From Mongoliibacter sp. (GTDB taxonomy: Bacteria; Bacteroidota; Bacteroidia; Cytophagales; Cyclobacteriaceae), in assembly GCF_007692705.1 (NCBI RefSeq), contig NZ_REBN01000143.1, positions 1-52,677 of the forward strand: DNA of 52,677 nucleotides, written 5' to 3'. This document shows positions 1-52,677 of the stretch, one piece after another. The notes under the pieces are model-generated. The model was not told the origin of the DNA, did not search any database, and saw only the letters and a program-made list of their open reading frames with translations. Both the position numbers and the translations under genes were made by a program. Within the stretch, counting starts at the first letter, position 1. Each line of letters starts with the position of its first letter.

Positions 1-263
1 GGTTTTTCAGATTCAAAAAAACCTTAAAGTTAATTTCCAATTTAATAGTGGAAGGTAAAAGGCTCAACCACATAAGTAAACAAAAATCACAAAAGCTCAG
101 GTAATTTCTGCATGGATTAATTCAAAATTGAAGTGTAGAAATAGAATGCAAACAATGATTATCCACATCTGGCTACGAAAGGTTGAAATGCCCCCTCTCT
201 TTTGTTTCCTTTTGTCTCTTTTATTGTTCATTAAAAACCTTGAATTGGACTTTTACCCTATCC
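1..263. other. Left-edge non-coding stretch
   Basis: AT-rich sequence downstream of the Wzi-family gene, which ends at 264 on the minus strand. No open frame, RNA gene or convincing hairpin terminator was found. A short plus-strand frame at 183-371 runs into the 3' end of the Wzi gene and has no protein-like composition, so it was not accepted. Confidence 0.5.
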
Positions 264-1958
264 TTATTTCAGTATATAACTCACTCCAAGGGTAGCCACA
301 AAGTTTTTTCTATCCAATCCTGGCACAAAGTACTGATCGGGCTGATTTTCCAAAAACCACATATAGTTTAGCGTATTGACATATTGGAAATTGCCGTGCA
401 CCAATAGGTTGCCGAATCTCCAGTCTGCCACTAGGGAGGGCACCAGGTCAACATATTTATTTCTCCAGTCTTTAGAGGCCTCGTACCTGAAGTAGTAAAA
501 GTCATTGTTGTATACGATCCTTTCAAAATGGAATGCGATTCTGTTGAAGTCTCTAACCCACCCTAGTTCAATCCAGTTGACATTTGCGGCGGGACCATAG
601 CCTACCCCTAGCACTTGTCCTTGATGGGTGTATCCGTGCCTGACATGGTCGTGTATATACCAGGTATCCAGGTTTCTGATGGATTCCCTTATGGTCTGAC
701 CTGTTTGGGTCATTTCGGCACTGATCTGTAAGAATGAGCCTTCTTTTTTCAAAGGCATCAGATTGGTAAAACCAAGTGTAAAGCCCCTGTTCCGCTCAGG
801 AGTAATCATAAACTCGCTTAGCCTACGACTGTTACCGTTGGTTCCATATTCACCATAAAATTCAAAATGGCCTTCCTGACTGATCCACCTGAAAAAGCCC
901 GAACTGAACTGCTGTCTTTTATCCCTAACTGGATTTTGGGCGTTTGCAAAGCCTTTTTGACCATTAAAGAAAGGGACATAGTCACCCAATCTATCCATAT
1001 CTGCCCTATAAAGGTGATTGGTAGCAGAGTATCCCAGGAATAATCCTGGTACCCACTTTGGTTGGTAGCTCAATATGATTCCTGATAAATACCTGCCATC
1101 CACAGTTCTTTTTGGAATATGCACCGGGTTATTTTGTATGCTATAATCCGCATGTGGGGGCAAGAACCTCGAACCGTTCAAGAATCCGGCAATCATCTGG
1201 CCTTCAAAATGTCCGACAGGTGTTTCGATGGGTTTTCGGGTGTTGACTGTCAGATGCATAAAACCTGGAGCATTGTTGCTCAATATCAATGAATTTCTCC
1301 TGGAAGGTCCCCACCAGAGATTTTCCGTCGAGACCCCCACCGAAAATCCTTCATAATTGTACCTGATACTGGATTGTCCTGGTAGGAATCTGGCATAAGT
1401 AGACTCTCCAAAGCGTTCTGGCATATCAATCCTATTCATATATTCATAATAGAATAAGACAGTTGCCTGATGCTCTATAGGAAAACCAGAGAAGTCACGG
1501 TTTTGGGCAATGAGCAATTCTGGCTGAAACTGGAAGCTGAAGCCACCTTGTTCTAAGTAGATGCCGCCTGACAAGACATGTTGAAAGCCTCTGTTTGGAA
1601 TCATGGCTCCGTTGTTCAGTCCGAAGGGGTATTCAGAGTTGAACTGTGTCCTGTAGGTAAACGGCATGGCCATAAGTGTACCTTCATCATTTTCCCCGTA
1701 TTTTCTATTAAAGGTGGAGGTATCAAAATCGGTGAAAGTGCTGTCTAAGTCTATACCATTGTACCTGTTAAAGGCGTCCATGGGATAAATGGGCCTGATG
1801 GCAAAAGAGCTTTGGCCATCGAGCTTACCCAGGAGTTGCATCCTTCTCATATATTCCTCCAATACAGGCGTATTTAGTGGGACAGTCTGGGCAAACACGC
1901 CAAGGGAAGCTGTAAGGAACAAGCCTAAAAAGATTGTTGTTTTCAATATGTGTTTCAT
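264..1958 (-). CDS. Wzi-family capsule assembly outer-membrane protein
   Basis: A 564-residue protein. The start chosen is the Met of MKHILKTTIFLG, which opens a signal peptide ending in FAQ at about residue 24; upstream in-frame starts would add a charged leader and overlap the previous gene. After the signal the chain is rich in aromatic residues and alternating polar/hydrophobic strands, and ends in a strand with V-S-Y-I-L-K, as expected of an outer-membrane beta-barrel. Overall features (an Asn/Trp/Gly-rich barrel with NLWWGPSRRNS near the middle) match the capsule-assembly Wzi family (PF14052) common in Bacteroidota. In E. coli, Wzi is a lectin-like barrel that anchors capsule to the outer membrane; here the ligand is unknown. 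It starts 5 nt after the stop of the lipoprotein gene upstream, so the two are probably cotranscribed. The nearby wecB is divergent but fits a surface-polysaccharide context. Confidence 0.8.
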   Translation of the reverse strand: MKHILKTTIFLGLFLTASLGVFAQTVPLNTPVLEEYMRRMQLLGKLDGQSSFAIRPIYPMDAFNRYNGIDLDSTFTDFDTSTFNRKYGENDEGTLMAMPFTYRTQFNSEYPFGLNNGAMIPNRGFQHVLSGGIYLEQGGFSFQFQPELLIAQNRDFSGFPIEHQATVLFYYEYMNRIDMPERFGESTYARFLPGQSSIRYNYEGFSVGVSTENLWWGPSRRNSLILSNNAPGFMHLTVNTRKPIETPVGHFEGQMIAGFLNGSRFLPPHADYSIQNNPVHIPKRTVDGRYLSGIILSYQPKWVPGLFLGYSATNHLYRADMDRLGDYVPFFNGQKGFANAQNPVRDKRQQFSSGFFRWISQEGHFEFYGEYGTNGNSRRLSEFMITPERNRGFTLGFTNLMPLKKEGSFLQISAEMTQTGQTIRESIRNLDTWYIHDHVRHGYTHQGQVLGVGYGPAANVNWIELGWVRDFNRIAFHFERIVYNNDFYYFRYEASKDWRNKYVDLVPSLVADWRFGNLLVHGNFQYVNTLNYMWFLENQPDQYFVPGLDRKNFVATLGVSYILK

Positions 1959-1963
1959 GCTCC

Positions 1964-2629
1964 TCATATGACCACCATGGTTGTAATTTTGATTTCCCCA
2001 ATAGACCAACTTTCATCACATGCAGGATCATCCGTATTGGTCTGAACCAATTCATCACCCAAGGTTACTTTTACAGAAGAGGCAGTATGCCTGATAATCT
2101 TCGTAATTCTGTATTTGGTTGTGTACCTGGGAAAAGCGCCAAACAGGCACAAGCCTGGGATATTGGTTTCTACGGCTCCAGACCTTGGATCATTTTGTCT
2201 AAAATAATCATTGGGATAAGATTGTTTTAGGCAAAAAAGCGATTCACAGGGTGAGTTGGAAAAAGTCGTTCTAATGATGTCATCTCCGTCTACCTTCATG
2301 TACCAGATGTCTGGACCGCTGATGCCGTCATCTGGATTTCCATCCCATGAATCATGGATCCAAAGTTCGACTTCCACTTTCATCACATTGTGTCCGGGAA
2401 GATCATGAATTGTTACAGAAGCCTCTTCATTGTGATAGAATCCCATCAATGTATCCTGCTGGAAAATAAAAAGTCTTCCATTCTCAAAGTTGGCAAGATT
2501 CAATGTGGAAAAGTCATTTGAATAGACTACCTGCTCACTTTCCAAAACATCCTCGCAAGAAACCAAGGCCAAAGTCAGGGATAAAATTAAGGAAATAAAG
2601 GATAAACTACCTGATTTATGAAAATGCAT
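1964..2629 (-). CDS. Hypothetical lipoprotein upstream of the Wzi gene
   Basis: A 221-residue protein of unrecognised family. The ATG start at 2629 gives a basic N-terminus, a hydrophobic stretch (about residues 8-24) and a lipobox LVSC with the lipidated Cys at residue 25. A TTG three codons upstream is also possible. The mature part is acidic and contains six further cysteines or so, including the close pairs C-ESLF-C and C-LFGAFPRY, which may form disulfides in the periplasm or at the surface. The text has a beta-rich, secreted-protein look (repeated D/G turns such as DSWDGNPDDG). It is the first gene of a probable two-gene operon with the Wzi-type barrel, which suggests it works with that barrel at the outer membrane; this is inference from position only. 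Confidence 0.7.
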   Translation of the reverse strand: MHFHKSGSLSFISLILSLTLALVSCEDVLESEQVVYSNDFSTLNLANFENGRLFIFQQDTLMGFYHNEEASVTIHDLPGHNVMKVEVELWIHDSWDGNPDDGISGPDIWYMKVDGDDIIRTTFSNSPCESLFCLKQSYPNDYFRQNDPRSGAVETNIPGLCLFGAFPRYTTKYRITKIIRHTASSVKVTLGDELVQTNTDDPACDESWSIGEIKITTMVVI

Positions 2630-2746
2630 AAGGTTCAATTACTTTACTCAAAGATTTCGCGCATAAACAAAACGAAACATCGAACAAATAAACGAAAAAT
2701 CAATCGGATTTGGCCTATTTTCATCGGCAATAGTCAGCAGTAATGA

Positions 2747-2777
2747 TTTGGCATGCCTTGATTATTGGTTATCTTGC
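2747..2777 (+). promoter_or_regulatory. Putative Bacteroidota promoter of wecB
   Basis: TTTG at 2747-2750, 19 nt of spacer, then TATCTTGC at 2770-2777. This resembles the Bacteroidota consensus TTTG-N19-TAnnTTTG, with an imperfect -7 box. It lies 28-58 nt upstream of the wecB ATG. Confidence 0.4.
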
Positions 2778-2804
2778 GGACATCATTAATTTTCCTTTTC
2801 TATT

Positions 2805-3899
2805 ATGATCAAACTTACTTTAGTAGCTGGAGCAAGACCGAATTTTATGAAAATTGCTCCCATTGTCCATGCGATTCAAAAACAACAGGAGGCTGGAACT
2901 GATATTTCCTATAGACTTATCCACACAGGTCAACACTATGATAAGAAGATGTCCGGTGACTTTTTCGAACAATTGAATATACCCGAACCAGATGCCAATT
3001 TGGGTGGTGGAGGTGGCACCCAAGCCGAGCAAACAGCTGCCATTATGGTGGCCTTTGAAAAAGAACTGATAGAGAATCCTACCAATCTCGTTATCGTGGT
3101 AGGCGATGTGACTTCGACCTTGGCTTGTTCCATAGCGGCTAAAAAGCTGGTAATCGATGTTGCCCATGTAGAAGGAGGCATTCGCTCTGGAGATCTTAGC
3201 ATGCCGGAAGAAATCAATAGAATGGTTACAGACAGTATTACGGATCATTTTTTCACTACCTCAGAAATAGCGAACACCAATCTTAGGAAACTGGGCTTTG
3301 AAGAAAGTCAGATTCATTATGTGGGAAATACCATGATTGATACCCTCATGAGCAATATGCCTAGGTTCAAAAAGCCCGATGGAGACATTTTTGATCAAAT
3401 TGAGCCGAAGTCTTATTTTGTAATGACCATGCATAGGCCTGCCAATGTGGATCAAGAAGAAAAGCTCAAGGAAATGATAGCAGCGATAGTGAAAGGGACA
3501 GAAGGGCTGCCGATCATTTTTCCGGTTCACCCCCGTACTGCCAAAAACTTACAATCTATGGGTATCAATTATGATTCGCTTCATATGACCGAACCATTGA
3601 GCTATCTGGAATTCAATTATCTTGTCAAAAATGCCAAGGGTGTGATTACCGATTCTGGTGGAATAACGGAAGAGGCTTCTGTGATGAATGTGCCTTGTAT
3701 CACCCTCAGAGACAATACAGAAAGAGCTGAAACAATTGAGTTGGGCACAAATGAATTAATTGGAACAGACCCTAAAAAATTACCTCCGTATCTAGAAAAG
3801 TTAATGAAAGGGGAATGGAAGAGTTACAAGGGAATCCCGTTGTGGGATGGAAAAACTGCGGACCGTATAATCGATAAAATCATTCAACTATATTCCTGA
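2805..3899 (+). CDS. wecB: UDP-N-acetylglucosamine 2-epimerase (non-hydrolysing)
   Basis: A 364-residue cytoplasmic GT-B-fold enzyme that interconverts UDP-GlcNAc and UDP-ManNAc, supplying ManNAc or ManNAcA for surface polysaccharides. The length is typical. Visible landmarks are the N-terminal GARPNFMK (residues 9-16), HTGQHYD (40-46), GDVTST with D101, HVEGGIRSGD with E123, the PEEINR acid pair (135-136), MTMHRPAN with H210 (the family's conserved HR region) and TDSGGITEEA (282-291) binding the nucleotide sugar. These match the acid and His residues considered catalytic in WecB/MnaA. The ATG at 2805 is the natural start because GxRPNxMK follows at the usual distance. Its TGA stop overlaps the start of the next gene by one base, so the epimerase, cupin, response regulator and kinase genes form one compact transcription unit. 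Confidence 0.93.
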   Translation: MIKLTLVAGARPNFMKIAPIVHAIQKQQEAGTDISYRLIHTGQHYDKKMSGDFFEQLNIPEPDANLGGGGGTQAEQTAAIMVAFEKELIENPTNLVIVVGDVTSTLACSIAAKKLVIDVAHVEGGIRSGDLSMPEEINRMVTDSITDHFFTTSEIANTNLRKLGFEESQIHYVGNTMIDTLMSNMPRFKKPDGDIFDQIEPKSYFVMTMHRPANVDQEEKLKEMIAAIVKGTEGLPIIFPVHPRTAKNLQSMGINYDSLHMTEPLSYLEFNYLVKNAKGVITDSGGITEEASVMNVPCITLRDNTERAETIELGTNELIGTDPKKLPPYLEKLMKGEWKSYKGIPLWDGKTADRIIDKIIQLYS

Positions 3900-4375
3900 T
3901 GAAGAGGGTAGAACAATTGGTCAAAGAACTGGAGCTCAAGCCGCATCCCGAGGGTGGCTTTTATGCGGAGACCTACAGATCAGAGTGGCAGTTTTCCACG
4001 GATCATGGGGCGAGAAGCCTTATGACCTGTATTTATTTTCTGCTTACTTCTGAAAACGCATCTAAGTTCCACCAGATCAAAAGTGATGAAATGTGGTTTT
4101 ACCATGAAGGAAGTCCATTGACCGTTCATGTGTTGGATGAAGAAGGATACAGACAGCTTTTGGTAGGTCCACCTGATAAGGTAGGACACAAGCCTTATCA
4201 ACTGGTAGAGCAAGGTGTAATTTTTGGATCCACCGTAGATCAACCTGATAGCTATAGCTTGGTATCTTGCGTGGTCGCTCCGGGTTTTGATTTCAAGGAC
4301 TTCAGGCTTTTGGGTTTTGAAGAATTGATTGAAAAATGGCCTGAACAAAAAGAAATTATCAAAAGACTCACCTAA
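3899..4375 (+). CDS. DUF985 cupin-like protein
   Basis: A 158-residue protein with the features of the cupin-fold DUF985 family: an N-terminal L-x-P-HPEGGFYAETYRS motif (residues 14-28), SLMTCIYFLL, then KFHQIKSDEMWFYHEG (about 56-71), where His and Glu would sit in the cupin metal or ligand pocket, and a C-terminal VVAPGFDFKDFRLLGFEEL strand. The family has no firmly assigned reaction; some members resemble sugar-nucleotide epimerases by fold, which would suit its position after wecB, but no substrate can be inferred. Its ATG overlaps the wecB stop by one base (TGATG), and the next gene starts 5 nt after its stop, so it is embedded in an operon. Confidence 0.85.
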   Translation: MKRVEQLVKELELKPHPEGGFYAETYRSEWQFSTDHGARSLMTCIYFLLTSENASKFHQIKSDEMWFYHEGSPLTVHVLDEEGYRQLLVGPPDKVGHKPYQLVEQGVIFGSTVDQPDSYSLVSCVVAPGFDFKDFRLLGFEELIEKWPEQKEIIKRLT

Positions 4376-4379
4376 AGCT

Positions 4380-5072
4380 ATGAGTAAGGCCTCTATATTA
4401 TTGGTAGAAGATGATGAAAAGCTAGCTGGTGTAATCAGAAAAGGATTGGAGGAGAAGGATTATGCCATTACGCAATCATTTGATGGACAGATGGGACTTC
4501 GCTTGTTTGAAGGTGGAGGTTTTGATCTGGTCATTACTGATTTGATTCTGCCCAAGGTCAATGGCTTGGATCTATGTAAGGCCATCAGAGAGAAGGACAT
4601 GCACACTCCAATAATTATGTTGACCGCTTTAGGAACTACTGATGACAAGGTTGAAGGATTTGATGCGGGGGCAGATGATTACCTGGTCAAACCTTTTGAT
4701 TTTAGGGAATTGTTAGTGCGCATCAAGACCTTACTGAAAAGAGCTGGAGTGCAGCGGGTAGAACAGGTAGATCCAATTTTACGATATGCAGATTTAGAGA
4801 TCAATACAAACCAAAAGAAAGCCTTCAGGTCAGAAATTGAGTTAAGCCTTACTCCTAAAGAATACAATCTTCTTGAATACCTCGTCAGAAATCCCGAAAA
4901 AGTCCTGAGCAGGGATGAGATTTCCCGTGATGTTTGGGGAGTAAACTTCGATACGGGAACAAACTTTATCGATGTTTATATCAATTACCTCAGAAAAAAA
5001 GTAGATAAACCTTTTAATTCCAAACTGATCCATACAAGATCGGGTATGGGTTTCATATTGCAGCAACAATGA
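4380..5072 (+). CDS. OmpR/PhoB-family response regulator
   Basis: A 230-residue two-component regulator. The ATG at 4380 puts the receiver domain motif ILLVEDD directly at the N-terminus; a longer frame from 4329 would add 17 residues overlapping the cupin gene. The receiver domain (about 5-118) has the acidic pair D11/D12, phosphoacceptor D54 in VITDLILP, T82 and K104 (LVKPFDF). The winged-helix effector domain (about 135-228) contains LTPKEYNLLEYLVRNPEKVLSRDEI and ends in the HTRSGMGFIL hairpin typical of OmpR/PhoB proteins. It overlaps the kinase gene by 4 nt (ATGA), the usual coupling of a cognate pair. Targets cannot be read from the sequence; candidates include the mgtC-mgtE genes immediately downstream. 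Confidence 0.95.
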   Translation: MSKASILLVEDDEKLAGVIRKGLEEKDYAITQSFDGQMGLRLFEGGGFDLVITDLILPKVNGLDLCKAIREKDMHTPIIMLTALGTTDDKVEGFDAGADDYLVKPFDFRELLVRIKTLLKRAGVQRVEQVDPILRYADLEINTNQKKAFRSEIELSLTPKEYNLLEYLVRNPEKVLSRDEISRDVWGVNFDTGTNFIDVYINYLRKKVDKPFNSKLIHTRSGMGFILQQQ

Positions 5073-6433
5073 GCATACAACAAAGAATATCCCTTTTGTT
5101 TACGGCCTTAGCCGCGGGAATACTTCTTGTCTTTATGCTTATTGTTTATTTTTCAGCCAATCAAAACAGGAAAAGTGAGTTTTATAATATTCTTCAAAAA
5201 GAAGCCCTGACTAAAGTTAACCTTTTGCTCAATGTTAAATTGGACGCAAATACTTTGCAAACAATTTATCGTAAGAACAGAGAGGTTTTGTATGAAGTAG
5301 AAGTAGCTATTTATAATCAAAATAAGGAGCTATTGTATCATGATGCTGTGGACATTGATTTTGTCAAGGAAACGCCTGAAATGCTTGCAGAAATCAGGGA
5401 GCAGAAAATGATTCGTTTTGTTCAGGATCAGTGGCAGGTCATCGGTCAGCTTATTGAGGTAGATAATGAGCCTTATTATGTTACTGCTGCGGCATTCGAT
5501 GCCTACGGTTACCGTAATCTGGAAAACCTGAGAAACACCATGCTGGTTTCTTTTTTCTTTGGCTTGGCTATTATTTACCTCATCGGAAGGTACTTTTCCC
5601 AAAAAACAATGGATCCCATTACCGATATGGTTAATGAAGCACAAAAAATATCAGCTTCAAATTTGGACCTGAGGCTTCACATTCCTAAAAGGAATGATGA
5701 ACTGGGGGTTTTGGCAGAAACCTTTAACCAAATGCTTGAAAGGTTGGAGAAGTCCTTTGATGCGCAAAAGCAGTTTGTTTCTCACATTTCTCATGAATTG
5801 CGGACACCTCTTTCTGTGATCATTGCTGAGTTAGAGTTGAGTCAAAATAAAAAAAGGAGTAAAGAAGAATACAAAGAGACAGTCATTTCCGTATTGGCTG
5901 ATGCGAAAAAACTGGCCAAGCTGTCGAGCACCCTACTTGATTTCGCAAAAGCGAGTTATGACCGCTCGGAAGTGAATTTCAAGCAATTCAGGGTAGATGA
6001 ATTGCTCCTGGATGCAAGTCAGGAACTGCAGCTTTTGAATCAATCATTCAAGGTTGACTTGGATTTTGAAGGTGATTTCGAAGAAGAGGAGATCACAGTT
6101 TTCGGGAATAGCTATCTGCTTACGATTGCATTCAAAAACCTGATTGAAAATGCCTGTAAATATTCTTCTAACCACACTTGCCGCTGTAGTATCTCAACAT
6201 CAGGAAACCAAGTCCAGGTAGCTTTTAAAGATGAAGGGATCGGTATCTACCCGGAAGAACTGGAGGAAATTTTCAATCCCTTTTTCAGAGGGAAAAACAA
6301 AAATATTTTTGAAGGGACTGGTATTGGTCTGGCTTTGGTCAAGCGTATTGTAAACCTGCATGATGCCGAAGTGACTGTACAATCTAAGCCTGGAAAGGGC
6401 TCAACCTTTATCATCAGCATCCCCCGTATTTAA
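5069..6433 (+). CDS. Sensor histidine kinase with HAMP domain
   Basis: A 454-residue inner-membrane kinase partnered with the overlapping response-regulator gene. It has a first transmembrane helix at about residues 9-30, a periplasmic sensor segment of about 125 residues, a second helix at about 157-175, a HAMP domain (about 177-230, DPITDMVNEAQKIS...), a HisKA dimerisation domain with phosphorylatable H242 in SHISHELRTPL, and a C-terminal HATPase domain with the N box (NLIENACKYS), G1 (DEGIGI) and G2 (GTGIGLALVKRI). All catalytic motifs look intact. The periplasmic part lacks a recognisable ligand-binding fold, so the stimulus is unknown. The architecture resembles CusS/CpxA-like kinases. 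Confidence 0.95.
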   Translation: MSIQQRISLLFTALAAGILLVFMLIVYFSANQNRKSEFYNILQKEALTKVNLLLNVKLDANTLQTIYRKNREVLYEVEVAIYNQNKELLYHDAVDIDFVKETPEMLAEIREQKMIRFVQDQWQVIGQLIEVDNEPYYVTAAAFDAYGYRNLENLRNTMLVSFFFGLAIIYLIGRYFSQKTMDPITDMVNEAQKISASNLDLRLHIPKRNDELGVLAETFNQMLERLEKSFDAQKQFVSHISHELRTPLSVIIAELELSQNKKRSKEEYKETVISVLADAKKLAKLSSTLLDFAKASYDRSEVNFKQFRVDELLLDASQELQLLNQSFKVDLDFEGDFEEEEITVFGNSYLLTIAFKNLIENACKYSSNHTCRCSISTSGNQVQVAFKDEGIGIYPEELEEIFNPFFRGKNKNIFEGTGIGLALVKRIVNLHDAEVTVQSKPGKGSTFIISIPRI

Positions 6434-6499
6434 GTTTTTCTAATAATATTCTAATTTTTTTCTAACACATCCCTAAAGTCAAGGGCTTAGTAGTCTTTG

Positions 6500-6507
6500 T
6501 ACTTTTG
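6500..6507 (+). promoter_or_regulatory. Putative -7 element upstream of the mgtC-like gene
   Basis: TACTTTTG matches TAnnTTTG. It lies about 117 nt upstream of the mgtC-like ATG and 21 nt upstream of a 12-codon mini-ORF. No clear -33 TTTG was found at the proper distance. Confidence 0.3.
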
Positions 6508-6527
6508 TATTGTTCAAAAGGAAAATT

Positions 6528-6566
6528 ATGGAAAACATTCCCCCAAACAGTTTAAAGAATTTTTAA
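6528..6566 (+). CDS. Candidate 12-residue leader peptide
   Basis: A mini-ORF reading MENIPPNSLKNF then TAA, with an AAGGA ribosome-binding sequence 6-7 nt upstream. It lies in the 5' leader of the mgtC-mgtE pair and carries adjacent proline codons. Proline-containing leader ORFs control mgtA and mgtC in Salmonella, so a regulatory role is conceivable. This is an analogy only, and chance mini-ORFs of this size are common. Confidence 0.2.
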   Translation: MENIPPNSLKNF

Positions 6567-6623
6567 TTTTTGTAGGCCTCAAGGTTGCGCAAAAATTAAA
6601 TCCAACCATGAAAAGAGGTCAAT

Positions 6624-7340
6624 ATGACACTATTTGAATTTGTATTAAGATTAGGCCTGGCTTTTTTTCTGGGTGCAGCAATAGGTTTTGAGAGACAGTA
6701 TAGGCAAAAAAGTGCCGGGCTTCGGACCAATACTTTGGTCTCTATGGGTGCAGCAGCATTTATTCTTTTATCAGTATCACTTATAGGAGATACCGGCGAT
6801 CCTTCCCGTGTGGCTGGTCAGATTGTGACAGGAATTGGTTTTTTGGGAGCAGGAGTGATAATGAAAGATGGTTTCAATGTTCAGGGACTCAATACGGCGG
6901 CAACTATCTGGTGCTCTGCTGCAGTAGGATCCTTATCTGGAGTAGGACTTTACCCGGAAGCGATAATTACTGCAGGAGCCGTGATGCTTGCCCATTTGGG
7001 TCTGAGGCCTATAGGCAGAAGGGTAAACTCGCTGCCGGAAGTTCCTAGCGATCTTAATGAAGGAACATTTTTCTACAGTTTTCAGATCAAGTGCTTGGAT
7101 AAGGTAGAAAATCACTTGAGGGTAATGATGCTGGAGATCATCAAAACCAATGGAACCCTTAGGTTACAGTCACTCAAAAGTTTTGATATGGGTAATCCGG
7201 AACATGCTTATGTAGAGGCAAAGATAGTGTCCTTTGGGAACAATGATGGTATTATGGAAATGCTAGCGGGCAAGCTACTGCTGGAATATGGGGTGATGGA
7301 AGTTACTTGGGAAATAGAAGGACAACAAAACGATCAGTAG
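6624..7340 (+). CDS. MgtC/SapB-family membrane protein
   Basis: A 238-residue inner-membrane protein. The ATG at 6624 is preceded by GAGG at a good distance. The N-terminal half has four to five membrane helices with the family signature: GAAIGFERQYRQKSAGLRTNTLVSMGAA (in the first 50 residues), then GQIVTGIGFLGAGVIMK and LNTAATIWCSAAVG. The C-terminal 90 residues are soluble and resemble the ACT-like regulatory domain of MgtC. In Salmonella, MgtC supports growth and virulence at low Mg2+ by acting on the F-ATPase and phosphate uptake; it is not itself a transporter. Here it abuts mgtE with no intergenic base (TAG then ATG), so the two are surely translated from one mRNA, which supports a Mg2+-related role. 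Confidence 0.88.
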   Translation: MTLFEFVLRLGLAFFLGAAIGFERQYRQKSAGLRTNTLVSMGAAAFILLSVSLIGDTGDPSRVAGQIVTGIGFLGAGVIMKDGFNVQGLNTAATIWCSAAVGSLSGVGLYPEAIITAGAVMLAHLGLRPIGRRVNSLPEVPSDLNEGTFFYSFQIKCLDKVENHLRVMMLEIIKTNGTLRLQSLKSFDMGNPEHAYVEAKIVSFGNNDGIMEMLAGKLLLEYGVMEVTWEIEGQQNDQ

Positions 7341-8717
7341 ATGAGAAGTGCAGAAAAAGAAAACTGGATTGTACTGGCTGAAAAGCAGAAAGTGAGGGAG
7401 TTGATCCCTGCACTTCAAAAAATGCCTTCTGTTGAAATAGCTGAGTCCTTGGAACAATTGGAAGAAGCCAGTATACTGGCAGCTTTCGATTACTTCGAAG
7501 CTGAGGAGCAAGCAAAGGTATTTTCCCACTTTGACATTGCCAGACAACTCAGTTTTTTTCAGCAAATCAGTAAAAAACGGTTTGCTCCTATATTCGAGAA
7601 TATGGCATCTGATGATCGTTGTGACCTTTATCAGCACATGTCTCAGGACGAACAAGCAGCAATTCTTCCTTACCTGAGTAAGGAAGCCCGGGAGGATGTG
7701 ATCAAATTGAGTGCTTATCCACCTGAAACAGCAGGGGGAATTATGAGTACAGACTTTGCTACTATTCTTGCCAGTATGACCGTGGATTCTGCTATGGCAA
7801 AAGTCCGAAGGGATTCCCCATCCAAAAAGATGATCTATTATATCTATGTGGTGGATCACAGAATGAAAATGGTAGGTTTTGTTTCCTTAAAAGACCTAAT
7901 CATGGCTTCTCCTAATCAGCTGATAAGTGAGATTCTCCATGACAACTTTGTCTATACCGCAGTGGATGAAGACAGAGAAGAGGTGGCTAAAAGAATTGAA
8001 GATTATGACCTTTTAGCACTCCCGGTGCTCAATAACGCCGAACAACTCGTAGGAATTGTTACCCAGGATGATGCCATTGAAGTTATCCGTGCGGAGCATA
8101 CTGAGGACATGGAGAAATTCATGGGGATCATGACCGAAAGTTCAGACAATGACTACATACATACTTCAAGTATGCAGCATTTTCGAAAAAGAGTTGTATG
8201 GATCGTTTCACTTGCTGCTGTAGGCATACTTTCTGGAGTGATCATACATAGGTTTGAGTCTACATTGGAAGCATTGATTATCCTTGCTCTCTACATGCCA
8301 ATGGTGGCAGATACAGGAGGAAATTCAGGGTCTCAGGCAGCTACGGTTATTGTACGGGCATTGGCATTGGGGCAGATTAACCCCAAACAATGGCTTAAAA
8401 TTGTATTCAAGGAGTTTAAGATTTCCTCTATGTTGGCAGTCTGCCTTGGGGTTCTTGCCTTTCTAAAAGTCCTCTTTTTAAGCTGGGAAACCAGTATTCC
8501 ATCAGAGTACACCCTTACCCAACTGGCCTTTGTGATTTCATTAGCACTTTCCTTGCAGGTAGTTTCAGCGACCTGCATCGGCGCAAGTTTGCCTTTGTTG
8601 GTCAAAAAGTTTGGCGGTGATCCTGCTGTGGCGGCCTCACCGGCAATTACCACTGTAGTAGATATTACAGGACTGCTGATCTATTTTACAGTGACCATTA
8701 CATTATTGGGAATATAA
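7341..8717 (+). CDS. mgtE: Magnesium transporter MgtE
   Basis: A 458-residue Mg2+ channel. Domain order is a cytosolic MgtE N-domain of helical repeats (about 1-125), a CBS pair (about 130-250) that senses Mg2+, and a five-helix membrane domain (about 275-458). Family motifs are clear: PPETAGGIMSTDF before the first CBS, ALYMPMVADTGGNSGSQAATVIVRAL in the membrane domain, and the last helix with VVDITG, whose Asp (residue 441) corresponds to the pore Asp of Thermus MgtE. Length and order are normal. The start codon directly follows the mgtC-like stop, so expression depends on the upstream gene. There is no recognisable terminator after it, and the outer-membrane protein gene begins 28 nt later. 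Confidence 0.95.
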   Translation: MRSAEKENWIVLAEKQKVRELIPALQKMPSVEIAESLEQLEEASILAAFDYFEAEEQAKVFSHFDIARQLSFFQQISKKRFAPIFENMASDDRCDLYQHMSQDEQAAILPYLSKEAREDVIKLSAYPPETAGGIMSTDFATILASMTVDSAMAKVRRDSPSKKMIYYIYVVDHRMKMVGFVSLKDLIMASPNQLISEILHDNFVYTAVDEDREEVAKRIEDYDLLALPVLNNAEQLVGIVTQDDAIEVIRAEHTEDMEKFMGIMTESSDNDYIHTSSMQHFRKRVVWIVSLAAVGILSGVIIHRFESTLEALIILALYMPMVADTGGNSGSQAATVIVRALALGQINPKQWLKIVFKEFKISSMLAVCLGVLAFLKVLFLSWETSIPSEYTLTQLAFVISLALSLQVVSATCIGASLPLLVKKFGGDPAVAASPAITTVVDITGLLIYFTVTITLLGI

Positions 8718-8745
8718 ATACTAAACCAACTTTAATATTTTCGTT

Positions 8746-10251
8746 ATGAAAAAATTATTACTTATCGCGCTTGTTTTATTGGCAAATACCGCTTTTGCCC
8801 AAGAACCTGCTATCGGCACAAGAGATCCGAATGCACACAAGAATACAGATCGGTTAGCCATCTTGGATACCATTAGCTTACCTTTTGAGCTATCGGATGA
8901 TAAAAAACTCTCCCGAGAGGATATCCTGAACAAAAAAGAAGGTTTTTTCATTACGGGATTGCCAAGATTTGAGTTTGACCCGATCAGAGGTTTTGGGGTT
9001 GGAGGAAATGTCTTTTTCTTCCAAAACAAAACCAAAGAAGATCCCTTTTTTTACTATACCCCATACAGATACAGCATCAATACCGAGTTTTTCATTTTTG
9101 AAAATGGGCGGATAAGAGCTGCAGTCAACCTGGATGTACCCTATATCTTCAATTCCAAGTGGAGGTTGCGGGCTGATGCGGTGGTCTGGGAAGATCCAAA
9201 TGCCCAGTATTGGGGTATTGGAAGAGAATCCTTGGATAGGCTGACCTTCCAGGATAAATCTGTGGGTGCTGAAGGTGGTGTGCGACAGTTCAACAGGGTA
9301 AATGACTATGAAGACAACCTCAAAATTGCCGTACCCGGTAATGGAGGAAGGTTACAGACAGATACCCACTACAATCAGTTTATTCAAAGAGAATTGCTAT
9401 TCAATGCATTGGGAGAAAGGGTAGAAATGGGAGGAAAGCTCAGGTTAATGTTTGGGTATGAGGCATTATTTACTTCTTTTGAAGACTATACAGGACTAGT
9501 AGCAGAAGAAGCATTTTTAGCAGATGGAACAGAAGTGGAAGCTGTACAGCGGCAGACTTTGGTCAACCGACAAATCAATGACGGTACTTGGGATAGGTTC
9601 AACCTTTCTGGATTCTCAGATGGATTCAAGTTCACTTCAATGCTTGCTGCAGCATTGATTTATGACACGCGTGATTTGGAGCCGGACCCATCCAAAGGGG
9701 TTTTCTTACAGTATTCGCATGAGTATTCAGCACCTTGGTTGGGATCTGATTTCAACTTCAACAAGTTTATGGTTCAGGGCCAGTTTATCCATACGCTTCA
9801 CAGGTGGAAAGACAATAGAAACAGAATCACATTCGCTGGCTTGGCAGCCTTTGGGCATATTTTTGGACCAAATATCAACTTTATAGAAATGTGGGATTTG
9901 TCTTCACAAGCTGAAGCAGGAGGGATCTTGGTCCTTGGTGGAGGTCGTTCGCTAAGAGGTTATAGGGAAGCAAGATTTATGGCTCCAACGGTAGGTTTGG
10001 TGAATTTAGAGATGCGAGCGCGACTGCATGATTTCAATGCCTTCAATCAGCATTTTGCACTCGGCCTGACTCCATTCTATGACTTTGGTACCGTATGGGA
10101 AGGATTGACCGATGTGCAGTTCAATAATTTCAGAGGTGCACCAGGGATGGGTGGCCGAATTGCATGGAACCAATCCACCATCTTGAGATTGGATTATGCA
10201 CAAAGCAGAGAAGGCGGGCAGTTTTTCTTTGGATTTGGACATATATTCTAA
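8746..10251 (+). CDS. Omp85/BamA-TamA-like outer-membrane barrel protein
   Basis: A 501-residue protein with a signal peptide (MKKLLLIALVLLANTAFAQ, residues 1-19). There are no POTRA-like repeats of the length seen in BamA, only about 60 residues before the barrel begins. The barrel region has alternating aromatic strands, a GGGRSLRGYREARF segment (about residues 395-408) matching the conserved RGYR/VRGF loop of the Omp85 superfamily, and a C-terminal strand ending FFFGFGHIF with terminal Phe, the usual BAM recognition signal. This fits the 'BamA/TamA family outer membrane protein' (surface antigen D15) group of Bacteroidota. Its substrate is unknown. It ends just before a strong intrinsic terminator. 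Confidence 0.85.
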   Translation: MKKLLLIALVLLANTAFAQEPAIGTRDPNAHKNTDRLAILDTISLPFELSDDKKLSREDILNKKEGFFITGLPRFEFDPIRGFGVGGNVFFFQNKTKEDPFFYYTPYRYSINTEFFIFENGRIRAAVNLDVPYIFNSKWRLRADAVVWEDPNAQYWGIGRESLDRLTFQDKSVGAEGGVRQFNRVNDYEDNLKIAVPGNGGRLQTDTHYNQFIQRELLFNALGERVEMGGKLRLMFGYEALFTSFEDYTGLVAEEAFLADGTEVEAVQRQTLVNRQINDGTWDRFNLSGFSDGFKFTSMLAAALIYDTRDLEPDPSKGVFLQYSHEYSAPWLGSDFNFNKFMVQGQFIHTLHRWKDNRNRITFAGLAAFGHIFGPNINFIEMWDLSSQAEAGGILVLGGGRSLRGYREARFMAPTVGLVNLEMRARLHDFNAFNQHFALGLTPFYDFGTVWEGLTDVQFNNFRGAPGMGGRIAWNQSTILRLDYAQSREGGQFFFGFGHIF

Positions 10252-10283
10252 GTCTATTTAAAAAGAATTTTGAGCCCTAATTC

Positions 10284-10329
10284 AAAACAGCTACTTTGTA
10301 ATGACATCCATCAAAGTAGCTGTTTTTTT
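10284..10329 (+). terminator. Intrinsic terminator after the Omp85-like gene
   Basis: A perfect 15-bp stem (left arm 10284-10298, right arm 10312-10326; AAAACAGCTACTTTG and its complement) with a 13-nt loop, followed by a T-run to 10328. It stops one base before the ATG of the next gene, an unusually tight arrangement. Confidence 0.9.
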
Positions 10330-11244
10330 ATGTCAAAGGTATTAGGAAGGCTTTTCTTGTTGACACTATTACTCAATTTTTCCTGCATTGGAAAAAAAGT
10401 AATTACTTCTCCCACAGCCTTTCAGGGAGAGTGCTTACAAGGTTTAGATTTTGAACGTTCTGAAGATGGTTTTTTAGCTGACTCACTAAAAGTTGGAGAA
10501 AGACTAAAAGAAAATTTTGACGAGAAAATCATTGATTTGGCAATTGCTATGAATGCCGTGCCTGAAATGGAAAGTTACTTGGATGAGGATTTGGATAGAC
10601 TTGATAAGCTTGAGCTCAAAACCAGAATTTTTGGTAAGATCATGAAGATGGATATAGAACTTCATTCTTTGATGTCCGCCATTGACTGCGAGGAGGAAAA
10701 GGCAGAACAAATCGCTTCATTTTTGGAAAAAGAATTGAGAAAAAAGGAAAGAAACCTGACGGTGGCGGCCATTATTACCGGTGCTGTGGTAGGTGTCGGA
10801 ACAGGTCTTATTTTGGCTGCTGACAACTCCCGAAGTGACTGGCCAGAATATATAGGTATCGCAGGGGGTTTGACAGAAGTTTTTTTGGGTATTTCTATTC
10901 TAAGACTGGATAGACGTGTATCCATCAATCATCCTAAAAACATTTTGAGGGATGTTTATTTGTCAGAAATGAGACCTGCTTATTTTCCACCAGCTACTTG
11001 GTACTATTTCAACAGTAAAAATAACAGTAAGGAAGGCGTTTCTTTAAAAGATCAACTATTGGAAAGATGGGAGACTTACAATATGAATGGGGATGGAATG
11101 ACTGCATTGCTTTCTGATGGTGGAGAGTACTCTCCAGAGCTTTTAAAAAACAGGTCAGAGATGCTCGATCAGCTGGAGTCACAGATTGCCCTTATTAGTA
11201 AGGATTTGCTTTATTTTTTGAATCAAATAGAGAGGTTCTATTAA
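10330..11244 (+). CDS. Hypothetical lipoprotein with a hydrophobic hairpin
   Basis: A 304-residue protein of no recognised family. The ATG at 10330 starts a lipoprotein signal (MSKVLGRLFLLTLLLNFSC, Cys at residue 19); a longer frame from a TTG at 10270 would begin inside the terminator and was rejected. The mature part is mainly charged helix, with two hydrophobic Gly/Ala-rich stretches in the middle (AAIITGAVVGVGTGLILAA and YIGIAGGLTEVFLGISIL), probably a membrane hairpin, then a mixed C-terminal half. A terminator hairpin ends right at the start codon, so transcription of this gene needs either read-through or a promoter inside the hairpin region. The ribosome site is not obvious. Confidence 0.7.
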   Translation: MSKVLGRLFLLTLLLNFSCIGKKVITSPTAFQGECLQGLDFERSEDGFLADSLKVGERLKENFDEKIIDLAIAMNAVPEMESYLDEDLDRLDKLELKTRIFGKIMKMDIELHSLMSAIDCEEEKAEQIASFLEKELRKKERNLTVAAIITGAVVGVGTGLILAADNSRSDWPEYIGIAGGLTEVFLGISILRLDRRVSINHPKNILRDVYLSEMRPAYFPPATWYYFNSKNNSKEGVSLKDQLLERWETYNMNGDGMTALLSDGGEYSPELLKNRSEMLDQLESQIALISKDLLYFLNQIERFY

Positions 11245-11469
11245 AACCCACAAACAAGTGTTTAACTTTTGGATTTATTCTATGTTTTCCCATGTAAAAC
11301 TATGGGTGTAATCTAATTTTTTAGCTTTGATGCCAAACATCAGCTAAACAAGGGTTTTATACAAATTTGAGATCCATTTGAAGAAGGAAGGTCAAAAATA
11401 ATGGATATCAAACTTCAGTATATCAACCTTGGGGCAAAAAATTCATTTTCATTTTTAAAAATATCACAA

Positions 11470-12246
11470 TTATAATTCACTCTGATAGGGGACAATTTGG
11501 AGCAATTGACGGGCCGCCTCAATCATTTCTTCCTCCCTCTTTTCTTTGTTTATTTCTATCCAAGGAGCATATTTGGTGTTAGTCTGGATCATTGCTTTTT
11601 CTTTATAATCCTTATAATCTGCCCATAATTCTTTCGATGTCTCATCAAAAGGGGTCATTTTCCACTTGGTTAAGGGATCTGATTTCACTTCTTCCAACCT
11701 CCTTGCCTGTTCTTTTCTACTGATGTTGAAATAAAACTTAATCAATGTAATGCGAGAATCTGTAAGCATTTTTTCAAATGCATTTACCTGCTCCATAAAT
11801 AGCTCATATTCCTTTTGGGTACAAAGGCCATGTACCGGCTCAATAATGGCCCGGTTGTACCAACTTCGATCCCAAAACACCATTTCTCCTTCCTGAGGCA
11901 ACTTTTCCACAAATTTCTTGAAATACCACTCTCCATTAGTTTTTTGGGAAAGGTGTGGAAGGTTAACCTCCACCCGGTAATGCCTGGGATTATTATGAGA
12001 AAGAATTTTACGGATGATACCAGATTTTTCTGAAGGGTCACCTCCATGAAAAAGTACCATTACCTTTTTATCATTGGCAATTATCCAAAGTTGCATTTTT
12101 ACCAATTCCGCTTGAATTTCTCTTAAGACAATTTCATATTTTGCCGCAAGTAGGGCTCTTTTGAGGTCAATCTTTTTTCTTGACAATAAATGCTTAAGGC
12201 CTATTTTAGAATTCAGGATTTTCAGATCCTCTTTGCTTAGCTCCAT
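11470..12246 (-). CDS. PPK2-family protein with degenerate Walker A
   Basis: A 258-residue paralogue of the PPK2 gene immediately upstream. The Walker B/active-site segment VFWDRSWYNRA (D126, R127) and downstream elements (GLCTQKEY, KFYFNISRKEQARR, PLTKWKMTPFD) are kept. The phosphate-binding loop, however, reads HGGDPSEKSG (residues 67-76) where active PPK2 enzymes have EGRDAAGKGG: the loop Arg and two Gly are lost while K74 remains. PPK2 enzymes move phosphate between polyphosphate and nucleotides. With this loop, the protein may be inactive, have altered specificity or serve as a regulatory partner. It starts one nucleotide after the upstream paralogue stops, so the two are cotranscribed and may form a heteromer. 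Confidence 0.85.
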   Translation of the reverse strand: MELSKEDLKILNSKIGLKHLLSRKKIDLKRALLAAKYEIVLREIQAELVKMQLWIIANDKKVMVLFHGGDPSEKSGIIRKILSHNNPRHYRVEVNLPHLSQKTNGEWYFKKFVEKLPQEGEMVFWDRSWYNRAIIEPVHGLCTQKEYELFMEQVNAFEKMLTDSRITLIKFYFNISRKEQARRLEEVKSDPLTKWKMTPFDETSKELWADYKDYKEKAMIQTNTKYAPWIEINKEKREEEMIEAARQLLQIVPYQSEL

Positions 12247-12247
12247 A

Positions 12248-13093
12248 TCACAAGTTTAGGCTTTTGGATTTTCGAAAATAATTAAATACAACATTGGGGT
12301 CTGTCAGAAGGTCAGCCCCTGTTTTGCCTTTGTCTTCATAATCAAACTGCGCCAAGACATACCGGAGACTTTCCAACCTTGCAGTGTGTTTATTATTCGT
12401 ATTGACAATGACCCAAGGGCAAAAAGCAGTGTGGGAGTTGGCAAACATCTTTTCTTTGTACTGGGTGTTCTCATCCCACATATCCTGTGCTTTCATATCT
12501 ACAGGGCTAAACTTCCACGCTTTCAGGGGGTTATTTTTACGGTCATCAAAGCGCTTTTTTTGTTCCTCCTTACTGATATCAAACCAAAACTTGATGATTT
12601 TTATCCCGTCTTCATGAAGCATATGTTCGAAGTGGGTGACCTGAGCCATAAAAGTTTGGTATTGTTCCCGAGTACAAAATCCCATTACAGGCTCTACCAC
12701 AGCTCTATTGTACCAACTCCTATCAAAAAACTTTATCTCACCTCGATTAGGCAACACTTCTATATATCTTTGAAAATACCATTGACCTCTTTCGATATCT
12801 GTGGGTTTGGTCAAGGCCACTACACCGGAAGTATGTGGGTTGAGGTGTTCTACAAATCTCTTAATAGAACCACCTTTACCTGCAGCGTCCCTACCTTCAA
12901 AGAGGATAGCAATTCTTAGGTTGTTTTTTTCTACATGCTGTTGCAGAAAAGCAAGTTCGGTCTGTAAAAGCAATAATTCTTCTTCATACTGAGTACGCCG
13001 AAGAATATTTTTAAGCTTCAAACCCTTGCTTTTTGATATTTCAACCAGCTCTTTTCTCGTTTCCGACTGGATAAGGTCTTCTTTTGTTAACAT
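12248..13093 (-). CDS. Polyphosphate kinase 2 (PPK2) family enzyme
   Basis: A 281-residue cytoplasmic P-loop kinase that uses polyphosphate to phosphorylate nucleotides (or the reverse). Walker A is intact: EGRDAAGKGGS (residues 66-76, K73). Walker B is KFFDRSWYNRA (D124, R125), and the lid module RFDDRKNNPLKAWKFSPVD follows at about 205-225. The size fits the short single-domain PPK2 group. Whether it prefers NDP or NMP acceptors cannot be decided by eye. It is the first gene of a two-gene unit with a divergent paralogue. The ATG at 13093 is followed directly by conserved-looking helix, and no better start exists. Confidence 0.93.
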   Translation of the reverse strand: MLTKEDLIQSETRKELVEISKSKGLKLKNILRRTQYEEELLLLQTELAFLQQHVEKNNLRIAILFEGRDAAGKGGSIKRFVEHLNPHTSGVVALTKPTDIERGQWYFQRYIEVLPNRGEIKFFDRSWYNRAVVEPVMGFCTREQYQTFMAQVTHFEHMLHEDGIKIIKFWFDISKEEQKKRFDDRKNNPLKAWKFSPVDMKAQDMWDENTQYKEKMFANSHTAFCPWVIVNTNNKHTARLESLRYVLAQFDYEDKGKTGADLLTDPNVVFNYFRKSKSLNL

Positions 13094-13183
13094 AAATCAG
13101 GTTCTTGCAAGAAATACTAAACAATTCTTTTAAGTTACAAAAAATAGCAAGAACAATCTTGAAAGCTATATCTAAAAGCGACC

Positions 13184-13873
13184 TTAATTCTCTTCCAATA
13201 TCCTCACCTTGCCAGTTTCCATGTTATAAATAGCACCTACAACTTTTAATTTTTTTTGTTCGATCAAATCATTTACGAGAGGAAGATTTTCTTTAAGCGC
13301 ATGCACTCCGTGAAGTACATTGGCTTCAATCGCTTTTTCGTAAAAATCAGGAATGTCTCTTGGCAAAGCTTGCTCCTCTTCCTCTGAGCTTATAAAATCA
13401 ATAATTTTTTGAATGTATTCAGAATAATGATGGGAATGGTCGTGATCATGATCCACAAAGGCTCCAATTGCCCCACACTTGGTATGGCCTAAGATGATCA
13501 CTAAGGGCACTTCTAAATGTTCAATGGCATATTCTAGGCTACCAATTTCATAGTCCCCAACTATATTGCCTGCGTTTCTGATGACAAATAAGTCACCCAA
13601 GCCTTGGTCAAAAACCAACTCCGGTGGAACCCTCGAATCCGAGCAGCTGACTATCGCCGCTACGGGGTGTTGACCTACTGATAATTCTCTGAGCCTTTCC
13701 AAGGTTTGGTCGGGATGGAGAGGGTGGTCGTCAGCAAATCGCTCATTTCCTTTTAAAAGGACCTCCAATAAGTTCTCTTTTGGAATAGTTTCCAGATGTT
13801 GATCTGCTGATTTGGGTTGACAAGAGATCAACCCTAAAACAGCAAGTACTACGTACATGCTAAATCGTGCCAT
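13184..13873 (-). CDS. Beta-carbonic anhydrase, lipoprotein form
   Basis: A 229-residue zinc enzyme hydrating CO2 to bicarbonate. The beta-class ligands are present: CSDSR (C77, D79, R81), H130 and C133 in ILGHTKCGA. The N-terminus is a lipoprotein signal with LISC (Cys at residue 18), so the enzyme is probably anchored in the periplasm rather than being cytosolic like most beta-class enzymes. Just after the zinc motif there is a His/Asp-rich insert (DHDHDHSHHY, 141-150) that could bind zinc or other divalent metals. The start at 13873 gives a short basic leader; M6 is an alternative. It is transcribed alone, with 90 nt separating it from the PPK2 pair downstream. Confidence 0.9.
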   Translation of the reverse strand: MARFSMYVVLAVLGLISCQPKSADQHLETIPKENLLEVLLKGNERFADDHPLHPDQTLERLRELSVGQHPVAAIVSCSDSRVPPELVFDQGLGDLFVIRNAGNIVGDYEIGSLEYAIEHLEVPLVIILGHTKCGAIGAFVDHDHDHSHHYSEYIQKIIDFISSEEEEQALPRDIPDFYEKAIEANVLHGVHALKENLPLVNDLIEQKKLKVVGAIYNMETGKVRILEEN

Positions 13874-14021
13874 TTTTCGGAAATTGATTCAGCAAATCTC
13901 CACTTTCGATAAGGGAAAAAGTGTGCTACAAGTCACTCAAGTAATCTAATTTGTCCTTATGTGCTGTTTTATTCAAATCAAATTCAACTACTCCTGGCAA
14001 AGAGGATAATCAAAATATTAA

Positions 14022-14056
14022 AAAAGCCAACCTAGCTGTGAACTGGATTGGCTTTT
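14022..14056 (-). terminator. Intrinsic terminator of the small secreted protein gene
   Basis: Inverted repeat AAAAGCCAA (14022-14030) with TTGGCTTTT (14048-14056), extended by a CC/GG pair. Read on the minus strand it ends in a U-rich run, 20 nt beyond the stop at 14077. The plus-strand side is also T-rich, so it may work in both directions. Confidence 0.75.
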
Positions 14057-14076
14057 GTTTTTTTAAATGAAATAAT

Positions 14077-14442
14077 TCACCCTTTCACCCTTTTTCCTTT
14101 GACAGGAAATTGATCTACTAAGAATCCGGATACCTTGTCATCCTCTGAAGGCTTCAAACTCATATACAGGTCATATCCTTCAGCGAAAAAATACATGATA
14201 ATGGTATTTTCCTGTTCACTGATATTGGTAATTGGAGTTTCCTGATCTGAACCTGCCGGATTAAACTTTGCCTTAAGCTTCCCGTCCATTCTCTCAATGG
14301 TCAAGATAACATTGACATTTCCTTGTGGGGTGTCTTCAATCATCACATCCCAGGTGCCGATCATCGCATCATTGTCTTGGGCCATTAAAGCAGAGAAAGC
14401 ACAAAACATGAATGCGGTAAGTAAGAATAAGGTTCTTTTCAT
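14077..14442 (-). CDS. Small secreted protein of unknown function
   Basis: A 121-residue protein with a clear signal peptide (MKRTLFLLTAFMFCAFSALMAQ, 22 residues). The mature part of about 100 residues begins with GTWDVMIEDTPQGNVNVILTIER and continues with KLKAKFNPAGSD and INNISEQ-like beta strands, a pattern typical of small lipocalin-like or lipid/ligand-binding beta-barrels found in Bacteroidota ('GTWxxxxxTPxGxxxxxL'). No active-site motif is visible. It stands alone between a terminator and the propionyl-CoA synthetase gene upstream, which ends 94 nt before its start. Confidence 0.75.
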   Translation of the reverse strand: MKRTLFLLTAFMFCAFSALMAQDNDAMIGTWDVMIEDTPQGNVNVILTIERMDGKLKAKFNPAGSDQETPITNISEQENTIIMYFFAEGYDLYMSLKPSEDDKVSGFLVDQFPVKGKRVKG

Positions 14443-14536
14443 TGGTTTATAATATTATTATGGGTTAATAAAATTTTATTTAAGTTAGGAAAATATAGTT
14501 ATGGATAATCATATTTCTGAAAATTAAAAATGTTGA

Positions 14537-16441
14537 TTAACCGTCGTCAAATTCACTCCCTATCTTATTTTCTCTCAATACCTCTCGTATCTCATCCAGA
14601 ATTTTTGGATCATCTATAGTAGAGGGGATTTCGAAATGAACACCATCTGCAATATTCCTGATGATTTTTCTTAAAATCTTTCCCGACCTTGTCTTAGGCA
14701 GTCGTTTGACAAGAATCGCAGACTTGAAATAAGCAACAGCTCCAATCTTGTCCCTTACACTTTGAATCAGTTGTTTTTCTATTTCTGCTTGAGAAATATC
14801 TTTCCCATCTTTTAAAACAACCAAAGCTACTGGCCTTTGTCCTCTCAATTTGTCGGCTATTCCCACTACGGCACATTCTGCTACAGCAGGATCTGCAGCT
14901 ACAATCTCTTCCATTTCACCTGTAGATAAGCGATGACCACTGACATTGATGACATCATCCACCCTACCCATGATATAAAAATAATTTTCTTCATCCTTAT
15001 ATCCCCCGTCTCCAGTCAAATAATAACCTTCAAAACGGGATAGATAAGATTTTTGAAATCTTTCATCATCCTTCCAAAGACTAGGCAAACAGCCTGGACC
15101 AAGGGGTAATTTGATAACGACATAACCTTCTTGATGGGTATCCAATATCTGTCCATCCTCGCCCATGATCTGAATATCATAACCAGGAACTGGCGTTGAT
15201 GAAGAACCAGGCTTAACAGTTTTTAATCCCAGCCCAGCCATATTGGCGAGCATGGGTGAACCAGATTCTGTTTGCCACCAATGGTCAATGACTGGTACTT
15301 GAAGTAGGTCTTTGACCCACTCGTAGGTCGATGGATCGCATCGCTCTCCAGCAAGGAACAGGTATTTTAAGGATGATAGATCGTAATTGGCAAACAGTTT
15401 TCCTTCACTGTCTTCTTTCTTGATCGCCCGGATAGCCGTCGGTGCGGTAAAAAATGTTTTGACCCGATGCTGTTCAATGATTCTCCAAAAAGTACCGGCA
15501 TCAGGAGTCCGAATGGGTTTACCTTCAAACAAAATTGTGGTACAGCCACTGATCAAAGGCGCATAGACAATGTAAGAATGTCCTACGGCCCAACCTATAT
15601 CTGATGCTGCCCAAAAAACCTCCCCGGCATGCGTGTCATAAACGCTCGTTAAACTGTATTTCATGGCTACTGCATGACCTCCATTATCCCGAATGATACC
15701 CTTCGGCTTACCTGTAGTTCCAGAAGTATAAAGCAAGTAAAGAGGATCATGGGCATCCACTGGTACGTAGGAGTGTGGTTCAACTGATAATAAGGCTTGA
15801 TTCCAATCAATTTCCTTTTCTGACTCCAACTCTGCCAGTTTCATGGGCCTTTGCAACACAATATGGAAATCAGGTTCAAACTCCGCCTCCATTAAGGCTG
15901 CATCAATAAGAGGTTTGTATGGTATTACCCTATCAAATTCGATTCCGCAGGATGCTGAAAGAATTAGCTTTGGCTTGGCATCGTCTATCCGTATGGCCAA
16001 TTCATGTGCTGCAAATCCGCCGAAGACAACAGAGTGAATCGCTCCTAGTCTAGCACAAGCCAGCATGGCAATCACTGCCTCAGGAATCATGGGCATATAA
16101 ATGATGACAGTATCGCCTTTTGTTACACCCTTTGAAGCCAATAAACCAGCAAAAAGGGCAACCTTATTTTTGAGCTCCTGATAGGTGAATTTTTGGATGG
16201 TGTTGGTGACAGGGGAATCGTAAATTAAAGCTATTTGTTCCGCTCTCCCATTTTCAACATGATAATCCAAGCATAGGTAAGATGTATTCAACTTTCCTCC
16301 TTCAAACCAGCGGTAAAAACCATTTTCATTTTTGGAAAGAATTTTTTCAGGAAAAGTGAACCAAGTAATGTCCTTGGCTTTTTGTTCCCAAAATATCTCG
16401 GGCTTTTCTATTGAGGTTTGAAACTCGTTTTTATAGGTCAT
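14537..16441 (-). CDS. Propionate-CoA ligase (AMP-forming), PrpE/ACSS3-like
   Basis: A 634-residue acyl-adenylate-forming enzyme that activates short-chain acids, probably propionate, to the CoA thioester. It has the N-terminal acetyl-CoA synthetase extension (FWEQKAKDITWF), the P-loop-like YTSGTTGKPKGI (about residues 239-250), the adenylation core YLTGDGGYKDEENYFYIMGRVDDVINVSGHRLSTGEMEE and the C-terminal PKTRSGKILRK, whose Lys is the residue needed for adenylation and is commonly acetylated. The segment SCGIEFDRVIPYKPLIDAA is of the PrpE/ACSS3 type rather than the Acs type, which is why propionate is preferred; acetate remains possible. It is a single gene. Two closely packed pyrimidine-rich stretches lie upstream, and no operator is evident. 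Confidence 0.88.
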   Translation of the reverse strand: MTYKNEFQTSIEKPEIFWEQKAKDITWFTFPEKILSKNENGFYRWFEGGKLNTSYLCLDYHVENGRAEQIALIYDSPVTNTIQKFTYQELKNKVALFAGLLASKGVTKGDTVIIYMPMIPEAVIAMLACARLGAIHSVVFGGFAAHELAIRIDDAKPKLILSASCGIEFDRVIPYKPLIDAALMEAEFEPDFHIVLQRPMKLAELESEKEIDWNQALLSVEPHSYVPVDAHDPLYLLYTSGTTGKPKGIIRDNGGHAVAMKYSLTSVYDTHAGEVFWAASDIGWAVGHSYIVYAPLISGCTTILFEGKPIRTPDAGTFWRIIEQHRVKTFFTAPTAIRAIKKEDSEGKLFANYDLSSLKYLFLAGERCDPSTYEWVKDLLQVPVIDHWWQTESGSPMLANMAGLGLKTVKPGSSSTPVPGYDIQIMGEDGQILDTHQEGYVVIKLPLGPGCLPSLWKDDERFQKSYLSRFEGYYLTGDGGYKDEENYFYIMGRVDDVINVSGHRLSTGEMEEIVAADPAVAECAVVGIADKLRGQRPVALVVLKDGKDISQAEIEKQLIQSVRDKIGAVAYFKSAILVKRLPKTRSGKILRKIIRNIADGVHFEIPSTIDDPKILDEIREVLRENKIGSEFDDG

Positions 16442-16668
16442 TTGGGCAGCGTTTATTATTTTAATTCTCAGAAAAATTTGTCGTAGGGCCTTGACTTTCT
16501 TCTATTAAGATCCATATCCAAATTCTCTTTCAAAATAGAATAAATAGGCTTAATTATCATTTATTTTCCTGCTAAATAGAAATAGAATTCATAAGTCACC
16601 CTTCAATTAACATTGCAATCTTAGCAACGATTTAAAACTCTTTTTGTCCCGGAGGGTTTTTAAAGCCT

Positions 16669-17061
16669 ATGGAACGATATGCAACAATTGACGAATCTGA
16701 TTTTCCAATTATCAGAGTTCGTTTTACGGGTAAAAACAGTACAGATCAAAACTTTCAAGCATATCTTGATGAAACCAAACACTGCTATCGCTACGAGAAG
16801 AAACTGGCTGTCATTTTTGATGCGTCACTCGCAGTTCTACCTTCTTTTGCACATCAAAAAATGCAGGCTAAATGGCTAAGAGAAAACAAAAAATTGATGC
16901 AAAGCTATTGTGCAGGAACAGCTTACATTATTCCAAGTCTTGCTATTCGTGCGGTGCTAAAAATTATTTTTTCATTACAAAAGCAACCAGTCCCTTACCA
17001 GATCTTTGAAAATGAGCATGAAGCAGAGGCTTGGGTGAAAACATTGGGTCTAGCCAGCTAA
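16669..17061 (+). CDS. STAS/SEC14-like domain protein
   Basis: A 130-residue soluble protein. The pattern FPIIRVRFTGKNSTDQNFQAYLDE, then AVIFDASLAVLPSFAHQKMQAKWLRENKK and AYIIPSLAIRAVLKIIFSLQKQPVPY and finally E-AEAWV, is that of small SpoIIAA-like/STAS-SEC14 proteins of unknown cellular role found in many bacteria. No catalytic residues are visible. A GGAGG-like sequence (CCGGAGGG) lies about 13 nt upstream of the ATG. It is a lone gene, divergent from the propionyl-CoA synthetase with a 227-nt gap between them. Confidence 0.7.
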   Translation: MERYATIDESDFPIIRVRFTGKNSTDQNFQAYLDETKHCYRYEKKLAVIFDASLAVLPSFAHQKMQAKWLRENKKLMQSYCAGTAYIIPSLAIRAVLKIIFSLQKQPVPYQIFENEHEAEAWVKTLGLAS

Positions 17062-17110
17062 TATTATTATGATAAAGAGCGGGTTTTGACAAAAAAGTCT
17101 CCCCTTAAAT

Positions 17111-17290
17111 CTAATCATCCAGACCATCACTTTTGATCTGTTGTCTAATCAGAAGTTTTACGTAATGACGGTTACGGCGTTCCTTTTTGGCATCCGCCCT
17201 TTTGTGATTGCGCTTATCTTTTACTATTCTTTCCAGATCATTTAAATCTTCAATATTCTCTATATCATTCACCGAAGTTCTTTTGGCCAT
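17111..17290 (-). CDS. Small basic protein, 59 residues, unrecognised
   Basis: An ATG-to-TAG frame just under 60 codons. The product begins MAKRTSVNDIENIEDL, continues with NDLERIVKDKRNHKRADAKK and ends in RQQIKSDGLDD. The composition is coherent: an acidic/Asn start, a strongly basic helical centre (KERRNRHYVK) and an amphipathic tail, which suggests a nucleic-acid- or ribosome-binding peptide. There are no rare-codon or low-complexity artefacts. It faces the STAS-like gene convergently (50 nt between stops). The start has no Shine-Dalgarno sequence, as is common in this group. Function is unknown. It could be chance, but an uninterrupted, charge-patterned frame filling an otherwise empty gap favours a real gene. 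Confidence 0.6.
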   Translation of the reverse strand: MAKRTSVNDIENIEDLNDLERIVKDKRNHKRADAKKERRNRHYVKLLIRQQIKSDGLDD

Positions 17291-17435
17291 GAAGCTGTAA
17301 TTTTTACTTGTCCTTTAAACAAGTATTTAACATTTTTCAAAGCCAAATGTTGAAAGTGAAGCCTGTCTTATTTTGACACTGGAATTTAATTATCGTATAT
17401 CTGCTGTTAAGTACGGAATATAGTTTTCCTGACTA

Positions 17436-17795
17436 TTAATAACCTTCAGAGCTAGAATCGACCTTTCCCCAGAAAGTTCTGTAAACGAAGTAACTGTACA
17501 TCAATACCAATGGTCCGCCAACAGCTACAAAACCCATCATAATTTTTAGCGTTTTCGTGGATGCTGCAGCATTGTAAATGGTGATGCTGTTTGCCTGAAT
17601 ATCATTAGACCACAATAACCTTGGATAAAGTTCGAAAGCAACGATCACTAAAAGTAATGCGATTGTAAGGCTGGTGAAAATGAAAGCCCAGCCGTATTTT
17701 TCCTTACTAGCTAGCCTTGGCACATTTGCAATGCTCAGGAAAACTAAAAATGGAACCACAAACAGGATTTGATTTTCTTTAAATACGATCAGCAA
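17436..17795 (-). pseudogene. C-terminal remnant of cytochrome d ubiquinol oxidase subunit II
   Basis: This frame encodes only the last 119 or so residues of a CydB-like protein: three membrane helices (ILFVVPFLVFLSIANV, AFIFTSLTIALLLVIVAFELYP and MMGFVAVGGPLVLMYSYFVYR) and the highly characteristic SITIYNAAASTKTLKIM and YRTFWGKV near the end. Intact CydB is about 335-380 residues with some eight helices, so roughly two thirds is missing. The frame opens at a TTG 30 nt beyond the stop of the DinB gene. In-frame codons continue further upstream, but into DinB coding sequence in another frame, so the 5' part was replaced at this junction. No cydA is nearby. It is best read as a decayed fragment left by a deletion or rearrangement. 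Translation from the TTG cannot be excluded, but a working oxidase subunit can. Confidence 0.75.
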
Positions 17796-17824
17796 GTGAT
17801 CTAAAGTAAGAAGATTTAATACGT

Positions 17825-18265
17825 CTAATTGGTACCATACTTCACTACTATTGCCAGCTGCCCAGCATGATAGGCAGTGTGGGTTGTGATCCTGCCAAAT
17901 GCTTCGGCTAGCGTCTTTTTTCCGAACTCTTTGGTTTCAATTACCTTTTCCCAATCTGTTTGACCTGTGATCGCCTCCTCCAATTGCTCAGCAGCATACC
18001 TTTCAATACTCAGGAGCGCGTCTAAACCAGTCCACTCTCCTGTATCTTTTCCTGCCTTTAAGGTTTGTGCATCGACCTTGACATCCATTTTTCCAAAAAC
18101 ATTCTTAGCAAAAAGCAATTCCACTTCCGCGATATGTCGGATCAAAAAGCCAGCAGAATTTGGGGAGTCTCCGAGTTTTTTGCTCAAATCTTGAGGTTTA
18201 ATATTGGCCAGTTGATTGGTAAATCTAGTACGGCCTTCTTTCCAGAGTTCGATAAATGTTTTCAT
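17825..18265 (-). CDS. DinB-family protein
   Basis: A 146-residue four-helix-bundle protein of the DinB/YfiT metalloenzyme superfamily. The expected metal-ligand histidines are visible: H44 in LIRHIAEVE and the pair in THTAYHAGQLA near residues 128-135. It starts with FIELWKEGRTRFTNQL, the usual first helix. The superfamily includes thiol S-transferases and uncharacterised damage-inducible proteins; the substrate cannot be given. It ends 29 nt before the cydB remnant, and its 3' end marks the rearrangement junction. Confidence 0.85.
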   Translation of the reverse strand: MKTFIELWKEGRTRFTNQLANIKPQDLSKKLGDSPNSAGFLIRHIAEVELLFAKNVFGKMDVKVDAQTLKAGKDTGEWTGLDALLSIERYAAEQLEEAITGQTDWEKVIETKEFGKKTLAEAFGRITTHTAYHAGQLAIVVKYGTN

Positions 18266-18382
18266 ATCCCTAGCAAGATATAAAATTCTTTTTCAGAACT
18301 ATCTGATAAAAATCATGGAAAAAAATATTGAAAACGTAGCTAAGAAATATTAAATATCGTAATATTGCGATGTAATTATAAA

Positions 18383-18433
18383 AGAAATATAGCTTCGCCG
18401 AAATATGGTAAAAACTTATTTCTACAGTATTTC
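18383..18433. repeat. GAAAT/ATTTC repeat block A
   Basis: Contains GAAAT, a TTCGCCGAA palindrome (18394-18402), and then two ATTTC units exactly 11 nt apart (18418 and 18429). It is nearly identical to the right half of block C (from about 20370). It lies in the arsR leader. Confidence 0.7.
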
Positions 18434-18462
18434 AAAAATTCATCCTTCATCCCTCTAAATTC

Positions 18463-18470
18463 TACCTTTA
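18463..18470 (+). promoter_or_regulatory. Putative -7 element of arsR
   Basis: TACCTTTA, one mismatch to TAnnTTTG, ends exactly 3 nt before the arsR ATG. If used, the transcript would be leaderless. The -33 box is not clear. Confidence 0.3.
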
Positions 18471-18473
18471 AAA

Positions 18474-18803
18474 ATGGGTGTCACCAAAACAGATCTCTTC
18501 ACAGACCGGCAAAACGAACTGGCTAAAATCGCCAAGGTTTTTGCCCATCCAGCTCGAATAGCCATCCTGGAATATTTGATCCATGCAAACTCTTGCATCA
18601 ATGGAGACTTGGTTCAGGAATTGGGTTTGGCACAAGCGACAATTTCCCAGCACTTGCGCGAACTCAAAGAAATCGGATTGATCAAGGGAAGTATTGAAGG
18701 CGTATCTGTGAATTATTGCATAGATGCCCTGCGCTGGGCAGAAGTTCAGAATCTATTTCAAGAGCTCTTTGGCGGCTTTCCGAGGATATCGGGATGCTGT
18801 TAG
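18474..18803 (+). CDS. arsR: ArsR-family metalloregulatory repressor
   Basis: A 109-residue winged-helix repressor. The core KVFAHPARIAILEYLI, then LVQELGLAQATISQHLRELKEIGLI (residues 47-70, recognition helix around 55-65) and the wing KGSIEGVSVNY are typical of ArsR/SmtB proteins. The E. coli-type CVC in helix 3 is absent. Cysteines are instead at 41, 82 and a vicinal C-terminal pair 108-109 (ISGCC), which probably form the As(III) sensor site. It is the first gene of an ars cluster on the plus strand, so it most likely represses its own transcription and that of the genes behind it until arsenite binds. The ATG at 18474 is the only sensible start. Confidence 0.9.
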   Translation: MGVTKTDLFTDRQNELAKIAKVFAHPARIAILEYLIHANSCINGDLVQELGLAQATISQHLRELKEIGLIKGSIEGVSVNYCIDALRWAEVQNLFQELFGGFPRISGCC

Positions 18804-18805
18804 AA

Positions 18806-18869
18806 TTGTACGAAGTACCATGTACCAAGTAGAGTGCATTCTTGGTACTTCGTACTTGGTACATTGTAC
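18806..18869. repeat. Heptad-periodic GTAC tract with alternative hairpins
   Basis: Iterations of a 7-nt unit (GTACGAA, GTACCAT, GTACCAA, later TTGGTAC, TTCGTAC, TTGGTAC). It holds two overlapping perfect 12-bp inverted repeats: 18808-18819 with 18844-18855, and 18820-18831 with 18853-18864. They cannot form together, so the arsR-DUF6428 gap can adopt alternative folds. The cluster could also serve as repressor operator sites. No U-tract follows. Confidence 0.7.
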
Positions 18870-18883
18870 AAAAAAATATAAAA

Positions 18884-19426
18884 ATGAAAACAACAGAATT
18901 TACCCAAATCCTACGAGAAAACCCTGATAAGGCGCTTTTCTTCGAATACCAAAGCGGACAGTATGTACGTACTGACTACCATATCACCGAAATCAAGAAC
19001 GTCAATTTCGATACGGTGGACTGTGGAGGTATCCGCAATGAATGGTCAGAAGTGCATGTACAATTATGGGAAAATGAAGTCCCCGAGCCGGATCATTCAG
19101 TAGATAGTGGCAAAGCTCTAAAGATCTTTGATGTGGTCAATAAGGTAAGAGAAACTTACCCAGATGCTGAAATCAAGTTTGAATATGGCAATTCCGTGTT
19201 CCCAACAGCTGTGCTTCCTATTCATAACATCAAAGACAGTGGCAATGCCCTGATTGTACAACTCACACCTGATCAAACAACTTGTAAAGCCAAAGACCGC
19301 GCTACTACTCCAGAAGAAAAAGCTGCCGCTTGCTGCGGACCTGTATCCGAAAAACCAAAAATCAGAGTTTCACTTGCCTCCCTTCAGTCCGCAAATAGCT
19401 GCGAACCTGGATCGGGATGTTGTTAA
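18884..19426 (+). CDS. Cys-rich DUF6428-like protein of the ars cluster
   Basis: A 180-residue soluble protein starting MKTTEFTQIL; an upstream in-frame ATG at 18842 lies inside the palindromic tract and was rejected. The first 130 residues form a mixed alpha/beta domain (LFFEYQSGQYV, EVHVQLWENEV, KFEYGNSVFPTAVLPI, ALIVQLTPDQTTCK). The last 50 residues form a Cys-rich tail (C134, C150, C151, C173, C179, C180) ending SGCC. It seems to be the DUF6428 family, which I associate with Bacteroidota arsenic operons; the assignment is from memory and moderate. Vicinal cysteines and position argue for an As(III)-binding, delivery or sequestration role, in the manner of ArsD. The C-terminal SGCC is shared with the ArsR encoded next door. 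Confidence 0.75.
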   Translation: MKTTEFTQILRENPDKALFFEYQSGQYVRTDYHITEIKNVNFDTVDCGGIRNEWSEVHVQLWENEVPEPDHSVDSGKALKIFDVVNKVRETYPDAEIKFEYGNSVFPTAVLPIHNIKDSGNALIVQLTPDQTTCKAKDRATTPEEKAAACCGPVSEKPKIRVSLASLQSANSCEPGSGCC

Positions 19427-19434
19427 AGGAGACG

Positions 19435-19463
19435 TAAGATATAAGACACAAGACATAAGACTT
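19435..19463. repeat. Heptad tract TAAGACA
   Basis: Four imperfect 7-nt iterations (TAAGATA, TAAGACA, CAAGACA, TAAGACT) just downstream of the DUF6428-like stop. Confidence 0.6.
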
Positions 19464-19490
19464 GATGTCGTGATATTTTAAGCACTGCTA

Positions 19491-19545
19491 GATAATGATA
19501 TATGCTAGCGCGATATAAATTGATATATGCCTTCGGCGAAATATT
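19491..19545. repeat. GATAT/GAAAT repeat block B
   Basis: A variant of the GAAAT family: GATATATGCTAGCGC, GATATAAATT, GATATATGCCTTCGGC, then GAAATATTGG. It has the same TTCGGCGAA palindrome as block D, but GATAT replaces GAAAT. Confidence 0.6.
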
Positions 19546-19606
19546 GGAGGCATGTAAATCAGAGAACTACTCTTTATAAAATGTTAACCTATTTCGTGAG
19601 AAGGCA

Positions 19607-19639
19607 TCTTGTTTCTTGACTCTTGATTCTTGTTTCTTT
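19607..19639. repeat. Heptad tract TCTTGAT
   Basis: Units TCTTGTT, TCTTGAC, TCTTGAT, TCTTGTT, TCTT in a strict 7-nt period. It ends a few bases before the ArsC-like ATG, so it occupies the place of the ribosome-binding region. Confidence 0.65.
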
Positions 19640-19645
19640 AAAAAA

Positions 19646-20260
19646 ATGAATCTATACCCAACACTCCAAGCGCATATCGAAAAGGCGCAAGCACTATCGA
19701 TCTCAGATGATCGGAAGGTAGTACTTCAAGTACTAATTGACTATGTTCAACAAAAAGTCAATCAGCAGCAGGAAATCAACCTGAACTTTATCTGTACTCA
19801 TAATTCACGCAGAAGCCAGTTTTCGCAGATTTGGGGAAAGGTGGCAGCAGCTTATCATGGCATTGATTTGAACTCTTTTTCCGGAGGAGTTGAAGTCACC
19901 GCTTTCAATGAACGCGCAGTAGCATCTATCAAAAGATTTGGCTTCAAAGTCAGCAAGGAAGGAGAAGAGAATCCAAAATATTTTGTGTTTTATTCAGATG
20001 ATGAAGACCCAATTGTCACCTTCAGCAAAGTTTATGATGATGCTGCCAATGCTCCAACAGGCTTTGCTGCAGTGATGACCTGTTCCCATGCTGATGAAAA
20101 CTGCCCTTTTATACCCGGAACAGAAGCCAGAATTCCCGTCCGATACGAAGATCCAAAAGCATTTGATGATACAGATCAAGAAGCGGAAATGTATGATACA
20201 CGATCTTTGCAGATTGGATCGGAGATGCTTTATGTTTTCTCAAAAATTCATATGAAATAA
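19646..20260 (+). CDS. ArsC-like arsenate reductase (low-MW phosphatase fold)
   Basis: A 204-residue protein. The low-molecular-weight phosphatase P-loop C-x5-R is CTHNSRR (C50 to R56) and follows the strand INLNFI. A second pair, C146 and C153 in MTCSHADENCPFIPG, has the same 7-residue spacing as the recycling cysteines C82/C89 of thioredoxin-coupled ArsC from Staphylococcus aureus. The RYEDPKAFDDT that follows fits the general Asp region of the family. It therefore probably reduces arsenate to arsenite, feeding Acr3. It is longer than classic ArsC (about 130-140) because of an N-terminal helical extension of about 45 residues. The start chosen is MNLYPTLQ; an earlier frame start lies inside the TCTTG repeat tract. 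The last two codons (AAA TAA) are part of repeat block C. Confidence 0.85.
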   Translation: MNLYPTLQAHIEKAQALSISDDRKVVLQVLIDYVQQKVNQQQEINLNFICTHNSRRSQFSQIWGKVAAAYHGIDLNSFSGGVEVTAFNERAVASIKRFGFKVSKEGEENPKYFVFYSDDEDPIVTFSKVYDDAANAPTGFAAVMTCSHADENCPFIPGTEARIPVRYEDPKAFDDTDQEAEMYDTRSLQIGSEMLYVFSKIHMK

Positions 20261-20450
20261 AGTAGAAATATGCTTCGCGAAATATAATTGAAATACGCTG
20301 GTGGCGAAATAAAAAGAAACCGAAGCTTTAGCGAAGGTCCCGAGAGCTTAGCCATTCGGGATAGGCTTCGCCGAAATATGGATAAATCTTATTTCTACAG
20401 TATTTCAATCATATTTCAACTTTATTTCCATTTTATATCGATCTTATTTC
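20254..20450. repeat. GAAAT/ATTTC repeat block C, MITE-like
   Basis: Starts with GAAATAAAGTAGAAATA (20254-20270), whose first half supplies the AAA TAA end of the ArsC-like gene. A near-perfect inverted copy, TATTTCAACTTTATTTC, lies at 20412-20428 (16 of 17 matching). GAAAT units are at 20254, 20265, 20279, 20290 and 20306. ATTTC units are at 20391, 20402, 20413, 20424 and 20446, with ATATC at 20435, so they step exactly 11 nt. Between the arms are a CCCGA/TCGGG stem and a TTCGCCGAA palindrome. There is no coding potential. Confidence 0.75.
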
Positions 20451-20473
20451 TAAAATTTATCACTTAGAATAAA

Positions 20474-21502
20474 ATGTCTGAAACCAAAAAAATCGCCTTT
20501 TTCGAAAAGTATTTGACCCTCTGGGTCGCCTTGTGTATAGGTGTAGGAATTTTGATCGGTCATTTGGCAGGAGATGATATCTCGGTCTTGTCAGACTTGG
20601 AAATCTACAATGTCAACCTTCCGATTGCCATTCTGATCTGGTTGATGATTTATCCCATGATGTTGCAGATAGATTTTGGCAGTATCAAAGGGGTGGGCAA
20701 AGCGCCCAAAGGTTTGATTTGGACATTGGTGATCAATTGGCTGATCAAGCCTTTTACCATGGCATTCTTTGCATGGATATTCTTTGACCAATTGTACTCG
20801 GCCTACATTGAGCCAGAGATGGCTGGTGAATATATCGCAGGGGCAATCCTTCTGGGCGTAGCTCCATGTACGGCTATGGTTTTTGTGTGGTCTTATTTGA
20901 CAGACGGAGATCCCAATTACACCTTGGTTCAGGTTTCTGTAAACGATCTGATTATCCTTGTAGCCTTTGTTCCTTTGGTTGGTTTCTTACTAGGAATCAC
21001 CAATGTGACAGTTCCATATGGTACATTGGTGGCATCAGTAGTTATTTTTGTTGTGATTCCTTTAGTAGCAGGGGTAATTACCTCAAAAATCATGATTGCC
21101 AATAAAGGAGAAGACTGGTTCAAAAAAGAGTTTCTCCCTAAGTTCAAGCCTGTCAGCATCATCGCGTTATTGCTGACCTTGATTTTACTCTTTGCCTTCC
21201 AAGGACCTAATATCCTGAATAATCCATTGATCATTTTGTTGATCGCAGTTCCATTGATCATCCAAACGTACTTTATCTTTTTCTTGGCATGGTTTGGAGG
21301 AAGAAAATTGAAACTTAGACATGCGGTCTGTGCACCTGCCTCCATGATCGGGGCAAGTAATTTCTTTGAGTTGGCAGTAGCGGTCGCCATTGCCTTATTC
21401 GGTCTTGACAGCCCCGCCGCATTGGTAACAGTAGTCGGAGTATTGGTGGAAGTGCCGATAATGCTTCATTTGGTGAGTTTGGCGAATAAGTGGAAGTACT
21501 AA
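20474..21502 (+). CDS. Acr3-family arsenite efflux transporter
   Basis: A 342-residue, ten-helix inner-membrane protein of the bile/arsenite/riboflavin transporter superfamily, exporting As(III) with proton exchange. Acr3 hallmarks include the N-terminal FEKYLTLWVALCIGVGILIG, NLPIAILIWLMIYPMM (helix 2), INWLIKPFTMAFFAW, GVAPCTAMVFVWSYL with the essential helix-4 Cys (C132), and the C-terminal CAPASMIGASNFFELAVAVAIALFG. Length is normal. It is last in the ars cluster, separated from the ArsC-like gene by the MITE-like block, so it may have its own promoter rather than relying on one polycistronic message. Confidence 0.94.
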   Translation: MSETKKIAFFEKYLTLWVALCIGVGILIGHLAGDDISVLSDLEIYNVNLPIAILIWLMIYPMMLQIDFGSIKGVGKAPKGLIWTLVINWLIKPFTMAFFAWIFFDQLYSAYIEPEMAGEYIAGAILLGVAPCTAMVFVWSYLTDGDPNYTLVQVSVNDLIILVAFVPLVGFLLGITNVTVPYGTLVASVVIFVVIPLVAGVITSKIMIANKGEDWFKKEFLPKFKPVSIIALLLTLILLFAFQGPNILNNPLIILLIAVPLIIQTYFIFFLAWFGGRKLKLRHAVCAPASMIGASNFFELAVAVAIALFGLDSPAALVTVVGVLVEVPIMLHLVSLANKWKY

Positions 21503-21538
21503 ACGAACTAAACCGAATAAAATCAAAATATTCGTATT

Positions 21539-21612
21539 GAAATAAAGTAGAAATATGCCTTCGGCGAAATAGGGTAGAAATATGCTTTGCGAAATATTTC
21601 AGTAGCGAAATA
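21539..21612. repeat. GAAAT repeat block D
   Basis: GAAATAAAGTAGAAATATGC at 21539-21558 is the same end sequence as block C. GAAAT units are at 21539, 21550, 21566, 21577 and 21591 (11, 16, 11 and 14 nt apart). It contains TTCGGCGAA. It lies between acr3 and the ParE stop. Confidence 0.75.
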
Positions 21613-21672
21613 CATTTAAAATATAATTCTTCAAGATAAGCAAGGTTATAACTCTACCTCCAATCAGCAGAA

Positions 21673-21972
21673 TCAAAATTTGTTTATTCTGCTAATTGCA
21701 TCCATTTTTTCGTGAAGAATTCTTACTATTTCAATATCATTTTGATCAATAGATCGATAAAAAATAAGATGCTTCCCAGTTAAATATTTTCTGTACCCCA
21801 GGCGTATGTAGTCACAATTTAAACCTATGTTAGGGGTTTGGGAAAGTAATAAAAAAGTACTGTCAAGCTGGGTCAAATAAAGATCTCTTTGCTTAATACC
21901 CCATTCCTTTCGAGTGTATTTAGCAATATCTCTTAAGTCATCTTTTGCTTTGTTTGTTAGATAGAAACCCAA
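21673..21972 (-). CDS. ParE/RelE-superfamily toxin
   Basis: A 99-residue toxin of a type II toxin-antitoxin pair. It begins with FYLTNKAKDDLRDIAKYTRKEWG, the usual ParE first strand and two helices, followed by LLLSQTPNIGLNCDYIRLGYRKYLTGKHLIFYR and EIVRILHEKMD, which match the RelE/ParE fold (including the H-x-I-x-Y-R-like strand and the final I-x-R-I-L-H-x-x-M/R-D). ParE toxins poison gyrase, while RelE-like toxins cut mRNA; the sequence favours ParE. The start is a TTG one nucleotide after the antitoxin stop, so translation is coupled and probably weak, keeping antitoxin in excess. Confidence 0.88.
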   Translation of the reverse strand: MGFYLTNKAKDDLRDIAKYTRKEWGIKQRDLYLTQLDSTFLLLSQTPNIGLNCDYIRLGYRKYLTGKHLIFYRSIDQNDIEIVRILHEKMDAISRINKF

Positions 21973-21973
21973 T

Positions 21974-22207
21974 TTATTCTCCGTTTAACTCTTCCAGGAA
22001 AGAATCTAAAGAATATTCTGCTCGCCCACTTTCTTCACCTTCAATGATTGCTTTTCTGAGTGATTCAAGTTTTACTTCTTTCTCTTCCAAAAGGCGTAAA
22101 GCCGCTCGAACAGTCTCACTGGTGGATCCATATCTGCCTTTTTGGATTTGTTTATTGATAAAATCCTCAAAATGACTTCCTAAAGTTACACTTGTATTTT
22201 TAGACAT
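21974..22207 (-). CDS. ParD/CopG-like antitoxin
   Basis: A 77-residue protein with an N-terminal ribbon-helix-helix (SVTLGSHFEDFINKQIQKGRYGSTSETVRAALRLLEEKE, residues 6-44) in which the GRYGSTSETVRAALRLLE signature is typical of ParD. The acidic C-terminal tail (EGEESGRAEYSLDSFLEELN) would wrap the toxin. It lies directly upstream of parE, in antitoxin-first order. RHH antitoxins normally repress their own promoter; the AT-rich 150 nt upstream would hold the operator, but no clear palindrome was identified. Confidence 0.9.
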   Translation of the reverse strand: MSKNTSVTLGSHFEDFINKQIQKGRYGSTSETVRAALRLLEEKEVKLESLRKAIIEGEESGRAEYSLDSFLEELNGE

Positions 22208-22329
22208 AATATCAAAATTCGTTGATTAAATATACCAACAAATATTAATAAATGGTATAGATTTATCAATCGGAAGTATGTAAAAGAAACATTTTACCTA
22301 GGTCTGAAACTTGGCTTTTAGCTAAAAAT

Positions 22330-22366
22330 ATTTCATTTTATTTCTACCTTATTTCAACTTTATTTC
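22330..22366. repeat. ATTTC repeat block E
   Basis: ATTTC units are at 22330, 22340, 22351 and 22362, ending in TATTTCAACTTTATTTC (22350-22366), identical to the right arm of block C and an inverted match to the left end of block D. On the minus strand it provides the AAA TAA end of the outer-membrane protein gene. Blocks D and E thus bracket the ParDE pair. Confidence 0.75.
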
Positions 22367-22959
22367 CCTGCTTGAAATCTCACTTTATATGTAGCATTCA
22401 GATACCATGGAAAGTAATAATCAGCGCCATAAGCTGAGATACCTATTGCATTTCGAATATTGGGATTTTTTGTTTTCCACTCCCCTTCAAGTTCTAAAAA
22501 GAGACCTATTCTCTGAAATTTACTGGCAGAAATAAAGGGAGCGTTTTCTGGTCCAGAAAAATTATTCATTTCGATTGTATTTCCACCAAGTTGAAGGGAG
22601 GGACCAGCTGCAAAAGCCAAAATAAAGCCAGAATCCCTTTGAAGAATATCGTACTTAAGAGTTGGCGTAATAAAAATACCAGAAGACTGGTCTATACTTT
22701 TTTGACCTGGAGAAACCCCTCTATTTTCTAGATTTCCAAGAGATTGATAAAAAAGAATTGCAGCATTCAGGGAAGTTCTTCTACCTAATTTATAATTAAT
22801 TTCATTATTCAAATTTAGCCCCCAAAGCAGGTTGTTCCCGTCAATAGAGGCACCCCCTCCGACTGTATATTGTAATTTTGGCTTTTCCTCCTGAGCGAAG
22901 GAAACAATAGGCGCAAAAGCCATGAAGAAAAGGAGAAGTAATAGTAGGTTTGTTTTCAT
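22360..22959 (-). CDS. Outer-membrane beta-barrel protein, hypothetical
   Basis: A 199-residue protein with a strong signal peptide (MKTNLLLLLLFFMAFAPIVSFAQ, 23 residues). The mature part alternates strands and loops (LQYTVGGGASIDG, NNEINYKLGRRTSLNAAILFYQS, GIFITPTLKYDI, GFILAFAAGPSLQLGG, GLFLELEGEWKTK, NATYKVRFQAGK), consistent with a small eight-stranded OmpA/OmpW-like or 'porin family' barrel. No specific family can be named. Its final Lys and stop codon lie inside repeat block E, which suggests that the natural 3' end was altered by that repeat. Confidence 0.7.
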   Translation of the reverse strand: MKTNLLLLLLFFMAFAPIVSFAQEEKPKLQYTVGGGASIDGNNLLWGLNLNNEINYKLGRRTSLNAAILFYQSLGNLENRGVSPGQKSIDQSSGIFITPTLKYDILQRDSGFILAFAAGPSLQLGGNTIEMNNFSGPENAPFISASKFQRIGLFLELEGEWKTKNPNIRNAIGISAYGADYYFPWYLNATYKVRFQAGK

Positions 22960-23265
22960 AGCAAATGATTTTTAAAAGTCTCAATTTCAAATATCAATGA
23001 AATTATTTCTTTAAAAAATTACTTTAATATGATTTAATCTGAAAAAATGTTAATTTTTTTTATTACAAAATAATGCCAATAAATTAGCTTTTTTTCCTTT
23101 TTGAACCTATTCGTATTGTCCTTCTTGGGTATATATTTATTTTTTCCTGTGATGTTGAAGTATACACATATTCAAAACACTGACTTACCGGAATTAATGG
23201 AATACAAATTGACAACAATTCCCAATTCGCTACACTAACAAGAAAGCAAGATTCTAAAAACTTAA
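22960..23265. other. AT-rich gap without accepted gene
   Basis: 306 bp between the outer-membrane protein start and the purU stop. One minus-strand frame (23084-23269) opens with a TTG inside the purU end and yields 61 residues with many Ser/Ile/Cys and a terminal KRKKS; it lacks any family resemblance, so it was not accepted. No terminator hairpin or repeat was identified. Confidence 0.5.
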
Positions 23266-24120
23266 TCAATAAAATATCACTGTCTTATTTCCATAAGCCA
23301 GCACTTTTCTTTCAAGGTGGTATTTGATGGCTTTCGAAAGAACTACCTTTTCCACATCCTGACCCATCTGTACCAGATCAGCAGGAGAATTATGATGTCT
23401 AACCCGGGCAACTTCCTGCTCTATAATTGGCCCCGCATCCAATTCTTCTGTTACATAATGCGCAGTGGCTCCAATGATTTTCACCCCTCTTTCATAGGCT
23501 GCATGATATGGCTTGGCGCCTACAAATGCCGGTAAAAATGAATGATGGATATTGATGATTTTGTTGGGAAAAACTTTGATAAAATCACCGCTCAAGATTT
23601 GCATATATCTAGCCAGCACCACAAAATCCACATGATGCTGTTTCAATAATTCGATTTGCTGTTTTTCCACTTCAGCCTTATTGGACTTATTCACAGGCAG
23701 ATGATAAAATGGGATTCTAAATGCAGTAACCACCCTTTTCAGCTCCAAGTGATTAGAAATGACAAGTGGAATTTCTACATCAAATTGTCCGGAATAATAG
23801 CGGCTCAATATATCAAAAAGGCAATGTGAAAGCTTGGACACAAAAATCGCCATTCTAGGTTTGGAGGTATTAAAATGAAGCTCAAACTTCATCCCAAACT
23901 CATTCGCCACATCTTGTTGAAAGGTGTCTGCAATTTTCTCCTTTTCCAAATCAAAACTTTCCAGCTCCCATGCTGCTCGCATAAAAAACATGCCGATTTC
24001 TTCGTCCACATGCTGGTCAATTTCAAGGATATTACCTTTATAGGAATATAAAAAATCCGAGACCTTGGCCACTATACCCTTTTGATCCTTACATTGAATC
24101 ATCATGATTGCCTTATCCAT
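23266..24120 (-). CDS. purU: Formyltetrahydrofolate deformylase
   Basis: A 284-residue cytosolic enzyme hydrolysing 10-formyl-THF to THF and formate, which balances one-carbon pools and can supply formate for PurT. It has an N-terminal ACT-type domain (MMIQCKDQKGIVAKVSDFLYSYKGNILEIDQHVDEE, about residues 6-41) and a C-terminal formyltransferase-like domain (from about 88) with RMAIFVSKLSHCLFDIL, VLARYMQILS, INIHHSFLPAFVGAKPYHAAYERGVKIIGATAHYVTEELDAGPII. The catalytic Asn-His-Asp arrangement of the fold maps to N-I-HHSFLP and the downstream D of LDAGPI. Length is typical. It is transcribed alone; the helicase gene ends 75 nt upstream of its start. Confidence 0.94.
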   Translation of the reverse strand: MDKAIMMIQCKDQKGIVAKVSDFLYSYKGNILEIDQHVDEEIGMFFMRAAWELESFDLEKEKIADTFQQDVANEFGMKFELHFNTSKPRMAIFVSKLSHCLFDILSRYYSGQFDVEIPLVISNHLELKRVVTAFRIPFYHLPVNKSNKAEVEKQQIELLKQHHVDFVVLARYMQILSGDFIKVFPNKIINIHHSFLPAFVGAKPYHAAYERGVKIIGATAHYVTEELDAGPIIEQEVARVRHHNSPADLVQMGQDVEKVVLSKAIKYHLERKVLAYGNKTVIFY

Positions 24121-24195
24121 AGCTAATTAGGTTTGATCTTCAAAATAGCTCAAAAAGTCATGGAATTCCAATGTTACATTGAAACAAGCTTCTTA

Positions 24196-27126
24196 TCAGT
24201 CAAGAAGTGCCTCTATGTCATCTTTGCTCAGACTCTTCATAAAACTTTCTTCAGTACTGATCAATTCACCTGCAAGTGCCATTTTGCGTTCTTGTAAGGC
24301 CATGATTTTTTCTTCAACCGTATTTCGCGTGATAAATTTATAGATGATCACTTTGTTTTCTTGACCAATTCTGTGTGCCCTGTCAATGGCTTGAGCCTCA
24401 ACAGCCGGATTCCACCATGGATCCAATAAAAAGACATATTCTGCGGCTGTCAGGTTAAGGCCTACGCCTCCTGCCTTAAGAGAAATCAGGAAAATTTTCA
24501 CTTTGTCATCTTCCTGAAAAGAACGAACTTGGCCCTGTCGGTCTTTGGTAGTACCATCTAAATAAGCATAGCTGATCCCCTGTTGATCCAAATACTCCCT
24601 CACAATTCCCAAGTGTCTTACAAATTGGCTAAAAATCAAAACCTTGTGACCCTCACTGGCAGTAGCTTCCAACATGTGGATCACATCTTCCAACTTCCCA
24701 GAGTCAGATGAATAACTCTTATCCGTCAGCCTCGGGTGATTGGCAATTTGCCTCAGCTGGGTAAGACCTCTCAACAAGGTGAACTGCTGATTTTTTAACC
24801 CAGGAATAGACATTTCGTTGACAATCTTTTCGCGGTAATATCCTTTAACTTCTTCATAGGCTTTTTCCTGATCTTCGGTCATGGTAGAATACTTCACATT
24901 GATTACTTTCTCTGGAAGATCAGTAGCTACCTGGGTTTTTAGCCTACGCAGGATAAAGGGTTTGATCAAAGCATGAAGCTTTGCCGCTTTATCCATATCG
25001 TTTTGTTTCTCAATGGGCTGAAGGAATTGTTTTTTAAACATGCTTTGACCTCCCAGCAAACCTTTGTTGATAAAGTTCATCTGTGACCAAAGGTCCATCG
25101 TACCATTTTCTACCGGGGTTCCGGTAAGTATCAGCTTCTGCTTACAATTCAATTCTCCAACTGCCTTGGAAATAATGCTTCCTGGGTTTTTAATAGCTTG
25201 GGATTCATCAAGAATAACATAATTGAAATAAAACCCCTTCAGAATATCGATATCCATCCTGGTTATTCCATAGGAAGTCAAAACCAAATCATATTTGGCA
25301 AACCTGCTGTTATCCTTTAGCCTATTCGTTCCTGTATAGGTCAGAATTTTTAAGCTTGGAGTAAACTTCTTTGCTTCCAATTCCCAATTGTAAATCAATG
25401 AAGTAGGCATCACAAGAAGAGAAGTCATTTCTGGATTGACTTCTTTTTGGTATGCTAACATCGCTAGGGTCTGTACTGTCTTTCCCAACCCCATATCATC
25501 AGCCAAACAACCACCAAATTTGTATTCAGCTAAAAATCTCAACCAATTATAACCTGCTTTTTGATAAGGCCTTAATTGTCCTTTAAACTTGGAAGGAAGT
25601 TCATAATCTTCAATCTTACTGAAATCACGAAGTTTTTCAAGTTTTCTACTCAGGCTAAGCTGGAGCAAGTTACTTTCCTGTAGCTCTTGCGCCAGAGCGA
25701 TATGGTGTTTTTTAAGTACAAGAGACTGTGTAGCCTCTTCCTCTTTTTCCTCAAGAAATGCGAACATTTCAGAGTAGTTGACAAACCAGGAATTGGGGAT
25801 TACTGCAATCTCACCATTGGGCAACTCAAACTCAGTTTTACCCTGAAGCAATAGTTTTCTTATTTTATGAAAAGGAATTTCGTAAGAACCAAATTTAATT
25901 ATGGCATTTACATCAAACCAGTCTATGTTTTCCTTGACTTCAACAGAAATATGAGCATGGCCGATAAAATACCTTTTGCCTTTAAGCGTACTTGACTGTT
26001 TGATCTGAATTCCCTTTTCCTCTAGATTTTCCCGATAGTTGTTGATCCATCCAAAAGCCTTTGATTTTGAAAGGGAAAACCTTGCACTGTTGACCGGCAA
26101 ACCCAAGCCCTTTAAATAGTCTCCATAAGTTTTTTCCCTATCTAAATCCCTAATTACTTTGTGAAAAATATAATTGTCATCAATCTGTTCTAATTCTACG
26201 TTATTCTCATTTTTTTCTTCAGACCGGAAAATATAATCTCCATACTGAAACTGTAAATCAAAAACTATACTGTCTTCCTCTTTTTCTTCAACTGGGTTTC
26301 CGAAAAGATCATTTTTCGGATTGTTTGGTAAATCACTCAGGCTTAGTACTGCATTTGGTTGATCTCGGAGGACCTTGATATCAAAACCTTTTGCATACAC
26401 ATCAAAAGAAGATACAAGCTGGGTGACAAATTTTTCGTAATACTGCTTTTCTACCTTCCGGGGAATTACAATAAATTTTTTATTAAGGAAAGGTTGAAGC
26501 TTTTTGCCATCAACATCTTTTTTAAAACTGTAAAGTTTCCCTTCTACCACCAGCCATGCAGGTTCATGACAAATGAGATAGGCGTTTTTATACTGCCATT
26601 CCAGTCTTTCTCCTCCATATTTAAGGGTAGGGAAATAATGGGTATTGTCTTCATTCCTTCTAAAATGAAAAAGTACTGATGCCTTTTCAGGCATGATTCG
26701 AATTTCCTTCCAAATAGGATTTCCATCATTGCCCATTTCAAAAAGTCTTTTCCCGTGGAGATTTTCCAAGACTTTTGCCCTGAGATTTTCAAGCTTTCGC
26801 TCGATCAACTCCTGAATAGTCTTATTTTCGGTTTTGGGATCGTAAATTTTTCTCAGGTATTCTTTTGGCTTAAGCTTTTTGGTATTGAATTTTTTGACAA
26901 CTGCATCCTGCTGCATGTCATCCATCCATTTGATTAGCTTATAATCCATCTCATCAAGACCTGATGAAAATTCAGGCGCATTGATACTTGAAATGTTTTG
27001 ATTGGCAAATGAAAGCCTTCCTTTTTCGTCCAATTGCACCACAAAGGATTCAAATAGTAGCCCCAAATACTCATGAATGAATATGGCGTAGATAATTTCA
27101 AAAGGTTTTTCAGGAGAAACTTTCAT
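24196..27126 (-). CDS. SNF2-family DEAD/DEAH-box helicase
   Basis: A 976-residue Swi2/Snf2 ATPase. The ATG at 27126 (MKVSPEKPFE) is taken; a TTG six codons earlier is possible. The N-terminal half (about 1-500) resembles the bacterial SNF2 accessory region of beta-rich segments. The helicase core follows: LRPYQKAGYNWLRFL, ADDMGLGKTVQTLAML (motif I), LVMPTSLIYNWELEAKKF (Ia), the DEAH-equivalent VILDESQAI (II), LILTGTPVENGTMDLWSQMNF (III), and in lobe 2 KVLIFSQFVRHL (IV), ISLKAGGVGLNLTAAEYVFLLDPWWNPAVEAQAIDRAHRIGQ (V/VI). Such proteins translocate on duplex DNA or strip polymerase; HepA/RapA-like transcription recycling is one possibility. It stands alone, with no restriction or defence genes around it. 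Confidence 0.92.
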   Translation of the reverse strand: MKVSPEKPFEIIYAIFIHEYLGLLFESFVVQLDEKGRLSFANQNISSINAPEFSSGLDEMDYKLIKWMDDMQQDAVVKKFNTKKLKPKEYLRKIYDPKTENKTIQELIERKLENLRAKVLENLHGKRLFEMGNDGNPIWKEIRIMPEKASVLFHFRRNEDNTHYFPTLKYGGERLEWQYKNAYLICHEPAWLVVEGKLYSFKKDVDGKKLQPFLNKKFIVIPRKVEKQYYEKFVTQLVSSFDVYAKGFDIKVLRDQPNAVLSLSDLPNNPKNDLFGNPVEEKEEDSIVFDLQFQYGDYIFRSEEKNENNVELEQIDDNYIFHKVIRDLDREKTYGDYLKGLGLPVNSARFSLSKSKAFGWINNYRENLEEKGIQIKQSSTLKGKRYFIGHAHISVEVKENIDWFDVNAIIKFGSYEIPFHKIRKLLLQGKTEFELPNGEIAVIPNSWFVNYSEMFAFLEEKEEEATQSLVLKKHHIALAQELQESNLLQLSLSRKLEKLRDFSKIEDYELPSKFKGQLRPYQKAGYNWLRFLAEYKFGGCLADDMGLGKTVQTLAMLAYQKEVNPEMTSLLVMPTSLIYNWELEAKKFTPSLKILTYTGTNRLKDNSRFAKYDLVLTSYGITRMDIDILKGFYFNYVILDESQAIKNPGSIISKAVGELNCKQKLILTGTPVENGTMDLWSQMNFINKGLLGGQSMFKKQFLQPIEKQNDMDKAAKLHALIKPFILRRLKTQVATDLPEKVINVKYSTMTEDQEKAYEEVKGYYREKIVNEMSIPGLKNQQFTLLRGLTQLRQIANHPRLTDKSYSSDSGKLEDVIHMLEATASEGHKVLIFSQFVRHLGIVREYLDQQGISYAYLDGTTKDRQGQVRSFQEDDKVKIFLISLKAGGVGLNLTAAEYVFLLDPWWNPAVEAQAIDRAHRIGQENKVIIYKFITRNTVEEKIMALQERKMALAGELISTEESFMKSLSKDDIEALLD

Positions 27127-27429
27127 GCTGTTGGACGAAATCAACGGAGCAAATCCGTAGATAAATTTGAATTTTGTAAGTTAAGCTAGTTCGAAAAATA
27201 CAGAATTAATTTAGATAAAAAAAGAGTATTTGGGACGGGCGAAACATGCTTGAATATTGGTGGGAAAATCTTTTCAATTAGAACTGTTAAGATTATCAGT
27301 CAGATGCCAAAGTTTTCGTCAGGTTGAATTTTAGGATTATTTTTTACCACTGATCATCTTTCAACTCTGCATTTACAGTTCGAGGCTTTGATTTGAATAG
27401 ATATTATCGGATTTTCCCCAAAAAAATGA

Positions 27430-28902
27430 ATGGGTAATTCTACTTTAAGCCGTCAGCTTGGTTTGACCGCTTTGGTTGCAACAGGAGTCTGTTCCATGTT
27501 GGGTGCGTCTATCAATGTGGTGCCTTTTATGATACAGAGACATGTGCCAGGTATTGGTCCTTACGTTTTGTACGCTTTTATTTTCGCCGCTATTCCTGCA
27601 ATATTGGCTGCTTTTGCATACAGTATATTGGCCACAGCCATGCCGAAAGCTGGTGGTAGTTATATTTATGCCAGTCGCGGACTGAATCCATACCTTGGTT
27701 TTATTGCCAGTTTTTCTCAATGGTTTGGCTTATCTATAGTGATTGGAGTTGTTGCCTACGTGACTATACCTTTTCTCAGGGATATTGCTGAAACCCTTGC
27801 TTGGATTAAAATGGCAGCTGCCCTCGACTCCGGAATTGTAAGGGTGTTACTGTCTCTAACTTTGGTCTGGCTCTTTGTTTTTGTCAATATTAAAGGGGCA
27901 AAATTGTATGAAAAGACAATTATACCCTTGATGATCCTGATGTTTTTATTGGGAGGAATTGTCATCATAAGCGGTTTTTACTTTACACAAGAAGATTTCG
28001 CACAATCATTCTTACTTAAAAAAGGTGAGTTTCCAGAGGTAACTGAGGGGCATGGTTTTGATTTATTTGCTTTTTTATCAGCCGGCAGCCTTTTGTTTGC
28101 CAGCTTCATCGGTTTTGATAGCATTGCCCAGGCTGGAGGGGAGGCTAAAGACCCGACCAAAAAGCTTCCTCTTGCAATTGGGTTGACCATATTAATAGTA
28201 GGCGGATATTACATGCTTTTTACCGGAGCAGTTTACAATGCAGTCCCGTGGTCTTTTGTCTCAGCTCAGGCAATGGAGAGGGACATTACTGCACCTGGGA
28301 TGATGAGCTATCTCCTACCCTCAGGACTTACGGTTTTGATCGTAGCAGGCGCAGCAATAGCCCTGATTAATGATTTACCTGCCATGCTACTTTCGGTATC
28401 CAGGTTGATGTTTGCATGGGCGGAGGATGGTATTTTCCCAAAATCCATCACCAAAATACATTCAACATTCAGAACCCCATATCTGGCAATCATAATCAGT
28501 GGTATGATGGCAAGTGTTGGCATTATAGGCAGTCATTTTGCAGGGGATTTCTTTTTGGGAATTGACATTATGGTGACTTCTATGATGGTTAATTTCCTAT
28601 TGATGTGCATAACCTTATTGTCAATCGAAAAGGTAAACCCTGCTTTAACTAAGGAAATTCGATTTGTAAAAAACCGAAAAGTGAGACTTATTATTGGTTG
28701 GTGTGGTACAATTATTTTATCATTTTTTCTATTTATCCACACCTGGAAAGATATCCATACTGAGGCCGGGGCTTGGTATTTTCACTCAACGTCTATTTGG
28801 TTGATTGTAATGGGTATTGCTTCCATGATATTCTATTTTAAATTTACCCAAATGAAAAGAAAAGGAATTGACACCAAATCGCTTTTTTCTCATTTACCAT
28901 AA
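27430..28902 (+). CDS. APC-superfamily amino acid permease
   Basis: A 490-residue inner-membrane transporter with 12 predicted helices. The N-terminal segment LGLTALVATGVCSMLGASINVVPF is the helix 1 unwound region of APC transporters, followed by AYSILATAMPKAGGSYIYASRGLNPYLGFIASF (helices 2-3), a typical amino-acid permease signature, and SAGSLLFASFIGFDSIAQAGGEAKDPTKKLPLAIGLTI around helix 6. Substrate cannot be read. The AKR-RidA fusion gene starts 13 nt after its stop, so both are likely cotranscribed and act on the same imported amino acid or amine. The ATG at 27430 is used; an overlapping ATG at 27426 is out of frame. Confidence 0.9.
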   Translation: MGNSTLSRQLGLTALVATGVCSMLGASINVVPFMIQRHVPGIGPYVLYAFIFAAIPAILAAFAYSILATAMPKAGGSYIYASRGLNPYLGFIASFSQWFGLSIVIGVVAYVTIPFLRDIAETLAWIKMAAALDSGIVRVLLSLTLVWLFVFVNIKGAKLYEKTIIPLMILMFLLGGIVIISGFYFTQEDFAQSFLLKKGEFPEVTEGHGFDLFAFLSAGSLLFASFIGFDSIAQAGGEAKDPTKKLPLAIGLTILIVGGYYMLFTGAVYNAVPWSFVSAQAMERDITAPGMMSYLLPSGLTVLIVAGAAIALINDLPAMLLSVSRLMFAWAEDGIFPKSITKIHSTFRTPYLAIIISGMMASVGIIGSHFAGDFFLGIDIMVTSMMVNFLLMCITLLSIEKVNPALTKEIRFVKNRKVRLIIGWCGTIILSFFLFIHTWKDIHTEAGAWYFHSTSIWLIVMGIASMIFYFKFTQMKRKGIDTKSLFSHLP

Positions 28903-28915
28903 AAATATACTAATA

Positions 28916-30379
28916 ATGGATTTATATACTGACCTCGCCCCTGACCTTAAGATTTCAAAAGTATTGACCGGACTTTGGCAGATCGCAGATATGGAGAAAG
29001 ACGGGAATATACTTGATCCCAATGCCACCTCTCTTGCTATGGCACCATATGTAGAAGCCGGATTGACTACGTTTGATATGGCAGACCATTATGGATCGGC
29101 TGAAATCATATCCGGTACTTTTTACAACCAACATCCCCAAGGTAAAAGAGCCCAACTTTTGACGAAATGGGTACCAAAGCCTGGGAAATCCAGCAAACAA
29201 GAAACGCGAGAAGCAATCCAATTGTCTTTAGACAGACTTCAGGTTGAGAAAATTGATTTGTTGCAGTTTCATGCATGGTCTTACCCTGACCCAACCTGGC
29301 TGGATCAGCTCTTTTGGCTTTCTGAATTGAAAAAAGAGGGCCTTATCAAACATATTGGTCTGACCAATTTTGATGCGGCACATCTTAGAATAGTTTGTGC
29401 TAGCGGTATTCCTGTCGTCTCCAATCAGGTCTGCCATTCCTTGATTGATCAAAGGGCCTCCGGAGAAATGGCCCAAGTCTGTAAAGAGTATGGCGTAAAA
29501 GTATTGGCATTTGGGACCTTGGCAGGAGGATTTTTGTCGAATAAATGGTTGGGGAAAACTGAACCCTCTATTCAAAATGGCGGCACTTGGTCACAGATGA
29601 AATACAAAAGGTTTATCGACGCTGCCGGAGGATGGGATAAGTTTCAGTACCTTCTCGAGACTGTGGATAAAGTGGCAAAAAAGCATCAAGTTTCTATAGC
29701 GAATGTAGCCACTAAATTCATCATGGACCAGGACTATATTGGAGGTGTAATTATTGGGGCAAGATTGGGGCAAAGTATTCATATTGAGGACACTAAACAG
29801 TTATTTACCTTTGAATTAGACGATGTGGATAAGTCAGTTATCCACAATGCCCAATCCCAGTTGAGCCCAATTCCTGGAGACTGCGGCGATGAGTACAGGA
29901 AGCCTCCATTTCTGACAGCATCGGGAGACCTAAGCCATCACCTGGAAGAGCTTCCAAAACCTTTTGAAATCAATGAGGGAGCAAATGGAAGTCTTCAGGT
30001 TTTCAGCGGAACAGTCTGGGAAGGGATGGCCGGTTACAGCCGGGGCACGCGCAGAGGCAATAGAATTTCAGTGTCAGGTACTACTGCCACCCATGGAAAT
30101 CTGATGATCGGTGGAAAAGATGCCGCTGCCCAAACCCATTTTGTCTTGGACAAAATTGAAGCGGCAATTATTTCCTTGGGGGGAAAAATGGAGGATGTAA
30201 TTCGAACCAGGATTTTTGTCAATAATATCAAGGACTGGGAAGCGGTAGCAAGGGCCCACGGGCAAAGATTTGCACATATCCAACCAGCAAATACTTTGGT
30301 AGAGGCCAAATTGGTAGGAGAGGGATATTTGGTGGAAATTGAGGCAGATGCAGAGATTTTAGGGGAAATGGAAGATTGA
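28916..30379 (+). CDS. Aldo/keto reductase-RidA domain fusion protein
   Basis: A 487-residue two-domain protein. Residues 1 to about 320 form an aldo/keto reductase with all four catalytic residues visible: D54 (TFDMADHYG), Y59, K84 (LLTKWVPK) and H119 (LQFHAW), followed by the (beta/alpha)8 C-terminal part (HIGLTNF, SNQVCHSLID, GVIIGARLGQS). Residues about 350-487 form a RidA/YjgF/UK114 domain (NRISVSGTTATHGNLMIGG, GKMEDVIRTRIFVNNIKDWEAVARAHG, LVEIEADAEI). In E. coli RidA, catalytic R105 lies in PARSCVEVARL; here the equivalent segment is PANTLVEAKL, so Arg is replaced by Asn (residue 459) and classic imine deaminase activity is doubtful. The start MDLYTDLAPD is chosen because the longer frame overlaps the permease gene. 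The fusion suggests a carbonyl or imine intermediate handled jointly. Confidence 0.88.
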   Translation: MDLYTDLAPDLKISKVLTGLWQIADMEKDGNILDPNATSLAMAPYVEAGLTTFDMADHYGSAEIISGTFYNQHPQGKRAQLLTKWVPKPGKSSKQETREAIQLSLDRLQVEKIDLLQFHAWSYPDPTWLDQLFWLSELKKEGLIKHIGLTNFDAAHLRIVCASGIPVVSNQVCHSLIDQRASGEMAQVCKEYGVKVLAFGTLAGGFLSNKWLGKTEPSIQNGGTWSQMKYKRFIDAAGGWDKFQYLLETVDKVAKKHQVSIANVATKFIMDQDYIGGVIIGARLGQSIHIEDTKQLFTFELDDVDKSVIHNAQSQLSPIPGDCGDEYRKPPFLTASGDLSHHLEELPKPFEINEGANGSLQVFSGTVWEGMAGYSRGTRRGNRISVSGTTATHGNLMIGGKDAAAQTHFVLDKIEAAIISLGGKMEDVIRTRIFVNNIKDWEAVARAHGQRFAHIQPANTLVEAKLVGEGYLVEIEADAEILGEMED

Positions 30380-30514
30380 AATTAGGTAAATATCTTAGAC
30401 CATCATTTTCTCAAGAAATCTGAAATTGTTGATAATAACCTTTAATACTAAATTTGAGATTTACTGGGATCGTTCCAAATAATCATATCTAACAATTAAC
30501 CATATGAAATCGAG

Positions 30515-30605
30515 CCTGCCTACCGGACAGGCAGGCATGATCCCGTACCTACGGGATCACACACTGGGATGATTATCAAAGTGACCTGCCTGCCGGACAG
30601 GCAGG
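30515..30605. repeat. Cluster of three short hairpin repeats
   Basis: Two copies of the palindrome CCTGCCT-N7-AGGCAGG (30515-30535 and 30585-30605; the core is ACCGGAC in the first and GCCGGAC in the second) flank another palindrome, GATCCCGTA/TACGGGATC (30539-30558). They are GC-rich compared with the surrounding AT-rich gap, which suggests dispersed REP-like elements. They lie between the AKR-RidA gene and the S10 peptidase gene. Confidence 0.8.
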
Positions 30606-30664
30606 GATTCCATAGCCTGCCCCGATCCATCGTGGTTGAACTCTAAAAAACAAATTATAAAAAC

Positions 30665-32155
30665 ATGAAAACAATCTGTTTTAGTCTATTCTTGTTCCTT
30701 TGTTTTTCTCCGATTTTTGCCCAAGAAAGCGAAAAACCAATTCCAGAGCCCATTATTTTTGAAACCTCCCACCAAGGGACCTTTCATGGGAAAAGCATAG
30801 CTTATAAAGCGATTGCTGGAGAAACTTATCTAAAAAACAGCGAAGGGGAACCAACTGCATCCGTATGGTCAACAGCTTATATCAAGGATGAACCGGATCC
30901 TTCCAAGAGACCAGTGACTTTTGTTTTCAACGGAGGTCCAGGATCAGCCTCAGTTTGGTTGCATATGGGAGTTTTTGGCCCAAAGGTAGTCCAGGTTGAT
31001 TCTGACGCCAAATCAGACGATGGTGCCGCTCCTTTCAAAGTTATCCACAATGACCTGGCTTTATTGGATATTACTGATTTGGTATTCGTAGACCCAATTG
31101 GAACGGGTTACAGCCAAGTAATCGGTAAAGGAAAAGTGGAGGATTATTGGGGCTTGAGGGAAGATGCGAACTCCATTGCTCAATTTATGAGATTGTGGAT
31201 AACTCAAAACCAACGCTGGCAATCCCCCAAATATATCGCTGGTGAAAGCTTTGGTACAACTAGGGCAGGTGCTGTTACCGCTGCGTTGGAAGGCGGAGGG
31301 CAGACTATGGCCTTGAATGGATTGATATTGATTTCTCAGGCGTTAGATTATCAGGGGAGCACTTCAGTACATGACAATATAGCCTCTTATTTCACCTATT
31401 TCCCCACCATGGCGGCCACTGCTTGGTACCATGGAAAAGCTGGAGAAGGTAAGGCCTTAGAGGATTTTGTACAGGAGGCGAGGGAATTTGCCTACAATGT
31501 TTACCTTCCTGCTTTGTATCAGGGGAATCAGTTATCCACAGAAAACAAAAGAACTTTAGCATCAAGAATTGCCAATTTTTTGGGACTTGACCCCGAATAT
31601 GTGCTTTTATCCGACAATAGGATTTTAACCTCAAGATTCAAAAAGGAATTATTGAGGAAAGAGGGCAAGACTATCGGTACGCTTGATAGCAGGTACCTAG
31701 GAGAAGAAGGAGACCAAACTGCTGACAGGCCTACTTTGGGGGATGCATCAAGCTATGCAATAGATGCAGCATATACTGCTTCCTTACAGGATTATTTTGC
31801 AAGGACTTTAAATATTAAAATTGACCGGCCTTATTTGACATCCAATAGTAAAATTTACGGCAAATGGAACTGGAAACCGGTGCCTGATGGTATAGGATGG
31901 GAACCTTCTTATGTCAATGTGGCCAGGGGGTTGGGAGAATCCATGAGGAGGAATAAAGACCTCAAAGTCATGGTGGCTAATGGCTATTATGATTTGATTA
32001 CTCCTTTTTTAGATGCCGAATATACCTTCGCGAGACATGATATTCCTATGGAAAGGGTGCAGATGTTTTACTATGAAGGAGGCCATATGATGTACAACCA
32101 TAGACCTGATTTTGAAAAACTGGTTATGGATATAAGGAGCTTTATGGAGAAATAG
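30665..32155 (+). CDS. Serine carboxypeptidase, peptidase family S10
   Basis: A 496-residue secreted or periplasmic alpha/beta-hydrolase peptidase. The signal peptide is residues 1-20 (ending IFAQ). Family S10 landmarks: FVFNGGPGSAS (residues 87-96, oxyanion-hole loop), VFVDPIGTGYS, YIAGESFGT with nucleophile S195, NGYYDLITP supplying the catalytic Asp, and YYEGGHMMYNHRP with the catalytic His near residue 475. Length and order are normal for the bacterial S10 peptidases. They remove C-terminal residues from peptides; in Bacteroidota they are believed to support nutrient peptide use. It is monocistronic as far as can be seen. Confidence 0.92.
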   Translation: MKTICFSLFLFLCFSPIFAQESEKPIPEPIIFETSHQGTFHGKSIAYKAIAGETYLKNSEGEPTASVWSTAYIKDEPDPSKRPVTFVFNGGPGSASVWLHMGVFGPKVVQVDSDAKSDDGAAPFKVIHNDLALLDITDLVFVDPIGTGYSQVIGKGKVEDYWGLREDANSIAQFMRLWITQNQRWQSPKYIAGESFGTTRAGAVTAALEGGGQTMALNGLILISQALDYQGSTSVHDNIASYFTYFPTMAATAWYHGKAGEGKALEDFVQEAREFAYNVYLPALYQGNQLSTENKRTLASRIANFLGLDPEYVLLSDNRILTSRFKKELLRKEGKTIGTLDSRYLGEEGDQTADRPTLGDASSYAIDAAYTASLQDYFARTLNIKIDRPYLTSNSKIYGKWNWKPVPDGIGWEPSYVNVARGLGESMRRNKDLKVMVANGYYDLITPFLDAEYTFARHDIPMERVQMFYYEGGHMMYNHRPDFEKLVMDIRSFMEK

Positions 32156-32422
32156 AGATGATGGGTTAATCTGATTTTAATACATCTTTATTGATTTCCC
32201 AGAATAACTTATTCTGCAATAAATACTTTGGCTTGATACCAATATCAATGAATTTCCAGAGAGATCTTTACCGAAGGTATTGGAAATTAAAAGTGTTTTC
32301 CAGCTAACCTGATGACTGAGACAAACATAACAATTGTTTTGAAATAGAAATTAGTCTAAAAGGAAACCATTTGCCTTTATTTCGCATTCTAAAACCTGAC
32401 AGTAACTATCAATAAAATCTCT

Positions 32423-33025
32423 ATGGAAAGACCTGATTTTAATATTGAAGAAGTAAATAAAATTATCCGAGGCCGTAGGTCCATGTTTGTAGCCCAATTC
32501 AAAGAAAATGATCCTGTATCCGATACCATCATTCAGGAAATGTTGGAAAATGCAAATTGGGCACCCACCCATAAGTTGACCGAACCATGGTCATTTACCG
32601 TTTTTTCGGGCGCAGGCTTGCAGAAGTTTGCAGATTTTCAATCTGAGCGATATCGGGAGAGGGCCACAAAAAATGGAAACTTTGTAGAAGCAACTTATAA
32701 TAAACTCAAGGAAAACCCGCTCAAAGCATCGCATATTATTGCGATCAAAATGAAGAGAGATCTCAAAGCAAATCTTCCGGTAATGGAGGAAATTGCAGCG
32801 GTTTCCATGGCAGTTCAGAATATGTATTTGACAGCCTCTGCTCATGGATTGGCAGCTTATTGGGGAACAGGCGGTCCTACATTCTGGCCAGAAGCCAAAG
32901 AATGGTTTGGCTTGGAAGAAGAAGATATGTTGATGGGATTTTTCTATGTGGCAAAGCCTGCGACCGAAAGATGGCCATTGGGTAGGAGAAAGTCTATAGA
33001 GGAAAAAGTGGACTGGGTAAGGTAA
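32423..33025 (+). CDS. Nitroreductase-family FMN protein
   Basis: A 200-residue protein with the nitroreductase fold: VNKIIRGRRSMFVAQF at residues 10-25 (the usual RRSxR-like FMN phosphate region), ANWAPTHKLTEPWSFTVF (about 44-61; the W-A-P-(S/T)-x-x-x-x-x-P-W motif), then EIAAVSMAVQNMYLTASAHGLAAYWGTGG (about 120-148) and the final MGFFYVAKPATERWP. Proteins of this group use FMN and NAD(P)H to reduce nitro compounds, quinones or enones; the natural substrate is unknown. It is a lone gene, followed 28 nt later by a strong hairpin. Confidence 0.9.
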   Translation: MERPDFNIEEVNKIIRGRRSMFVAQFKENDPVSDTIIQEMLENANWAPTHKLTEPWSFTVFSGAGLQKFADFQSERYRERATKNGNFVEATYNKLKENPLKASHIIAIKMKRDLKANLPVMEEIAAVSMAVQNMYLTASAHGLAAYWGTGGPTFWPEAKEWFGLEEEDMLMGFFYVAKPATERWPLGRRKSIEEKVDWVR

Positions 33026-33052
33026 AAAGCTAAAAACCTAATGTACTAAACA

Positions 33053-33082
33053 ACCTTTGGGGTTTTTAAAAATCCCGAAGGT
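33053..33082. repeat. Near-perfect 30-nt palindrome
   Basis: ACCTTTGGGGTTTTT (33053-33067) followed immediately by AAAAATCCCGAAGGT (33068-33082), self-complementary with two G-U pairs. It could terminate nitroreductase transcription or be a REP-like repeat; there is no separate T-run beyond it. Confidence 0.6.
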
Positions 33083-33234
33083 CTACAAATATAAAGTATT
33101 AGCTAATTCCAATACTGAGAAAACATAAGTGCACTTTCCCGTCCACCCAAAAGGTCATAAGAAAAAGATTTAAATACTTTCAATGTGTGGGTTCTCCTTT
33201 TTTGAATTTTACGCCCATGATGCAATGGCTTTGG

Positions 33235-34224
33235 TTAATGAAAATCCAAAAAATCACTGCTCAACCACTTTTCCTCGAAGCCAATCTTACACCAACCATT
33301 TTTTTCTGCCACGATAAAGACTTCCTCTCCTCTGTTTAGATTTCCTTCTACATTAAAATTTGTCCCCGGACCTGAGCGTACGCGGAGAACACTGGCATTG
33401 ACAGTTGCTCTTTTTACCTCTTTTGTAAACCTTCCCGAAACCCAATGGTCTTGAGAGTTTGAGATTTTTAACCAACCATCTGTTTTGCCATACACCCTCA
33501 AAATAGCCCCCAATTCAATAGGGGAACGGTTATTGGCCAAACTTGACCTACCATTTGGCTGTGTCCTGACATTCAGACGGCTTGCGGTGACAAGGACATA
33601 GTTGATATATGGATTTTTGGTTTTGACCACATCAAAATCGCCCAACTGTTCTCTCACCAAAGGAAGAAAGGTCTCTTCGCAATTGTCAACTTTATTGCCT
33701 CCAAAAAAAGCAGTCCCAGGGCAGGATTTATTATTTCTGCTGCCATTATTGCGTAGGCCCGTTCCTAATTCAAACCAATGGTGGTAAATTATGCTATTGG
33801 TGTTGACAGGTAAGTTGAATTTTTTACAGATTGCTGCTGTCATTTTGATGATGGCATTTCTTTGCGGCTCTGTCATGGTGTCCCCGTCTTTATCAAAATT
33901 ACCCACATGTTCCAGACAAATGGAATGGGCATTGTGTCCGGTGATGCACGCAGGTACGCGTTCTAAAGACCTACCTGAAACAATGGCACCGTCAGGAAAC
34001 ACAGAAAAATGCTGACCAATATCCGCCCAACCATTGACACCCACATGGTGGTTTTTCATTGCCTGCTGCCTTTCAAAATGGTTTTTACCATTGAAATGAG
34101 AATAATTGGGAATCCAGGTATGGTGTTGTTGTACATTGAGAATGGTGCGTGCCACTCTTTGCTTGCTAAGCCATTCGGTGAATTCCTCTATTGTCATTTT
34201 TGCAAATCCGAATTTGGTTTCCAT
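33235..34224 (-). CDS. N-acetylmuramoyl-L-alanine amidase with two SH3-like domains, no signal peptide
   Basis: A 329-residue protein. An amidase_2/PGRP domain (about residues 25-185) has the zinc-site QHHTW (H34/H35), YHHW near 148-150, and C168 in NKSCPGTAFF; the WADIGQHFSVFPDG segment is characteristic. Two bacterial SH3 domains follow (about 210-275 and 278-329; RLNVRTQPNGRSS and VLRVRSGPGTNFNVEGNL), likely binding cell-wall peptides. It cleaves the MurNAc-L-Ala bond. Unusually, the N-terminus (METKFGFAKMTIEEF) is not a signal sequence, so export would need another route such as lysis, a holin or a contractile or type VI system; none is in the window. Confidence 0.88.
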   Translation of the reverse strand: METKFGFAKMTIEEFTEWLSKQRVARTILNVQQHHTWIPNYSHFNGKNHFERQQAMKNHHVGVNGWADIGQHFSVFPDGAIVSGRSLERVPACITGHNAHSICLEHVGNFDKDGDTMTEPQRNAIIKMTAAICKKFNLPVNTNSIIYHHWFELGTGLRNNGSRNNKSCPGTAFFGGNKVDNCEETFLPLVREQLGDFDVVKTKNPYINYVLVTASRLNVRTQPNGRSSLANNRSPIELGAILRVYGKTDGWLKISNSQDHWVSGRFTKEVKRATVNASVLRVRSGPGTNFNVEGNLNRGEEVFIVAEKNGWCKIGFEEKWLSSDFLDFH

Positions 34225-34271
34225 GATAAACCTCTGGTTAAAGTTTAAAATTTGTTTTACAGATCTGGGAA

Positions 34272-34385
34272 ATGAAAACCGTGCCTATAGTTTTTGGCGT
34301 GGATTTTACCAATGAAATCGATCAGGACGCATTCTTTACACAAATAAAGGATCACCCAAAAGAGAATTCATGTCGTGAACACTGA
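34272..34385 (+). CDS. Candidate 37-residue ORF
   Basis: ATG to TGA, reading MKTVPIVFGVDFTNEIDQ, then DAFFTQIKDHPKENSCREH. The start is in the divergent gap beyond the amidase gene on the opposite strand, and composition is protein-like (hydrophobic beta strand, then an acidic helix). It could be the remnant of a longer gene or a chance frame. No ribosome site is apparent. Confidence 0.2.
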   Translation: MKTVPIVFGVDFTNEIDQDAFFTQIKDHPKENSCREH

Positions 34386-34521
34386 TAAACAATTATCTTA
34401 CTATAAAAACAATCAAATGCTTTTCAGCCCCAAACCATTCATTTAAAATACAGGATATCTCCCTCAATTTCAAACTACTGTCGCATTATTAGAATAATAA
34501 TTCTTGTTTGGGACTAGCAGG

Positions 34522-35922
34522 TTATTCCTCTAAAAAATAGAATTTGCCGGATCTTCTATATTTTTCCTTGAGAAGGGGAATGCGCTGAAGAAGGCTTTGA
34601 AAAATACCATCTTCATCCACAACCAACTCAGGTTTTTCTTCCAAAAAGTTTCTATAAGCATCTGCCATGTCCTTGAAATCTTCGAAATCAGCAAGTACAT
34701 CTCTTGAAATATAGTAATTCAGATAAGGTGTGACCTGTTTTGCATGTTTGTAATAACCCAGGTCATTTCCCAAAACAAGGATTTTTTTGCCTCTGCTGAT
34801 TTCGTGTTCTTGTTTTGAACTCACTGTATATTCTTGTAGGACCTTCTGATCATGTTTCCAAAACCACCAGGCATACCCCATCAGTGGAATGCCAATTACA
34901 AAAACTATAGAGAGTATTTTGGTGATAAAGTCTCTTTTGGATGAAATAAAAAACATAGAAATAAAATATGCCAAGGGAGGTATCAAAATTAACAGCTGAT
35001 AAGGTGTTCTCCTATTAACAAGAAAAATAGAACTTGCCGCAAAAACCAGATAAATCAGCATCAGCTGCAGTTGTTTTTGTTGATTGACTGTCAATGATTT
35101 GAATAGGGAACCTAGGAAAATCCCAATTACCCCAAAGAATAAAGGGGTTACATATAAAAATAAAAGGTCTTGATAACTGACATGTACATATACCTCTCCT
35201 AACCTGCCAGTAAGGATATATTCTACCACAAACTGTGGCAAAGCATCTATCCAGAAATAGTAAAGCCCACAAATACCTATCGGAATTGTGTATCCTATCA
35301 GAGAAAGGAGTAATTGTCGAAAACTGAAACTACTTACCACCACTCCGACCAATATCAAGTAGGGGAGGAAAATCACCAAAGGAAAATGAAAACATAAGGC
35401 GATTCCAGCCAAGAGGCCCACAAGAAGAACAGAATCCGAACCTTCTTTCTGCAAGACCGTCTGAGCAAACAATTGTCCTAAAGCAAAAACTATAAAAGTA
35501 CTTCCCAGTAAGGCAGGTGAAAGCGTAACCAAATCAAAGGAGCAATAAAATAGGATGAGTACTACAAATGCAGGGATGTAGGTGTTTTCATCAAAAGACT
35601 TGTACCGCATAAAGAGGCTGTTCAAGTATGCTATCTGAATGAAAACAATCAATCCTGCTATTACTTTATACACAATGATTGATCTTCCGAAAACAATGTG
35701 AAGAATCCAGTAGGTTCCCGCTGCTAAAGGGCCGGTATCATCCAGGATGTCCTTATACATGTGTTTACCCTCAGCCATACGTTCCCCGATCAACATCCAG
35801 ATCATTTCGGATTGCAGGGTGGGCAAGTCTAGGAACAGTAAATAAATTCCACTCATCAATACCATTAAAGCCAGGATGGCCAGAAGGCGAAAAGGATCAT
35901 TAATTCTAAAAAAACTAATCAA
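34522..35922 (-). CDS. Polytopic membrane protein, possibly DUF6427-like
   Basis: A 466-residue protein with about 11 membrane helices, beginning with ISFFRINDPFRLLAILALMVLMSGIYLL. The first 350 residues are almost entirely hydrophobic helices with short loops; the C-terminal 110 residues are soluble (SRGKKILVLGNDLGYYKHAKQ and later ADFEDFKDMADAYRNFLEEKPELVVDEDG). The layout resembles glycosyltransferase-family-39/GT-C-like membrane proteins and the Bacteroidota DUF6427 group; the assignment is weak. No GT-C DxD-type motif is convincing. The start is a TTG codon (35922), the only one that preserves the N-terminal helix. It is divergent from rbfA, with 94 nt between starts. Confidence 0.65.
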   Translation of the reverse strand: MISFFRINDPFRLLAILALMVLMSGIYLLFLDLPTLQSEMIWMLIGERMAEGKHMYKDILDDTGPLAAGTYWILHIVFGRSIIVYKVIAGLIVFIQIAYLNSLFMRYKSFDENTYIPAFVVLILFYCSFDLVTLSPALLGSTFIVFALGQLFAQTVLQKEGSDSVLLVGLLAGIALCFHFPLVIFLPYLILVGVVVSSFSFRQLLLSLIGYTIPIGICGLYYFWIDALPQFVVEYILTGRLGEVYVHVSYQDLLFLYVTPLFFGVIGIFLGSLFKSLTVNQQKQLQLMLIYLVFAASSIFLVNRRTPYQLLILIPPLAYFISMFFISSKRDFITKILSIVFVIGIPLMGYAWWFWKHDQKVLQEYTVSSKQEHEISRGKKILVLGNDLGYYKHAKQVTPYLNYYISRDVLADFEDFKDMADAYRNFLEEKPELVVDEDGIFQSLLQRIPLLKEKYRRSGKFYFLEE

Positions 35923-35990
35923 AATCTATCGAAGGATGAGAGGTGGAACAATCAGAACTCCCGAAATTAAAGGTTAGTCATTTAATTCAC

Positions 35991-35998
35991 TAAATTTG
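35991..35998 (+). promoter_or_regulatory. Putative -7 element of rbfA
   Basis: TAAATTTG matches TAnnTTTG and lies 18 nt before the rbfA ATG, giving a short leader. The -33 box is not evident. Confidence 0.4.
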
Positions 35999-36016
35999 TA
36001 CCAACTTTAATCTGAT

Positions 36017-36397
36017 ATGGAAAGTAAAAGACAACAAAAATACAGTAAACTGATTCAAAAAGAACTTGGTGAGATTTTTCAAAAAGAAGGCCGCCACTTA
36101 ATAGGCAGTGCATTTATCACCGTGGCTAGAGTACTGGTCAGCCCAGACCTTGGCTTGGCAAAAGTTTACGTCAGCTTTTTGGTAGAAAAAGACAAGGCTG
36201 TCTTCGAAAAATTGAATGACAGAAAAAGTGAATTGAGAAAGCATCTCGGAAATCGAATTGGCAAGAGCGTCAGGATAGTACCTGAAATTGCCCTATTTAT
36301 GGACGAGTCAGCTTCTTATGCGCAGCATATGGATGCCGTCATCTCCAAATTGGATATACCTGAATCTTCTGATGAGGAAGAAGAGGAAGAAGATTAA
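36017..36397 (+). CDS. rbfA: Ribosome-binding factor A
   Basis: A 126-residue 30S maturation factor. The single KH-type domain is visible: RQQKYSKLIQKELGEIFQKEG, then FITVARVLVSPDLGLAKVYVSFL (the conserved VxVSPDLxxAKVYVS) and LRKHLGNRIGKSVRIVPEIALFMDES (the R-VPE-x-x-F-x-x-D signature). A purely acidic tail (SSDEEEEEED) closes the protein. RbfA binds the 5' region of 16S rRNA during late assembly and in cold shock. It is followed 12 nt later by a permease gene of unrelated function. Confidence 0.95.
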   Translation: MESKRQQKYSKLIQKELGEIFQKEGRHLIGSAFITVARVLVSPDLGLAKVYVSFLVEKDKAVFEKLNDRKSELRKHLGNRIGKSVRIVPEIALFMDESASYAQHMDAVISKLDIPESSDEEEEEED

Positions 36398-36409
36398 CCT
36401 CATACGCCT

Positions 36410-37636
36410 TTGAACGTCTCCTTTTTTATAGCTTCCAGATATTTTCGCAGTAAAAAGAAGCGAAATTTTATTACCATTCTATCCAGGATTTCAATGATTG
36501 GGGTAGCGGTAGGTACTATGGCTTTGGTCGTGGTTTTATCGGTTTTCAATGGCTTGGAGGATCTGGTCAGAAGCCTTTATGCTTCATTTGATGCAGAACT
36601 CAAGGTAGAGGCAGCTATTGGAAAATCTTTTGAAGTAGATGAAACATGGCTCCGTAGTATTCAGGAATTAGAGGGCGTGGCCTTATTGACTGAAGTAATT
36701 GAAGACAATGCTCTTTTCAAATATCGTGACAACCAACATCTGGCTAAAATTAAAGGCGTATCAGCAGCCTATCTTGAAGATCCAGATAGGTTTGCAGAAG
36801 GGTATGTATGGGGAGATCTAGATCTGGGTACGGATATACAACCTCGCGCAATTATAGGAAGAGGCGTGGGCTTTTTTCTTTCTATAGACCTTGATAATGA
36901 ATTTGAATTGCTACAGGTATATTATCCGAAAGCTCCTCGTAGTGCTGGATCTATAGACCCTAATCAACTTTATAATAGAGATATTATCAAGCCAGCTGCA
37001 TTTTTTAGCATAGAGAAGGATTTTGATGATAATTATATCATTGCCCCCATTTCTTTTGTGAGTAAGCTACTCAACTATGGCCAAAAAAGAACGTCGCTGG
37101 AAATCAAGGTTGCAGAAGGATTTAAAATCAATACCGTCAAAAAAAGATTAAGAGAGCATTTAGGAGAGGGGTTTTCAGTGAAGGATACTGATGAGCAGCA
37201 CGCCAGCATCCTCAGGACCATTCAAATAGAAAAGCTATTTGTATTCATTACCCTTAGCTTTATTCTTGCAATTGCATCTTTCAATATTTTCTTTTCTTTG
37301 AGCATGATGGCGATAGAAAAGAAAAAAGATACTGCAATACTTTTTGCCATGGGGGCAAGGGCCAAACTTGTAAAGCAAATTTATATCAAACAAGGGGCCA
37401 TCATTGCATTTTCCGGAGCTCTGATAGGTTTGGTGATAGGTTTTGCGATAGTATGGGTGCAGGATAATTTTGGACTTGTAACACTGGGTATAAGCTCATC
37501 TATCATTGACAGTTACCCTGTAAAGATCATCTGGACAGATTTTTTATGGACAAGTATTGCCGTTATTGCCATTACTTTTCTGGCTTCCTACAGACCTGCA
37601 CTTATTGCAGCTAAGGTAAAATCAACTGATTTATAA
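36410..37636 (+). CDS. FtsX/LolC-E-type ABC transporter permease
   Basis: A 408-residue inner-membrane protein with the LolC/LolE/MacB layout: one N-terminal helix (RISMIGVAVGTMALVVVLSVFNGLE, about 27-51), a periplasmic domain of about 220 residues, and three C-terminal helices (about 283-308, 333-357 and 376-398), the last ending SYRPALIAAKVKSTDL. The start is a TTG (MNVSFFIASRYFRSKKKRNFI), which retains the conserved basic R-Y-F-R-S-K-K N-terminus. It probably works with a LolD-like ATPase located elsewhere, releasing lipoproteins to the LolA carrier or exporting another substrate. It ends 25 nt before the terminator of the convergent tRNA-like array. Confidence 0.9.
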   Translation: MNVSFFIASRYFRSKKKRNFITILSRISMIGVAVGTMALVVVLSVFNGLEDLVRSLYASFDAELKVEAAIGKSFEVDETWLRSIQELEGVALLTEVIEDNALFKYRDNQHLAKIKGVSAAYLEDPDRFAEGYVWGDLDLGTDIQPRAIIGRGVGFFLSIDLDNEFELLQVYYPKAPRSAGSIDPNQLYNRDIIKPAAFFSIEKDFDDNYIIAPISFVSKLLNYGQKRTSLEIKVAEGFKINTVKKRLREHLGEGFSVKDTDEQHASILRTIQIEKLFVFITLSFILAIASFNIFFSLSMMAIEKKKDTAILFAMGARAKLVKQIYIKQGAIIAFSGALIGLVIGFAIVWVQDNFGLVTLGISSSIIDSYPVKIIWTDFLWTSIAVIAITFLASYRPALIAAKVKSTDL

Positions 37637-37660
37637 TATATTATCAACCCCCATTAAAGT

Positions 37661-37690
37661 AAAAAAGCCGTGAATACATTTCACAGCTTT
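37661..37690 (-). terminator. Intrinsic terminator of the tRNA-like array
   Basis: An 11-bp stem AAAGCTGTGAA with TTCACGGCTTT (37680-37690 and 37664-37674, one G-U pair, loop ATGTA), followed by six U on the minus strand (37661-37666 as AAAAAA on plus). It lies 32 nt after the last tRNA-like unit and marks the array as one minus-strand transcript. It could also stop the convergent permease transcript. Confidence 0.85.
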
Positions 37691-37722
37691 AGTCAATTAA
37701 CAATAAACCCAAAATAACCAGC

Positions 37723-37845
37723 TGTAGGAGAAGGACTCGAACCTCCAAAGGGCAGTTAGGCAAAATACGAGCTCGCTATTTGCTTTATTCCTGGTTCCCC
37801 ACCCCCGAGACAGGGGGGCATGTTTGCCAATTTCATCATCCTACA
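37723..37845 (-). tRNA. tRNA-like RNA, GUC anticodon, 55-nt variable arm, copy 1 (distal)
   Basis: Third in transcription order. The 7-bp acceptor stem TGTAGGA/TCCTACA (37839-37845 with 37723-37729) is perfect. The D-arm is ATG/CAT with loop containing AAATTGG. The anticodon stem CCCCC/GGGGG closes the loop CTGTCTC (37807-37813), anticodon GUC at 37809-37811. The T arm is GGAGG-TTCGAGT-CCTTC with one G-U pair. The variable region (37747-37801) is 55 nt and folds into an extended hairpin: GGG/CCC, a 3-nt bulge, CAG/CTG, an internal loop and an AT-rich stem capped by CG-AGCT-CG. The discriminator is G73, but the next bases are CTG, so no CCA is encoded, unlike the other copies. I cannot tell whether it is charged or used in translation. 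Confidence 0.7.
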
Positions 37846-37898
37846 TTGTAAGTGTTTTCAATATTTTGATAGCCTTATGCCATCATATTTGGGTTGGC

Positions 37899-38021
37899 TG
37901 TAGGAGAAGGACTCGAACCTCCAAAGGGCAGTTAGGCAAAATACGAGCTCGCTATTTGCTTTATTCCTGGTTCCCCACCCCCGAGACAGGGGGGCATGTT
38001 TGCCAATTTCATCATCCTACA
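37899..38021 (-). tRNA. tRNA-like RNA, GUC anticodon, 55-nt variable arm, copy 2
   Basis: Identical to copy 1 over the 123 nt. The anticodon GUC is at 37985-37987. Here the bases after the acceptor stem read G-CCA (as TGGC before 37899 on plus), so the discriminator G73 and a genomically encoded CCA end are present. Encoded CCA on an RNA-sized cloverleaf supports a mature, chargeable tRNA rather than debris. Class II-like features (a D-arm of the Leu/Ser kind, long extra arm) coexist with an Asp-type anticodon loop (CTGTCTC compared with CTGTCAC in typical tRNA-Asp). Confidence 0.75.
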
Positions 38022-38074
38022 TTGTAAGTGTTTTCAATATTTTGATAGCCTTATGCCATCATATTTGGGTTGGC

Positions 38075-38197
38075 TGTAGGAGAAGGACTCGAACCTCCAA
38101 AGGGCAGTTAGGCAAAATACGAGCTCGCTATTTGCTTTATTCCTGATTCCCCACCCCCGAGACAGGGGGGCATGTTTGCCAATTTCATCATCCTACA
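38075..38197 (-). tRNA. tRNA-like RNA, GUC anticodon, 55-nt variable arm, copy 3 (promoter-proximal)
   Basis: First in transcription order, with the anticodon at 38161-38163. It differs from the other copies only at 38146 (A instead of G on plus), a base in the variable arm that lies in the AAC bulge next to GGG, so the fold is unaffected. A compensable, non-stem position for the only substitution is mild evidence that the structure is under selection. CCA is encoded. A -7-like element is at 38238-38245 upstream. Confidence 0.75.
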
Positions 38198-38463
38198 ATT
38201 TTGTTATCTGAAAGACCTTTTGTCTTTATTGATGATTCAAAGTTAATAAAACATTCTTCCCCTTAAAATATTTCTAACAAAAATGGTTAATATTTACATT
38301 ATATTTAATTTTAGGTTATAAATATTAATGAATCGATAAAATCGATGATAAAAATGTATACAGGTTTGAAGAATTTTAAATCAATTTGGATTCCCAGTAC
38401 AACTACAGTGCGTCTGAAAGGGGGGTGACCCTTTTATCTTCTGGAAAATAGCTTAGGAATGTA
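38198..38463. other. Non-coding region upstream of the tRNA-like array
   Basis: 266 bp between copy 3 and the DUF2784 stop. Apart from the -7-like element and an AAAGGG...CCCTTTT hairpin near 38417-38437 (a weak terminator candidate for the DUF2784 gene, lacking a U-run), nothing was recognised. It is very AT-rich and has no open frame. Confidence 0.4.
38238..38245 (-). promoter_or_regulatory. Putative -7 element of the tRNA-like array
   Basis: TAACTTTG on the minus strand matches TAnnTTTG and is 41 nt upstream of copy 3, so transcription would begin about 33 nt before the tRNA-like part. The -33 element is unclear. Confidence 0.4.
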
Positions 38464-38853
38464 TTAGGTTTTGCTTTTCTTTTTGAAAAAATTGAGATAA
38501 ATGGATATACCTAGCGCTACCAACGAAAAACCTAAGGTGAGAGCATCCACCATGTCACTTGGAAGTGAAAAGCTGAAAATTCTTTGGAACAGGTAGTTGA
38601 TATAGGAATTCGGTAAATCTGATTCTCCCAGTTTTCTCAAGATTTCAAAGTGCCAATCTGTCAATGGGCAATAGCCTAATCCATACCAAATACCCAAAAT
38701 TCCCCAAGAAGCAAAGGTGATGACTATGGTGAAAAAATGCCACTTCAATAAAGGCTTGTGCAACCAAGCAAAAAGATTAAATAAAACCAATGCAGTATGG
38801 AAAATCAAAAAGAAGTAATCTCCGATTTTTAATAAAAATTCGCTTTCTACCAT
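38464..38853 (-). CDS. DUF2784-like membrane protein
   Basis: A 129-residue inner-membrane protein with four helices. The helix 1 segment DYFFLIFHTALVLFNLFAWL, the W-H-x-x-x-x-x-x-x-x-x-W-G pattern (KWHFFTIVITFASWGILGI) and especially YGLGYCPLTDWHFEIL match DUF2784, whose members share a conserved CPLT-x-x-(H/E) after helix 3. Function is unknown. The terminal KKKSKT is positively charged, as expected inside the cell. It is transcribed alone, towards the tRNA-like array. Confidence 0.75.
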   Translation of the reverse strand: MVESEFLLKIGDYFFLIFHTALVLFNLFAWLHKPLLKWHFFTIVITFASWGILGIWYGLGYCPLTDWHFEILRKLGESDLPNSYINYLFQRIFSFSLPSDMVDALTLGFSLVALGISIYLNFFKKKSKT

Positions 38854-39111
38854 AATTGAGAAGTATCAATGCGATAATTTCAAAAAACCATATCACTTTG
38901 CCAAGTCCCAGACCTATAAATTTTGGCATTTTTTCCTTGTGTTAGCCGGAAAAGCTGTTAAAAACCCCCTTACTTGATCAAAAAATATATTTTTCCACGT
39001 TCTTATTTTGATAAACCGGTAATAAAAAGGCATATTTATTGCTAACCTTACAAAATCAGGATTTCCCTGAGAATATTGAATAATAGATAGTACAAAATCC
39101 ACCAGTCTAGA

Positions 39112-39708
39112 ATGAAAAAATCCATATTTATCAGTCTATTTACTTTTTTTATATATTGTATCAATGCAAATGCACAAGATGAAACTCCGGCTCCCTCTTT
39201 AAATTCCGGTACTATTTCAAGTCAGTTTGATTATTTAAACTCAGTTTCGAATAATTTTCAAGAATATAAAGTGGTCAAGCGTACCAATCTTGATAAAATC
39301 AGAAAAAATGTCACTGATTCTTTAAATGTGTTCAAAGACCAATTGGTCACTGTCAAGAGTGATCTAAAGGAAAGACAGGACCAAATCAATGTTTTGGAAG
39401 TTCAAATGAGCGAAGTCCAAGAGCAGCTCGCCAATGCCGAGGAAGCAAGAGACAGCTTTGAGTTTCTGGGTATGCCCATCCATAAATCAGCTTATAGCAG
39501 CATCATGTGGACTATTGTTTTGGTTCTTTTGGGGGCTTTCTTGTTTTTCCTTTTTCAATACAGTCAAAGCCACAAAGTAATTTCTAAAGCAAGAAAAGAC
39601 CTGGAAGAAACCATTGAAGAATTTGAGCAGCATAGAAAAAATACACTTGATAGAGAGCGGAAACTCAAGCGTGAACTTGTTGATGCGCTAAATAAAAAAC
39701 CTGTCTGA
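39112..39708 (+). CDS. Secreted/anchored coiled-coil membrane protein, unknown function
   Basis: A 198-residue protein with a signal peptide (1-21, ending ANAQ), a long coiled coil of about 75 residues (KVVKRTNLDKIRKNV, VKSDLKERQDQINVLEVQMSEVQEQLANAEEA), one transmembrane helix (SIMWTIVLVLLGAFLFFLF, about 129-147) and a second charged helix inside the cytoplasm (KARKDLEETIEEFEQHRKNTLDRERKLKREL). This tRNA-size-independent layout resembles bitopic scaffolding proteins. No family is recognised. The last codons and the stop are inside an intrinsic terminator: the TGA is the triloop itself. Confidence 0.75.
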   Translation: MKKSIFISLFTFFIYCINANAQDETPAPSLNSGTISSQFDYLNSVSNNFQEYKVVKRTNLDKIRKNVTDSLNVFKDQLVTVKSDLKERQDQINVLEVQMSEVQEQLANAEEARDSFEFLGMPIHKSAYSSIMWTIVLVLLGAFLFFLFQYSQSHKVISKARKDLEETIEEFEQHRKNTLDRERKLKRELVDALNKKPV

Positions 39709-39721
39709 GACAGGTTTTTTT
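39694..39721 (+). terminator. Intrinsic terminator overlapping a stop codon
   Basis: AAAAAACCTGTC (39694-39705) pairs perfectly with GACAGGTTTTTT (39709-39720). The three-base loop at 39706-39708 is the TGA stop of the coiled-coil gene. The T-run follows directly. Confidence 0.9.
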
Positions 39722-39746
39722 CGTTTTCCCTTTCTATTCTAACTCC

Positions 39747-39754
39747 TATATTTG
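39747..39754 (+). promoter_or_regulatory. Putative -7 element of the LOG-family gene
   Basis: TATATTTG matches TAnnTTTG and ends 3 nt before the ATG at 39758, so transcription would begin at or next to the start codon (a leaderless mRNA). TTTT at 39724-39727 is near the expected -33 position. Confidence 0.4.
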
Positions 39755-39757
39755 GAT

Positions 39758-40330
39758 ATGAAAAAAATTACTGTGTATTGCGGTTCTAACAAAGGCCGCA
39801 TAGGCGCCTACAGTGATGGTGCACTTTCCTTGGCTAAAGAAATGATAAAAAGGGAAATTGACCTGGTTTATGGGGCGGGAAATGTAGGGTTGATGGGAGT
39901 AATAGCTGATGCCATGCTAGAGTCAGACAGAAAAGTCTATGGTATCATTCCTCAAAAACTTGTGGACATAGAAGTTGCACATCAGGGATGCACAGAACTC
40001 ATTGTGGTAGAAACCATGCGGGACAGAAAATGGTTGATGGCAGAAAAAGGGGATGGTTTTATTGCAATGCCCGGAGGCATTGGTACTTTCGAAGAGCTTT
40101 TTGAAATCATGACACTAAATCAACTGGCTTACATCAGAAAACCGCTTGCCCTATTCAATGTCAATGGTTATTATGATAAACTTATTGCATTCTTAGACCA
40201 TTCGGTAAAAGAAGGTTTCTTACATCAAGCACAACTCAACTTGCTTATTGTTTCTTCCGACCCTGTAGATTTGTTGGAAAAAATGGAGGCCTTTGAGCCG
40301 CAGCATATCGAGAAGTGGGAAGTGAAATAA
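39758..40330 (+). CDS. LOG-family nucleotide-sugar hydrolase (TIGR00730 type)
   Basis: A 190-residue protein starting MKKITVYCGSNKG; an in-frame TTG two codons earlier (39752) is less likely. Family motifs are GSNKG near the N-terminus, VYGAGNVGLMGVIADAML (residues about 38-55) and MPGGIGTFEELFE (about 105-117), the PGGxGTxxE signature of LOG/lysine-decarboxylase-like proteins, which hydrolyse nucleoside 5'-monophosphates such as cytokinin nucleotides to base and ribose 5-phosphate. In bacteria the physiological substrate is mostly AMP-like. The next gene (fRMsr) is convergent, with 9 nt between the stops. Confidence 0.9.
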   Translation: MKKITVYCGSNKGRIGAYSDGALSLAKEMIKREIDLVYGAGNVGLMGVIADAMLESDRKVYGIIPQKLVDIEVAHQGCTELIVVETMRDRKWLMAEKGDGFIAMPGGIGTFEELFEIMTLNQLAYIRKPLALFNVNGYYDKLIAFLDHSVKEGFLHQAQLNLLIVSSDPVDLLEKMEAFEPQHIEKWEVK

Positions 40331-40339
40331 GGACTTAAG

Positions 40340-40822
40340 TTAACAGTATTTATCTACTAAAAGCATCAGTTTTTCCAAGTACTCCTGATCTACCGAATCA
40401 AAATCACCCAATTGGTCACTGTCCACGTCCAGCACTATCCATACTTTTCCTTTTTTGAAGCCAGGAACTACAATTTCTGATTTGGAAGCAGAGCTACAGG
40501 CAATATGACCAGGAAAAGCCTCCACGTCAGGCACCAACTGGGTTTCAGCTTTTGCCCAAGCAGTACCACAGACACCTTTACCCATTCTAATCCTGGTGCA
40601 AGCCAATGGCCCTTGAAATGGACCAAGCACCAATTCTTCCTCTTTTACCAAATAGAATCCTACCCAAAAAAAACCAAACGCCTCTCTCAAAACAGCCGCT
40701 ACATTCGCAAGATTGGCATAGGTGTCTGTTTCAGAAGAAATCAATGCATCCACTTGAGGTAATATTGATTCGTATTTTACCGCCTTTGTGGCAGCAGTTG
40801 GAATATAAATGGATTCAGCCAT
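40340..40822 (-). CDS. msrC: Free methionine-(R)-sulfoxide reductase (GAF domain)
   Basis: A 160-residue single GAF-domain enzyme that reduces free methionine-R-sulfoxide with thioredoxin. The three conserved cysteines are present: C75 (PLACTRIRMG), C85 (GVCGTAW) and C109 (HIACSSAS), in the positions known for fRMsr, together with FFWVGFYLV and the C-terminal KVWIVLDVDSDQLGDFDSVD. Length matches the family. It starts 4 nt after the ribD stop and is probably cotranscribed with ribD. Confidence 0.92.
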   Translation of the reverse strand: MAESIYIPTAATKAVKYESILPQVDALISSETDTYANLANVAAVLREAFGFFWVGFYLVKEEELVLGPFQGPLACTRIRMGKGVCGTAWAKAETQLVPDVEAFPGHIACSSASKSEIVVPGFKKGKVWIVLDVDSDQLGDFDSVDQEYLEKLMLLVDKYC

Positions 40823-40826
40823 GATG

Positions 40827-41858
40827 CTAGTGATTGATGTTTCTATAAATTTTAAGCTTGTCTCCCATTATGTTTGTCTCCTGATAGGGCAAACCAAGGA
40901 TTGTTGGAGCTTCGATTCCTCTCCCAAAACTGACAGGCCCTGTAAAAACCCTTGCCTCGTCCCATAGGTTCTTTGAAATCAAATTATTTAGGATCCTTGC
41001 CCCTCCTTCTACGAAAACGCTTTGGATTTTTCGTTCATATAGGTCCTCCAAAACATCCTCCATGTCAAAACCTTTCTTGAGAAGAATATGATCAAGATTG
41101 GAGACTGATTGGTTTTCAATTTGATTGTAGCATAGGGTAGACTGGGTTTTGTCGAATAGATGCAAACTCTTATCAAGACTTAGGTTTCTGTCTATCACTA
41201 TACGAATGGGGTTCTTTCCCACCCATTCCCTCACGTTCAACCTTGGATTGTCATATTTCGCAGTCAAAGTGCCGACTAAAATGCCGTCTTCTTCACTTCG
41301 CCACTTATGAACCATCTGCCTACTGTAAGAATTGCTGATCCACTTACTGTCATAATCCTCTTTTGCCACAAAACCGTCTTGCGTTTGAGCCCATTTCAGG
41401 ATGATATAGGGCCTCTTTTCGTTTATAAAAGTAAAAAATCGCCTATTTTGCTCTAAAGCTTCTTTCTCCAAGACACCCTGTTGTACTTCAATTCCTGCCT
41501 CCTTTAGTTTTTTGATTCCATTACCTCCTACAAGAGGGTTGGAATCAACTGCTGCTATCACTACCCTTTTGATCTTTTTTTCAATTAAAAGGTCTGCACA
41601 AGGCGGTGTTTTACCCCAATGGGAACAGGGTTCCAGTGTCACATAAGCCGTGGCTTCTTTGAGTAAATTGGAATCTTTGACAGCATGAATAGCATTCGGT
41701 TCTGCATGTGGACCTCCATACGCCATATGATAACCTTCTCCTATAATTTTATCTTGATGGACAATGACACAACCTACCATTGGGTTTGGGCTGACACTTC
41801 CCATGCCCAATAATGCTAAGTCCAATGCCCTCCCCATATATCTTTCATCTTTTCCCAT
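40827..41858 (-). CDS. ribD: Riboflavin biosynthesis protein RibD
   Basis: A 343-residue bifunctional enzyme: the pyrimidine deaminase domain (1-145) carries the zinc site HAE (H51, E53) and PCSHWGKTPPC (C78, C87), and the reductase domain (about 150-343) carries GFVAKEDYDSKWIS, DGILVGTLTAKYDNPRLNVR and VFVEGGARILNNLI. It converts the 2,5-diamino pyrimidine phosphate to the ribitylamino-uracil phosphate in two steps. Its ATG is 4 nt after the stop of the DUF4382 lipoprotein gene upstream, and msrC follows 4 nt after it. No FMN riboswitch was found near. Confidence 0.94.
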   Translation of the reverse strand: MGKDERYMGRALDLALLGMGSVSPNPMVGCVIVHQDKIIGEGYHMAYGGPHAEPNAIHAVKDSNLLKEATAYVTLEPCSHWGKTPPCADLLIEKKIKRVVIAAVDSNPLVGGNGIKKLKEAGIEVQQGVLEKEALEQNRRFFTFINEKRPYIILKWAQTQDGFVAKEDYDSKWISNSYSRQMVHKWRSEEDGILVGTLTAKYDNPRLNVREWVGKNPIRIVIDRNLSLDKSLHLFDKTQSTLCYNQIENQSVSNLDHILLKKGFDMEDVLEDLYERKIQSVFVEGGARILNNLISKNLWDEARVFTGPVSFGRGIEAPTILGLPYQETNIMGDKLKIYRNINH

Positions 41859-41862
41859 GCGC

Positions 41863-42651
41863 CTATTCTCCTCTCGGTCTCAACGTGATGTTCCCTACTT
41901 GAGTGGTCTGCCTTGGACCTACATTGACATTATTCAGTGTATCTGAAAGAAATGCTTGGCTCAATGGCTGTACAATTATCCTATGATTGCCACTCAAACC
42001 TCTAAATTGAAAATTTCCTGAATTCTGCACAGTTCCAGTTGCAGCTACTGTATCCCTACTTTGGACAGCAAACAAGATTACTTTTTCGGTTTGGGGTCTT
42101 ATTCCTCCTGAAATCTTTCCTGTATTAAGGCTTGAAAAAGCACGTATTTTTGGACTAAGCTCCAAACTACTTCCTTCGCCAGTCCGGATGGATCTGAATA
42201 CCTCAAAGTCAATAAATAAATCAATGGACAATCCTGGATCTACAGTTAAACTCATATCAACAGAGGGTGAATCTTCAATCAAAACCAAATTTGTTCTTTC
42301 CCCTTCCGTAATTGTAAAATTATCATCTCCTAATTTCAAAGTGATGTTATTAATGCTTCCCGAAGGTATCTCTCCTCTGCCTATTAAAAATTGGCTCTCT
42401 CCAACCAATGCACCTACGTTGATGCGTTTAATCACCTGGTCGTTCGGAAAAAATTTAGGATCTGCATTGTCCTGACCTCTCGTACCAACAGACTGCACTT
42501 CCACTCCCAGTACCTCTACCCAAACCTCATCAAAATTTGCCGGTGCCCCGACAATGAAAACATTGACCAAAGTATTGGTTCTTTCTGCGTCACTGGAACA
42601 CCCGGAAAAGAGTAAAAGTATAATAAGTGGAAGCGTAATAAGTTTATTCAC
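41863..42651 (-). CDS. DUF4382-type lipoprotein (first copy)
   Basis: A 262-residue lipoprotein starting at a GTG codon; the signal ends LLFSGC (Cys at residue 18). The domain matches DUF4382: NVFIVGAPANFDEVWVEVLGVEVQ (residues 30-53), INVGALVGESQFLIGRGEIPSGSINNITLKLG and an alternating beta-strand array after it. A second smaller beta-rich carboxypeptidase-regulatory-like domain (about 180-262; GKISGGIRPQTEKVILF) follows. DUF4382 proteins are cell-envelope proteins of unknown role. A related copy sits just upstream, and the two are separated by a terminator. Confidence 0.85.
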   Translation of the reverse strand: MNKLITLPLIILLLFSGCSSDAERTNTLVNVFIVGAPANFDEVWVEVLGVEVQSVGTRGQDNADPKFFPNDQVIKRINVGALVGESQFLIGRGEIPSGSINNITLKLGDDNFTITEGERTNLVLIEDSPSVDMSLTVDPGLSIDLFIDFEVFRSIRTGEGSSLELSPKIRAFSSLNTGKISGGIRPQTEKVILFAVQSRDTVAATGTVQNSGNFQFRGLSGNHRIIVQPLSQAFLSDTLNNVNVGPRQTTQVGNITLRPRGE

Positions 42652-42703
42652 ATGACAAATTTATAAAAGAAAGTGAATATCGAGGGCTCTTATGAAGATG
42701 AAT

Positions 42704-42736
42704 AAAAAAAGCCATTCCGAAAGTTCGAAATGGCTT
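42704..42736 (-). terminator. Intrinsic terminator after the second DUF4382 gene
   Basis: Stem AAGCCATT (42709-42716) with AATGGCTT (42729-42736) and a U-run on the minus strand (42704-42710). Since the plus side also has TTTTT, it may act in both directions. It separates the two DUF4382 genes. Confidence 0.8.
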
Positions 42737-42742
42737 GACTTT

Positions 42743-43558
42743 TTATTCTTCCTCAGCTTCTAGCGTAACGGTGTCCAATGTGATAGATTGTCCCTCGTCG
42801 AGAGTGATTCCTTCAAGAGTCACCGGTAAATATGGTTCTTTAGGCTCGATCAAAATCGAATAGGAACCTGCCGGAATTCCCCTTATTCTGAAAAAACCAT
42901 TTTCGTCCGTAAAAGTGGAGAATGATTCCCCGTTGTGAGAGGCTGTAACTTTTGGTTCTGCCTCAACAGGTAATATTGTCCCCTGTATGGAAGAAGCTGT
43001 CTCAGCAATTACCCTTAACACTGGCTTTAAAATGTAATTCCCAGAATTCCCAGCTTTCACAATCGATCTTCCCGCATCAAAATCAATAATGAGATCATAT
43101 TCTTTTCCAGATTCAAACTCTTTATTTACCTGTAGCTTCAGGCCACTTTGTTGAGCGCTTGGTGTTTTGAGGTCAATTCTCTCTCCGTTTTTTATGATAT
43201 AGTTGTTGTCTCCCAACAATAATCTTATTTGGGAAACTCTTCCTGCAGGAACTTCTACACTTCCTATAAATGCCTCATTATTGCCCACCAATGACAACAA
43301 ATTAACCATTCTGTCATCAGACTCATGATCAATATGTACCCATTCTGAATCTGTGTTTTCATCATTTTCAGCTGGGAGGATTCTTACAGCAAGTACTTCT
43401 ACCCAAACTTCCTCATAGTCAGCAGGCGCATCTACCAGGAATACGTTTACTTTAGCATTGCCTTCTGTGATGGTATTGTAATTTTCCTGTTGGTCACAGG
43501 AACTCATGGCGAAAAATGCCAGCATAGCCAGCATCATAGTAAATAGTTTGTTTTTCAT
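42743..43558 (-). CDS. DUF4382-type lipoprotein (second copy)
   Basis: A 271-residue paralogue of the DUF4382 protein downstream. The start MKNKLFTMMLAMLAFFAMSSC gives a lipoprotein signal with Cys at residue 21; the longer frame from 43624 adds residues overlapping the dGTPase region. The DUF4382 core is clear (NVFLVDAPADYEEVWVEVLAVRI, NLLSLVGNNEAFIGSVEVPAGRVSQIRLLLG, EYDLIIDFDAGRSIVKAG). The C-terminal part resembles a carboxypeptidase regulatory-like domain (SIQGTILPVEAEP, GFFRIRGIPAGSYSILIEP). It is divergent from the dGTPase gene, with 122 nt between starts. Confidence 0.85.
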   Translation of the reverse strand: MKNKLFTMMLAMLAFFAMSSCDQQENYNTITEGNAKVNVFLVDAPADYEEVWVEVLAVRILPAENDENTDSEWVHIDHESDDRMVNLLSLVGNNEAFIGSVEVPAGRVSQIRLLLGDNNYIIKNGERIDLKTPSAQQSGLKLQVNKEFESGKEYDLIIDFDAGRSIVKAGNSGNYILKPVLRVIAETASSIQGTILPVEAEPKVTASHNGESFSTFTDENGFFRIRGIPAGSYSILIEPKEPYLPVTLEGITLDEGQSITLDTVTLEAEEE

Positions 43559-43666
43559 TATGAATAAAATTTTGGTGTTGACAAACCCGTATGTCCAAAA
43601 TTGATACCAATAAAAGGGTCCCACATATTTTTTACCAATTAATGGATGCCAATCGGGTAGCTTTAG

Positions 43667-43674
43667 TATTTTTG
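43667..43674 (+). promoter_or_regulatory. Putative -7 element of the dGTPase gene
   Basis: TATTTTTG matches TAnnTTTG and ends 3 nt before an ATG at 43678 (and 6 nt before 43681), another leaderless-type arrangement. No clear -33 box was seen. Confidence 0.35.
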
Positions 43675-43680
43675 AGCATG

Positions 43681-45030
43681 ATGAACTGGGAACAACTTTT
43701 AGCAGGAGGCAGGTTTGACCTCAATAAAAACAACGCACCTTCCGAACCACAAAGCCGAAGCGAATTTGAAAGAGACTATGACCGGATTATTTTTTCTGCT
43801 CCGTTCCGTAACCTTCAGGATAAAACGCAGGTTTTTCCTTTGCCGGAGCATGATTTTGTACATACCCGGCTTACGCATAGTTTGGAGGTATCCAGTGTTG
43901 GAAGATCATTGGGGAAAACAACAGGAGAATACTTAGTCAAAAAGTACCCGAATCTACCTGGCCACGGTATCTCTTCGTCAGATATTGGAGCGATTGTAGC
44001 TGCGGCAGCTCTTGCTCACGATATTGGAAATCCACCATTCGGCCATGCTGGAGAAGAGGCCATTTCTGATTTTTTCAAGCATCATCCTTATGGATTTGTG
44101 TGGCAACCCTACGTGAGCCAACTGGAGTGGGCCGATTTGTGCAGTTTCGAAGGCAATGCTCAAGGATTCAGAATGCTGGTTTCCAAAGAAAATGGCCTAA
44201 AGCTCACACATGCTACTTTGGCCGCATTCACCAAATATCCTAGACCAGCTCAGATTTTCGAAAAAGATCCAAAAAGAAGAAGCCATAAAAAGTTTGGCTT
44301 TTTTTCAGACCAAATCACCGATTATGAACTCTTGGCTAACAGACTGGGAATTGAAAATTCAAGCCCTGAAAGTTATGTGAGGCATCCTTTGGCATTTTTG
44401 GTCGAGGCTGCGGACGATATTTGCTACAGCATTATTGACTTGGAAGATGGATGTACATTGGGACTGGTTAGCTTTGAAGAAACCTTGGCCTTACTTATTG
44501 AAATTTTGGGAAATAAATTTCAGGAGGAAAAACTTTCAAAATATAAGACTACTTCCCAAAAGCTTGCTGTCTTGAGGGCCATGACTATCGGACAGCTGAT
44601 AGATGAAGCAGTAAATTCATTTTGTGAGCACGAGGAAAAAATGTTGGAAGGGAGCTTTGATCAAGCAATTACAGACATCATTCCTTCTGCCAAAGTCTTG
44701 GAAAAAATTTCAAGTCTGTCTGTTCGAAAAATCTATCGCTCTAAACCTGTTTTGGAAAAAGAAGCTGCAGGATTTCAGGTATTGGAAGGCTTATTAGAGG
44801 TTTTCTCAAAAGCCTTGAACCACAAATTCTTCCAAACGGATCTCTACTCAGGAAAAGACAAGAGCATTTTAAGATTACTTCCAGAGGATTTTCCGATGGA
44901 AAATTGGGATTCCAAACCCAATGCGTATCCTCTATTGAGAGCCTTGATTGATTTCATTTCCGGCATGACTGACAAGTATGCCCTTTCACTTTATAGAAAA
45001 GTAAAAGGGATTGCTTTGCCGGGAGTTTAG
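43681..45030 (+). CDS. dgt: Deoxyguanosine triphosphate triphosphohydrolase-like (dGTPase)
   Basis: A 449-residue HD-domain enzyme cutting dGTP (or dNTPs) to deoxynucleoside and tripolyphosphate. The start M-N-WEQLLAGGRFD is the family beginning; a neighbouring ATG at 43678 is equally possible, and a longer frame from 43591 is unlikely since it adds 30 residues without support. HD motifs: HTRLTHSLEVSSVGRSLG (His and downstream) and AHDIGNPPFGHAGEEA (the H-D pair with the downstream H), with residues FEGNAQGFRML and the DYELLANRLG region later. Length is as for the type 3 family. The only lengthy interruption is an RR-basic segment EKDPKRRSHKKFGFF. Confidence 0.9.
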   Translation: MNWEQLLAGGRFDLNKNNAPSEPQSRSEFERDYDRIIFSAPFRNLQDKTQVFPLPEHDFVHTRLTHSLEVSSVGRSLGKTTGEYLVKKYPNLPGHGISSSDIGAIVAAAALAHDIGNPPFGHAGEEAISDFFKHHPYGFVWQPYVSQLEWADLCSFEGNAQGFRMLVSKENGLKLTHATLAAFTKYPRPAQIFEKDPKRRSHKKFGFFSDQITDYELLANRLGIENSSPESYVRHPLAFLVEAADDICYSIIDLEDGCTLGLVSFEETLALLIEILGNKFQEEKLSKYKTTSQKLAVLRAMTIGQLIDEAVNSFCEHEEKMLEGSFDQAITDIIPSAKVLEKISSLSVRKIYRSKPVLEKEAAGFQVLEGLLEVFSKALNHKFFQTDLYSGKDKSILRLLPEDFPMENWDSKPNAYPLLRALIDFISGMTDKYALSLYRKVKGIALPGV

Positions 45031-45063
45031 TAGCAGATTTCTCACAGTTAATTATTTATTTTC

Positions 45064-45109
45064 GCTATTTTAAATAGCATTAATTTCTAAATTTGCTAAA
45101 TAAAATAGC
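45064..45109. promoter_or_regulatory. Palindromic sites around the promoter of the AAA/DUF4143 gene
   Basis: GCTATTTTAAATAGC (45064-45078) is a perfect palindrome around its central T. A related GCTAAATAAAATAGC is at 45095-45109, ending 3 nt before the ATG at 45113. The -7 element TAAATTTG (45088-45095) lies between and partly in the second site. This layout suggests operator binding that occludes the promoter, possibly autoregulatory. Confidence 0.5.
45088..45095 (+). promoter_or_regulatory. Putative -7 element of the AAA/DUF4143 gene
   Basis: TAAATTTG, a TAnnTTTG match, 17 nt before the ATG at 45113. It is flanked by the two GCTA-type palindromes. Confidence 0.4.
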
Positions 45110-45112
45110 AAA

Positions 45113-46306
45113 ATGGAAGATTTGAATCAAAAATCTAAGCTGATTGTCAGCTCCACCAGCTTGAAAATGATTAGGAGCAAGTATGATGAGATAGATTGGG
45201 ACAGTAGGTTGGTGGGGATTTTGGGAGCAAGAGGCACCGGAAAGTCAACATTAGTCTTACAATATCTTAAGAAAGCTTACGGTTTGAGTGATCGTGCTGC
45301 TTATTGGTCTTTAGATGATATTTATTTTAGTAATCATTCTTTAATTGAAACTATCGAAAGTTTCTATCATTTTGGTGGAAGATTTCTTGTATTGGATGAA
45401 GTGCACAAATATCCCACTTGGGCCAGAGAGTTGAAAAATGCCTATGATTTTTATAAAGAATTAAAAGTGGTATTTACAGGATCTTCCGTGATAGATATGC
45501 TCAAGTTGGATGTTGATTTGAGCAGAAGAGCTGTCTTGTACGATCTAACAGGCTTATCTTTCAGGGAATATTTGAATTTCACAAAAAATATTCAACTGCC
45601 TATTTTTCAACTCAATGAAATTATATCAAACCATGTAGATATAGCGAATTCGATTTTAGAGAAAATCAACCCATTGGCTGAATTTGATGACTATATTAAG
45701 TTTGGCTATTATCCATTTTTTATGGAAGGGACAAAAACTTACCATTTGAGAATTGAGCAAATCATCCGAATGACCATAGAAACAGAGCTTCAGTTCATTG
45801 AAGGTATGGATATCCATAAGACCAAAAGAATCCATCAATTACTGGGTCTGATTGCTCAAAGTGTGCCGTTCAAACCAAATGTTGCGAAATTGAGTGAAAA
45901 AATAGGGATTCATAGAAATACCCTCACAACTTACCTGCATTATTTGGAAAAAGCGAAAATCATCAACAGTCTTTTTGCAGAAGGTAAAAGCACGAGTATT
46001 CTCCAAAAACCTGACAAGGTATATTTGGAAAACACAAATATCAGCTATGCTTTGGCGGGTGCGAATTTAGATATTGGAAACCTTCGGGGGACTTTTTTTT
46101 ATTCTCAAGTAGCTGAAAGACATCAATTAAGTCTTCCAAAAAATGGGGACTTCCTGCTAGATGATAAGTTAACCATAGAAGTAGGGGGTAAAAATAAAAC
46201 AGATTTTCAAATCAAAGGTGAATCGAATTCATTTTTGGCCATCGCCGATTTACCTATCGGATCTTTCAATCGGATTCCGCTTTGGCTGTTTGGGTTTATA
46301 AGGTGA
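45113..46306 (+). CDS. AAA_14/DUF4143 ATPase
   Basis: A 397-residue protein. The N-terminal P-loop ATPase has Walker A GARGTGKST (residues 38-46), Walker B FLVLDEVHKYPTWARELKN (about 91-109) and sensor-like VFTGSS (about 121-126). A winged-helix middle region (FKPNVAKLSEKIGIHRNTLTTYLHYLEKAKII, about 252-283) and a C-terminal restriction-endonuclease-like DUF4143 region (KVYLENTNISYAL, FYSQVAERHQ, LTIEVGGKNKTDFQIKG, about 300-390) follow. This family is very common in Bacteroidota, is usually accessory and variable between strains, and has no proven role; a defence or mobile-element link is often suspected. The nuclease-type residues are not obviously complete. Confidence 0.9.
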   Translation: MEDLNQKSKLIVSSTSLKMIRSKYDEIDWDSRLVGILGARGTGKSTLVLQYLKKAYGLSDRAAYWSLDDIYFSNHSLIETIESFYHFGGRFLVLDEVHKYPTWARELKNAYDFYKELKVVFTGSSVIDMLKLDVDLSRRAVLYDLTGLSFREYLNFTKNIQLPIFQLNEIISNHVDIANSILEKINPLAEFDDYIKFGYYPFFMEGTKTYHLRIEQIIRMTIETELQFIEGMDIHKTKRIHQLLGLIAQSVPFKPNVAKLSEKIGIHRNTLTTYLHYLEKAKIINSLFAEGKSTSILQKPDKVYLENTNISYALAGANLDIGNLRGTFFYSQVAERHQLSLPKNGDFLLDDKLTIEVGGKNKTDFQIKGESNSFLAIADLPIGSFNRIPLWLFGFIR

Positions 46307-46386
46307 TTTACATTATAAAATATTATCATATCCTGCCAGCAGGAATAGGTGTAAAAGTAATTAGACTACGGATATTTCAAATTGAT

Positions 46387-46408
46387 GGGGTTTATTTTAA
46401 TAAACCCC
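46387..46408. terminator. Palindromic hairpin between convergent genes
   Basis: GGGGTTTATT (46387-46396), two T, then AATAAACCCC (46399-46408): a 10-bp stem, with no U-run on either side. It lies between the stops of the AAA/DUF4143 gene and the DUF1569 gene, so it may be a bidirectional terminator. Confidence 0.45.
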
Positions 46409-46411
46409 AAC

Positions 46412-46864
46412 CTACAATCCAAACTGTCTCAAATGATGGTCCACGTGTCTCCAGACAAAAATCCCCCATTCCTTGTGGGTGAGTTTACCGAATCGCGGAT
46501 GAAAACCGGCAAGCTGATGCTCTACCTTGGCATATTTACCAATAATATGAACAAATTTGGATTTTTCTTCTTCAAACAAGCTTACATCCACCTTATCTTT
46601 CATATCAAATCGTCCGGGACCTCTTGCTCCCTTTGGGAATTCCTTCATCCAATGAATAAAATACAATTTTGTCACCCACTTTTTAAATCCCCCATTTTTA
46701 TCAGCCTTAGGAGCCTTCAAAATTCCCTGATGGGCAAGGTTACAATGGGCCAACATTTCCGAAGCGGTCATTTTACCCCATATTGCTTTATCGGCAACAT
46801 TCAATTTCCCTACTCTTGCGATGACTTCGTCAACTGCATTTTGATCAAATATGGATTTGCTCAT
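46412..46864 (-). CDS. DUF1569-family protein (DinB-like)
   Basis: A 150-residue protein of the DinB/YfiT-like superfamily's DUF1569 group. Visible: KAIWGKMTASEMLAHCNLAHQGIL (residues 25-48, with the metal-type His at 40 and 44), PKGARGPGRFD, and the C-terminal HPRFGKLTHKEWGIFVWRHVDHHLRQFG (with histidines at positions expected for a metal site). Function is unknown. It is convergent with the AAA/DUF4143 gene. The ATG at 46864 is used. Confidence 0.85.
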   Translation of the reverse strand: MSKSIFDQNAVDEVIARVGKLNVADKAIWGKMTASEMLAHCNLAHQGILKAPKADKNGGFKKWVTKLYFIHWMKEFPKGARGPGRFDMKDKVDVSLFEEEKSKFVHIIGKYAKVEHQLAGFHPRFGKLTHKEWGIFVWRHVDHHLRQFGL

Positions 46865-46960
46865 AGATCTACGTTTACTTAAACTTAATCAATAAAATGA
46901 GTGCTGATACGCTTTGGTATCAATTTTCTATTTCTCTGCCTCTAATCCTCCAAAATATCT

Positions 46961-46968
46961 TAACTTTG
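46961..46968 (+). promoter_or_regulatory. Putative -7 element of ileS
   Basis: TAACTTTG matches TAnnTTTG, giving a leader of about 142 nt before the GTG start of ileS. The -33 box is not clear. Confidence 0.45.
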
Positions 46969-46970
46969 CG

Positions 46971-47113
46971 CCTGCTTACTTTTTAGGCATTCCCTAAGAA
47001 TCAGCGTAAAGCAGGATTCAGGCTCCATAAAGTAAGTAGAAAATCCAGAAAGATTATAAGAGGCATCCCTGAAAATATGTGGAGGCTCAGGTAAAAAAAC
47101 ACCAAGGAATACC
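46971..47113 (+). promoter_or_regulatory. Structured 5' leader of ileS
   Basis: CCTGCTTAC (46971-46979) pairs with GTAAAGCAGG (one bulged base; about 47005-47014), enclosing an inner hairpin TTTTTAGG-CATTC-CCTAAGAA (eight pairs, one G-U). Repeated AGGCTCC/GGAGGCTC segments lie further on (near 47030 and 47085). There is no T-box motif (AGGGTGGNACCGCG). A short AAGGA lies 5 nt before the GTG. Confidence 0.4.
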
Positions 47114-50100
47114 GTGAAAAAATATCAGGAGTACAAGCAGGTTAGTTATCCGGAAATAGGAGAAGAAATCCTGCAGTTTTGGAAAGAAAAAGACATTTTC
47201 AATAAATCCGTCAGCAATAGGGAAGGTGAAGAAACCTTTACTTTTTTTGAAGGACCACCTTCGGCCAATGGCACTCCGGGGATTCACCATGTCATGGCCC
47301 GTACCCTTAAAGATATTTTCTGCCGTTACAAGACCCTGAAAGGATTTCAGGTAAAAAGAAAAGGCGGATGGGATACCCATGGCCTTCCAGTTGAGCTGCA
47401 GGTAGAAAAAGAATTGGGCATCACCAAGGAAGATATAGGTAAAACCATCTCGGTAGAAGAATACAATCAAAAGTGTAGGGAAACGGTCATGAGATTCAAG
47501 GATGAATGGGATGACCTGACTGAGAAAATCGGTTACTGGGTAGATCTCGATGATCCTTACATCACCTTTGAGCCAAAATACATTGAGTCTCTTTGGCATC
47601 TCTTGAAGAGACTTTATGAAAAAGACCTTTTGTATAAAGGTTATACGATTCAGCCTTATTCTCCTGCGGCTGGTACAGGTTTGAGTTCCCATGAGCTCAA
47701 TCAACCCGGCTGTTACAGGGATGTAAAGGACACCTCTATCACGGCACAGTTCAAGTTGAAGGGTGAGGATAACACCTACATTCTAGCTTGGACGACCACT
47801 CCATGGACCTTGCCTTCCAACTCCGCTTTGGCTATCGGTGAAAACCTGGATTATGTAAAAGTGAAAACCTTTAATCCATACACTTTTGATCCAATGACAG
47901 CCATCTTGGCCAAGGCGAGGATAGGTTCATACTTCAATAGCAAGGCAAAAGAACTTTCACTTGATTCTTACAAACCAGGAGATAAATTGATTCCTTTTGA
48001 AATCATTGGCGAATTCAAAGGGAAAGATATGTTGGGATGGGAATATGAGCAATTGTTCCCTATAGCAGACATTGCTTTGCCGCATCCTGCTTTCACAGTA
48101 GTATCCGGAGATTATGTAACCACAGAAGATGGTACTGGAATCGTACACTTAGCAAAGGCTTTCGGTGCGGATGACTTCAGGACCTTGACACAAAATAATG
48201 TACCAGGAGTATTTGTACAAGATGAGCAGGGGAACGAAATCCCTGTAGTAGACAAACAGGGGAAATTTCTGCCAGTGGTAGGTGAATACCTTGCCGCAAA
48301 AATGAAAGAACATGGCATACAAGCCCATAAGGAGTTTGGAGCTGATGATTTCTATGTGAAAAATTACTCCAAGGACGATGAAAATGCCACTGATTATAAA
48401 AACACAGATATCGTCATCTCTATTATCCTCAAAAATGAAAATAAGGCCTTTAAAGTAGAGAAATACGAGCACAGTTATCCTCATTGTTGGAGAACTGATA
48501 TGCCTATCCTCTATTATCCACTAGAAAGCTGGTTCATCAAAACCACAGCATATAAAGATAGGCTGGTGGCACTGAACAAAACCATCAACTGGAAACCTGA
48601 GGCAACAGGTACTGGCCGTTTTGGCAACTGGTTGGAAAATCTTGTGGACTGGAACCTGAGTAGGTCAAGATTCTGGGGCACTCCCCTTCCTATATGGAGA
48701 ACAGAAGACGGTACCGAAGAAAAATGCATAGGTTCAATAGCCGAGCTAGAGGAAGAGGTAAAAAAATCTATTTCCAAAGGATTTATGACTGCTTCCCCAT
48801 GGGAAGGAAAAGAAATGGATCTTCACCGTCCTTATGTGGATGATGTAGTTCTGGTTTCTCCAAAAGGTGAAAAAATGTTCAGGGAATCAGATCTAATCGA
48901 TGTTTGGTTTGATTCTGGAGCCATGCCTTATGCGCAATGGCATTATCCTTTTGAAAATGAAGACGTATTCAAAGCCAATTACCCGGCTGACTATATCGCT
49001 GAAGGAGTAGATCAAACCCGAGGTTGGTTTTTTACCCTGCACGCTATTGCAGGAATGCTGTTTGATTCTGTGGCATTCAAAAATGTCATAGCAAATGGAC
49101 TCGTGCTGGATAAAAACGGGAACAAAATGTCAAAGAGGTTGGGCAATGCCGTAGACCCTTTCAAAACCCTGAAAGAATACGGTCCTGATGCCCTAAGGTG
49201 GTATATGCTCAGCAATGCCAACCCTTGGGACAACCTGAAATTTAATCTTGAGGGAGTTGCTGATGTGCAGAGAAGGTTTTTCGGTACTTTGCAGAATACC
49301 TATAATTTCTTTGCCTTGTATGCCAACTTGGATGACTTTGCTTATGACAAGTCCAAGTCCATCCCTGTATCGGAAAGGGCAGAATTGGATCAGTGGATCA
49401 TTTCCAAACTGCAGTCCCTGATTGCAGAAGTGGAAGGTGCCATGGACAATTATGACGCCACAAAGGCAACACGGGCCATCATGAACTTTACTGTAGACCA
49501 ATTATCAAACTGGTATGTGAGGTTGGCGAGAAAAAGATTCTGGAGAGGAGAAATGAACACCGACAAGCAGGCCGCTTACGAAACCCTTTATGAATGTCTG
49601 TACAGCCTTACCCAATTGATGTCCTCTTTTGCACCTTTCTATGCTGATTGGTTATTCAGAAGCCTGACAGCTTCTGCTTCTTCAACAATGGCAGAGTCCA
49701 TACATTTGACAGATTGGGTTTCTGCACAGGATTCATTGATCAATAAGGATTTGGAGGAGAGCATGGATTTGGCCCAAAGAACTTCATCCTTGGTGCACTC
49801 ACTCCGGAAAAATCCAAAAATAGGGATCAAGGTGCGTCAGCCTTTACAAAGAATCATGATTCCGGTGTTGAGTGACAAAATCAGGAGACAGCTAGAACAT
49901 GTAGAGGAGCTGATCAAATCAGAAGTCAACATCAAGGAAGTAGAATACATTGATGATGCTTCCGGAGTCTTGGTGAAAAGCGTCAAGCCAAACCTTCCCG
50001 TTTTGGGTAAAAAGCTTGGTCCTAAAATGAGATTTGTAGTCGCTGCTATTAAGAATTGGGGTCAGGAAGAAATCGCTGAGATAGAAAAGAACGGGAAAAT

Positions 50101-50497
50101 TCTGATTCCTGTGGAAGAAGAAAGTTTAGAACTGCTCTTAGAAGAGGTGCTGATTTCTTCTGAAGATATTCCAGGATGGTCAGTAGCTACTGACCAAGGC
50201 CTTACAGTGGCTTTGGACATAACCTTAACGGATGCGCTGAAGCAAGAAGGTGTTGCGAGGGATTTTGTAAACAGGATCCAAAACCTTAGAAAAGATTTGG
50301 GTCTAGAAGTTCAAGACAAAATCACCATTCAAGTTGCTGAACATGATCAATTGATCAACAATGCATTGAAGAATTTCTCTGCCTATATCCAAACAGAAAC
50401 GCAGGCACTCTCGTTGGATGTCAACGGAAGCTTGGCGGATGCCAGGATATTGGATATGGATGATTTTGAACTTAAAGTGAAAGTCAAAAAAGCCTAA
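47114..50497 (+). CDS. ileS: Isoleucyl-tRNA synthetase, type 2, with GXHH signature
   Basis: A 1127-residue class I synthetase that charges tRNA-Ile. It starts at a GTG (MKKYQEYKQVSYPEIGEEIL). The catalytic domain has PPSANGTPGIHHVMART (48-64), where the usual HIGH box is GIHH (56-59), i.e. the two-residue-swapped GXHH form, and KMSKR at 671-675. A long CP1 editing domain (about 190-410) with TTPWTLPSNSALA and GTGIVHLAKAFG-type segments is present. The C-terminal tail (from about 880) is long and the protein has the length and segments of the eukaryote-like type 2 IleRS (KRKGGWDTHGLPVE). The swapped signature has been linked in other IleRS2 enzymes to very strong mupirocin resistance. It is preceded by a structured leader. 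Confidence 0.95.
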   Translation: MKKYQEYKQVSYPEIGEEILQFWKEKDIFNKSVSNREGEETFTFFEGPPSANGTPGIHHVMARTLKDIFCRYKTLKGFQVKRKGGWDTHGLPVELQVEKELGITKEDIGKTISVEEYNQKCRETVMRFKDEWDDLTEKIGYWVDLDDPYITFEPKYIESLWHLLKRLYEKDLLYKGYTIQPYSPAAGTGLSSHELNQPGCYRDVKDTSITAQFKLKGEDNTYILAWTTTPWTLPSNSALAIGENLDYVKVKTFNPYTFDPMTAILAKARIGSYFNSKAKELSLDSYKPGDKLIPFEIIGEFKGKDMLGWEYEQLFPIADIALPHPAFTVVSGDYVTTEDGTGIVHLAKAFGADDFRTLTQNNVPGVFVQDEQGNEIPVVDKQGKFLPVVGEYLAAKMKEHGIQAHKEFGADDFYVKNYSKDDENATDYKNTDIVISIILKNENKAFKVEKYEHSYPHCWRTDMPILYYPLESWFIKTTAYKDRLVALNKTINWKPEATGTGRFGNWLENLVDWNLSRSRFWGTPLPIWRTEDGTEEKCIGSIAELEEEVKKSISKGFMTASPWEGKEMDLHRPYVDDVVLVSPKGEKMFRESDLIDVWFDSGAMPYAQWHYPFENEDVFKANYPADYIAEGVDQTRGWFFTLHAIAGMLFDSVAFKNVIANGLVLDKNGNKMSKRLGNAVDPFKTLKEYGPDALRWYMLSNANPWDNLKFNLEGVADVQRRFFGTLQNTYNFFALYANLDDFAYDKSKSIPVSERAELDQWIISKLQSLIAEVEGAMDNYDATKATRAIMNFTVDQLSNWYVRLARKRFWRGEMNTDKQAAYETLYECLYSLTQLMSSFAPFYADWLFRSLTASASSTMAESIHLTDWVSAQDSLINKDLEESMDLAQRTSSLVHSLRKNPKIGIKVRQPLQRIMIPVLSDKIRRQLEHVEELIKSEVNIKEVEYIDDASGVLVKSVKPNLPVLGKKLGPKMRFVVAAIKNWGQEEIAEIEKNGKILIPVEEESLELLLEEVLISSEDIPGWSVATDQGLTVALDITLTDALKQEGVARDFVNRIQNLRKDLGLEVQDKITIQVAEHDQLINNALKNFSAYIQTETQALSLDVNGSLADARILDMDDFELKVKVKKA

Positions 50498-50512
50498 CAA
50501 AAAAATAATCAT

Positions 50513-50562
50513 CCACAGATAAAGGTGTTTTCTGAAAAAATCCTTATATCTGTGGCTTTTAA
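50513..50562 (+). terminator. Intrinsic terminator after ileS
   Basis: CCACAGAT (50513-50520) pairs with ATCTGTGG (50548-50555), extended by AAGG/CCTT, followed by CTTTTAATT. It separates ileS from lspA, 10 nt upstream of the lspA ATG. Confidence 0.7.
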
Positions 50563-50571
50563 TTGATATCA

Positions 50572-51234
50572 ATGAAGTATTTCAAATATTTTGGTATTGC
50601 CCTTTTGGTAATCCTGATCGATCAGGCTGTCAAACTGATGGTCCACTACCAAATGGATTTCGGCACACCGGGACAGATTAAAGTAATCGGTGATTGGTTT
50701 AAGCTTCACTATACTACAAATCCAGGAATGGCCTTTGGTATGCAACTGGGTTCTGATTATGGAAAGCTCATTTTGACTACTTTTAGACTCGTAGCCATGT
50801 TTGGTATTGGATATTACCTTTACTATATCATCAATAAAAAAATGAATACCGCATATATTGTCTGCATTTCAATGATACTAGGCGGAGCCATTGGGAATCT
50901 GATTGATAGTATTTTTTACGGTGTATGGCTGAATAATGCACCATATAACGCCCAAAGTCCTTGGTTTCATGGACAGGTGATCGATATGTTTTATATAGAT
51001 ATCTGGGAAGGATATTTACCAGACTGGATTCCAGTTTGGGGTGGGAGTTACACGGCGCTATGGCCGATATTTAATATTGCGGATGCAGCCATCTTTGTGG
51101 GGGTAGCTATTATTTTAATTTTCCAAAACTCTTTCTTCAAAGAGGAAAAAGAAGATAAAACTGAAGAGGAAGAAGACGAAATCCAAAGACAATTTATTGA
51201 AGGTGACGAAAAGCCCTCAGCCAGTAACCCATGA
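50572..51234 (+). CDS. lspA: Lipoprotein signal peptidase (signal peptidase II)
   Basis: A 220-residue inner-membrane aspartic peptidase that removes lipoprotein signal peptides at the lipobox; it would process the many lipoproteins of this window. The start is MKYFKYFGIALL (the TTG at 50563 would add three residues). It has four helices with VILIDQAVKL, TTNPGMAFGMQL, MILGGAIGNLIDSI, catalytic-type aspartates D138 (GQVIDMFYID) and D171 (FNIADAAIFVG). Bacteroidota LspA have a longer loop between helices 3 and 4 than E. coli LspA (about 160 residues), and that is visible here, plus an acidic tail (EEKEDKTEEEEDE). It is followed by a hairpin terminator. Confidence 0.95.
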   Translation: MKYFKYFGIALLVILIDQAVKLMVHYQMDFGTPGQIKVIGDWFKLHYTTNPGMAFGMQLGSDYGKLILTTFRLVAMFGIGYYLYYIINKKMNTAYIVCISMILGGAIGNLIDSIFYGVWLNNAPYNAQSPWFHGQVIDMFYIDIWEGYLPDWIPVWGGSYTALWPIFNIADAAIFVGVAIILIFQNSFFKEEKEDKTEEEEDEIQRQFIEGDEKPSASNP

Positions 51235-51239
51235 TTTAG

Positions 51240-51262
51240 AAGGCTCTAGCAGCCTTTTTTTG
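51240..51262 (+). terminator. Intrinsic terminator after lspA
   Basis: AAGGCT-CTAGC-AGCCTT (51240-51256) followed by TTTTT. It lies directly behind the lspA stop at 51234. Confidence 0.8.
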
Positions 51263-51328
51263 TGCTTAATAGTCAAAATTGATAAACCGCTTTAATATTG
51301 TTAATTTAGTCAAAATACAGATTAGGCT

Positions 51329-51928
51329 ATGAAATCTTTTGCTGTTTTTGGGATTTTGCTGGTTTTATGCGCTTGCGGGACGATCGATGAGCCTCCCAAC
51401 AATGAGGAAATAACAGAAGAAGTCACTCCAAGAAAAAATAGGAATATCTGTGCTTTTGACCTTTCAGATGTGGATGGGGATTTCGATTTGTTTGGAAAAT
51501 GGGAGTTTGTAGCTTTTCAAGAGGCTGAGAGTGGCAATTTGGATCAGCTAACTTGTATGGCAAGATGGGCTGAATTTGCTTTAGCTGGAGAAGATTATGA
51601 CAATGTTTTCCAGATCACCCTTGATATTTTAGAGTCTCATGGAAATACTGAAAATAAAACTATGTTTGATTTTAATATCAGGACATTTTCTTATGAATAC
51701 TTTGGCCAAATTGAGCTCACAATTGACACACTCTTGTTTTTAATTGATACAATAGCAACAAAATACCACCCAAACCCAGCTTCAAGTACATTACCAGCTC
51801 ATGAATTTGAAGCCCGCTTTTTTGAAAATCTGCGAGAAACAAAAGTCTATCATTTGGACAATAACAAACTTTATCTTTATGGGAAGCATGGAGATCAGAG
51901 GATGACATTCCTGGCTTTGGAAGACTAA
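51329..51928 (+). CDS. Hypothetical lipoprotein
   Basis: A 199-residue protein of unknown family. The signal MKSFAVFGILLVLCAC ends in LCAC with Cys at residue 16. The mature region has the acidic opening TIDEPPNNEEITEE, then NRNICAFDLSDVDGDFDLFGKWEFVAFQEAESGN, similar in style to Bacteroidota lipocalin-like or 'META'-like envelope proteins, with no firm match. The stop codon overlaps the stop of the potassium channel gene on the other strand by 3 nt, so the genes are exactly convergent. Confidence 0.7.
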   Translation: MKSFAVFGILLVLCACGTIDEPPNNEEITEEVTPRKNRNICAFDLSDVDGDFDLFGKWEFVAFQEAESGNLDQLTCMARWAEFALAGEDYDNVFQITLDILESHGNTENKTMFDFNIRTFSYEYFGQIELTIDTLLFLIDTIATKYHPNPASSTLPAHEFEARFFENLRETKVYHLDNNKLYLYGKHGDQRMTFLALED

Positions 51929-52677
51929 ATCCTTTCTCCACAAAACTTACAAAATGCAGCGTCCAAGTCAAGTCCTTGGCTATTGCAATTTTTACAAGCT
52001 TTCCCTTGCTTTTTCTTAGTCTTGGAGTTAGCTAAGGTAAGTTCTGAAGTCACAATACCAGTAGGAACAGCGATGATGGCATAACCCAGTAACATAATTA
52101 TTGAAGCCAAAAATTTGCCTAAGGGAGTTACCGGTGTTATATCCCCGAACCCAACTGTGGTCAATGTTACAATGGCCCAATACATAGACATTCCTATACT
52201 GGTATAACCGCTTTCAGGGCCCTCCACAATAAACATCAGTGTACCTGTTATCAAGACTATGGTCAGTACTGTGCCTACAAACAACTGGATTTTAAGCTTA
52301 CTTGCCTTAAGTGCTGATTTCAATACTTCCGCCTCCTTCATGTATCGGCCAAGTTTCAAAATCCTCACTACCCTAAGCAGCCTCAATGCCCTGATTACCA
52401 CCAAAAACTGAGTCCCTGTGAGTATCAGACTTAAAAAAGTAGGGATAATTGCCAACAGATCCACCAAGCCATAAAAACTAAAGATATAACCCCACTTCTT
52501 TTTACTAAGCCATATTCTCAAGACATATTCAATGGTAAAAAGTCCTGTAAAGACCCACTCGAGTATTAGAAGTTCATGATGGTAATCACTGTAAATACTA
52601 GGCTCCGAATCCAAAATGACTACCACAAGACTCCCCAAAATCAAGACCAAAATGACCAAGTCGAAGTTTTTAGAAGC
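51925..52677 (-). CDS. Voltage-gated-type potassium channel (partial, 5' end beyond window)
   Basis: The frame continues past the right edge, so the true start is not seen; the visible part is about 250 residues. It has the six-helix Kv-like layout: S1 (VILVLILGSLVVVILDS), S4 with regularly spaced arginines (RALRLLRVVRILKLGRY), pore helix and the selectivity filter TLTTVGFGD (a TVGFG variant), then S6 (SIIMLLGYAIIAVPTGIVTSEL). The C-terminus is a zinc ribbon-like CKNCNSQGLDLDAAFCKFCGERI (two CxxC pairs). K+ flux across the inner membrane is the family's role. The gene overlaps the convergent lipoprotein stop. Confidence 0.9.
   Translation of the reverse strand, partial: ASKNFDLVILVLILGSLVVVILDSEPSIYSDYHHELLILEWVFTGLFTIEYVLRIWLSKKKWGYIFSFYGLVDLLAIIPTFLSLILTGTQFLVVIRALRLLRVVRILKLGRYMKEAEVLKSALKASKLKIQLFVGTVLTIVLITGTLMFIVEGPESGYTSIGMSMYWAIVTLTTVGFGDITPVTPLGKFLASIIMLLGYAIIAVPTGIVTSELTLANSKTKKKQGKACKNCNSQGLDLDAAFCKFCGERI

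Follow-up and report, generated by a model that had tools for sequence, protein, structure and literature searches.

A conserved family of tRNA-like RNAs with aspartate identity bases in Bacteroidota: possible carriers for tRNA-dependent asparagine synthesis

The three tandem tRNA-like genes of Mongoliibacter sp. described here encode an RNA that is real and conserved and that falls outside every tRNA type known to us. Reading its sequence against the identity elements of tRNAs, we consider it fairly probable that each unit is a dedicated non-decoding tRNA, which would be charged with Asp and on which GatCAB would then turn the Asp into Asn. That the RNA partners GatCAB is very likely. More tentatively, and with slightly more doubt than belief, we suggest that a clade of Bacteroidota might make free asparagine on this RNA as a metabolic cofactor, under the control of an asparagine sensor, and that large phages might carry it so that the supply lasts through infection.

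The three-copy array of Mongoliibacter sp.

The window (the whole 52,677-nt stretch of Mongoliibacter sp. DNA that was analysed) carries three tRNA-like genes in tandem on its minus strand, with a repeat period of 176 bp and copies that match each other at 99% (Table 1). Each unit has a perfect 7-bp acceptor stem (UGUAGGA/UCCUACA), a Leu-like D arm, a 5-bp anticodon stem with a 7-nt loop, and a normal T arm with a 5-bp stem and the loop TTCGAGT. This agrees with the preliminary description of this DNA, which had recognized three nearly identical cloverleaf units on the minus strand and had seen CCA encoded in two of them: copies 1 and 2 read ACAGCCA and copy 3 reads ACAGCTG instead. The dimensions given there needed revision, as the genes, put at 123 nt, are 125 nt long when C74 is included, and the variable region, extra long as claimed, comes to 53 nt (nt 46-98 in our numbering) rather than 55 nt. 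The same genome has a fourth copy elsewhere (G000:C270), which is 138 nt long and has diverged to 75% identity.

The RNA has the hallmarks of a tRNA, namely a 7-bp acceptor stem, the T-loop sequence UUCRANU, GG in the D-loop and covarying arms. The check with Infernal and tRNA models that had been proposed for this region gave a divided result. ARAGORN called no tRNA in the window, cmscan of the window against Rfam at the gathering threshold gave no match and a permissive cmscan of 37600-38300 returned only a chance match to a snoRNA, whereas the search of the whole genome with RF00005 scored each of the three copies at 37.5 bits, above the cut-off of 29. The cmscan runs gave no credible match to an Rfam family besides tRNA, and that explanation was dropped. 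The folding energy of a single copy does not stand out (z -1.06), 34 of 200 shuffles being equally good, so the fold is supported by covariation in relatives and not by energy; it was this covariation, the energy being uninformative, that led us to reject chance folding. Searches of plasmid and described-phage collections gave no match to the array RNA, and a plasmid-borne or described-phage element was therefore dropped as well.

Table 1. Features of the array and its surroundings (positions in the window).
Feature	Position	Strand	Remarks
tRNA-like RNA gene, copy 1	38197-38073	-	125 nt to C74; G73 C74, CA encoded
tRNA-like RNA gene, copy 2	38021-37897	-	125 nt to C74; G73 C74, CA encoded
tRNA-like RNA gene, copy 3	37845-37721	-	125 nt to C74; G73 C74, CA not encoded
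Anticodon loop CTGTCTC	copy 1, 38159-38165; copy 2, 37989-37983; copy 3, 37813-37807	-	Identical in the three copies
Long variable arm, copy 1	38100-38152	-	4-bp stem GGGG/CCCT; conserved internal loop GGAATAAA / CTAAC; variable outer hairpin
Promoter-like box TAACTTTG	38238-38245	-	Presumably akin to the Bacteroidota -7 element; similar boxes precede dispersed copies in relatives
5' leader hairpin AAAGAC-AAAAG-GTCTTT	38211-38227	-	Similar leader hairpins before several relatives (judged by eye)
3' trailer with GGTTATTTTGGGTTTATTGTTAATTGACT	37691-37720	-	Conserved almost unchanged behind copies in other genera and behind mini tRNA-like RNAs
Terminator hairpin AAAGCTGTGA..TCACGGCTTT and T tail	37661-37690	-	Recurs behind dispersed copies of relatives

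Upstream of the array, the box TAACTTTG resembles the Bacteroidota -7 promoter element. The promoter-like box and terminator noted earlier are both present, and both recur in relatives, although the sigma-70 scan found no promoter upstream of the array (its single match is downstream, at 37663-37635, and shuffles give 2.7) and the one terminator found by a terminator scan is, taken alone, not above the 0.9 expected from shuffles. A looser TTTGGGTT-like trailer motif occurs within 45 nt downstream of 53 of the 174 members. A mobile element was considered and rejected, since dispersed copies share mainly a transcription unit of 240-340 bp (523 bp in one pair).

Several loci (L094, L096, L098, L100, L217 and perhaps L184:304-415) also contain mini tRNA-like RNAs of about 57-67 nt, located 250-400 nt upstream of the family RNA. 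They keep the acceptor stem and T arm of the family, have a single hairpin in place of the D and anticodon arms and end in UC or AC; the five that were aligned have the same conserved trailer and terminator downstream.

A conserved RNA family in Bacteroidota

Homologues were found by DNA search in 44 of 59 genomes, the Mongoliibacter sp. genome counted. In the covariance model built from 34 sequences, 98.9% of cells are paired and there are 60 double-sided changes, a level reached by 0 of 500 shuffles. A larger alignment of 102 distinct rows from named genomes, which was fitted to the model, has 237 double-sided cells, again with 0 of 500 shuffles reaching that number; 3 of its 107 rows are truncated or short matches or belong to another tRNA-like RNA. 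The search of Bacteroidota with a covariance model, proposed earlier as a check, thus yielded homologues with covarying stems.

Model scores in 395 Bacteroidota genomes are bimodal: 41 of the genomes have a match of at least 67 bits, and the next score among the matches listed is 61.4 bits, at ordinary tRNA length. All three of the ordinary matches at about 60 bits that were read proved to be tRNA-Leu(GAG). We refer to genomes with a match of at least 67 bits as RNA-positive; with 8 candidates scored per genome, the RNA-negative genomes may include misses. A tally of 384 of the 395 from the same search is inflated by ordinary tRNAs and was not used. Carriers include at least Algoriphagus, Cyclobacterium, Echinicola, Belliella, Hymenobacter, Pontibacter, Dyadobacter, Marivirga, Fulvivirga, Flammeovirga, Portibacter and metagenome-assembled genomes (MAGs) of Saprospiraceae. 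The 127 loci used below were deduplicated by sequence, some pairs come from one genome (e.g. L065 and L180), and the members are related rather than independent. Searches of open-licence PMC papers turned up no description of this RNA, judging by titles and abstract openings.

Conserved bases of the acceptor end, anticodon loop and variable arm

The 34 training sequences were chosen by a regular expression that fixes a UGUA start and a UACAGC end, so the constancy of the acceptor in members found by the model is partly built in; for this reason, it was recounted on loci found by BLAST only. Of these, 31 were tried and 30 read, and U1-A72, G2-C71, G73 and C74 are present in all 30. The anticodon loop was located in two ways, by a motif with fixed bases and by stem pairing alone, and was counted in 116 members that had not been selected by loop pattern; L158-L237 and the viral loci were excluded, as their pattern fixes U35, C36, Y37 and C38. 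Located by stem pairing alone, the loop reads NNNUCYC in 114 of the 116, and the remaining two, out of register by this method, give TTGTCTC in the motif-based reading. G34 is present in 108 and missing in 8 of the 116 (20 of 216 overall), its loss being seen in a few lineages (Hymenobacter, Pontibacter and others). U33 is kept in 75 of the 116, and position 37 is a pyrimidine throughout (purine in 0 of 116). None of 217 members has U at position 20a, and G1-C72 is seen in no family member.

Aspartate identity is reported to reside in G73, G34, U35, C36 and C38, with G2-C71 as a minor element; U1-A72 confers amidation of Asp-tRNAAsn, which tRNAAsp prevents by means of G1-C72 and U20a, and the same source says that G1-C72 helps AspRS to position the 3' end and that U1-A72 also serves amidation of Glu-tRNAGln (PMC9976931). 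The family RNA has the AspRS determinants G73 and G2-C71 (30 of 30) and U35, C36 and C38 (114 of 116), together with the bases of a GatCAB substrate of the tRNA-Asn type, U1-A72 and no U20a. It lacks two features of tRNA-Asp, having U1-A72 in place of G1-C72 and a long variable arm in place of a class I variable loop. Among 36 ordinary cellular tRNAs that were read (L138, discussed below, excluded), U1-A72 occurs only in tRNA-Gln, and all five tRNA-Asp have G1-C72.

An elongator tRNA that decodes has U33 and a purine at position 37. Ordinary decoding by the family RNA therefore seems unlikely, because a pyrimidine occupies position 37 and U33 is often absent. CA is encoded after C74 in 20 of 174 members. 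The ordinary tRNAs of Mongoliibacter sp. likewise have C74 without an encoded CA (24 of 25 readable genes, tRNA-Cys alone encoding CCA) and, by analogy with them, the family RNA probably undergoes the trimming and CCA addition of a tRNA.

In the variable arm, the 4-bp stem covaries, the internal loop beyond it is conserved (GNANAAA / CUAAC), and the outer hairpin may have any length; GGGKWGACCACYA is found in the arm of many members, both cellular and viral. Palindromic loops were considered as kissing sites and dropped, as the loops are too variable. The long arm was the main point of the preliminary description, and it now appears not to be the core of the RNA: the length of its outer hairpin varies freely, and one relative (L138:2338-2414, in genome G048) is class I-like and lacks the arm altogether while keeping the acceptor end and the loop CTATCTC. 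ARAGORN calls this variant a tRNA-Asp(atc). Its genome scores 67.3 bits and has AsnA, and the variant possibly represents decay after AsnA took over.

Genomic neighbours

The array of the window has an FtsX-like permease gene on one side and a DUF2784 gene on the other, and the permease neighbour recurs in 5 other loci. In 62 of the 127 loci, a gene for an AsnC/Lrp-type regulator lies 122-245 nt from the RNA, and it is divergent from the RNA in all 62; in the other 65 loci, as in the window, no AsnC-like gene came into view. The best NCBIfam family for this regulator is AsnC, at 154-170 bits against 79-91 for the next, and it was the best by more than 70 bits in all three proteins tested. These scores do not reach the cut-off of 227 for the AsnC equivalog NF008384, so the protein is AsnC-like without being a formal member.

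The closest regulator gene in the Mongoliibacter sp. genome (72% identity) stands beside a sufB-like gene, with no RNA match there among the matches listed. Among the 62 AsnC-linked loci, 27 (L065, L070, L071 and others) have sufB in view as well, with sufCDS in some, and this neighbourhood of an AsnC-like gene and sufB looks ancestral. The SUF operon was dropped as a partner of the RNA because sufB is found in only those 27.

Co-occurrence with GatB, AsnA, AsnB and AsnRS

The aspartate determinants, U1-A72 and the AsnC-like neighbour led to the hypothesis that the RNA works with GatCAB in asparagine synthesis, and this prediction was written down before the co-occurrence test. The 41 RNA-positive genomes were compared with 39 RNA-negative ones, hand-picked for spread from 354 when their GatB status was unknown, and GatCAB was read from GatB alone. 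GatB is encoded in all 41 RNA-positive genomes. Within the class that holds 38 of these, it is found in 38 of 38 RNA-positive and 1 of 25 RNA-negative genomes, a difference with a Fisher p of 1.6e-16 by genome and 9.9e-13 by genus, both of which overstate independence because of shared ancestry. The same pattern holds inside families: f22 has 7 RNA-positive genomes, all with GatB, and 2 RNA-negative, both without it, and f23 has 11 RNA-positive genomes, all with GatB, and 1 RNA-negative without it. Against the hypothesis, GatB is present in all 14 RNA-negative genomes of other classes, where it needs no such RNA.

AsnA is found in 4 of the 41 RNA-positive genomes (all four among the 38 of the class, G048 being one) and in 5 of the 25 RNA-negative genomes of the same class. 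TIGR01536 (asparagine synthase) does not separate the groups, being over cut-off, among the matches listed, in 36 of 41 RNA-positive genomes, 33 of them among the 38 of the class, and in 23 of the 25 RNA-negative ones of the class. The E. coli-type AsnB, read from the alignment pattern of TIGR01536 and from ORF length in 20 genomes (in one, G087, there is a stop inside the match), is found among the matches listed in 20 of the 25 same-class RNA-negative genomes and in 0 of the 41 RNA-positive ones. Either AsnA or E. coli-type AsnB is thus present in 4 of 38 RNA-positive and 22 of 25 RNA-negative genomes of the class. The E. coli-type asnB family NF006949 gives the same division: 5 of 5 proteins tested from RNA-negative genomes pass its cut-off, compared with 0 of 10 AsnB-like proteins from 7 RNA-positive genomes, all of which pass TIGR01536. 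These AsnB-family paralogues could make Asn themselves, which counts against the carrier reading. Five RNA-positive genomes (G375, G206, G304, G324 and G046) have, among the matches listed, neither AsnA nor a TIGR01536 match over cut-off.

Three RNA-negative genomes (G099, G103 and G172) also count against the hypothesis, as they have neither AsnA nor E. coli-type AsnB, their three AsnB-like proteins falling below NF006949; G099 has GatB with no RNA detected, and every route tested is missing from G103 and G172. AsnRS is over cut-off, among the matches listed, in 41 of 41 RNA-positive genomes and in 78 of 80 overall.

Putative viral contigs

A pattern scan of IMG/VR found the RNA on 24 contigs (L279-L302), 23 of them scoring 65-109 bits and one, truncated by the contig end, 54.7 bits. 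U33 and G34, positions that the pattern left free, are present in 24 of 24 loops. Every one of these putative viral stretches has at least one ordinary tRNA beside the RNA, 17 have at least three, and the maximum is 25; the RNA often directly follows tRNA-Ser. One of them (L284) encodes tRNAs for all 20 amino acids, with a tmRNA that follows the RNA after about 25 nt, and another (L289) likewise has a tmRNA. The four tRNA-Asn genes read from phages that carry the RNA all start with G1 and hence lack U1-A72, a pair that is not rare in phage arrays, where 21 of 180 ordinary tRNAs (Gln, Ile, Lys and Met) have it.

A proposed carrier for the conversion of Asp to Asn, and the alternatives

We infer a course of charging, amidation, asparagine release and regulation as follows. 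Each unit would be transcribed from its own promoter and trimmed as an ordinary tRNA. AspRS would read U35, C36, C38, G73, G2-C71 and usually G34 and attach Asp; GatCAB would then recognize U1-A72, the repelling U20a being absent, and convert Asp to Asn on the RNA. Asn would presumably be released to feed AsnRS and the cell, although we know of no Asn-releasing enzyme for this system. The ribosome prefers a purine at position 37 and U33 so that, on general grounds, the loop bases read by AspRS seem to have been kept and those wanted by the ribosome lost. The loop, with its pyrimidine 37 and often missing U33, and perhaps the long variable arm, would keep the RNA off the ribosome, and Asn would thereby not be misread into Asp codons. 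Where it is a neighbour, the AsnC-like sensor would set the RNA according to the level of asparagine. Some features speak against this carrier: G34, a strong determinant for AspRS, is not universal, G1-C72 is absent throughout, a class II, Leu-like body is only a putative ligand of AspRS, about half of the loci show no AsnC-like gene, and U1-A72 is not rare among phage tRNAs.

We consider it unlikely that the RNA is a scaffold or sensor rather than a substrate. In this view it would be a tRNA mimic that keeps the transamidosome of GatCAB and AspRS together or signals Asp/Asn status, while ordinary tRNA-Asn, charged by a non-discriminating AspRS, would be the site of Asn synthesis. Such an RNA would show the same co-occurrence with GatB, AsnA, AsnB and AsnRS, and the AsnC-like neighbour and the incomplete conservation of G34 fit it as well. 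In Bdellovibrio, a non-discriminating AspRS acts on tRNA-Asn in the presence of AsnRS, GlnRS and GatCAB and with no AsnA or AsnB, and 18 genera, Bacteroidetes among them, have this gene set, all with a U1-A72 tRNA-Asn (PMC4206432). If RNA-positive species had such an enzyme acting on tRNA-Asn, the RNA would be unnecessary, which counts against the carrier; a search for a putative AspRS motif gave 0 matches in 325 sequence records, the window included. The conserved C36 and C38 and the encoded, tRNA-style C74 end nevertheless suit a charged substrate better than a scaffold. The G1 of the four tRNA-Asn genes, all read from phages rather than from RNA-positive cells, also counts against the scaffold.

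The preliminary description left a choice between a specialised tRNA of no canonical size and shape and a tRNA-derived regulatory RNA. The first is upheld, as relatives share covarying stems and no ordinary isotype fits; the second we regard as improbable, as the aspartate identity bases, U1-A72, the co-occurrence with GatB and the AsnC-like neighbour point to asparagine synthesis. A regulatory tRNA-like RNA under Lrp/AsnC control, using its loop and variable arm for base pairing or for protein binding and linked to GatB only by shared descent, would agree with the several copies, each unit's promoter-like box, leader hairpin and terminator, the conserved trailer and the conserved internal motif of the variable arm. 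It would predict neither the constant acceptor and discriminator identity bases nor the joint absence of RNA and GatB inside f22 and f23.

That the RNA is an unusual aspartate (GUC) isoacceptor serving translation is very improbable, even though the anticodon is GUC in 108 of 116 members and such a role would account for its place in phage tRNA arrays, next to ordinary tRNAs and, in two cases, a tmRNA. The pyrimidine at position 37 and the frequent loss of U33 speak against it, and so do the tRNA-Asp genes of phage arrays, the full set of tRNAs in L284 and the ordinary tRNA-Asp motifs, clear in many relatives among the matches listed, which also led us to drop a replacement of tRNA-Asp by the family RNA (strict tRNA-Asp patterns missed the Mongoliibacter sp. 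genome, and a looser one matches 59 of 59 genomes, partly by chance). Just as improbable is a role as aminoacyl donor in some other process linked to GatCAB (for glutamine, or to pass Asp or Asn to lipid, wall or peptide). It could draw on the part played by U1-A72 in Glu-tRNAGln amidation (PMC9976931) and on the staphylococcal donor tRNAs considered below, but the loop fits aspartate rather than glutamate identity, and genomes with the RNA tend to be those that lack AsnA and E. coli-type AsnB.

If the carrier reading is true, a dedicated carrier would separate amino acid synthesis from decoding and would explain how genomes that have AsnRS and GatCAB but lack both AsnA and E. coli-type AsnB could obtain asparagine, even if their AspRS is discriminating. 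It would also correct predictions of auxotrophy for many environmental Bacteroidota and would represent an auxiliary metabolic RNA in phages.

Comparison with known systems

The closest structural resemblance is to tRNA-Leu of the class II GAG type, with which the family RNA shares the D arm, the layout of the core and a V-stem followed by one nucleotide and U48. tRNA-Leu has the discriminator A73 and a Leu anticodon, whereas the family RNA has G73 (30 of 30), U1-A72, the loop NNNUCYC and a far longer variable arm. Allo-tRNA and tRNA-Sec, which also have a class II body with unusual arms, are built on a 12-bp (8/4 or 9/3) or 13-bp (8/5) acceptor/T branch; the family RNA, by pair counts, has a 7-bp acceptor and a 5-bp T stem, along with its very long variable arm and non-decoding loop.

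In Staphylococcus, a non-proteinogenic tRNA-Gly serves peptidoglycan. It resembles the family RNA as a tRNA kept for a non-decoding job and differs in that the job proposed here is amino acid synthesis. The asnC gene of E. coli lies divergent to asnA, which encodes asparagine synthetase A; here the AsnC-type regulator is likewise divergent, with an RNA in the place of that enzyme. To our knowledge, all known tRNA-dependent amino acid synthesis uses tRNAs that later decode. The nearest such system, synthesis of Asn on tRNA-Asn by a non-discriminating AspRS and GatCAB in Deinococcus, Thermus and Bdellovibrio (PMC4206432), is similar in that GatCAB occurs with AsnRS, AsnA and E. coli-type AsnB are mostly missing and the acceptor has U1-A72. 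Under the carrier reading, the family described here would differ from that route in using a separate, non-decoding RNA with an aspartate-type C36, so that a discriminating AspRS could serve.
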